A DNA stretch of 36,206 bases. It comes from Candidatus Methylomirabilota bacterium. Its GTDB lineage: Bacteria; Methylomirabilota; Methylomirabilia; Methylomirabilales; Methylomirabilaceae. Within the stretch, counting starts at the first letter, position 1. Each line of letters starts with the position of its first letter. A model generated the notes under the pieces. The model was not told the origin of the DNA. It saw only the letters and a program-made list of their open reading frames with translations, and did not search any database. Location: NCBI GenBank assembly GCA_028870115.1, contig JAGWQH010000021.1, forward strand, positions 1 to 36,206, given 5' to 3'. The position numbers and the translations under genes are program-made. Shown here one piece after another: positions 1-36,206 of this stretch.

Positions 1-1468
1 ACCCAGGCCAGAGGAAGCGACCGTTCTGGTTGGTTCGAAACCAGTTGACGTGGAAGATCGCAGGGGGGTGCGCAATACGCTGGCCCATGTCGAGCCAGTG
101 ACCGAAATAGTCGGCCATGTGATAGCCACAGAATGGGACCATCGCCATCGGGTCGCGCCGGGTGACCCCGACCGCGCCCGACTGGGCGGCTGTCGTCTCT
201 GAGGCCATACCGGCCCCGACAAAGACGCCGTGTTGCCAACCGTATGACTGATAGACCAGTGGCGCCACACGGGCGCGACGTCCTCCGAAGAGGATCGCCG
301 AGATTGGAACGCCTTCCGGGTCCTCCCAACGGGGGGAGATCGACGGGCACTGCCTGGCGGCAACCGTGAAACGCGAGTTGGGATGGGCTGCCGGCCCTTC
401 TCCAGAGGCCCACGGGTTACCGTGCCAATCAACGAGGCCATGAGGGGGCGTCGGATCCTTTCCCTCCCACCACGGCTCTCCGTCCGAGGTGACAGCCACG
501 TTGGTAAAGATCGTATTGCGATCGACCGCAGCCATGATGTTGGGATTCGTCTTGACGCTGGTGCCGGGCGCGACACCAAAGAACCCGGCCTCCGGATTGA
601 TGGCCCGCAGCCGTCCATCAGGCCCGATGTGCATCCAGGCGATGTCATCGCCTACGGTCCACACCTTGTAGCCCGAGAGATCCCGGGGGGGGACCAGCAT
701 CGCCAGATTGGTTTTGCCGCACGCGCTCGGAAAGGCAGCCGCCATATAGGTAACCTGCCCTGAAGGATCTTCCACCCCGACGATCAGGGTATGCTCGGCC
801 AACCAGCCCTCTTCTCGTCCGATCCAACTGGCGATGCGAAGGGCGTGGCATTTCTTCCCCAACAGGGCGTTACCCCCATATCCTGACCCGATGCTCCAGA
901 TGAGACGCTCCTCGGGGAAGTGGAGGATGAAGCGGCGGTCCGGACTCAGGTCCCCGAGTGAATGCAGGCCGCGGACAAAGCTGTCCGACCCGCCAAGTCG
1001 CTCAAGCGCGATCTTCCCCATGCGGGTCATGAGCCGCATATTGACAACCACGTAGGGGCTGTCGGTAATCTCCACCCCGACCCTGCTGTAGGGAGAGCCG
1101 GCCGGGCCCATCAGATAGGGCACGACAAACATCGTCCGGCCCCTCATGCTGCCCTCAAAGAGCTTCCCGACCTGCGTACGAGCCTCTGTGGGCTCCATCC
1201 AGTTATTCGTAGGTCCGGCATCCTCCTTTCGAGACGTGCAGATGAAGGTCAGGTGCTCGGTCCTTGCGACATCCGACGGATGGCTCCGATGCAAGTAACA
1301 CCCGGGATAGCGCTGATGGTTCAGGCGAATCACGGTCCCATCCCGGAGCATCCCTTCAATGAGGACCTGATGCTCCTCCTCTGACCCATCGCACCAATGG
1401 ATGCGGCTAGGGCGGGTCACCCGCGCCACCTGATCCACCCACTGCTCTAACGCTCTATGTTGAGGCAT
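1..1468 (-). CDS. pckG: Phosphoenolpyruvate carboxykinase (GTP), C-terminus cut by window edge
   Basis: The enzyme interconverts oxaloacetate plus GTP with phosphoenolpyruvate plus CO2, linking the TCA cycle to gluconeogenesis in the cytoplasm. Reading the minus strand from an ATG at 1468 gives 489 codons without a stop up to the window edge. GTP-type enzymes are about 600 residues, so roughly the last fifth is missing. The sequence shows the family P-loop [12 protein letters not shown], the following GDDIAWM metal/nucleotide segment, the stretch [15 protein letters not shown], and an ASETTAAQ segment near the cut end. These match the GTP-dependent class rather than the ATP-dependent one. No stop is present because the gene runs off the window. 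It is the outermost gene on the left arm and is separated from tRNA-Asn by a palindromic repeat. Confidence 0.93.
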
Positions 1469-1534
1469 CTTGTCTCCTGACGGCACTGCGTGGGTTGCCG
1501 GCTCGCCCGTGGGCGTAAAAGCTCCTCCGACTCC

Positions 1535-1633
1535 GTCATTGCGAGCAACCGAAGGGAGCGCGGCAATCTCAGCGTCTTTGAAGTTGCGAAGAGCGGTGAG
1601 ATTGCTGCGGTCACTGCGCTCCCTCGCAATGAC
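1535..1633. repeat. 99-bp REP-like palindrome
   Basis: Two 36-nt arms at 1535-1570 and 1598-1633 are near-perfect inverted copies. The outer ends read GTCATTGCGAG and CTCGCAATGAC. A spacer of about 27 nt separates them. The element lies in the gap between pckG and tRNA-Asn and could form a long stem in DNA or RNA. It codes for nothing recognisable. Similar ATTGCGAG-type palindromes are common intergenic repeats in many bacteria. Confidence 0.8.
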
Positions 1634-1663
1634 GTGGGCGAGGGGGCTTTCTGGCCACCGAAA

Positions 1664-1738
1664 TGGCTCCCCGGGTAGGACTCGAACCTACAACCTAGCG
1701 GTTAACAGCCGCTCGCTCCACCATTGAGCTACCGGGGA
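1664..1738 (-). tRNA. tRNA-Asn (anticodon GTT)
   Basis: The minus strand folds as a complete cloverleaf. The acceptor stem TCCCCGG pairs with CCGGGGA, there is a D-arm, and the anticodon stem AGCGG/CCGCT carries the loop CTGTTAA. The T-arm contains TTCGAGT, and the 3' end is G followed by an encoded CCA. Anticodon GTT decodes both asparagine codons. The gene sits between recR and pckG. Confidence 0.97.
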
Positions 1739-1820
1739 ATATTAAGAACTCAGGAATTGCTTGCCAGCGGTCAGCAAAGAGCTGTTGGCTGAAGGCCGGA
1801 GGCGATCATTAACTGCCTTA

Positions 1821-1849
1821 GTTATAGCGCACTCGATGGGTGCGAGCAA
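1821..1849 (-). promoter_or_regulatory. Candidate promoter for tRNA-Asn
   Basis: On the minus strand TTGCTC (1844-1849) is followed after 17 nt by TATAAC (1821-1826), a fair sigma-70-type match. It lies about 80 bp before the tRNA. The stretch 1739-1870 holds nothing else I recognise. Confidence 0.4.
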
Positions 1850-1870
1850 CGACTTTCTGGCCCGTAAACC

Positions 1871-2470
1871 TTACACATCACGCCGCCCCTCTAATGCCTT
1901 GGAAAGCGTTACCTCGTCGGCGTACTCCAGGTCGCTACCCATCGGCAGGCCGCGAGCGATTCGCGTGACCCGAACGGCTAACGGCTTCAGCAGGCGCGAG
2001 AGGTACATCGCTGTCGCCTCGCCCTCGACGTTCGGGTTCGTGGCCAGGATTACCTCCTTGATCTCTCCTCCCTCCAGGCGCTGCAGAAGGGCCTTGGCCG
2101 TGAGCTGGTCTGGGCCGCGCCCTTCCAGCGGCGAAAGCGATCCCCCCAGCACGTGGTAACGCCCCTTGAAGCTCGCCGTCTTCTCGATGGCCCAGAGGTC
2201 GTTCGCCTCTTCCACCACGCACAGCGCCGATCCATCTCGAGTCGGGTCGGCGCAGATGGGACACTGCTCGCCCTCAGAGATGTTGTAGCAGATCGCACAG
2301 CTCTGGATCCGATCCTTCAGCTCGACAATAGCCTGGGCCAACGCGACGGCCTCCTCTCTGCCGACTTTGAGCAGGTGAAATGTCAGGCGTTGGGCGGTCT
2401 TAGGGCCGATGCCAGGAAGGCGGACTAGTTCACCGATCAGCCGGACCAGGGTAGGGGCATAGCGGGACAC
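1871..2470 (-). CDS. recR: Recombination mediator RecR
   Basis: RecR works with RecO and RecF to load RecA at single-strand gaps during recombinational repair. The 199-residue protein has the full family layout. An N-terminal helix-hairpin-helix contains [12 protein letters not shown] (about residues 18-29). A four-cysteine zinc site reads [16 protein letters not shown], and a TOPRIM domain starts at CVVEEANDL. The start is GTG at 2470, 7 nt after the ybaB stop, so the two are co-transcribed. The order dnaX-ybaB-recR is one of the most conserved bacterial operons. Length is normal and no key residue is missing. Confidence 0.96.
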
Positions 2471-2477
2471 GGCGCTT

Positions 2478-2792
2478 CTACACCAGCCCCGGGGGCAGTC
2501 CCAGCCCGCCGGTCAGACGGCTCATCTCTTGGCTCAACAGCTCACGAGCTTTTCGGAGCGCCTCATTCGCCGCCGCCACAACGAGGTCCTGCAGCATCTC
2601 CAATTCGTCCGGGCCGGCGACCTCCGGGTCGATCTTTACCGCAACGACTTCGCCCTGACCATTACAGACCACGGTGACCATCCCGCCGCCGGCCGTCCCT
2701 TCAACCCGTTTCGTCGCTGCCTCCGCCTGAATCCTTTCCGCCTCAGCCTTCATTCGCTGCGCCTGCTTCATGATGTTCCCGAGGTTCTTCAT
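2478..2792 (-). CDS. ybaB: YbaB/EbfC family nucleoid-associated protein
   Basis: This is a small DNA-binding protein of the YbaB/EbfC family, which dimerises and binds DNA with low specificity. The 104 residues start [19 protein letters not shown]. That is the typical long basic helix, followed by the conserved beta-sheet core with [20 protein letters not shown]. It sits between dnaX (19 nt upstream) and recR (7 nt downstream) in the conserved dnaX-ybaB-recR unit. The molecular role of the family is only partly understood. Confidence 0.94.
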
Positions 2793-2811
2793 CTCATTCT
2801 CCCATCACGCC

Positions 2812-4593
2812 CTATTCGGGCTGTTTCGTCCTGACCCGAACGACTTGGCCGTCAAACAGCTCCACGGCTCGGCGCACCAGGGGATGACGCCGCAGCGCTT
2901 CCTGATCGGACGGCGCTATCCGCTGCTCCGGAACAACTCGCTGCTGGGGATCACGCGACTTACGGTCAGTCCCACCCGATCGCCGAGGCTGAGGCAGCTC
3001 ACCCTGACCCGTGGTGAGTTGCGTCGAACCGCCTGCGGTGACCCCGACCGAACCGCTCCCCGCAGGGACAGGGCTTGAGCTCTGGAATCGATACTCAACC
3101 GCCATGGACCGCCCAAAGACTTCTGCCGCAGCTCCAGCCACAAGGCGTCGGTTTTCAGGGTCATCCAGCGTTGATCGCGCAAAACTTGTCCCGTTTTCCA
3201 GCATAACGATGAGCCGGTCGCCCTCAAACATCACCCCCTTCGCCGCGGTGAGCAACGCGGCAAGAGATCGCTTCTTCCGTTCCAGCAGCCGCGTCATGCG
3301 GGTCCAGCCTTCCTGCGGACCATTGGTGCTATCGGTCGGAGCGGGCGGTGGCGCTTCGACCGGCGGGCCGGAGGCGGGGAGCGGCGTGACGGAAGTAGGG
3401 GCGAACATGGGGAGCGCCGAAGGTCCAGGGCCGGCTACCCGGCCGGCCGGCAACTTCTCCTCCAGGACGGCCAGACGCTTCAGGAGCATCTCAAGGGTTT
3501 GCAGTGACCGAGCCTCTGTCGCCTCCACCAGCGCCATCTCCAGGACAAACCGCGGATGCGAAGCGCGTCGCATCTCGAACTCGGCCCGGCTCAGGACCTG
3601 AAAGATCGTTTCGAGATCGGCAAGCGTCATAGCCTCGGCCTGCGAGCGAATCGTGTCCGGCGGTACGCGGCTCAACTGAAGCAGCGGGGTGGGATCTTTG
3701 CTCACCTTCGAGACCATCAGATCGCGCAGGTGGGCCAGCAGTTCCTGACAGAACCGCTGAAGGTCGTCCCCCCGGGCACTGAGCGATTCAACGACCGCCA
3801 GGGCGAGGCTGCTGTCACGCTGGATGATCGCCTGGGTAGTCTGCGCCAGCAGTTCTCCCTCCACCAGCCCCAGCACAACCGCGACGTCCTCCTCGCTGAC
3901 CGCGTCGCCACTGTAGGCGATGGCCTGATCCAGAAGGCTTTGGGCGTCTCGGAGGCTTCCTTCTGCGGCGCGGGCAATCGCCTTCATGGCGCCCTCCGAC
4001 ACGGTCGCCCCTTCCTCGCAAGCGATTTGCTGAAGCCGCGGGAGGATCTCTTCCTGTCCTAAGCGCCGAAAGTCGTGACGCTGGCAACGCGAGAGAATGG
4101 TAGACGGGATTTTGTGCGCATGTGTGGTCGCCAGAATGAAGATGACACCGGGCGGCGGCTCCTCGAGCGTCTTCAACAGTGCATTGAAGGCCGGCTCGGT
4201 CAGCATATGGACTTCATCGATAATGATCACCTTGCACTTGTCGCGCGACGGGGCATACCGCACGATTTCGCGCAACTCCCGGACCTCATCGATCCCCCGA
4301 TTGGAGGCGCCGTCGATCTCCAGGCAGTCGACTGAGCGGCCCGTCGCAATCGCGTTACAACTCGCGCATTCGCTACACGGGTCGGGTGTGCGGCCCCGCT
4401 CGCAGTTGAGTGCCTTCGCCAGGATGCGGGCGGTTGTCGTCTTCCCGACCCCACGCGGGCCCGCAAAAAGCAGGGCGTGCGCAACGCGGTCTTTGGCGAT
4501 AGCGTTCTTCAAGGTCTGGGTGACCGGTCGCTGGCCCACCACCTCATCGAAGTTCTGGGGTCGCCATCGCCTGGCGAGAACGAGGTATGACAT
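2812..4593 (-). CDS. dnaX: DNA polymerase III subunits gamma/tau
   Basis: DnaX is the ATPase of the clamp loader, which places the DnaN clamp on primed DNA and ties the polymerase cores together. The AAA+ N-terminal half shows Walker A GPRGVGKT (residues 45-52), a zinc module with four cysteines (about 64-79), the Walker B segment IIIDEVHML, and the SRC motif LSRCQRHDF. Domain III and a variable proline-rich linker follow, with a C-terminal region of tau type. I chose the start at 4593 (MSYLVLARRWRP) over an upstream ATG at 4617 because AGGA precedes it and the family begins with this segment. It gives 593 residues. I saw no A-rich slippery site, so there is no evidence for a frameshift-made gamma form. 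An SRP RNA gene lies just upstream. Confidence 0.96.
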   Translation of the reverse strand: MSYLVLARRWRPQNFDEVVGQRPVTQTLKNAIAKDRVAHALLFAGPRGVGKTTTARILAKALNCERGRTPDPCSECASCNAIATGRSVDCLEIDGASNRGIDEVRELREIVRYAPSRDKCKVIIIDEVHMLTEPAFNALLKTLEEPPPGVIFILATTHAHKIPSTILSRCQRHDFRRLGQEEILPRLQQIACEEGATVSEGAMKAIARAAEGSLRDAQSLLDQAIAYSGDAVSEEDVAVVLGLVEGELLAQTTQAIIQRDSSLALAVVESLSARGDDLQRFCQELLAHLRDLMVSKVSKDPTPLLQLSRVPPDTIRSQAEAMTLADLETIFQVLSRAEFEMRRASHPRFVLEMALVEATEARSLQTLEMLLKRLAVLEEKLPAGRVAGPGPSALPMFAPTSVTPLPASGPPVEAPPPAPTDSTNGPQEGWTRMTRLLERKKRSLAALLTAAKGVMFEGDRLIVMLENGTSFARSTLDDPENRRLVAGAAAEVFGRSMAVEYRFQSSSPVPAGSGSVGVTAGGSTQLTTGQGELPQPRRSGGTDRKSRDPQQRVVPEQRIAPSDQEALRRHPLVRRAVELFDGQVVRVRTKQPE

Positions 4594-4639
4594 GTTAGTT
4601 TTTTCCTGGCCGTGCACCCGCCGTCGATCGCGGCTGCCG

Positions 4640-4878
4640 GGCTGTACCGGTGACCGAGGCTCCGGCCGAGCTTCCCCGCGGCACAGGAGCCCGTTTGTTT
4701 ACCGCTGCTTCCTTCCGGATCTGGCGGGGTTCACAAACTCTCCTTGCGCGGGACCCGACCATCATTACGCCGATCACAGGCCATCGCTCGACAACCTCAG
4801 ACCTCGGGCGGGGATTCGATCCCGCTAGAGCGGATTGCGGGTACAGGGCACCGCTACCTCCCCATCTAGCACGGCCAA
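4640..4878 (-). ncRNA. ffs: Signal recognition particle RNA, large type with Alu domain
   Basis: The minus strand carries the SRP RNA S-domain core: the GGTC-like internal loop with CCGGAAGGAAGCAGC near 4705-4718, then a paired arm TTTGT/ACAAA and the outer stem CCCGCG/CGCGGG. About 100 nt further 5' it also has the Alu-domain-like start GTGCTAGATGGGGAGGTAGC and GTGCCCTGTACCCGCAATCC. The CCGAGG of that 5' part can pair with CCTCGG near 4655. This indicates the long (about 240-nt) form found in Bacillus and cyanobacteria, not the short 4.5S form. The RNA pairs with Ffh to target nascent membrane proteins. Exact ends are estimates. Location just upstream of dnaX is a common arrangement. Confidence 0.85.
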
Positions 4879-4890
4879 GACTATTGCTGA

Positions 4891-5841
4891 TCATGACAAC
4901 CCAACCTGCCTCATACCGGTTTCCATTAATTGTGCAGCATATTTCGCGATCCCTCGATCGATCGGATACTTCGGAACATAGCCCAATTCCGCACGCGCGA
5001 GGCTCACGTCGGCCTCGGTGTGCGGCTGATAGAATGAGTACGGGTTATCAAAATAGTCGGGATCATAGTCGGTCCCGATGGCCTTGTTCAGGAGCGCAAT
5101 GACCTCATTGAACGAGGTGGAGCGCCCGGAGCCGACATTATATACGCCGCCGTGATTGGCCTCCGCAGCCAGCAGCGTCGCCTCTACGACGTCTTTGACA
5201 TACACAAAGTCGCGCGCTTGCTCCCCGTACTTAAAGATCCGCGGCCGCCTACCCACTTGAATCTGCTTCGCCAACTGGTAGATCATGCTGGCTGCGGCCC
5301 CTTTGTGGCCTTCGCCTGGCCCGTACACATTAAAGTACCGGAGCCCGACAATCCTGCAGCCTCCTGAGACATCACTAAAGCGCCTGGCCAGATTCTCCAG
5401 GAGCGCCTTCGAAAAGCCGTATACGTTGGCAGGGCGAGCAGCCTGATCCTCTTGCATCCGGCCCGAGCGACAGACACCGTAGACGGCGGCTGAGGAAGCA
5501 TAGATCAAGGGCGTCCCGGAGAGTCGCGCGAACTCTGCCGCTCGCCGAAAGCCTTCCACGTTATTCCAGAGCATCTGCCGGGCATCGGTGACGGTTGTAT
5601 CAGTGATGGAAGCCAGGTGGAATACCACCTGAAATTCACCCGGCCGAAATCGGCTAAGGAGGTCTAACGACGCGAGGTCCTGGGCTACCAGATCGCCCCG
5701 AAACCCAACCAGATTGCTGAACTCGCCGGAGCGGAAATCGTCGATGATGGTGACCCGAATGCCCGGGTATCGCCTCTCCAGCTCCAAGGCCAGATTCGAC
5801 CCGATAAAACCAGCACCACCCGTGATCAGCGCACTTTCCAT
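4891..5841 (-). CDS. hldD: ADP-L-glycero-D-manno-heptose-6-epimerase
   Basis: HldD makes the L,D-heptose nucleotide used in the inner core of lipopolysaccharide, so it points to a Gram-negative envelope. The 316-residue protein is a short-chain dehydrogenase/epimerase. It has the nucleotide motif TGGAGFIGS (residues 7-15), a catalytic serine in ASSAAVYG (about 115-122) and the Y-x-x-x-K pair Y141/K145. The segments RYFNVYGPGEGHKG and RDFVYVKDV are characteristic of the HldD subgroup rather than GalE. Length is normal. The gene stands alone between the SRP RNA and the tRNA-Ser cluster, without other LPS genes nearby. A less likely alternative is another UDP-sugar epimerase. Confidence 0.85.
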   Translation of the reverse strand: MESALITGGAGFIGSNLALELERRYPGIRVTIIDDFRSGEFSNLVGFRGDLVAQDLASLDLLSRFRPGEFQVVFHLASITDTTVTDARQMLWNNVEGFRRAAEFARLSGTPLIYASSAAVYGVCRSGRMQEDQAARPANVYGFSKALLENLARRFSDVSGGCRIVGLRYFNVYGPGEGHKGAAASMIYQLAKQIQVGRRPRIFKYGEQARDFVYVKDVVEATLLAAEANHGGVYNVGSGRSTSFNEVIALLNKAIGTDYDPDYFDNPYSFYQPHTEADVSLARAELGYVPKYPIDRGIAKYAAQLMETGMRQVGLS

Positions 5842-5844
5842 ATT

Positions 5845-5917
5845 TACACCTGGGGTTAGAGGCTGGGGGTTGGACCCCCCCCAACTTCACCCTAACCCCT
5901 ACACCCTATCCCCTGTT
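5845..5917. repeat. G-rich palindromic spacer repeat before hldD
   Basis: This spacer has an inverted pair: GGGGTTAGAGGCTGGGGGTT on one side and CCCTAACCCC plus CACCCTATCCCCT on the other. It belongs to the dispersed GGGGATAGGG family that recurs in every tRNA-Ser spacer and near nifS and atpG. In the hldD/tRNA transcript it would form a strong stem. Confidence 0.6.
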
Positions 5918-5951
5918 GTTGTTGGCGGAGAGGCCGGGATTCGAACCCGGG
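5891..5951. repeat. 61-bp perfect direct repeat, copy 1
   Basis: Positions 5891-5951 are identical to 6240-6300. The repeat spans the G-rich spacer and the 3' portion (T-arm and acceptor strand) of tRNA-Ser(GGA). Its other copy covers the same part of tRNA-Ser(GCT). This suggests tandem duplication or gene conversion within the cluster. Confidence 0.85.
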
Positions 5952-6012
5952 GCAGAGTTTCCCCTGCTCACGCTTTCCAGGCGTGCCAGTTAAACCGCTC
6001 CTGCACCTCTCC
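5923..6012 (-). tRNA. tRNA-Ser (anticodon GGA)
   Basis: The cloverleaf has acceptor GGAGAGG/CCTCTCC and anticodon stem CACGC/GCGTG with loop CTGGAAA. A long variable arm typical of serine tRNAs, a GTTCGAATC T-loop and an encoded CCA are present. GGA decodes UCU and UCC. It is the last of four serine tRNAs downstream of serS. Confidence 0.97.
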
Positions 6013-6023
6013 GTATAAGAACA

Positions 6024-6077
6024 GGGTTTAGGGGATAGGGATAGGACTAACCCCCAACCCCTAATCCCTATACCCTG
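6024..6077. repeat. G-rich palindromic spacer between tRNA-Ser genes
   Basis: GGGTTTAGGGGATAGGG at 6024-6040 faces CCCCTAATCCCTATACCC at 6058-6075 as an imperfect inverted repeat. It fills the spacer between tRNA-Ser(GGA) and tRNA-Ser(CGA) and belongs to the dispersed G-rich family. Confidence 0.7.
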
Positions 6078-6085
6078 CTTTTCAA

Positions 6086-6175
6086 TGGCGGAGAGGGAGG
6101 GATTCGAACCCCCGGAGCAGTTACCCGCTCAGCGGTTTTCGAGACCGCCCGATTCAACCACTCTCGCACCTCTCC
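6086..6175 (-). tRNA. tRNA-Ser (anticodon CGA)
   Basis: Acceptor GGAGAGG pairs with CCTCTCC. The anticodon stem GCGGT/ACCGC carries the loop CTCGAAA, followed by a long variable arm, the T-loop GTTCGAATC and an encoded CCA. CGA reads the UCG codon. Confidence 0.97.
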
Positions 6176-6239
6176 GCATAAAGACGGGGGTTGGGGGGTT
6201 GGTGCTTCTTTATCACTGTCACCTTACCCTACCCCAACC

Positions 6240-6300
6240 CCTAACCCCTACACCCTATCCCCTGTTGTTGTTGGCGGAGAGGCCGGGATTCGAACCCGGG
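6240..6300. repeat. 61-bp perfect direct repeat, copy 2
   Basis: Identical to 5891-5951. Here it covers the spacer and the 3' portion of tRNA-Ser(GCT). The upstream part of this spacer (6183-6239) is further C- or G-rich sequence of the same family. Confidence 0.85.
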
Positions 6301-6363
6301 CTGCACCTTTCGACGCAGACTCGCTTAGCAGGCGAGCACCTTCGGCCACTCGGTCACCTCTCC
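6272..6363 (-). tRNA. tRNA-Ser (anticodon GCT)
   Basis: Acceptor GGAGAGG/CCTCTCC, anticodon stem CTCGC/GCGAG with loop CTGCTAA, a long variable arm, T-loop GTTCGAATC and encoded CCA. GCT reads AGU and AGC, the serine codons outside the UCN box. Confidence 0.97.
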
Positions 6364-6382
6364 GCAAAGGATGTTTAGAGTT

Positions 6383-6432
6383 TCATGTTTCGAGTTTTGG
6401 GTCAACGCGAAACCCCAAACTCGAAACCCGAG
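6383..6432. repeat. Palindrome between tRNA-Ser(GCT) and tRNA-Ser(TGA)
   Basis: GTTTCGAGTTTTGGGT on the left faces CCCCAAACTCGAAAC on the right, so the spacer can form a stem of about 14 bp. This sequence differs from the G-rich family that fills the other tRNA spacers. Confidence 0.65.
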
Positions 6433-6448
6433 ACCTGTTTATTCGTAC

Positions 6449-6534
6449 TGGCGGAGGGGGTAGGATTCGAACCCACGAGGCTTTCGCCTAACGGTTTTCA
6501 AGACCGCCGCCTTCAACCACTCGGCCACCCCTCC
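6449..6534 (-). tRNA. tRNA-Ser (anticodon TGA)
   Basis: Acceptor GGAGGGG pairs with CCCCTCC. The anticodon stem CGGT/ACCG carries loop CTTGAAA, followed by a long variable arm, T-loop GTTCGAATC and encoded CCA. TGA reads UCA and probably wobbles across the UCN box. It is the first tRNA after serS, about 32 bp downstream, in the same direction. Confidence 0.97.
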
Positions 6535-6566
6535 GAACCCTATCCCCTGTTCCCCATGACCCGTTT

Positions 6567-7841
6567 TTAACTGATCCGTTCCAGGCCGCCCATATAAGGC
6601 CGGAGCGCCTCCGGTATCATAACGGTGCCGTCGGCTTCCTGAAAGTTCTCCAGAATCGCCAGCCAGGTCCGCCCTACCGCGACCCCAGACCCGTTCAGCG
6701 TATGGACAAATTGCGGCGCCGCTTTCGCCGCGGGCCGGTAGCGAATGTTGGCTCGCCTCGCCTGAAACGACTCGCAGTTACTGATTGACGAGACCTCCCG
6801 ATACACCCCTTGACTCGGGATCCAAAGCTCGATGTCATAGGTTTTTGCGGCCGCAAACCCCAGATCGGCCGTGCAGAGCGCCACCACCCGGTACGGCAGG
6901 CCCAGCCGCTGCAGGACCGCCTCCGCATGCCGGGTCATCTCCTCCAACGCGTCATAAGAGCGCTCGGGCTCCGCGATCTTCACCAGCTCCACCTTGTTGA
7001 ACTGGTGCTGCCGCATAAGACCCCGCGTATCTTTGCCGTAGGAGCCCGCCTCCCGTCGAAAGCAGGGGGTGTAGGCGACATAGGAAAGGGGAAGCGTTCC
7101 GGGTGGCAAAATCTCCTCACGGTGAAGGTTAGTTACCGGGACCTCTGCCGTCGGGATCATGTAGAGCCCCTCGTCCTTAGTCTTGAACAGCTCCTCGCCG
7201 AACTTGGGGAGCTGGCCCGTCCCGCGCATGGCGTCGGCGTTCACCAACAACGGTGGGAGGATTTCTGTGTAGCCGTGCTCCTTTCCGTGCAGGTCAAGCA
7301 TGAAGCCGATCAGCGCGCGCTCCAGCCTGGCCCCCACGCCCTTCAGGACGGCAAAGCGCGATTGCGCAATTGCGGCTGCCCGCTCAAGGTCCAGGATCCC
7401 CAACGCTTCGCCGAGCTCCCAGTGGGATTTCGGCTCGAAGTTAAATCGGCGCGGTGTCCCCCATCGCCTGACTTCAACATTGTCTTCAGCCGTTTTCCCG
7501 ATCGGGACGGACGCATGGGGGAGGTTCGGGAGAAACAACGCGGCTTCCTGTAGGATCGCCTCCTTCTCCTTGAGCTGTTTTTCGAGGTCGATCAGAAGAT
7601 AGGCGTCGGCGGCAGCCTGTGCAATGGCATCGCTTGTGCTCTGACCTTGTCGCTTGAGCTCGGCAACCTTCTTCGACAGCTCGTTGCGTCTCTGCCTGAG
7701 CTTTTCTACCTCGGCGAGTGTGGCTCGTCGCTCGGCATCGAGCTGAATAAACTCGTTAAGAATTAAGGGCGCAGCGCCCCTGCCTGCAAGTCGCTCACGC
7801 GCAAGCTCGACATTGTCACGAACATATCTCAGGTCCAGCAC
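6567..7841 (-). CDS. serS: Seryl-tRNA synthetase
   Basis: SerS charges tRNA-Ser in the cytoplasm. The protein has the N-terminal long antiparallel coiled coil (about residues 30-105, rich in E, K and R) that grips the serine tRNA variable arm. The class II catalytic domain follows with motif 2 CFRREAGSYGKDTRG and motif 3 NGSGVAVGRTWLAILENF. I chose GTG at 7841, which gives 424 residues starting VLDLRYVRDN, the usual family length. An in-frame ORF extends 60 codons further upstream, but that part is unlike the family and covers the promoter. AGAAGGA precedes the GTG. All four tRNA-Ser genes lie directly downstream, so the enzyme and its full set of substrates are clustered. Confidence 0.96.
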   Translation of the reverse strand: MLDLRYVRDNVELARERLAGRGAAPLILNEFIQLDAERRATLAEVEKLRQRRNELSKKVAELKRQGQSTSDAIAQAAADAYLLIDLEKQLKEKEAILQEAALFLPNLPHASVPIGKTAEDNVEVRRWGTPRRFNFEPKSHWELGEALGILDLERAAAIAQSRFAVLKGVGARLERALIGFMLDLHGKEHGYTEILPPLLVNADAMRGTGQLPKFGEELFKTKDEGLYMIPTAEVPVTNLHREEILPPGTLPLSYVAYTPCFRREAGSYGKDTRGLMRQHQFNKVELVKIAEPERSYDALEEMTRHAEAVLQRLGLPYRVVALCTADLGFAAAKTYDIELWIPSQGVYREVSSISNCESFQARRANIRYRPAAKAAPQFVHTLNGSGVAVGRTWLAILENFQEADGTVMIPEALRPYMGGLERIS

Positions 7842-7925
7842 GGCCGTCCTTCTGGTCCAGGGTTCCCACTCGGGCTCCCGCTGCGGCTCGCAGCCGCCAC
7901 CGCGAGTCGCCCAGGCAGAGGCGTC

Positions 7926-7954
7926 ACTATACCACGCTCCCCGGCATCTCTCAA
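7926..7954 (-). promoter_or_regulatory. Promoter for serS
   Basis: On the minus strand TTGAGA (7949-7954) and TATAGT (7926-7931) are separated by exactly 17 nt, a strong sigma-70-type match. The -35 overlaps the gyrA stop codon. The leader between promoter and GTG holds a small GC hairpin, GCGGCT-GCG-AGCCGC. I saw no T-box features. Confidence 0.65.
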
Positions 7955-10476
7955 GCCTCGTCGACCGGGTCCGCTCCCCCTCCCGGTTCAGGCGAGGACT
8001 GGGGCCCCTCCGCCTCCTCATCGCCCTCGTCGTCGCTGACCAGCGTCGTGACCGCGCCCACGCGATCGCTTGACTCCAACCCCTGTAGCCGCACCCCTTG
8101 GGTCGCTCGCCCGATGAGGCTGATTTCGTCCACCCGCATCCGCGTGATCCGTCCCTCCTGAGAAATCATCATAATCTGATCGCCGGACTGAACCAGCATG
8201 ACCCCGACTGCAGGGCCGTTTCGCTCAGTCACCCGAATGTTAATGATCCCTTTGCCGCCCCGGCTCTGCAGTCGATACTCCTGCAGGTCGGTCCGCTTAC
8301 CGTACCCCCGCTCCGTCACGGTGAGCATCGCCGCGCCCTGGGCGACCACCTCGGCCCCAACCACCTCGTCGCTTGCCTCCAGCGAGATCCCCTTGACGCC
8401 GCGGGCCGCGCGCCCTGCCGACCGAACCTCGTCTTCCTTGAAGCGGATCGCCATCCCTTGCTTGGTGCCGAGCAGGATCTCGTCGTCTCCTTTGGTTAAA
8501 CGGACCGCGATCAACTCATCCCCCTCATCCAGCGTGATGGCGATAATCCCGCCTGCGCGAGGGTTGCCGTAGGCATTCAGATCGGTCTTCTTGATGATCC
8601 CGCGTCGCGTCGCCATCAGCAGGTAGCGATCGACCTCAAACTGGCGAATCGGGATGACGGTCGTGATCTGTTCCCCGGCGCCGAGCTGCAAGAAGTTGGC
8701 GAGGGCTTTCCCCTTTGCTGCGTGCCCAAGCTGGGGCAGCTCGTGCACCTTCAGCCAGTGCACCTTCCCCTGGTTCGTAAAGAGGAGGAGGTGGCTGTGG
8801 GTCGTGGCGACAAAAAGGTGCTCCACATAGTCCTCCTCTTTGGTCGCCATACCGGTCATCCCCTTGCCGCCGCGGCGCTGGCTCCGATAGACGTTAAGGT
8901 TGCTTCGCTTGATATACCCGCCATGTGTAATGGGAATGACCATCTCCTCGTCGGCCAGCATGTCTTCCAGCTCGATCTCGGCGGTCTCTTCGAGGATCTG
9001 TGTACGGCGCGGGTCGCCATAGGTCTCCTTTACGGCCAGCAGTTCTTCTTTGATGATCTCGCGCACCAGGGCCTCACTGGCCAGCACGGCGCGGTACCGC
9101 TCGATGGCCGCAATGGTCTCGCTGTACTCGTCCTGAATCTTTTGCCGCTCAAGTTGTGTCAGCCGCTGCAGGCGCAGCTCCAGGATGGCCTGGGCCTGGA
9201 TCTGGCTCATGCCGAACTGCTCCATCAGGCCGGCGCGGGCATCGTCCGCTGAGCGAGATCGCCGGATCAGGGCGATGACCTCATCCAGGTGGTCCAGCGC
9301 GATCCGATACCCCTCCAGGATATGGGCTCGCTCCTCGGCCTTCCTGAGATCGAAGCGGGTCCGCCGAATGACAATAGCCTTTCGGTGATCGACGAAGTGC
9401 TGGAGCGCCTCCTTCAGCGCCAAGACCTTCGGCTGATTGTCCACAAGAGCCAGCATAATCACGCCGAATGTGGATTGCATCGCCGTGTGCTTAAAGAGCT
9501 GGTTGAGGACTGGGGGGGCCAGCTGCTCTTTTTTGAGCTCGATGACGATGCGCATCCCCTCCCGATCCGACTCGTCTCGAAGATCCGAGATCCCTTCGAT
9601 CTTCCGGTCTCGAATCAGTTCAGCGATCCGCTCAATCAACTTGGCCTTGTTCACCTGATACGGCAACTCCGAGACAATGATGCTCTCTCGGCCGCCCCTG
9701 CTCTTTTCGACAAACGCCTTCGCGCGCATCCGGATCAGGCCCCGGCCCGTCAGGTAGGCGTCTCGAATTCCGGTCCTGCCATAGATATACGCGCCTGTTG
9801 GAAAGTCCGGCCCCGGCAGCACGGCCATGAGCCGATCCGGCGTCACGTCCGGATCCTCAAGCAGCAACAGCAGGGCGTCGACCGTCTCGCCGAGGTTGTG
9901 GGGTGGAATGTTGGTGGCCATCCCGACGGCAATCCCCGAAGAGCCATTCACCAGCAGGTTTGGCAGCGCTGCCGGCAGCAGCTTCGGCTCTTCAAGTGTC
10001 TCATCGAAGTTGGGGGCCAGGTCCACCGTCTCCTTGTCGATATCCCGAAGCATCTCCTGGGCAATCTTTGCCAGCCGGACCTCGGTGTACCGCATCGCCG
10101 CTGGCGCATCTCCGTCTACTGAGCCGAAGTTGCCCTGGCCATCGATGAGGGGATATCGCATCGAAAAGTCCTGGACGAGGCGGACAATGGTATCGTAGAC
10201 CGCCGTATCGCCGTGCGGATGGTATTTCCCAAGGACCTCACCCACAACGCGGGCTGCCTTCTTGTGTGGGCGGCCAGCGGTCAGTCCAAGCTCCTGCATG
10301 GCATAGAGCACCCTGCGGTGTACGGGCTTGAGCCCATCCCGTACGTCGGGCAGGGCCCGGCCGATAATGACGCTCATGGCGTAGTCCAGATACGACCGGC
10401 GCATCTCCTCGTGGATGTCCGTGGGTCTGACCTCGCCCACCTGATTTAACGCAATGGGCTGCTGCTCTTCAGGCAT
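7951..10476 (-). CDS. gyrA: DNA gyrase subunit A
   Basis: GyrA is the cleaving and rejoining subunit of gyrase, which introduces negative supercoils. From the ATG at 10476 ([10 protein letters not shown], preceded by GGGAG) it has 841 residues. An upstream in-frame start at 10527 looks unused. The catalytic tyrosine is Y130 in [10 protein letters not shown]. The quinolone-resistance region reads [10 protein letters not shown] with T91 and D95, where E. coli has S83 and D87. Threonine there is natural in several lineages. The GyrA box QRRGGKG and C-terminal beta-pinwheel repeats follow, then an acidic tail rich in D and E. It lies 72 bp after gyrB on the same strand, in the usual gyrB-gyrA order. 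Confidence 0.97.
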
Positions 10477-10548
10477 TCGCTTCTCCCGTTCTGCACAAAC
10501 GAAAATGGCCCGATCCCCGGGCCTCAACGTGATGGGAGTCGGTTTATT

Positions 10549-13075
<2,527 letters not shown>

Positions 13076-13087
13076 CTTTGTTTACAC

Positions 13088-13212
13088 ATTCCGTTCACCC
13101 TGAGCTTATCGAAGGATGCGTAACCAGGGTTTCGACGGGCTCAGCCCGAACGGGTTCAGTATCGAGTGATTTCTGAGACACTACACTAGTGCCCAGTGGC
13201 GAGAAATCAGTG
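13088..13212. repeat. Palindromic element between dnaN and gyrB
   Basis: The core at 13091-13155 has inverted arms: CCGTTCACCCTGAGCTTATC on one side and the complement of CCGTTCGGGCTGAGCCCGTC on the other. Next to it CACTACACTAG (13179-13189) matches the end of the intact 144-bp element at 27075-27218. It lies inside a second palindrome, AGTGATTTCT facing AGAAATCAGT (about 13165-13212). I read it as a decayed member of the same family. It may also end dnaN transcription. Confidence 0.65.
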
Positions 13213-13240
13213 AGTAATGGTTGGGCACATTGGTCTCTCG

Positions 13241-14341
13241 CTAGATCCTCATCGGCATAATCACACACGTATATCGCTGATCGTCCTTGCCGGCAAACAA
13301 CGCCGGGCTGAGCGGGTCCTGCAACCGGATCGTCGCTTGCTCGGTGGTGAGCACGCCCAGGAAGTCCAGGATGTACCGTGCATTGAACCCCACACTCATC
13401 TCTTCATGTTGATACTCGACATCGAGCCGTTCTCGCGCCTCTCCAAGGTCAAGGTTCACGCAACTAAGCAGAAGTCTCCCCGGTGTGAGCTTCATTGTCG
13501 TGGGGAGAGCACGCTCGCCCAGGATGGTGGAAGTTCGGCGAAGCCCGGCTAGGAATGCCTCACGATTTACTGTAACCTCCTTGGTCGCATTGGCGGGAAT
13601 GACCTGTTCATAGTTGGGAAACTGTCCCTCAATAAGACGCGCATCAATGAGGGTGTCGTCTGTCTGGAGGAGAAGATGGTTTTCTGAGATCTCAATTGTG
13701 ATCTCGCCCGGTTCTTCTCGCAACAACTTGAGCGTTTCAGCCGCGGCCTTCCGTGGGATAATGGCATCCATTGGGCTACTGTCTTTTGTCGCGTCACAAT
13801 CCACGTTGGTCATGGCAAGCCGATGGCCGTCGGTGGCCACCATTCTGACATCCTTTGGCGTCACGCGGAAAAGGATTCCGTTTAAGGTGTAGCGGGTCTG
13901 ATCAGAGGACACCGCAAATAACGTTCGTCGAATCATGTCGCGAAACAGGCGGCGATCAAGGACAATCCCTTTCTGTGCGGGTTCGCGCATTGATGGAAAA
14001 TCGTCTCTGGATAGGCCTTTTATTCGAAATTCTGAGTTACCACATGTGATGGTTGCTGTCAGTTCGCCATCAACGGTGAGGTCTACAGATGTAGCAGGGA
14101 GTTCGCGAACGATTTCATATAGCTTTCTCGCTGAAAGCGCAATGGATCCCTCCTTTACGACCTCCCCTGGCACTCGTTTTCGTACCCCAATATCTAGATC
14201 AGTTCCAAATACCGAAAGGTGGGAAGATGTGGTCTCAAGGAGGAGATGGGAGAGGATGGGAAGACTTCGTTTGGTTTCTACAACAGCCTGGATCGGCCCG
14301 ACACCGTTAAGCAGATCATCCCGAGACACCTTAATGTGCAT
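13241..14341 (-). CDS. dnaN: DNA polymerase III beta subunit (sliding clamp)
   Basis: DnaN dimerises into the ring that tethers polymerase III to DNA. The 366 residues contain the three clamp domains: the N-terminal LPILSHLLLETTSSHLSVFGTD region, the central TRYTLNGILF and VATDGHRLAM motifs, and the C-terminal VGFNARYILDFL and YTCVIMPMRI ends. These are standard family landmarks. A strong GGTGAGGAG lies just before the ATG. In most bacteria dnaA sits immediately upstream. Here the upstream space is a candidate replication origin instead. Confidence 0.96.
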   Translation of the reverse strand: MHIKVSRDDLLNGVGPIQAVVETKRSLPILSHLLLETTSSHLSVFGTDLDIGVRKRVPGEVVKEGSIALSARKLYEIVRELPATSVDLTVDGELTATITCGNSEFRIKGLSRDDFPSMREPAQKGIVLDRRLFRDMIRRTLFAVSSDQTRYTLNGILFRVTPKDVRMVATDGHRLAMTNVDCDATKDSSPMDAIIPRKAAAETLKLLREEPGEITIEISENHLLLQTDDTLIDARLIEGQFPNYEQVIPANATKEVTVNREAFLAGLRRTSTILGERALPTTMKLTPGRLLLSCVNLDLGEARERLDVEYQHEEMSVGFNARYILDFLGVLTTEQATIRLQDPLSPALFAGKDDQRYTCVIMPMRI

Positions 14342-14361
14342 GTACTCCTCACCTCTCCGGA

Positions 14362-14666
14362 AGTGTTGTATGACTATTCTTTAAAACTCTTTAGTAAAGA
14401 TATTAAAGATCGGAGTAGTAATAGACCACCTGGAAATGTGGATGAATCAGCCGACCCTAAAGCCTTCACGCTTTTTTAGCGACTAACCCCAGGTTAAGTG
14501 TTGTGTATAACTTCCACCATCACTGAAGGTGTCAACAGTTATCAACAAGCGACCGCCAGAAAACGACAGGTTGTTCACATTTATCACTTACGCACACCTT
14601 GTCCACACCTGTGCAAAACTTCTATGGCTTTAGATATCAATAGTTAGACAACATTGTTATCAAACG
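14362..14666. other. Candidate chromosomal replication origin (oriC)
   Basis: The 468-bp gap between dnaN and rpmH holds an AT-rich tract (about 14365-14412) and several DnaA-box-like 9-mers. TGTGTATAA at 14502-14510 is a perfect TTATNCACA match on the minus strand. One-mismatch sites are TGTGGATGA (14437-14445), TTATCAACA (14539-14547), TTGTTCACA (14571-14579) and TTGTCCACA (14599-14607). TAGTAATAG (14416-14424) sits between the AT-rich tract and the first box. It resembles the DnaA-trio element of the Bacillus-type unwinding region. Gene direction flips across this gap, as expected at an origin. dnaA itself is absent. The call rests on motif clustering and context. Confidence 0.8.
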
Positions 14667-14721
14667 GAGCAAAAGGAAGGCAACACCAGTCAGTCTCGCC
14701 GGCTCCATACGCTATTTGGGC

Positions 14722-14750
14722 TTGACAGCAGAGATGCTGCAAGCTATATT
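14722..14750 (+). promoter_or_regulatory. Promoter for rpmH-rnpA
   Basis: TTGACA (14722-14727) and TATATT (14745-14750) are 17 nt apart, close to the sigma-70 ideal, and lie 60 bp before rpmH. The -35 is within GGGCTTGACA, similar to the GGCTTGACA found before other genes in the window. Confidence 0.75.
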
Positions 14751-14809
14751 GACTTTTGTTTTCATCGTGAACAGAGGAATAACCCTCTACTGCTCAATAG
14801 GAATCCATC

Positions 14810-14944
14810 ATGAAACGGACATACCAGCCCAACAAAAGTAAGCGAAAACGAACGCACGGCTTCCTTGCTCGAATGAGCACCCCTAACGGCCGAAATGTCA
14901 TCAAGCGAAGAATGGCAAAAGGCCGAAGAAGGCTCACCGTGTAA
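14810..14944 (+). CDS. rpmH: 50S ribosomal protein L34
   Basis: A 44-residue protein begins [20 protein letters not shown] and ends [12 protein letters not shown]. This is the near-invariant L34 sequence, very basic, with normal length for the family. L34 is a small protein of the large ribosomal subunit. The ATG is preceded by GGAA at 8 nt. It is the first gene on the right side of the origin and is followed by rnpA, the standard order. Confidence 0.98.
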
Positions 14945-15013
14945 TCTCGCCCTACGCTTCTGCTGAGTACCGCCGGTCCAATTATTCTCAAGCGTTAGAG
15001 ATCGATCACGGAA

Positions 15014-15379
15014 ATGCGACAACCGGAATCGAGCGGTGCAGCCCGGCCAAGAAGGGCTTTTAACACCAATGATTTTACTCTTTATGCAAGGTTTGCGTCA
15101 ACTAAAAAACAAGAGCTCCGATTAGCTTTTGGGGCGCGTACAGGTACGGCAATCGTTCGGAATAGAGCAAAACGCCTGGCGCGTGAGGCATTTCGACTCA
15201 ATCGTCATCAGCTTCCCGTGGGCGTCGAAATCGTGATTACCGCCAAAAAGGGTATTAGTGCTCTTAGCCGACGCGATATGAGGGGTCAGTTCCGTGACCT
15301 CTTCGATTATGCGCGCAGACTCTCACCCCCCAGCTCCTCAGATTCGGTCAGGGCAAGTGATACCAGCGAGCATTGCTAG
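15014..15379 (+). CDS. rnpA: Ribonuclease P protein component
   Basis: RnpA is the protein partner of RNase P RNA, which trims tRNA 5' ends. The diagnostic RNR box is present as [20 protein letters not shown], followed by [10 protein letters not shown]. Only ATG 15014 is available as a start, giving 121 residues. The protein then lacks the usual first 20 or so residues (the first helix and strand), and its C-terminal tail is extended. An in-frame TAG lies six codons upstream at 14996-14998, and the Shine-Dalgarno sequence before 15014 is weak. Either a shortened N-terminus is tolerated or an upstream start was lost. It sits in the normal place between rpmH and yidD. Confidence 0.88.
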
Positions 15380-15572
15380 AGGGATTCTGCTGGCGTACAA
15401 AACGATTGTGTCGCCACTGCTTCCCCCGGCTTGTAGGTTCTACCCTTCTTGCGCCGATTATGCCTACGAGGCGATAGGCAGGTACGGACTGGCACGAGGT
15501 CTGCTTCTGGCCGTACACCGTTTGGCCCGATGTCACCCGTGGTGCCAAGGTGGATACGACCCGGTAAAGTAA
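15309..15572 (+). CDS. yidD: Membrane protein insertion efficiency factor YidD
   Basis: YidD is a small membrane-associated protein thought to help YidC-dependent insertion. It has the family core [20 protein letters not shown], the cysteine motif [15 protein letters not shown], and the end [11 protein letters not shown]. The reading frame opens at a GTG at 15294. ATG 15309 and GTG 15357 are other choices, and all of them overlap the end of rnpA. None has a strong ribosome site, so the start is uncertain, while the family assignment is firm. yidC follows 43 bp later. Confidence 0.9.
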
Positions 15573-15615
15573 GCGGCTGCCTTTCGGAGTGTGCAGCCTC
15601 CACAACAGGAGTTAC

Positions 15616-17277
15616 ATGTCGTACCAGGTACGAGCACTGTTGGCGGTCGCGCTTGCGACCCTGATTCTTGTGGGTGGGCAGTACCTTTTTCCGCGCTCTC
15701 AAGAGTCGCCGGCCCCATCGAAGGAGAAGGCGACCTCCACCGCAACAAAACCCGCTGCGTCTCCAACGAGTGATATCTCTTCTCCGGCAGACCGAGAACA
15801 GGGGCGGGGAGCGCCCCCCAAGGCGCCGGAGCGGGAAGTGATCGTGCAGACGGATGTCGTGAGAGCCGTCTTGACGTCGCGGGGCGGGACGTTGAAGAGT
15901 TGGCGACTCAGGCCATATCGGGCCGCTGATGGGCAGGGGGTGGATCTCGTAGCGCCTCACCAAGAAGACGTGCTGGGTCCGCTGTTGGCCCTCAGTGGGA
16001 ATCCGGAGGAGCCGGCGCCACTGGACTTCGACATCGATAAATCGCAACTCAACCTTCACTCGCCGTCCGAGACCGGGTCGATTACCTTCGCTTCGCGCGG
16101 AAGCGGGCCTCTTCAACTCTCTAAGCGCGTAACATTCAAGGGCAACAGCTATCGCGTTGAGGTTGAGCTCTCGTGGAAAAATACTGGTAAGAAGCCGATA
16201 ACCATCGCGCCGGAACTCGCGTGGGGTCCCGGATTCTACAGCGGCGTCGGCGGTGGTCGCGCGCAGATCGTGTCATCCACAAGTTGGGTAGATGGGCGTC
16301 GCGTGACGGACAATCTTGGAAGCATCCAGGGCGCTGTCACCCATAGCGGCCAGGTGTCGTGGACGGCTCTTCAGAATCTCTATTTTGCCGCAGCGCTCTT
16401 GCCAGAGAGCAAAGGGAGTGCTGCAACGGTAGGTAAAGGACCACAGGAACAGCCGGTTATTTCTCTCGTCACCCCAACCCAGAGCCTTGAGCCTGGAGGG
16501 GAACTGACCCAACGCTTCGCCTTCTATGGAGGCCCGAAGGATCTCGACTACCTCAATGCCGCCGGGTCGGATCTCAGTAAAATCGTGGACCTTGGGTGGT
16601 TTGATACGCTCGCCCGTCCTGCGCTTTACCTCCTGCGTTTCCTGCATCGCATCAGCGGCAACTATGGCGTAGCCATCATTCTGGTCAGTCTGCTGCAGAA
16701 GGTTGTCCTCCACCCCCTTACCGCAAAAAGCCTCCGGTCGATGCAAGCGATGAAGGCTCTGCAGCCGAAGATCGCCGCCATCTCAGAGCGGCACAAAAAC
16801 AATCCACAGAAGAAGCAACAAGAGGTAATGGGACTGTATAGAAAGCACGGAGTCAACCCGCTGGGCGGGTGTCTCCCTATGCTTATTCAAATCCCCATCT
16901 TTGTCGCCCTGTACAATGCGCTCTCGAGTTCAGTAGAGATGTGGCGAGCCCCATTCCTCTGGATTAAGGACCTCTCTCAACCGGATGCGCTTTTCACGCT
17001 CGATATGTGGGGCCTGAAAGACTACCCGTTCAATCTGTTAGCGCTGTTGATGGGCGTGACCATGTTCTTTCAACAAAAAATGTCTCCCAGCGTGGGCGAT
17101 CCACAGCAGGCGAAGGTTATGTTGTGGATGATGCCGGCCATGTTTACCTTCATGTTTTGGAGGTTTCCATCGGGGCTGGTGTTGTATTGGCTTGTAAATA
17201 ATGTCCTCCAGATGGGCCAGCAGCAGTGGTTACAGAAGCAAGGCAAGCTCGCACTCAATAGACCAGAGGCGACCTAG
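15616..17277 (+). CDS. yidC: Membrane protein insertase YidC
   Basis: YidC inserts and folds inner-membrane proteins, alone or with the Sec translocon. The start at 15616 (MSYQVRALLAVALATLILVG) has AGGAG 5 nt upstream and gives 553 residues. There is an N-terminal membrane anchor (residues 6-24), a low-complexity linker, a large periplasmic P1 domain (about 75-325), and then the five-helix insertase core with PLTAKSLRSMQAMKALQPK and NPLGGCLPMLIQIPIFVALY. The P1 domain is the Gram-negative form. The groove position that is R366 in E. coli appears to be lysine here (LLQKVVLHPLT), a charge-conserving change. Confidence 0.96.
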   Translation: MSYQVRALLAVALATLILVGGQYLFPRSQESPAPSKEKATSTATKPAASPTSDISSPADREQGRGAPPKAPEREVIVQTDVVRAVLTSRGGTLKSWRLRPYRAADGQGVDLVAPHQEDVLGPLLALSGNPEEPAPLDFDIDKSQLNLHSPSETGSITFASRGSGPLQLSKRVTFKGNSYRVEVELSWKNTGKKPITIAPELAWGPGFYSGVGGGRAQIVSSTSWVDGRRVTDNLGSIQGAVTHSGQVSWTALQNLYFAAALLPESKGSAATVGKGPQEQPVISLVTPTQSLEPGGELTQRFAFYGGPKDLDYLNAAGSDLSKIVDLGWFDTLARPALYLLRFLHRISGNYGVAIILVSLLQKVVLHPLTAKSLRSMQAMKALQPKIAAISERHKNNPQKKQQEVMGLYRKHGVNPLGGCLPMLIQIPIFVALYNALSSSVEMWRAPFLWIKDLSQPDALFTLDMWGLKDYPFNLLALLMGVTMFFQQKMSPSVGDPQQAKVMLWMMPAMFTFMFWRFPSGLVLYWLVNNVLQMGQQQWLQKQGKLALNRPEAT

Positions 17278-17335
17278 CAGGGGTACCCGGCTGGAACAGA
17301 CAGAAGCCCGGCAACGCGTTGTTGGCCCCAGCGAG

Positions 17336-17989
17336 TTGCTGCGCCGGGGACTTGGCCGCATCGGGCTTCAGTTGACGTCAGCACAATACGAAGCGCTCGG
17401 CGTCTACTTATCGGAGCTGCAACGTTGGGCCTCACAGGTGAACCTGACCGGGCTGAGGTCTGAGGAGGCGATCATCCGCGAGGGGTTTCTGCGCTCCCTC
17501 GCCTGCCGGGCAGCCTTCGACCCCGCACCGTCGGTGAAAGCCATAGACGTTGGATCGGGCGCCGGATTTCCCGGTCTGGTACTCAAGATAGGCTACCCCG
17601 ACATCGACATGCTGTTGCTCGAGCCCAGGCGGAAGCGAGCCACCTTTCTGCGCTCCATCATACGGCGACTCGAACTTACCGGAATCCGCTGCATGCAGGC
17701 GAGAGTCGAGGAGCTGTGCGGGGAGGCCGAGCATCAGGGTAAGTATGATGTGGCGTTCGCGCGGGCAGTTGGGCCGGTCCCTGACGTGGCGCGTATGGTG
17801 CAGCCGCTTCTGAAATCGGGTGGACGCCTGATTCTACAGGCAGGGCAAAGGACGCGCGACTCGCTTCCATCTGCGTACCCTCTGCTTGCTGCATTGGGAA
17901 TGAGGGCGGAGGTTCTGGAGGTTCCTGCCCCCGATGCAGGGCTGCCGTCAACCTGCCTGCTCATCCTGGAAAAGGCTGACAGCTCATAG
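17336..17989 (+). CDS. rsmG: 16S rRNA (guanine-527-N7)-methyltransferase RsmG
   Basis: RsmG (GidB) methylates G527 of 16S rRNA using S-adenosylmethionine. The protein shows the SAM-binding motif AIDVGSGAGFPGLVLKI and the following LLLEPRRKRATFLRSII, VAFARAVGP and GGRLILQAG segments. The reading frame opens back to an ATG at 17201 inside yidC. I favour TTG 17336 because the sequence from there (LLRRGLGRIGLQLTSAQYEA) aligns with family N-termini and gives 217 residues. The ribosome site is weak, so 17201 or a CTG at 17291 remain possible. mnmG and mnmE, frequent partners of rsmG, are not here. Confidence 0.92.
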   Translation: MLRRGLGRIGLQLTSAQYEALGVYLSELQRWASQVNLTGLRSEEAIIREGFLRSLACRAAFDPAPSVKAIDVGSGAGFPGLVLKIGYPDIDMLLLEPRRKRATFLRSIIRRLELTGIRCMQARVEELCGEAEHQGKYDVAFARAVGPVPDVARMVQPLLKSGGRLILQAGQRTRDSLPSAYPLLAALGMRAEVLEVPAPDAGLPSTCLLILEKADSS

Positions 17990-18004
17990 CTGATAGCTAA
18001 AGAA

Positions 18005-18020
18005 TGTTTCACGTGCAACT
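18005..18020. promoter_or_regulatory. parS-like site upstream of parA
   Basis: TGTTTCACGTGCAACT matches the ParB-binding consensus TGTTNCACGTGAAACA at 14 of 16 positions. It lies 75 bp before parA and about 3.4 kb from the candidate origin, a typical location for parS. Confidence 0.75.
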
Positions 18021-18095
18021 CCTCCCAACTCGCCGCTTTATTTCCACTGCGGGCTGTGGTACCCTTTCCGATTAAGGTCAACAGAGAAGGCAGCC

Positions 18096-18866
18096 ATGCG
18101 CATTATCGCCGTTGCGAACCAAAAAGGCGGGGTCGGCAAAACCACAACAGCCGTAAACCTGGCCGCCTCTCTTGCGGCGGCCGAACACCGGACGCTTCTC
18201 CTCGATCTCGATCCGCAGGGCAACGCCACGAGCGCATTGGGCGTCGAACGCGGGGCCACACCAGCCGCCTACGACCTGCTTATGGGGGGGGCGATGATCG
18301 CTGAGGTGGCGCGGCCGACCGTGGCCCCATGGCTGGACCTGGTCCCGGCTGGAGACCGCCTCATCGGAGCGGAGGTAGAGCTGGCTGCAAGTCCCCATCG
18401 GGAAGCTCGCCTAAAGGATGCGCTGGCGGCTGGGGCAGACGTCTACGCCTTTGTCTTGATCGACTGCCCGCCTTCGCTTGGTCTGCTGACCGTCAATGCC
18501 CTGGCGGCCGCGCACTCAGTGCTGATCCCGCTTCAATGCGAATACTACGCCCTGGAAGGCTTGGCCAGGATCATGGAGGCCGTAACCCTTTGTCGGGTAA
18601 GGCTCAACCCGGACCTTCAGGTCGAGGGAATTGTCCTGACTATGTATGACATGAGGCTGAATATCTGCGAGCAGGTGGAACAGGAGGTGCGGCGCCACTT
18701 TCCACAGGCAGTTCTGAGAACGGTGATTCCCAGAAACGTACGGCTGAGCGAGGCGCCTAGCTTTGGGAAACCGGTTCTTCTGTATGACAGCCGCTCATCA
18801 GGGGCCGAGAGTTACCTTCACTTAGCCAGGGAGATCATCGATGGCGCAACGCAGAGCCCTCGGTAG
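18096..18866 (+). CDS. parA: Chromosome partitioning ATPase ParA/Soj
   Basis: ParA is a Walker-type ATPase that binds DNA as a dimer and drives segregation of ParB-parS complexes. The 256-residue protein has the deviant Walker A KGGVGKTT (residues 10-17) with both lysines, the motif LLLDLDPQGNATSALG, and the Walker B region VLIDCPPSLG. Its length fits the chromosomal Soj type without an N-terminal HTH domain. GAGAAGG precedes the ATG. Its 3' end overlaps parB by 26 bp, which indicates coupled translation. parS-like sites flank the pair. Confidence 0.96.
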   Translation: MRIIAVANQKGGVGKTTTAVNLAASLAAAEHRTLLLDLDPQGNATSALGVERGATPAAYDLLMGGAMIAEVARPTVAPWLDLVPAGDRLIGAEVELAASPHREARLKDALAAGADVYAFVLIDCPPSLGLLTVNALAAAHSVLIPLQCEYYALEGLARIMEAVTLCRVRLNPDLQVEGIVLTMYDMRLNICEQVEQEVRRHFPQAVLRTVIPRNVRLSEAPSFGKPVLLYDSRSSGAESYLHLAREIIDGATQSPR

Positions 18867-19680
18867 GGGGCTGGAGGCACTGATCCCCGGAGCGGATCTT
18901 TCCGGGACGATACAGGTTCGAATAGAGGAGATCGCACCGGGCACGCTCCAGCCCCGCCGCTCCATGAACGACTCCAAGCTCAACGAGTTGGCGGCTTCCA
19001 TCAAGGCCCATGGGGTGCTCTTGCCCATCCTGCTTCGTCGCGAGGGGGGTCGGTTGGAGGTGGTGGCCGGGGAGCGGCGCCTCAGGGCTGCGCGGATAGC
19101 GGGACTTGACACGGTCCCGGCTTTCGTGAAAGAGCTCTCCAGCAGCCAGGCGCTGGAGGTGGCGTTGGTAGAGAACCTGCAGCGGGAGGACCTGAACCCG
19201 ATTGAGGCGGCTGAGGCGTACTTGAGGCTTCAGGATGAGTTTGGGCTGACCCAGGAAGAGGTGGCCCGTAGGGTGGGTCGGGATCGCTCCTCGGTGACGA
19301 ATGCGCTCCGGCTGCTCAAGCTTCCCAAGCAGGTCCAGGCCGACCTCGTTGAAGGCGCCTTGTCCGAAGGGCACGCCCGGGCTCTGCTGGGGCTGGAGCG
19401 GGGAGCCGACCAGATCAAGGCACGCGATGAGGTAATCCGTCGAGGCCTGTCCGTACGCGCCACCGAAGCGCTGGTCCGGCGGCTGAAACAGGCTGTCGAC
19501 CCGCAGCCGCGCCTCGCAGTAAGCGAGCCGACGATCCGGGCAGCCGAGGATACCCTCCGGCAGGCCCTCGGAACCAAGGTTCAGATTTGTCGAAAGGGCA
19601 AGGGGGGGACGATCGAGGTAGAGTTTTACTCGATGGAGGACCTCGACAGGATCTACGAGCGCATCCTTGGGCACGGTTGA
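18841..19680 (+). CDS. parB: Chromosome partitioning protein ParB/Spo0J
   Basis: ParB binds parS, uses CTP to clamp and slide on DNA, and loads condensin. The 279 residues show the N-terminal ParA-contact motif LGRGLEALI (about 7-15) and the CTP-binding segments VVAGERRLRAAR (75-86) and ENLQREDLNP (111-120). A helix-turn-helix follows with LTQEEVARRVGRDRSSVTN, and then a C-terminal dimer domain. Its start overlaps the end of parA. A near-consensus parS lies 8 bp beyond its stop. Confidence 0.96.
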   Translation: MAQRRALGRGLEALIPGADLSGTIQVRIEEIAPGTLQPRRSMNDSKLNELAASIKAHGVLLPILLRREGGRLEVVAGERRLRAARIAGLDTVPAFVKELSSSQALEVALVENLQREDLNPIEAAEAYLRLQDEFGLTQEEVARRVGRDRSSVTNALRLLKLPKQVQADLVEGALSEGHARALLGLERGADQIKARDEVIRRGLSVRATEALVRRLKQAVDPQPRLAVSEPTIRAAEDTLRQALGTKVQICRKGKGGTIEVEFYSMEDLDRIYERILGHG

Positions 19681-19688
19681 GTGATGGG

Positions 19689-19704
19689 TGTTGCACGTGA
19701 AACA
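19689..19704. promoter_or_regulatory. parS site downstream of parB
   Basis: TGTTGCACGTGAAACA is a full match to TGTTNCACGTGAAACA. It sits between the parB stop and the next gene. With the site at 18005 it brackets parAB, so ParB spreading would cover its own operon. Confidence 0.85.
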
Positions 19705-19718
19705 ATACAGAGGCTGGT

Positions 19719-20414
19719 TTGCTTAACCGGGCGGCGAAGGCGCTGGCCTTTCCCTTGGAAGATCGCAGGTGGCTGCCGAAGATCGCGATTGGCGGCAGCG
19801 TCGGACTGCTCCTCGAAAGTCTCTTCGTAGTCGCTGGCTTCCTACTCACCCGAGAATTCGCCCTTGCGGGGGCTCTGCTGGCGCCGGCGGTCAACTTTCC
19901 CGTGCTGGGGTTTGTACTGGCGACCTTTCAGGGCGCCCTGGCGGTCCCGCAGGCCGACTCGCTGCCGTCATGGAGCCGATGGTCGACTCTGTGTGCAAAG
20001 GGCTTGTTGCTGTTTGTGCTCGCGTTGGCTTACGAGATCGTTCCGTTTCTCTTTGTTATTTCCGGTTTCGGCCTGTTGGTGAGAGGCGGTATAGCGCTCA
20101 ACCTTGGCCTTGTCCTGATCCTGCTCGGAGTGCTCGCTGGAATCACGGCGGGCTTCTTTTTGCCGATGGGGGTTGCCTACTACCTGAAGGAACACCGGCT
20201 TGAGGCCGTACTGCACCCCGCGGTCGTCTGGTTGCGAATCCGCAAGGCCTTGACCGAGTATGTAGAGGCGTATCTGCTCAGCCTCGGGTTGTTCATTATG
20301 GTCGGGCTGATCGGGGCCATTCCTATTCTGGGTCTCCTGGTGTGGCCGTTTCTGACCTTCTATCTCTTGGTGGCAGGCGCTCGCCTTTTCGGTGGGGTCT
20401 GTTCGAGCGAATGA
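19719..20414 (+). CDS. DUF4013-family membrane protein
   Basis: The function is not known. The 231-residue protein begins MLNRAAKALAFPLEDRRWLP and matches the DUF4013 pattern, in which a short amphipathic FP-x-DRRW-x-KI start is followed by glycine-rich membrane helices. I count about six hydrophobic segments: near residues 26-45, 48-72, 94-118, 124-153, 186-203 and 205-226. The start is a TTG at 19719 with GAGG about 7 nt upstream. A parS site lies just before it. Its stop overlaps the cysteine desulfurase start as ATGA, so the two genes are translationally coupled, though no functional link is obvious. Confidence 0.8.
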   Translation: MLNRAAKALAFPLEDRRWLPKIAIGGSVGLLLESLFVVAGFLLTREFALAGALLAPAVNFPVLGFVLATFQGALAVPQADSLPSWSRWSTLCAKGLLLFVLALAYEIVPFLFVISGFGLLVRGGIALNLGLVLILLGVLAGITAGFFLPMGVAYYLKEHRLEAVLHPAVVWLRIRKALTEYVEAYLLSLGLFIMVGLIGAIPILGLLVWPFLTFYLLVAGARLFGGVCSSE

Positions 20415-21580
20415 GCATTTACCTTGATTATAATGCCACGACCCCGATGCGACCGGAAGTGCTGGATGCCATGGGCCCATATCTCGATTCGCGCTTTGGC
20501 AATGCCAGCTCGAGCCACAGCCGGGGCAGGGAGGCCAAGCGTGCCCTGGAAGAGGCTAGGGAGGCCATGGCGTCGGCGCTCGGGGCGCGAGAGAAGGAGA
20601 GCGTGGTCTTTGTCTCGGGGGGCACGGAGGCGGACAACCTGGCCGTCAAGGGCGCTGCCTGGGCTGCCAGGGAATGGGGACGACACATCGTCACCTCAAC
20701 GGTGGAGCACCGAGCCGTACTCAGCGCCTGCCGGGCCCTTGAGGCGCAAGGGTTCGAGGTCACCTATCTGCCGGTCGACGCACAGGGGCTGGTCGATCCG
20801 GAGACGGTCAGGCTGAGCCTCCGGACCGACACTACGGTAATCTCGTTAATGCACGCCAACAACGAAACCGGGGTGATCTTTCCGATTGCCGAGATCGGTC
20901 GACTTGCGCAAGAGCGCGGGATTATCTTTCACATAGACGCCGTCCAGTCGTTTGGTCGCCTTCCGATCGATGTCGAAGCCCAAGGGGCCAATCTTCTTAC
21001 CATTTCGGCGCACAAGTTCTACGGGCCGAAAGGGATCGGGGTCCTGTATGTCCGCCCTGGAACAAAGATCGACCCACAAATGCATGGAGGAGAGCAAGAG
21101 CATGGTGTGAGGGCCGGGACGGAGAATGTCGCGGCGGCCGTCGGTATGGCCTGTGCGGCACGGCTCGCCCTTGAATCGATGCAGACCGAAGGCCACCGCC
21201 TGAGGACGCTCCGAGATCACCTTGAGGGGGGTATTCTTGAGCGCATTATGGGGACGCAGCGGAATGGCGATCGGGACCGGCGGCTGTCCAACACCTCTAA
21301 TATCTCGTTTCAGGGGACTCGGGCGGATTCACTGATGGTCGCGCTGGATCTCGAAGGGGTCGAGGTCTCCGCAGGCGCCGCTTGTGCCGCCGGCTCGCTT
21401 GAGTCGTCGCATGTGCTGTGGGCGATGGGCCGAAGACCCGAGATCGACGGCGGCGGGATTCGGTTTTCTTTGGGTGCCGGGACGACGACGACGGAGATCG
21501 AGCACGTCCTTGCGCTCTTTCCGCCGCTGGTTGAGCGGGTCCGTGCTGCAAAAGTAGAAGGTATAGGGGATAGGGTGTAG
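20411..21580 (+). CDS. Cysteine desulfurase (NifS/IscS family)
   Basis: The enzyme is PLP-dependent and removes sulfur from cysteine, holding it as a persulfide for iron-sulfur clusters and tRNA thiolation. From ATG 20411 the 389-residue protein starts MSIYLDYNATTPMRPEVLDA. It has the PLP-stacking H100 in TSTVEHRAVL, the PLP lysine K202 in SAHKFYGPKG and the active cysteine C325 in SAGAACAAGSL. That short cysteine loop fits the class I NifS/IscS type. mnmA follows, so this enzyme may supply the sulfur for tRNA 2-thiouridine, as YrvO does in Bacillus. The last residues, EGIGDRV, are encoded by a copy of the dispersed G-rich repeat, so the C-terminus may be altered. Confidence 0.93.
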   Translation: MSIYLDYNATTPMRPEVLDAMGPYLDSRFGNASSSHSRGREAKRALEEAREAMASALGAREKESVVFVSGGTEADNLAVKGAAWAAREWGRHIVTSTVEHRAVLSACRALEAQGFEVTYLPVDAQGLVDPETVRLSLRTDTTVISLMHANNETGVIFPIAEIGRLAQERGIIFHIDAVQSFGRLPIDVEAQGANLLTISAHKFYGPKGIGVLYVRPGTKIDPQMHGGEQEHGVRAGTENVAAAVGMACAARLALESMQTEGHRLRTLRDHLEGGILERIMGTQRNGDRDRRLSNTSNISFQGTRADSLMVALDLEGVEVSAGAACAAGSLESSHVLWAMGRRPEIDGGGIRFSLGAGTTTTEIEHVLALFPPLVERVRAAKVEGIGDRV

Positions 21581-21582
21581 GG
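21560..21582. repeat. G-rich dispersed repeat overlapping the desulfurase C-terminus
   Basis: The tract GTATAGGGGATAGGGTGTAG supplies the last codons and the stop of the desulfurase gene. It belongs to the same family as the tRNA-Ser spacers and the atpA-atpG gap. Confidence 0.7.
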
Positions 21583-21586
21583 TAGA

Positions 21587-21714
21587 GCCTGTCCTGCAAA
21601 TCTCCGTTCCCCCTTCGACAAGCTCAGGGCGAACGGTATGCGTATTGAAAACATTGATCTTTTTCCGTTCGTGCTGAGCCCGTCGAAGCGCGAGTAAGGG
21701 TTTACAGAACAGGC
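21587..21714. repeat. 128-bp palindromic element upstream of mnmA
   Basis: Terminal inverted repeats GCCTGTCCTGCAAA (21587-21600) and TTTACAGAACAGGC (21701-21714) match at 12 of 14 positions. Inside are inverted arms at 21604-21636 and 21665-21689, each with CCGTTC plus TGAGC-TCGA signatures. The internal arms are the same as in the elements at 13088 and 27075, but the outer ends differ. Confidence 0.75.
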
Positions 21715-21747
21715 CCGGTGAAGGCATAAAAGACAAGAGCAAAATCC

Positions 21748-22851
21748 GTGAGTCGTAAGCCGAGAGTTGTTGTGGCGATGAGCGGCGGGGTTGACAGCGC
21801 CGTGGCCGCCGTCCTGCTCATAGAGCAAGGGTATGAGGTTGTCGGGATCAGTCTGAAGCTTTTAGCGCGCGACGCGGGGGACGGGTCGGAGCGGACCGAC
21901 CGCTGCTGCTCCGTCAAGGATGCCGAGGACGCGAGACTTGTAGCCGCGCAACTCGGAATCCCCTATTACGTATTGAATTATGAGTCGCAATTTCATCGCG
22001 AGATCATCCAGGAGTTTACGGAGGGCTATATAACGGGCCTGACGCCGAATCCCTGCGTGCGCTGTAATGAGCTGGTAAAGTTCGGCTCTCTGCTCCGGCA
22101 AGCGGTTGGACTGGGGGCCGAGCGCCTGGCGACGGGGCATTATGCGCGAGTCGAACGGGAGTACGCGGGCGGTCGCTATCTACTGCGCCGCGGATTCGAC
22201 GATGAGAGGGACCAGAGCTACTTCCTGTACAGTCTGACCCAGGCCCAATTGGCCCGAATCTGCTTACCCGTTGGTCAAATGACTAAGGATCAGGTCCGGG
22301 AACGGGCGGCGGCCCACGGTCTGAGGATCGCCGCCAAGGCCGACAGCCAGGATCTCTGCTTTGTCGGCCGGGATTACCGGACCTTCCTGCGGGAGCAGTG
22401 TGGGGACCGTCTGAGGCCGGGTCCGATTACAGACCGTGCCGGTCGGATCCTCGGAGAGCATGCGGGCCTGGCGCTTTATACCGTAGGCCAGCGCAACGGC
22501 TTGGGGCTGGCAGGCGGTCCCTTTTACGTGATCCGGCTTGACCCGAAGACCAACGCGGTCGTCGTGGGCAGACGGGAGGAGTTGCTACAGCCTGAATTCG
22601 TGGCCGACCAACTCAATCTTGTAGCGTGGGACCGCTTGACTGGGGAACGGCCTGTTCTGATGAAGGTTCGCTCCCGCCAGGCTGTGATGCCGGCGACCGT
22701 TTCTCCCCTCGGCGATGGCCGGATACGGGTCCGATGGCAGCACGCCCAGCCCGCTTCCGCGCCAGGCCAGGCGGCCGTGTTCTACGATGCCGCGGAGCCC
22801 GACCTGCTTGTGGGCGGCGCCACCGTCGCAGCAGATCCTGAGGCGCAGTGA
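21748..22851 (+). CDS. mnmA: tRNA-specific 2-thiouridylase MnmA
   Basis: MnmA puts sulfur on U34 of tRNA-Lys, -Glu and -Gln after ATP activation. The 367 residues contain the PP-loop SGGVDS (12-17), the catalytic C103 in TPNPCVRCN and the second catalytic cysteine C204 in DSQDLCFVG. The C-terminal barrel shows YTVGQRNGLGL. The start is GTG at 21748, just after a palindromic element, and its ribosome site is weak. The cysteine desulfurase gene lies immediately upstream, which fits a sulfur donor-acceptor pair. Length and key residues are normal. Confidence 0.96.
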   Translation: MSRKPRVVVAMSGGVDSAVAAVLLIEQGYEVVGISLKLLARDAGDGSERTDRCCSVKDAEDARLVAAQLGIPYYVLNYESQFHREIIQEFTEGYITGLTPNPCVRCNELVKFGSLLRQAVGLGAERLATGHYARVEREYAGGRYLLRRGFDDERDQSYFLYSLTQAQLARICLPVGQMTKDQVRERAAAHGLRIAAKADSQDLCFVGRDYRTFLREQCGDRLRPGPITDRAGRILGEHAGLALYTVGQRNGLGLAGGPFYVIRLDPKTNAVVVGRREELLQPEFVADQLNLVAWDRLTGERPVLMKVRSRQAVMPATVSPLGDGRIRVRWQHAQPASAPGQAAVFYDAAEPDLLVGGATVAADPEAQ

Positions 22852-23069
22852 GCAACGAAGGCGGTAGGTGCGTGCTGCCGTCTACCGCGCTGATTTGCAA
22901 ACATGAGCATAGGACCCCATCGGCGGTCACATCGCGACATCGGATTGATCTGTGGAATCAACTTAAAGAGTCTCGCACGCGGCCCGACCAAAATCCGCTA
23001 AGCGTTTCGATCTTGATGCAGGTCGCAACTTGCACTGCCAAGGCCGTCAGTACGGCTGTTCAAAAAGGC

Positions 23070-23097
23070 TTGACAGTGATGGGGGTAACGTTATAGG
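23070..23097 (+). promoter_or_regulatory. Candidate promoter of the surface protein gene
   Basis: TTGACA (23070-23075) and TATAGG (23092-23097) are 16 nt apart. The -35 is embedded in AAAAAGGCTTGACA, the same 14-mer as before atpI (27836-27849) and in the decayed atp leader (26851-26864). The transcript would have a leader of about 200 nt. Confidence 0.5.
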
Positions 23098-23207
23098 CTT
23101 CGTTTTATAAAATTGACCGAGCCCACCTGACGGCTGAGCATAGCAGTTTTGCAGGGGAGGGTCTTCCGTGACCCCACGAGACCAAGCGAGGTCCCCCGCG
23201 CTCGTCG

Positions 23208-23250
23208 AACGCGCTTTTTGCGCCTGTTTTCAGGCCGCGAAAGGCGCGTT
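23208..23250 (+). promoter_or_regulatory. Long hairpin in the surface-protein leader
   Basis: The arms 23208-23226 and 23231-23250 pair over about 19 bp with one bulged C, including a few G-U pairs, around a TTTT loop. It lies 54 bp before the ATG at 23304. The sequence after it (TGTGTTTTGG) is only weakly terminator-like. An attenuator or a regulatory RNA element is possible, and I do not recognise a known riboswitch. Confidence 0.55.
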
Positions 23251-23303
23251 TGTGTTTTGGCCCTCGTGATCATCGCGGCACAGGCCCGATAGGAGACTGT
23301 GAT

Positions 23304-26300
23304 ATGCCAGGAGCATTCACCGTAATGAAGTCTCACGGAGCACGCCTGACACTCGTTGCCTTCCTCGCGGTGATAGTCCTTGGAACGTCTCACAGACCTG
23401 CGAACGCGCTCGCCTTTGACCCGATTCAGAACCTCTCAAACACCTCGACTGGCTCTCAGAACCCCCGCTTCGCGGTCAGTGGAGCGAACGTCTTTGTCGC
23501 GTGGGAGGAAGTCGTGGGGAGCAATGCGTACGGCAACCCCATCTACCAGGTCTTTTTCCGGCGCTCCACCGACACCGGCGTGACGTGGCAGCCTATGGTG
23601 CCGCTCGAAGATCCCTCGCCGTTCCCCCCCCAAGTCCGACTCGCGGCCAGCGGTGACACCGTCCTGGTGCTCTGGTTTCAAGTCGTCGACACGACGATCC
23701 CCTTGGTCTACCGCCGCTCCACCGATGCGGGCGTTACGTTCGGGCCGCTCCAGACCATCGATCCCACCAATGGGGGTAATGTCGAGGTCGCCTTCACCGG
23801 GTCGAACGCCTACGCTGCCTGGAACGAATGCTGCTCGCCTACGGAACTGGTGGCCTACAGCCGCTCCAGCGACGCGGGTGCCACGTTCAGCGCCCCGATC
23901 GTCGTCTCTGAGGTGGTGGCCCGGCGTGGCTGATGAGCAGCCGCAACTTGCGGTAAACGGCACCACTGTGGCCATCGTGTGGAAGCAGAACACCAACTCG
24001 AGCCCCATCGGCTGGACTATCAGCGTTCGAACCTCTACTGACGGAGGTGTGACGTTTGGCAGCATTGTGAACTTGTCGGCGCCTCTTGCTCAGCCCAACG
24101 GTGCATTGCCGCGGGTTGCCATCAGCGGAAGCAACGTGCACGTAGCCTGGCACGAGGGGACTGATTTCCTCTATCGCGCTTCAGCTGATAGCGGGTCCAC
24201 CTTCGGCGCCATTCAGGCGCTCAATGGCACATCACCGGTCCCAAACGGTACCTCCGCCCTCGTCGCAAGCGGATCCAATGTCTACGCGGCCTTCCCCGTA
24301 GTCATTTCTCAAACGCCCACTGGGTGGGGCAACACATATGGCATGATCCTTCGTAGTTCCACTGACAACGGGACCACGTTTGCGGGTCCCGTCAACCTGA
24401 CCAGCTTCACTCCATCGGGATCTGCTCAAGCCTGGCCTGCCATCGCTGCGGAGGGGTCAGAGATCGATGTGGCGTGGGAGGATCGCATCGACCCTCATAA
24501 CGGCTGTATCAACGGCTGCATCATCTCCTTCCGCCACTCCTCAGATAGCGGCGCTACCTGGGATCCTCCCCTTGACCAGGACGCCACGACCGTCTCCGGA
24601 TCCTCCCAGTCGGGGGCCATGCCTACGGTCGCTCTCGGTGATGCTGCCGTGTACGTTATCTGGTTTGACAACACCCTCGGCAATAATGAGATATTCTTCC
24701 GCCGTGCGGCCACGACTCCGACCAATCCACCGGCACTGTCCATCTCGCCCAGTTCCCTCGACTTCGGTGTCATCTTAGTCGGCACCTCTAAGGACCTCAC
24801 CTTTACCGTCACGAACACCGGCGGCGGCACCTTAACTGGCAGTGCCAGCGCCAGCATTCCGTTCAGCATCGTTCCTCCGGATTCCTTCAGCCTGACCGCC
24901 GGACAAAGCCAGAACATCACCGTCCGCTTTAGCCCCACCTCCGCCGGAACCTTCACCAGTAACGTCAGCGTCACCAGCAATGGCGGTTCTGCCTCGCCGC
25001 AGGTGCAGGGCGTCGGGGCCTTACCGCACATCGACTCCCTCTCTGACCCAACTGGTACCCTCACCATCACGAGCAACCCTGTCGGCAGCCTCGTCAGCAT
25101 TAAAGGCTCCTACTTCGACACGAATGCCACGAATCACGTGCAACTGTGCGCAACGACGCCTACTATCACCCACTGGGAAGACACGCTCATCGTCTTCGTC
25201 GTGCCCTCATTGGCGGCGGGCACCGTCTGCCAGCTTCAGGTGGTCGCGCCCGCCGGCTCCAGCAATGCCGTTTCCCTTACGGTCGTCGCCCCCCTGAGTA
25301 TTTCCGGACTTATCAGGACCAGCGCCGGACGCGGGATCGCAGGCGTTCGCGTCTCGATCGCTGGCGATAAGGTTGGCATTGCCACGACCACCAGGACGGG
25401 GGCATATTCCCAGATCGGCCTTCCAAACGGCATCTTCACCCTCACGCCAGTCCTCAGCGGTTATGATTTCACCCCCTCCACACAGCAGGTTACGCTCAAT
25501 GGGGCCAGTGCAGCTAACGTGAACTTTACCGGAACCCTCGAGGTTCCGGTCATCTCCAGTGTGAGCCCATCCACCGGTTCCACCGTTCAGACGGTGACCA
25601 TCACGGGTACCGGCTTCGCCCAACAAGCCCCATCAGGGAACGCCGTCTTCTTCGGGTCGGCCAACGCTTCCATCACCTCCTGGAGTCCAACCCGGATTAT
25701 TGTCAAGGCTCCGTCCGGCTCCGGATCTGTCCTCGTCACGGTTCAGACCGGGGTCGGCACCGATCACCAGCAAACCAGCAATGCCAAGGCGTTCAACTAC
25801 ACGGCCCCGCTGCCAACCAACGTCAACATTGTCCCCAGCGGCGACTTCCAGGCCCTCATCTTTCGCACCTTCCAGATTACCCAGCGCACTCGTTCCCAGG
25901 CCGTCGCCACCATCAGCATCCAGAACAACACGCAGACCTGGTACGTCGTCTATCCCGAGCCACCAATTCATGTCACTGCCGAGCCCCCGCTCCCCACGCA
26001 GCCATTCCTCATGAGTGCCCAACAGGAACTCCCGCTCGGCGAGGTCACTTTCACCAGGCCCAACCCCATGCAGATCGCCTTTGTCGCCGATAACAGTATC
26101 GACCTCACTACCTGCAATACGCCCACCGCCATGGCCACATCAGCCTGCGATCAAACTCGGTTTGTCCTCGCCGCGTTGGGCTGGGATCTCTTCTACCGTG
26201 TGATTACTGGCAACGCCCCCTTGCCCACTGACACCCCGTCTATCACTGGACTCCTCCTAGCGCTCGGGGCCCAAAACCCCCTGATCAATCTCGCTATCAA

Positions 26301-26511
26301 CACTTACAACAAGGACTTGCTCGGCATCATTGAGCAACTTCAGGACGCCATCTACGACGATGCCGTGAAAGCAATCATCACGAAACTCAACCTTCCGACG
26401 GAACTCCCGGGTTGGTGGGACTTCTATTGGCGTGCAGGCTTCGCCTCGGAACTCCTTGTGGAAACCCTCATTTACCCACACACTGGGACCCTTACGTTCA
26501 CCGGTCGATGA
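23304..26511 (+). pseudogene. Secreted Asp-box / TIG-domain surface protein, split by a +1 frameshift
   Basis: From ATG 23304 (AGGAG upstream) a signal peptide is followed by short repeats with the Asp-box pattern S-x-D-x-G-x-T-[FW], as in sialidase-like beta-propellers. The frame stops at 23931-23933. The same protein continues in the +1 frame from about 23905-23930 (GVADEQPQLAVNG) to 26511. The span is 3208 nt, one base more than 1069 codons. Seven Asp-boxes fall on both sides of the break (STDTGVTW, STDAGVTF, SSDAGATF, then STDGGVTF, SADSGSTF, STDNGTTF, SSDSGATW). Next come a choice-of-anchor/ASH-like domain, an IPT/TIG domain, a carboxypeptidase-regulatory-like domain, a second TIG domain, and about 240 residues I do not recognise. 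Function is unknown, but an extracellular binding or glycan-related role would fit. The break could be a sequencing error or a real mutation. Confidence 0.75.
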
Positions 26512-26842
26512 GACCCCTGAACGTCGTTCTACAGGAGCGGCACACAGACGCAGTTCACGCGTGTAACTCTGATGGCGACCGTGCTACTTTTTCTCGGCGG
26601 CCTCCAGCTCCGGATGCCTCTAACTGCCGAAGGCTTTGTTGAGGCCATCCCCAGCCTCATCATGTAGCTTGCGGCGCCTACGGTTGCACTAATTGGATTG
26701 ATTGCCGACTCCGTAGCCAGCGTGTTCGCGTTCTGAGTGCTGCCGCATAGGATTTTCTCCTTGCTGCCGTGTGCAACGATGCATGTCCCGTACAGCGTGT
26801 CCGGCGTGCTCGTCGTCCGCCGGTCCTCGCCTCGGTTCAGTC
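26512..26842. other. Gene-poor stretch after the surface protein
   Basis: No intact gene is visible. The plus strand has a hydrophobic frame starting MATVLLFLGGLQLRMPLTAE at 26571. It is cut by TAG and TGA after 31 and 54 codons, so it may be a relic of a membrane protein. A 170-codon minus-strand frame (26529-27041) has no recognisable domain and runs through a promoter-like repeat, so I do not call it. Confidence 0.4.
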
Positions 26843-27000
26843 CGCGGCCAAAAAAGGCTTGACAATTCATGACCCATCGGGCAGATACTGAAGCTGTTTC
26901 AAGCTTTGTGACCTGCCAGGCCCGATTGAGGGGATTTGGCAACGTTTTTGATGCCGACATGAATGGCCTGGAGCAGTGTGCCGGAGGCGCCTTGGTAAGC
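26843..27000 (+). pseudogene. Decayed copy of the atpI promoter, leader and first codons
   Basis: The stretch aligns with 27828-27988. A 23-bp block including TTGACA is identical (26843-26865 and 27828-27850). A degenerate hairpin with a T run follows, and then an ATG (26959) at nearly the same distance from TTGACA (100 versus 103 bp). The first codons read MNGLEQCAGGALV, compared with MNEREQFVRGTLV of atpI. Similarity fades after about 27000, so only a fragment survives. The hicBA pair and a palindromic element lie between the two copies. Confidence 0.65.
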
Positions 27001-27074
27001 AAACCTTGGTCCGTGTTCCCAACGTGCCCGTAGCTCAGCATTGTTATTGAGCATAGCGGAAAGCGTGTAACGTG

Positions 27075-27218
27075 CTAGTGTAGTGCGTCATAAGTCCCTT
27101 TACAGTCCGTTCGTGGTGAGCTTGTCGAACCATGAACGGAAGTGGCCGAAATGCTTCACCCTTCGACAGGCTCAGGGCGAACGGTGAATGTAAAGAAGCG
27201 TTAGACGCACTACACTAG
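27075..27218. mobile_element. 144-bp palindromic MITE-like element
   Basis: Perfect 15-bp terminal inverted repeats are CTAGTGTAGTGCGTC (27075-27089) and its complement (27204-27218). The interior is also largely palindromic, with arms CCGTTCGTGGTGAGCTTGTC and CACCCTTCGACAGGCTCAGG facing each other. It encodes nothing. It ends 14 bp before the hicB start codon, so it now forms the upstream region of that operon. Related copies lie at 13088 and 21587. Confidence 0.75.
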
Positions 27219-27232
27219 AGAAGGATTGCGCG

Positions 27233-27454
27233 ATGAAGCTGCCGATTGTTTTGGAAGGCAACCAGCGGGAAGGGTACACGGCAACGTGTCCGGCGCTGCC
27301 AGGCTGTGTGAGCGAAGGCGAGACACGGCAAGAGGCTATTAAGAACGTCAGAGAGGCCATCAGGCTGTACCTGCGCGCAGTCACGCGGGAGCATATCCTG
27401 CTCAAGAAGGCGAAGGCAGCGAAAGAGGTGGAGGCGCTTGAGGTTGCCGTGTAA
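27233..27454 (+). CDS. hicB: HicB-family antitoxin
   Basis: The 73-residue protein starts MKLPIVLEGNQREGYTATCP and has the family signature PALPGCVSEGETRQEAIKNV with an EAI-RLYL helix after it. This is the small HicB partial RNase H-like fold that neutralises HicA. No DNA-binding C-terminal domain is present, so self-repression may be weak or indirect. AGAAGGA precedes the ATG. It overlaps hicA by one base (TAATG), the usual coupled layout, here with the antitoxin first. Confidence 0.93.
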   Translation: MKLPIVLEGNQREGYTATCPALPGCVSEGETRQEAIKNVREAIRLYLRAVTREHILLKKAKAAKEVEALEVAV

Positions 27455-27699
27455 TGCCGCGCCTTCCTCGGGTCTCCGGCAAGGAGGCCGTTCGAGCGCT
27501 TAAACGAGCCGGATTCGTGGTGTTCGATCAAGAAGGTAGTCATGTCTACCTACACCGCCGACTTGGCGACCGCTTTACGCATCGCGTAACCGTTCCCGTC
27601 CACGGTCAGCGAATTCTCAAGCCCAAGACCCTCAAATCGATCCTCAAGGCTGCCGGCCTGACCGCATCCGGGTTCACCGATCTCCTTCTTGGTAGCTGA
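27454..27699 (+). CDS. hicA: HicA-family mRNA interferase toxin
   Basis: HicA toxins are double-stranded-RNA-binding-fold RNases that cleave mRNA when freed from HicB. The 81-residue protein shows the family start LPRVSGKEAVRALKRAGF, the catalytic-histidine motif QEGSHVYLHR (H30), and the end KPKTLKSILKAAGLT. The residues needed for activity look present. It is coupled to hicB by a TAATG overlap. The following 247 bp up to atpI hold no gene, only the atp leader. Confidence 0.94.
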   Translation: MPRLPRVSGKEAVRALKRAGFVVFDQEGSHVYLHRRLGDRFTHRVTVPVHGQRILKPKTLKSILKAAGLTASGFTDLLLGS

Positions 27700-27843
27700 G
27701 CTTATGGCGTACTCTTTGACCGCTATCTCGCGCCTGCTCCGTGCCGGGAGCGGCTGGGACCGGGGGAAAGATCGGGGCAAGGGGTAGGTGCACTTAGATG
27801 CGCGACACCCCAAAAAGCGGCCACGTTCGCGGCCAAAAAAGGC

Positions 27844-27849
27844 TTGACA
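27844..27849 (+). promoter_or_regulatory. Candidate -35 element of the atp operon promoter
   Basis: TTGACA lies in the shared AAAAAAGGCTTGACA block, 103 bp before atpI. The region 17 nt downstream (CAAGCT) is a poor -10, so the promoter call rests mainly on the -35 and on its repetition in the decayed copy at 26859-26864. Confidence 0.4.
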
Positions 27850-27897
27850 AATCTGAATCAGTAGGGCAAGCTTGAGCGAGTTTTCACGATCTTCAGA

Positions 27898-27937
27898 GCT
27901 GCCAGATCCGGCTGGAGGGATCCGGCAGCGCTTTTTT
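27898..27937 (+). terminator. Terminator-like hairpin in the atp operon leader
   Basis: GCTGCC-A-GATCC (27898-27909) pairs with GGATC-C-GGCAGC (27918-27929) around an 8-nt loop, followed by six T residues at 27932-27937. This is a classic intrinsic-terminator form. It ends 10 bp before the atpI start and after the candidate promoter, so it could attenuate the operon or stop read-through from hicBA. Confidence 0.6.
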
Positions 27938-27946
27938 GCCGGTGGT

Positions 27947-28357
27947 ATGAACGAGCGGGAGCAGTTCGTCCGGGGTACGCTGGTAGGCGCGCTCGGCCTG
28001 GTCGTGGCCGGACTTGTCGGTTTTGGGCTGTTCGGGAAGTGGGATTGGGCCTTGGGCTTTGCCACCGGCGCTCTCGTCAGCCTGTTCAGCTTCAGGCTCA
28101 TTGTTCAAACCGTCGTCCGTCTCACGGAGCGCCCGGCGCCTCGGTCGCGTGGTCAGCGGTACTGGTGGATCCGATCTATTCTTAGGCTCTTCGGAGTCGC
28201 CGTCATCGTCTTCTTCGTGATCGTCTACCTGCCGGTGAATCTGATCGGGATGGCGCTCGGCCTGCTGGCGGTTCAGCTTGGGATGGGCGGCTATTTCGTC
28301 GTTCGTTCGTCGTTTTCGCACAGTAGCAGTACCGGGATGGAGGATCAGCAGTCATGA
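27947..28357 (+). CDS. atpI: ATP synthase protein I (AtpI-like)
   Basis: AtpI is a small membrane protein linked to assembly of the c-ring. The 136-residue product has hydrophobic segments near residues 12-32, 36-52, 83-103 and 104-125, and starts MNEREQFVRGTLVGALGLVV. Similarity in the family is low, so the call leans on size, topology and position at the head of the atp operon. Its stop overlaps the atpF start (ATGA). A terminator-like hairpin and a candidate promoter lie just upstream. The genes for subunits a and c, which usually follow atpI, are absent. Confidence 0.7.
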   Translation: MNEREQFVRGTLVGALGLVVAGLVGFGLFGKWDWALGFATGALVSLFSFRLIVQTVVRLTERPAPRSRGQRYWWIRSILRLFGVAVIVFFVIVYLPVNLIGMALGLLAVQLGMGGYFVVRSSFSHSSSTGMEDQQS

Positions 28358-28959
28358 CGAAGGATCGCATCCGGCTTATCGCGGTAGTCGCCTGTTTCCT
28401 CGGCCTAGCCGCGCTTCTCGTGGCCTTCCCTGCGTGGGCTGCCGAAGAGGCCCATGGAGGGGAGCAGCCCGGGATCATCAACCTGAACAAGACGTTGCTC
28501 ATTCAGGTTGTAAACTTTCTCATTCTGATCGCCGTACTGTACAAGTTCCTGTTCAAGCCGCTCACCCAGTTCCTGGCGACACGGGCCGACGGCATCAAGC
28601 GTTCTCTGGAGGAGGCGAAGGCAGCCAGAGAGGCTGCGGCCCAGACGCAGAAAGAGTACGAAGCACAGATTCTCGCCACCCGGCGGGAGGCGGCCGCGAT
28701 GCGGGAGTCGGCGGTTCGTGAGGTGGAGGAAGAACGACAGCGACTGCTGAAAGCGTCGCGCGAAGAGGCCGCTCGTCTCGTAACAGAGGCCAAGGCGCAG
28801 ATCGAACAGGAGGTCAAAAGGGCGAAGGTTGAGCTTCGCGAGGAGGTGGTGGGCCTCTCGCTGGGGGTCGCGGAGCGCGTTATTGCCCGTAGCCTCACGA
28901 CCGATGATCACCGCCGCTTGGCGGAGCAGGTGATGGCCGAGATTGGGAGCGGTCGGTGA
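28354..28959 (+). CDS. atpF: ATP synthase F0 subunit b
   Basis: Subunit b forms the peripheral stalk that holds F1 against rotation. The 201-residue protein begins with a signal-like hydrophobic stretch (about residues 8-30, ending PAWAAEE). The conserved membrane anchor LLIQVVNFLILIAVLYKFLF (48-67) follows, and then a long charged helix rich in A, E, K and R (about 75-180) that forms the coiled-coil stalk. The extra N-terminal segment occurs in several non-model lineages. Both ends overlap their neighbours by 4 bp, so the genes are tightly coupled. Confidence 0.95.
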   Translation: MTKDRIRLIAVVACFLGLAALLVAFPAWAAEEAHGGEQPGIINLNKTLLIQVVNFLILIAVLYKFLFKPLTQFLATRADGIKRSLEEAKAAREAAAQTQKEYEAQILATRREAAAMRESAVREVEEERQRLLKASREEAARLVTEAKAQIEQEVKRAKVELREEVVGLSLGVAERVIARSLTTDDHRRLAEQVMAEIGSGR

Positions 28960-29507
28960 GGGCTGGCGGCCTTTCCAGGAGGTACGCTAAGGCGCTGGCG
29001 GACGTCGCCGCCGAGCAACAGGTGTTGGAGGCGGTCGGGCGCGATCTCCGCACGGTTGTAGAGACCATGAAACGAACTCGCGAGGTGGCTACCTTCTTTG
29101 CGAGTCCCGCCATCCCGCTACCTGATAAACGGCGCATCCTGCACACGATCGCGGAAGGGGTGGGTGTGAAGCCGCTCACCACGAACTTTCTGAATCTGAT
29201 CCTGGAGAAACGGCGGCTCCCGCACCTCGGAGAGATTGCCCTCGCCTATGAGGAGCTGACCGATGAGCGGCTGGGTCGCGGGAAGGCCACGGTGACTTCG
29301 GCTGTACCGCTGTCCGAGCCGATCATTCATGGGCTGAAGGAGCGCCTGCGGACGGCGACGGGAAAGGAGATCTATCTGGAGACCCGAGTCGATCCCTCCA
29401 TTGTGGGCGGGTTTGTCGCGCAGATCGGCAGCACCATCTATGATGGGTCCGTACGGACACAACTGAAAAAGGTGCGCGAATATCTGCTGAAGAGCGAGTA
29501 TTGCTGA
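28956..29507 (+). CDS. atpH: ATP synthase F1 subunit delta
   Basis: Delta (OSCP) connects subunit b to the top of F1. The 183-residue protein starts at GTG 28956, overlapping the atpF stop as GTGA. It has the standard N-terminal helical domain with SRRYAKALADVA and the C-terminal end IVGGFVAQIGSTIYDGSVRTQLKK, both diagnostic for the family. Length is typical. atpA follows after 18 bp. Confidence 0.96.
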   Translation: MRAGGLSRRYAKALADVAAEQQVLEAVGRDLRTVVETMKRTREVATFFASPAIPLPDKRRILHTIAEGVGVKPLTTNFLNLILEKRRLPHLGEIALAYEELTDERLGRGKATVTSAVPLSEPIIHGLKERLRTATGKEIYLETRVDPSIVGGFVAQIGSTIYDGSVRTQLKKVREYLLKSEYC

Positions 29508-29525
29508 TACTGAAAGGGTAGCGAA

Positions 29526-31052
29526 ATGGCGCAGATCAAAGCGGAAGAGATCACCGAAATCATCAAGCAGCAACTGGCCGGGTACGAGGCGCTTGTGGAT
29601 GTGGCGGAGATCGGTACCGTCATCGAGGCGGGCGACGGAATCGCTCGTATCTACGGCCTGGAAAAGGCGATGGCCGGCGAGCTCCTGGAGTTTCCGCACG
29701 ACGTCTTCGGCATGGTGCTGAACCTTGAGGAGGATAACGTCGGCGCGGTCCTGTTGGGCGAGGCCGAGGCGATCAAAGAAGGTGATCTGGTCAAGCGGAC
29801 GGGCCGGATCGCCTCCGTGCCGGTGGGCGAAGCGCTGGTAGGGAGGGTAGTGAACGCCCTGGGCCAGCCGATCGACGGCAAGGGACCGATCGACGCCAAA
29901 GAGCTTCGGCCCATTGAGCGGTTGGCCCCAGGGGTGGTGGACCGCCGACCGGTCAAGGAGGCGCTTCAGACCGGCATCAAGGCCATCGATGCGATGATCC
30001 CGATCGGCCGGGGACAGCGCGAGCTGATCATCGGCGACCGGCAGACCGGCAAGACCGCCGTCGCTATTGACGCGATCATCAACCAGAGGGGCAAGGACGT
30101 CTTCTGCGTCTACGTAGCCGTTGGTCAGAAGCGGTCCACTGTAGCCCAGGTGGTCAAGACGCTGGAAGAGGCCGGGGCTATGGCCTACACCATGGTTGTG
30201 GCGGCCACCGCCTCGGAGGCGGCGCCGCTCCAGTATATCGCCCCCTACGCCGGCTGCGCCATGGGCGAGTATTTCCGAGACTCTGGGCGTCACTCCCTTT
30301 GCATCTACGACGACCTGTCCAAGCATGCCCAGGCCTACCGCCAACTCTCGCTGCTGCTGCGTCGGCCGCCCGGCCGCGAGGCCTATCCGGGCGACGTCTT
30401 CTACCTGCACTCGCGCCTTCTGGAGCGGGGGGCCAAACTGAATGACGATCTGGGCGGAGGGTCGCTCACGGCGCTCCCGATCATCGAGACGCAGCTTGGC
30501 GATGTCTCGGCCTACATTCCGACCAACGTGATCTCGATCACCGACGGCCAGATCTATCTGGAAACCGATCTGTTCTTCGCCGGCATCCGCCCGGCCATCA
30601 ACGTCGGCCTGTCGGTCTCCCGGGTCGGCGGCTCGGCCCAGATCAAGGCGATGCGGCAGGTGGCCGGTAAGCTTCGGCTGGACTTGGCGCAGTATCGGGA
30701 GATGGCAGCATTTGCCCAATTCGGGAGTGAACTGGACAAGGCGACCCAGGCTCAGCTCAATCGGGGCGCGCGAATGGTCGAGGTGCTGAAACAGGGACAG
30801 TATGTGCCCCTCGAGGTCGAACGACAGATCCTCATCATCTACGCGGGGACGGCCGGCCACCTGGACGAGCTTCCGGTTGATGCAGTCTTGCAATTCGAGG
30901 GGACGCTATACAACTCGGTTCAGGGACGGTATCCGGGTATCTTTCAGGAGATCAAGGAAAAGCGCGAGCTCAGTGATGCCCTCCGCGCCGAGATGGACCA
31001 GGCGATTACCGAGTGCAAGACGGAGTTTCTCGCTGCCCGAAAGGCGGCGTAA
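29526..31052 (+). CDS. atpA: ATP synthase F1 subunit alpha
   Basis: Alpha alternates with beta in the catalytic hexamer and carries non-catalytic nucleotide sites. The 508 residues show the Walker [16 protein letters not shown] (about residue 169), the alpha signature [17 protein letters not shown], and the region [20 protein letters not shown] that identifies alpha rather than beta. Length is normal. GGTAGCG precedes the ATG. It lies in the F1 block atpH-atpA-atpG-atpD-atpC. Confidence 0.97.
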
Positions 31053-31056
31053 GGCA

Positions 31057-31075
31057 GGGGATAGGGTTTAGGGGA
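31057..31075. repeat. G-rich dispersed repeat in the atpA-atpG gap
   Basis: GGGGATAGGGTTTAGGGGA fills half of the 37-bp gap between atpA and atpG, inside an essential operon. It is a single arm of the same family as the tRNA-Ser spacers and the desulfurase 3' end. It leaves only a weak ribosome site for atpG. Confidence 0.7.
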
Positions 31076-31089
31076 AAGCCGACAACGCA

Positions 31090-31962
31090 ATGGCGACTTT
31101 ACGCGACATTAAGCGGCGCATTACATCGGTCAAAAGCACACAGCAGATCACCAAGGCGATGAAGCTGGTGGCGGCAGCCAAGCTGCGTCGGGCCCAGGAG
31201 CGCATCCTGGAGGCGCGTCCCTATGCCTTCAAGATGCAGGAGGTGCTGGCCAGCCTGGCCCTGAGGGCCGACCCCCAGTATCATCCGCTGCTCTGTCGAC
31301 GCGAAACCGGCAAAAAGATCATCGTCGTCATTGCTGCCGACAAGGGGCTGTGCGGCGGGTTTAACAGCAATATCATGCGCCGGTCGCTGGAGTTGCTCCG
31401 CACAACACCCGGCGAAACCACCGTCACGCTGGTCGTGGTCGGGCGCAAGACGCGCGATTTCTATCGGCGCCGTCCCTATACGATCCGGTCGGAACAGGTC
31501 GGCTTTTTCGATCGGTTGGCGTATGACCATGCGGCCGCGTTGGGCCGAGAGTTGGCGAACGCCTACGTGGCCGAGGAGGCGGACGAGATCCAGTTGGTCT
31601 ATAATGAGTTTAAGTCGGTCGCGACGCAGCGGGTCGTGGTGGAGCGGCTGCTGCCCATTGAGCCGTTGCAAGCCCCTGAGGAGCTGGCTGCCATCGACTT
31701 CATTTACGAGCCGTCGCCGCAGGTGATCCTGGAGGGGCTGCTGCCCAAACATGTTGAGGTGCAGGTGTACAGGGCGCTCATGGAATCGTTGGCTGGTGAG
31801 TACGGCGCCCGGATGACCGCTATGGATGCGGCGAGCAAGAACGCCTCAGAGATGATCGACCTGCTGACGTTGCAGTTCAACAAGGCGCGGCAGGAACGAA
31901 TCACCAAGGAGCTGCTCGAGGTTGTCGGTGGGGCCGAGGCGTTGCGGGCGGCTAAAGGATAG
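31090..31962 (+). CDS. atpG: ATP synthase F1 subunit gamma
   Basis: Gamma is the rotating central shaft. The 290 residues have the conserved N-terminal helix DIKRRITSVKSTQQITKAMK, the middle segment ADKGLCGGFNSNI, and the C-terminal RMTAMDAASKNASEMIDLL and FNKARQERITKELLEVVGGA. These are the two coiled-coil halves of the shaft. Length is normal. The ribosome site is weak because a repeat fills the upstream gap. Confidence 0.97.
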   Translation: MATLRDIKRRITSVKSTQQITKAMKLVAAAKLRRAQERILEARPYAFKMQEVLASLALRADPQYHPLLCRRETGKKIIVVIAADKGLCGGFNSNIMRRSLELLRTTPGETTVTLVVVGRKTRDFYRRRPYTIRSEQVGFFDRLAYDHAAALGRELANAYVAEEADEIQLVYNEFKSVATQRVVVERLLPIEPLQAPEELAAIDFIYEPSPQVILEGLLPKHVEVQVYRALMESLAGEYGARMTAMDAASKNASEMIDLLTLQFNKARQERITKELLEVVGGAEALRAAKG

Positions 31963-31980
31963 AGCGCGCACAGTGTCTAG

Positions 31981-33429
<1,449 letters not shown>

Positions 33430-33456
33430 TCCTGTTGCAAGGGGCGCCGTAACGTC

Positions 33457-33885
33457 ATGGCAGAGCAACACAGTCAAACGTTCATGCTCGAGGTGGTCAC
33501 GCCTCAGCGGCTGATCATCAGCGAGGAGGTTGAAGAGCTGATGGCGCCCGGACAGGAGGGATATTTCGGCGTCTGGCCCGGCCACACCCCCTTTATGACG
33601 ACGCTGAAGATCGGGGAGCTATCCTATACGCGGGGGCGGAAGGAGCGGTTTCTGGCCGTCGACTGGGGGTACGCCGAGGTTCGCCCCGACAAGGTAATCG
33701 TCCTGGTGGAGTCGGCGGAGCGACCGGAGGAGATCGACCTGGCCAGGGCTGAACAGGCGAAGCTTAGGGCTGAGGAACGGCTACGTGGCTTCGGGGACGA
33801 AACCATCGATCATGCCAGGGCCCAGGCCGCCCTTGAGCGGGCGCTTGCCAGAATGGCGGTCGCGGCCAAGGGGCGGCCATCGTAA
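33457..33885 (+). CDS. atpC: ATP synthase F1 subunit epsilon
   Basis: Epsilon sits on the base of the shaft and can inhibit hydrolysis. The 142-residue protein has the N-terminal beta-sandwich with [20 protein letters not shown] and [20 protein letters not shown]. The two-helix C-terminal domain is from about residue 88 on ([15 protein letters not shown]). It closes the atp operon. The DAHP synthase starts only 10 bp later in the same direction, so the two may share a transcript. Confidence 0.95.
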
Positions 33886-33895
33886 GGGAATCGGA

Positions 33896-34912
33896 ATGAT
33901 TATCGTCATGAAAACAGGCGCTCACGAGAGCCAGGTCCGAGACGTCATTCGGCGGATCGAGGAGCTCGGATATCAGGCCCATATCATCGAGGGGACGCAG
34001 CGGACGGTCATCGGGGCCGTGGGGGATGAGCGGGGTAAAGATCGCCTGCAATCACTGGAAGTGATGCCGGGAGTAGACACTGTCGTTCCGATCCTGCAGC
34101 CGTTCAAACTGGCGAGCCGAGAGGTAAAGGGCGGCAAGAGTATCGTCCGGGTGGGGGATCTGGAGATCGGCGGACCGGCGGTCGTGGTCATGGCCGGCCC
34201 CTGCTCGGTAGAGAGCGAGGCGCAGATGCTGCAGACCGCCCAGGCCGTCAAGGCGGCCGGGGCTACGGTCCTCCGGGGAGGGGCGTTCAAGCCGCGCACC
34301 TCGCCCTACGCCTTTCAAGGCCTGGCCGAGGAGGGGCTCAAGTACTTGGATGTCGCGAGGGCGGCGACTGGCCTGAAGATCATCACCGAGGTCGTCAACC
34401 CCATGGACGTGGAGCTGGTGGCGGCGTATGCCGATATTCTGCAGATCGGCGCCCGCAACGTCCAGAACTTTGCGCTGCTGAAGCGGGCCGGCGAGGTCGG
34501 TAAGCCGGTTCTGCTCAAGCGGGGGATGGCGACCACCATTAAGGAATTCTTGATGGCGGCTGAGTATATCCTGTCCGAAGGCAATTACAATGTCGCCCTC
34601 TGCGAGCGCGGGATTCGGACCTTCGAAACCGCTACCCGCTTTACCTTGGATCTGAGCGCGGTCCCCGTCCTCAATAAGCTGACCCACCTGCCGGTCATCA
34701 TAGACCCCAGCCACGGCACGGGCCACTGGGAGTATGTGGCGCCGATGGCCAAGGCGTCGGTCGCCTGTGGGGCCGACGGGCTCTTGATTGAGGTCCATCC
34801 CAATCCTGAAGTGGCCCAATCCGACGGGCTGCAATCGCTCAAGCTCAACAAATTCCAGCAGCTCATGGACGAACTGCGCCCCATCGCCCTAGCCGTCGGC
34901 CGCCGGATCTAA
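33896..34912 (+). CDS. aroF: 3-deoxy-7-phosphoheptulonate synthase, type I-beta
   Basis: The enzyme condenses PEP and erythrose 4-phosphate in the first step of aromatic amino acid synthesis. I chose ATG 33896 ([18 protein letters not shown]) with AAGGG upstream, giving 338 residues. The first 70 residues form a ferredoxin-like regulatory domain, typical of the I-beta class that includes the Thermotoga enzyme. The barrel shows [34 protein letters not shown] and the metal-site stretch [11 protein letters not shown]. The N-terminal domain suggests allosteric control by aromatic amino acids. No other aro genes are next to it. Confidence 0.94.
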
Positions 34913-34956
34913 TCTCGCATCGCCGACATACCTGCCTGCTCCCTCTGACCTTACCC

Positions 34957-34986
34957 TTGACATCCAGGCAACTCTCGCATTAGCAT
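34957..34986 (+). promoter_or_regulatory. Candidate promoter of the DUF4160/DUF2442 pair
   Basis: TTGACA (34957-34962) and TAGCAT (34981-34986) are 18 nt apart, in the gap after aroF and 43 bp before the DUF4160 start. Confidence 0.4.
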
Positions 34987-35028
34987 CTGACTACGTGCGG
35001 CGAAGGAGCGTGCGGAAGACTTCTGACT

Positions 35029-35283
35029 ATGCCAACCGCGTTACGAATCGACGCTTATCGTTTCTACTTTTACTCGTACGATTGCGGTGAGCCACAACAT
35101 ATGCATGTGGACCGGGAGAATCGGAGCGCCAAATTCTGGCTTGATCCCGACGTAGCATTGGCCGACAATCGTGGCTATAGCCGCAAGGAGCTACGCGACA
35201 TTGAGCGCATGATCCGTGAGAATCTGGAGGTCTTGAAGAATGAATGGGATGCATTCTGCGGCGGTGACACCCGCATTGGCTAG
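35029..35283 (+). CDS. DUF4160 domain protein
   Basis: The 84-residue protein MPTALRIDAYRFYFYSYDCG contains the DUF4160 landmarks FYFYSYDCGEPQHMHVDREN and AKFWLDPDVALADNRGY, and ends in a helical ELRDIERMIRENLEVL segment. Its biochemical role is not established. It overlaps the DUF2442 gene by up to 44 bp. DUF4160 and DUF2442 genes are often adjacent and have been suspected of being toxin-antitoxin-like. That role is inference here. Confidence 0.85.
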   Translation: MPTALRIDAYRFYFYSYDCGEPQHMHVDRENRSAKFWLDPDVALADNRGYSRKELRDIERMIRENLEVLKNEWDAFCGGDTRIG

Positions 35284-35569
35284 AGTCGTAAACGTCATAA
35301 TGACGGACGACACGCTGGCCCTAGATCTCGAGGACGGGCGGACCATCTCGATTCCCATCGGCTGGTATCCACGTTTGGCGCATGGTACGCCGGCTGAACG
35401 CGCTCATTTTCAAATCAGCGGCGCTGGCTACGGGGTCCACTGGCCGGATCTGGACGAAGATATTGGTGTCGAGGGATTGTTGCTTGGCAAGAAGTCGACA
35501 GAAAGTCCCGCCTCGTTCGAGCGATGGCTGCAGCGGCGGAAAGAACGGCCGCAGCGCGCCACCGCCTAA
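35240..35569 (+). CDS. DUF2442 domain protein
   Basis: The 109-residue protein matches DUF2442. The core ALDLEDGRTISIPIGWYPRL is followed by GYGVHWPDLDEDIGVEGLLL. It is small and acidic in the middle and has no transmembrane segment. The start is ATG 35240 or 35249, both inside the DUF4160 gene, which implies coupled expression. Function is unknown. The following 200 bp have no gene but hold a weak promoter candidate. Confidence 0.85.
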   Translation: MNGMHSAAVTPALARVVNVIMTDDTLALDLEDGRTISIPIGWYPRLAHGTPAERAHFQISGAGYGVHWPDLDEDIGVEGLLLGKKSTESPASFERWLQRRKERPQRATA

Positions 35570-35660
35570 CTACCGCCCCCCGCTTCGCTTTTGAACCCCC
35601 GGTCAACCGAGCATTAGCGCCCGATTTGTGCTCGCCTGTAGCGGTGCCTTCCTGACAACC

Positions 35661-35689
35661 TTGACAACTCCTTAGAAACCAAAGAGAAT
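35661..35689 (+). promoter_or_regulatory. Weak promoter candidate before the last gene
   Basis: TTGACA (35661-35666) is followed at 17 nt by GAGAAT (35684-35689). The -10 is poor. It lies 83 bp before the GTG at 35772. Confidence 0.25.
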
Positions 35690-35771
35690 TGCCGCATTCT
35701 TGGAAGCCTGAGGATCGGGATATGCTGACCAGCGCACTCAGTGGTTAGCCTGACAACAGGAGGAGGGCGTC

Positions 35772-36100
35772 GTGGCCGTAGGGAAGCCGTTCCGGAACTT
35801 GGCTGGGTTCTGGAAGCGCATCGAGTACTGGATCATCGGGCGGATGCTCAAGGAGGGGATGGATGTCTATGTCCCCCTTGTAGACGATCATGCTGTCGAT
35901 GCCATCATTCGTCGACGCGACGGATCGATCGCGATGGTGCAGAACAAGGCCCGGTCCCGCGACGTTATAGAGGACGACGCGGCCCTCTTCGCGGCGATAG
36001 AGCATGAACCAAGACAGGACTCTGGTTCGTGTTCTATTCTGAGCGGATGGAGCTCACTTGGCTTCTCAACCGGAATATTGCAGTTGAACTCATATCTTAG
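35772..36100 (+). pseudogene. Frameshifted gene resembling a PD-(D/E)XK nuclease-fold protein
   Basis: From GTG 35772, with AGGAGG about 8 nt upstream, the frame reads VAVGKPFRNLAGFWKRIEYW. It then reads GMDVYVPLVDDHAVDAIIRR and SIAMVQNKARS, which fits the D...(E/Q)-x-K layout of restriction-endonuclease-like folds. Near 36018-36023 the sense shifts to another frame, where WFVFYSERMELTWLLNRNIA continues the fold. A TAG at 36098-36100 then ends it. One base seems to be lost near 36020. The original frame runs on to the window edge but looks meaningless. Similarity is by pattern only, so the product name is tentative and the break could be a sequence error. Confidence 0.55.
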
Positions 36101-36206
36101 CCTCTGTCACCGGAACTGCATTGCAGTTGGCGTCCTTCGGGAGCAGGCGCGAGAGATGTGCGAGGAAGGTCGCCTGCCACGGTCTGGCGCGCGAGAGCCG
36201 GAGCAT

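Follow-up and report, generated by a model that had tools for sequence, protein, structure and literature searches.

Does the hairpin that stands with a run of Ts immediately before atpI act on the transcripts of the ATP synthase genes behind it and, if so, does it end some of them or serve them in another way? Promoter strength, gene order and translation are usually taken to control ATP synthase operons, and Methylomirabilis lives on nitrite-dependent methane oxidation. The window considered here is the whole stretch of 36,206 nucleotides, contig C21 in a genome that totals 2,812,395 bases. A first-pass annotation of its letters had described a 10-bp stem and six Ts between a candidate promoter and the atpI start codon, and had read them as attenuation of the whole ATP synthase operon. 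We establish here how the element is built, that it lies behind a conserved promoter block and that its stem and U-run are conserved within the genus, and weigh what the element may do.

Anatomy of the hairpin and of the promoter block before it

The hairpin and the six Ts are real, and lie between promoter and start codon as described (Table 1); the stem has 11 core pairs with one interruption rather than 10 bp. It is built from arms of 6 bp (27898-27903/27924-27929) and 5 bp (27905-27909/27918-27922) that are separated by an A.C mismatch (27904/27923) and closed by an 8-nt loop (27910-27917), and two outer pairs (27895-27896/27931-27932) beyond an A.G mismatch bring the total to 13. Against dinucleotide shuffles, the fold of 27895-27932 has a z of -2.74; the 81-nt stretch around it folds unremarkably (z -0.96, 27/200 shuffles as good). 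GCCGGTGGT, which leads from the T-run to the start codon, shows by eye no more than a weak Shine-Dalgarno-like GGTG.

Table 1. Coordinates of the atp leader, its genes and the neighbouring features in the window
Feature	Position	Strand	Remarks
A-tract, GGC and -35 hexamer TTGACA of the atp promoter	27835-27849	+	hexamer at 27844-27849
Probable -10, AAGCTT	27868-27873	+	18-nt spacing from -35; GGGCAAGCT invariant in 11/11 genus loci
Predicted transcript start and T-tract	27880-27884	+	start ~27880, from promoter spacing; T-tract 27881-27884
Leader hairpin	27895-27932	+	two-part stem and outer pairs; -21.6 kcal/mol, equalled in 2/200 dinucleotide shuffles
T6 run abutting the hairpin	27932-27937	+	its first T is also available to the extended stem
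GCCGGTGGT	27938-27946	+	T-run to start codon, 9 nt
atpI	27947-28357	+	first gene of atpI-F-H-A-G-D-C; PF03899; ATG at 27947
atpF, atpH, atpA, atpG (31090-31962), atpD (31993-33429), atpC (33457-33885)	28354-33885	+	Pfam matches
hicB (27233-27454, PF15919), hicA (27454-27699, PF07927)	27233-27699	+	co-directional, upstream of atpI
Decayed copy of promoter, hairpin (26914-26941), T5 (26945-26949) and first atpI codons	26840-26998	+	end ~26996-26998

What defines an intrinsic terminator, a GC-rich hairpin followed directly by a U-run, is thus found at this site. Of the T5+ runs on both strands of the window, 21 have a hairpin, and the one at atpI has the strongest energy; by a d'Aubenton-type terminator score it comes first, narrowly, among the 87 T4+ runs (6.0 against 5.9). 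A loose pattern scan of 22000-36206 returned 13 terminator-like sites, the atpI site with 6 pairs among them, where 9.6 (SD 3.8) were expected; such a scan is by itself unconvincing as evidence for a terminator. Further, in a sample of 360 kb from a congener (G005; 13% of its genome), eight hairpins of -20 kcal/mol or lower stand ahead of T5+ runs, and none of the 39 sites that combine a hairpin of -14 or lower with T5 stands 40 nt or less ahead of an ORF start on its strand, as judged by crude ORF calls (100 aa or more) that leave 2 of the 39 sites without any ORF downstream in their stretch.

The putative promoter block upstream of the hairpin is, by alignment, conserved beyond the genus, across the order. 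Its -35 hexamer reads TTGACA at 27 of the 28 measurable loci and TTGACT at the other (the G024 locus, cut by a contig end, lies outside the 28). At 18-nt spacing, TAnnnT follows at 16 of the 17 order-level loci, the exception being G019, and at none of the 11 genus loci, all of which carry AAGCTN at the -10 position, a poor match to consensus; consistent with this poor -10, the atp promoter is missing from a sigma-70 scan of 22000-36206. An inverted repeat, GGCTTG/CAAGCT, is invariant in the genus and lost in the order relatives, and was attributed to the promoter. Moreover, a tract of 3-6 Ts begins 6-8 nt past the -10 hexamer at 27 of the 28 loci, which come from 27 genomes; in 2000 letter shuffles the number averaged 1.7 and never exceeded 9. 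The tract occurs at 0/13 promoters of the F0 operon and at 4/43 promoter-like background sites in the G005 sample. One of these four shares the atp letters and precedes a PALP/LeuA_dimer gene (G005 L054 4773-4814, minus strand), so atp is not alone in having the T-tract. With a start near 27880, about 15 nt of RNA would precede the stem.

Conservation within the genus and a decayed second copy

AtpI was sought in 60 genomes and matched in 29; within the genus 11 of 15 genomes matched, the window's own included, and the four that gave none (G002, G003, G011 and G012) are 80-83% complete. A leader hairpin is present at all 11 genus loci, the strongest at each having -17.1 to -23.6 kcal/mol, and a T-run of at least four follows at 11/11 and of at least five at 9/11 (the leaders of G007 and G014 are identical and both counted). 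The T-run begins 87-89 nt past the CTTGAC block at every one of them, and the 11 leaders can be aligned over the A-tract, TTGACA, the invariant GGGCAAGCT, hairpin, T-run and ATG. Mean column conservation rises from 0.54 upstream to 0.99 in the A-tract/-35 region, and is 0.70 in the spacer, 1.00 in GGGCAAGCT, 0.74 from there to the hairpin, 0.90 in the hairpin, 0.92 in the T-run, 0.90 in GCCGGTGGT and 0.93 over the first 20 atpI codons. Counted over the eight distinct rows that remain without G006 and identical rows, cells off consensus amount to 10/206 (4.9%) in the stem, 9/64 (14.1%) in the loop and 62/189 (32.8%) in the pre-stem RNA, which is variable apart from its short T-tract.

The pattern of change in the stem itself is less decisive. 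No pair has changed on both sides and pair counts are no higher than in shuffles, so that covariation fails as proof of the stem. In the eight distinct rows (G006 left out), 8 of the 9 changed pairs are still paired, which has P = 2.6e-5 if all substitutions are equally likely and P = 0.09 with transitions only; six of these eight kept changes lead to G-U. In G006 the hairpin is largely different, with 10 continuous pairs, T7 and an 11-nt insertion in the leader, and 18/200 shuffles of its 55-nt stretch fold as well. The T-run shows one-base gaps in G013 and G008, and is shortened or interrupted in G013, G008 and G009; considering these gaps and the G006 insertion, we argue that the stretch is not coding.

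The claim that a decayed copy keeps a degenerate version of the leader held: promoter, hairpin, T5 and atpI start recur from 26840 to about 26996. The hairpin of this copy has -13.2 kcal/mol, and the copy scores 21.4 bits against the covariance model (E 0.0016 in the window, 0.124 at genome scale). By alignment score it is closer to the G009 leader (141) than to the intact leader of the window 1 kb away (117); counts of identical letters, 121/147 with the window leader and 117/147 with that of G009, do not favour G009. A genus-wide search with model R1 returned the 11 atpI leaders together with weak matches at E 0.005 to 0.94, namely the decayed copy, matches in G003, G011 and G012, the leader of a nirB-like gene in G013, one match in G009, and the hairpin itself, matched twice on the opposite strand. 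When the matches in G003, G011 and G013 were examined for surrounding ORFs, only that in G013 was leader-like. At 3 of 9 genus loci of this nirB-like FAD/NAD(P) gene (G013, G008 and G004; the nine are L092-L100, of which L095 is on contig C107 of the window's own genome), a leader hairpin with T5 stands shortly before the start; the G004 letters differ, and interrupted T-runs are seen by eye at others. At five of the nine loci there is a TTGGCA-N-TTGC block, which we take to be sigma-54-like.

Possible roles of the hairpin

We tentatively suggest, at somewhat less than an even chance, that the hairpin is a partial intrinsic terminator in the leader, and that it acts as a fixed or factor-modulated attenuator of atpIFHAGDC. 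Transcription would start near 27880, at the order-conserved promoter block, and RNA polymerase would reach the GC-rich hairpin and its U5-U6 run within about 55 nt. A fraction of the transcripts might stop there as leader RNAs some 55-60 nt long, and the remainder would read through to atpI, 9 nt on. Termination of this kind may set the output of atpIFHAGDC relative to the separate operon for the a and c subunits, with a control that would be constitutive, or exerted by a protein or elongation factor, and not by an RNA switch; a constant toll would be its simplest form.

Attenuation as first proposed therefore stands in part. The hairpin lies inside the atp leader, between the conserved promoter block (the start being predicted from its spacing) and the first gene, as the terminator of an attenuator does, and it is kept beside atpI at loci with another upstream gene. 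Classical regulated attenuation is not supported: the RNA before the stem is about 15 nt long and variable, the terminator score is negative at 3 of the 11 loci, and neither a conserved antiterminator nor a leader peptide was found. The one alternative fold tried, in a search that was not exhaustive, pairs CCGGC with GCCGG across the T-run; 93.3% of its cells are paired and one pair has changed on both sides, and with 105/500 shuffles as good it is weak and unconvincing. No start codon and frame for a leader peptide is common to all 11 leaders, in-frame extensions varying in their start and being shifted in 3/11. A CsrA-controlled leader was discarded, the window's own genome having no PF02599 match at E<=0.001 (the family was found in 3 of 14 control genomes). 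So was an ANTAR target: one ANTAR-domain protein is encoded in the genome, and the leader has one stem with an 8-nt loop some 15 nt from the predicted start, where two small hairpins with hexanucleotide loops are needed. Considering the short, variable pre-stem RNA, the lack of a CsrA match and the ANTAR anatomy, which does not fit, we suggest that any regulation would pass through another factor or the polymerase itself. Against Rfam 15, positions 26000 to 36206 of the window gave a single match at E<=1; it lies outside the leader, at 27107-27184, and scores far under its gathering threshold.

The reach of the proposal, the whole ATP synthase operon, also has to be narrowed. The only atpB and atpE matches in the genome are on another contig, C47, behind a different promoter, which at 13/13 loci consists of TTGACA, a spacing of 17-18 nt and a TAgAGT-type -10; no hairpin is common to the 13 leaders. 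A dispersed C/G-rich palindromic repeat is seen by eye in six of the 13, with T4 behind it, flagged in two. In the window's genome (G000 C47:35975-37308) atpB and atpE form a separate unit after a short AtpZ-like ORF that has no Pfam match.

A second explanation, which we consider rather unlikely, is that the 5'-proximal hairpin shields the long atp mRNA from decay that depends on the 5' end, or positions the ribosome, or both, with the U-run as an S1 site and little or no termination. The chief argument for it comes from the wider order, where the hairpin is more widely spread than the U-run. In group f4 the leader hairpin is strong and has no U-run (in G021 and G017 perfect hairpins begin 44-45 nt past the CTTGAC block; in G027 another hairpin scores stronger, and G024 is cut by the contig end); f5 has leader hairpins, with T4 at 3 of 5 loci; those of f3 are weaker, at -14.3 to -18.3, and in f2 and f6 the element is weaker or absent. 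Candidate ATG, GTG or TTG start codons stand at or near the atpI start position in most f4 and f5 relatives. In f3 (L024-L030) a hairpin with T6 lies within the atpI frame at 7/7 loci, about 145 nt past the -35 block; codons alone may explain it. Protection would also accord with the weak Shine-Dalgarno match before atpI, and with the persistence of the hairpin in G008 and G009, where the U-run is short or interrupted. Indeed, at the three loci with a negative terminator score the hairpin is still there (G013, -6.0 with T5; G009, -9.5 with an interrupted run; G008, -26.0 with T4). The score is positive at the other eight, namely 6.0 in the window, 4.4 to 10.8 at six others and +32.7 in G006. 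Against protection stand G006, whose terminator score is the highest and whose stem has changed most, and, in the genus, the T-run, which abuts the stem and has columns as conserved (0.92) as those of the stem (0.90).

Thirdly, the hairpin might terminate, and so insulate, a co-directional upstream unit, which is mnmA in most congeners, with atp transcripts passing through and termination weak. We regard this as unlikely. The gene upstream of atpI is indeed co-directional at 11/11 genus loci, and in G005 mnmA ends about 19 nt before TTGACA. Its identity varies, however: it is mnmA at eight loci, an HD-domain gene at two (G004 and G009) and hicA in the window (one mnmA, both HD-domain genes and hicA were checked by Pfam, the other mnmA being assigned by likeness and that of G014 being a fragment), and the leader is kept; the mnmA of the window lies at 21748-22851, some 5 kb from atpI. 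Moreover, since the promoter block is upstream of the hairpin, atp transcripts would cross the hairpin too. The narrower case named in the first-pass annotation, in which transcription starts downstream of the hairpin and the hairpin ends hicBA only, was rejected. At the 10 other genus loci the ORFs read ahead of atpI do not include hicBA, the leader hairpin following other genes there, and a hairpin kept while its neighbour changes apparently travels with atpI; given also the conserved block, a start downstream is unlikely.

Two structures elsewhere in the window may be recorded. An inverted repeat at 27075-27218 (arms 27075-27107 and 27186-27218), with a REP-like repeat between its arms, lies just before hicB. 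In 5890-6540, tRNA-like repeats follow one another in tandem and 62 nt are duplicated exactly (5890-5951/6239-6300); by its letters, this stretch is probably a minus-strand tRNA cluster with duplicated spacers.

That the element is not RNA-level at all seems very improbable: an N-terminal extension of AtpI (an open frame runs from TTG 27872 into the gene, and six other genus loci have a similar TTG frame) was rejected, that frame being shifted by one-base gaps or the 11-nt insertion at 3/11 loci and other families having alignable N-terminal AtpI residues behind unrelated upstream letters, a DNA-level inverted repeat would not favour the G-U pairs to which 6/8 kept changes lead, and chance is unlikely given the conservation.

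Returning to partial termination in the leader, one elaboration of it, drawn by analogy, is that nucleotide supply tunes the F1/b-subunit operon within its first 60 nt, by a slippage-like start at the T-tract (in the order) and then the conserved leader terminator (in the genus), separately from the a and c subunits. We hold this to be improbable, the more so as the T-tract letters also precede an unrelated gene. Taken together, the conservation of the hairpin suggests that it would either trim or protect the message of a central energy operon. If it trims, a genus-wide leader terminator before the F1 genes would be a simple means of tuning the subunit ratio or the operon output, with the a/c operon lacking it; if it merely protects the mRNA, the case would counsel caution against calling attenuators from sequence.

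Comparison with known leader elements

At the level of titles and the opening parts of abstracts, the literature yielded no leader terminator of an ATP synthase operon, which is not proof of absence. Cyanobacterial ATP synthase operons likewise have an RNA element, the ATPC RNA motif; it lies inside the operon, unlike the atp leader, for which no Rfam family reached its gathering score. Reiterative-transcription starts are known from pyrBI, codBA, upp and carAB, genes of nucleotide metabolism; by analogy, they may be compared with the T-tract at the presumed atp transcript start, with the differences that the genes here encode ATP synthase and that the start is predicted from promoter spacing. 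Hairpins that stabilise the 5'-UTR exist on bacterial mRNAs, and share with the atp leader a strong stem near the 5' end, whereas the conserved U-run next to the stem falls outside that class.

Antitermination leaders of the ANTAR/NasR-EutV type (PMC3369931, PMC7496416, PMC6759348, as far as these were consulted) have in common with the present case a leader terminator and an ANTAR protein in the genome, and differ in their two hairpins, which are small, with hexanucleotide loops that have A first and G fourth (PMC3369931). Attenuators with an intrinsic terminator in the leader, for which the ilvB leader RNA with its short peptide is an example (in the part of PMC3526491 consulted), come next to it. 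The atp leader is unlike them in being short, in preceding ATP synthase genes, and in that no leader peptide or conserved antiterminator was found in it; it is like them in placing a hairpin with a U-run between the promoter and the first gene of the operon.
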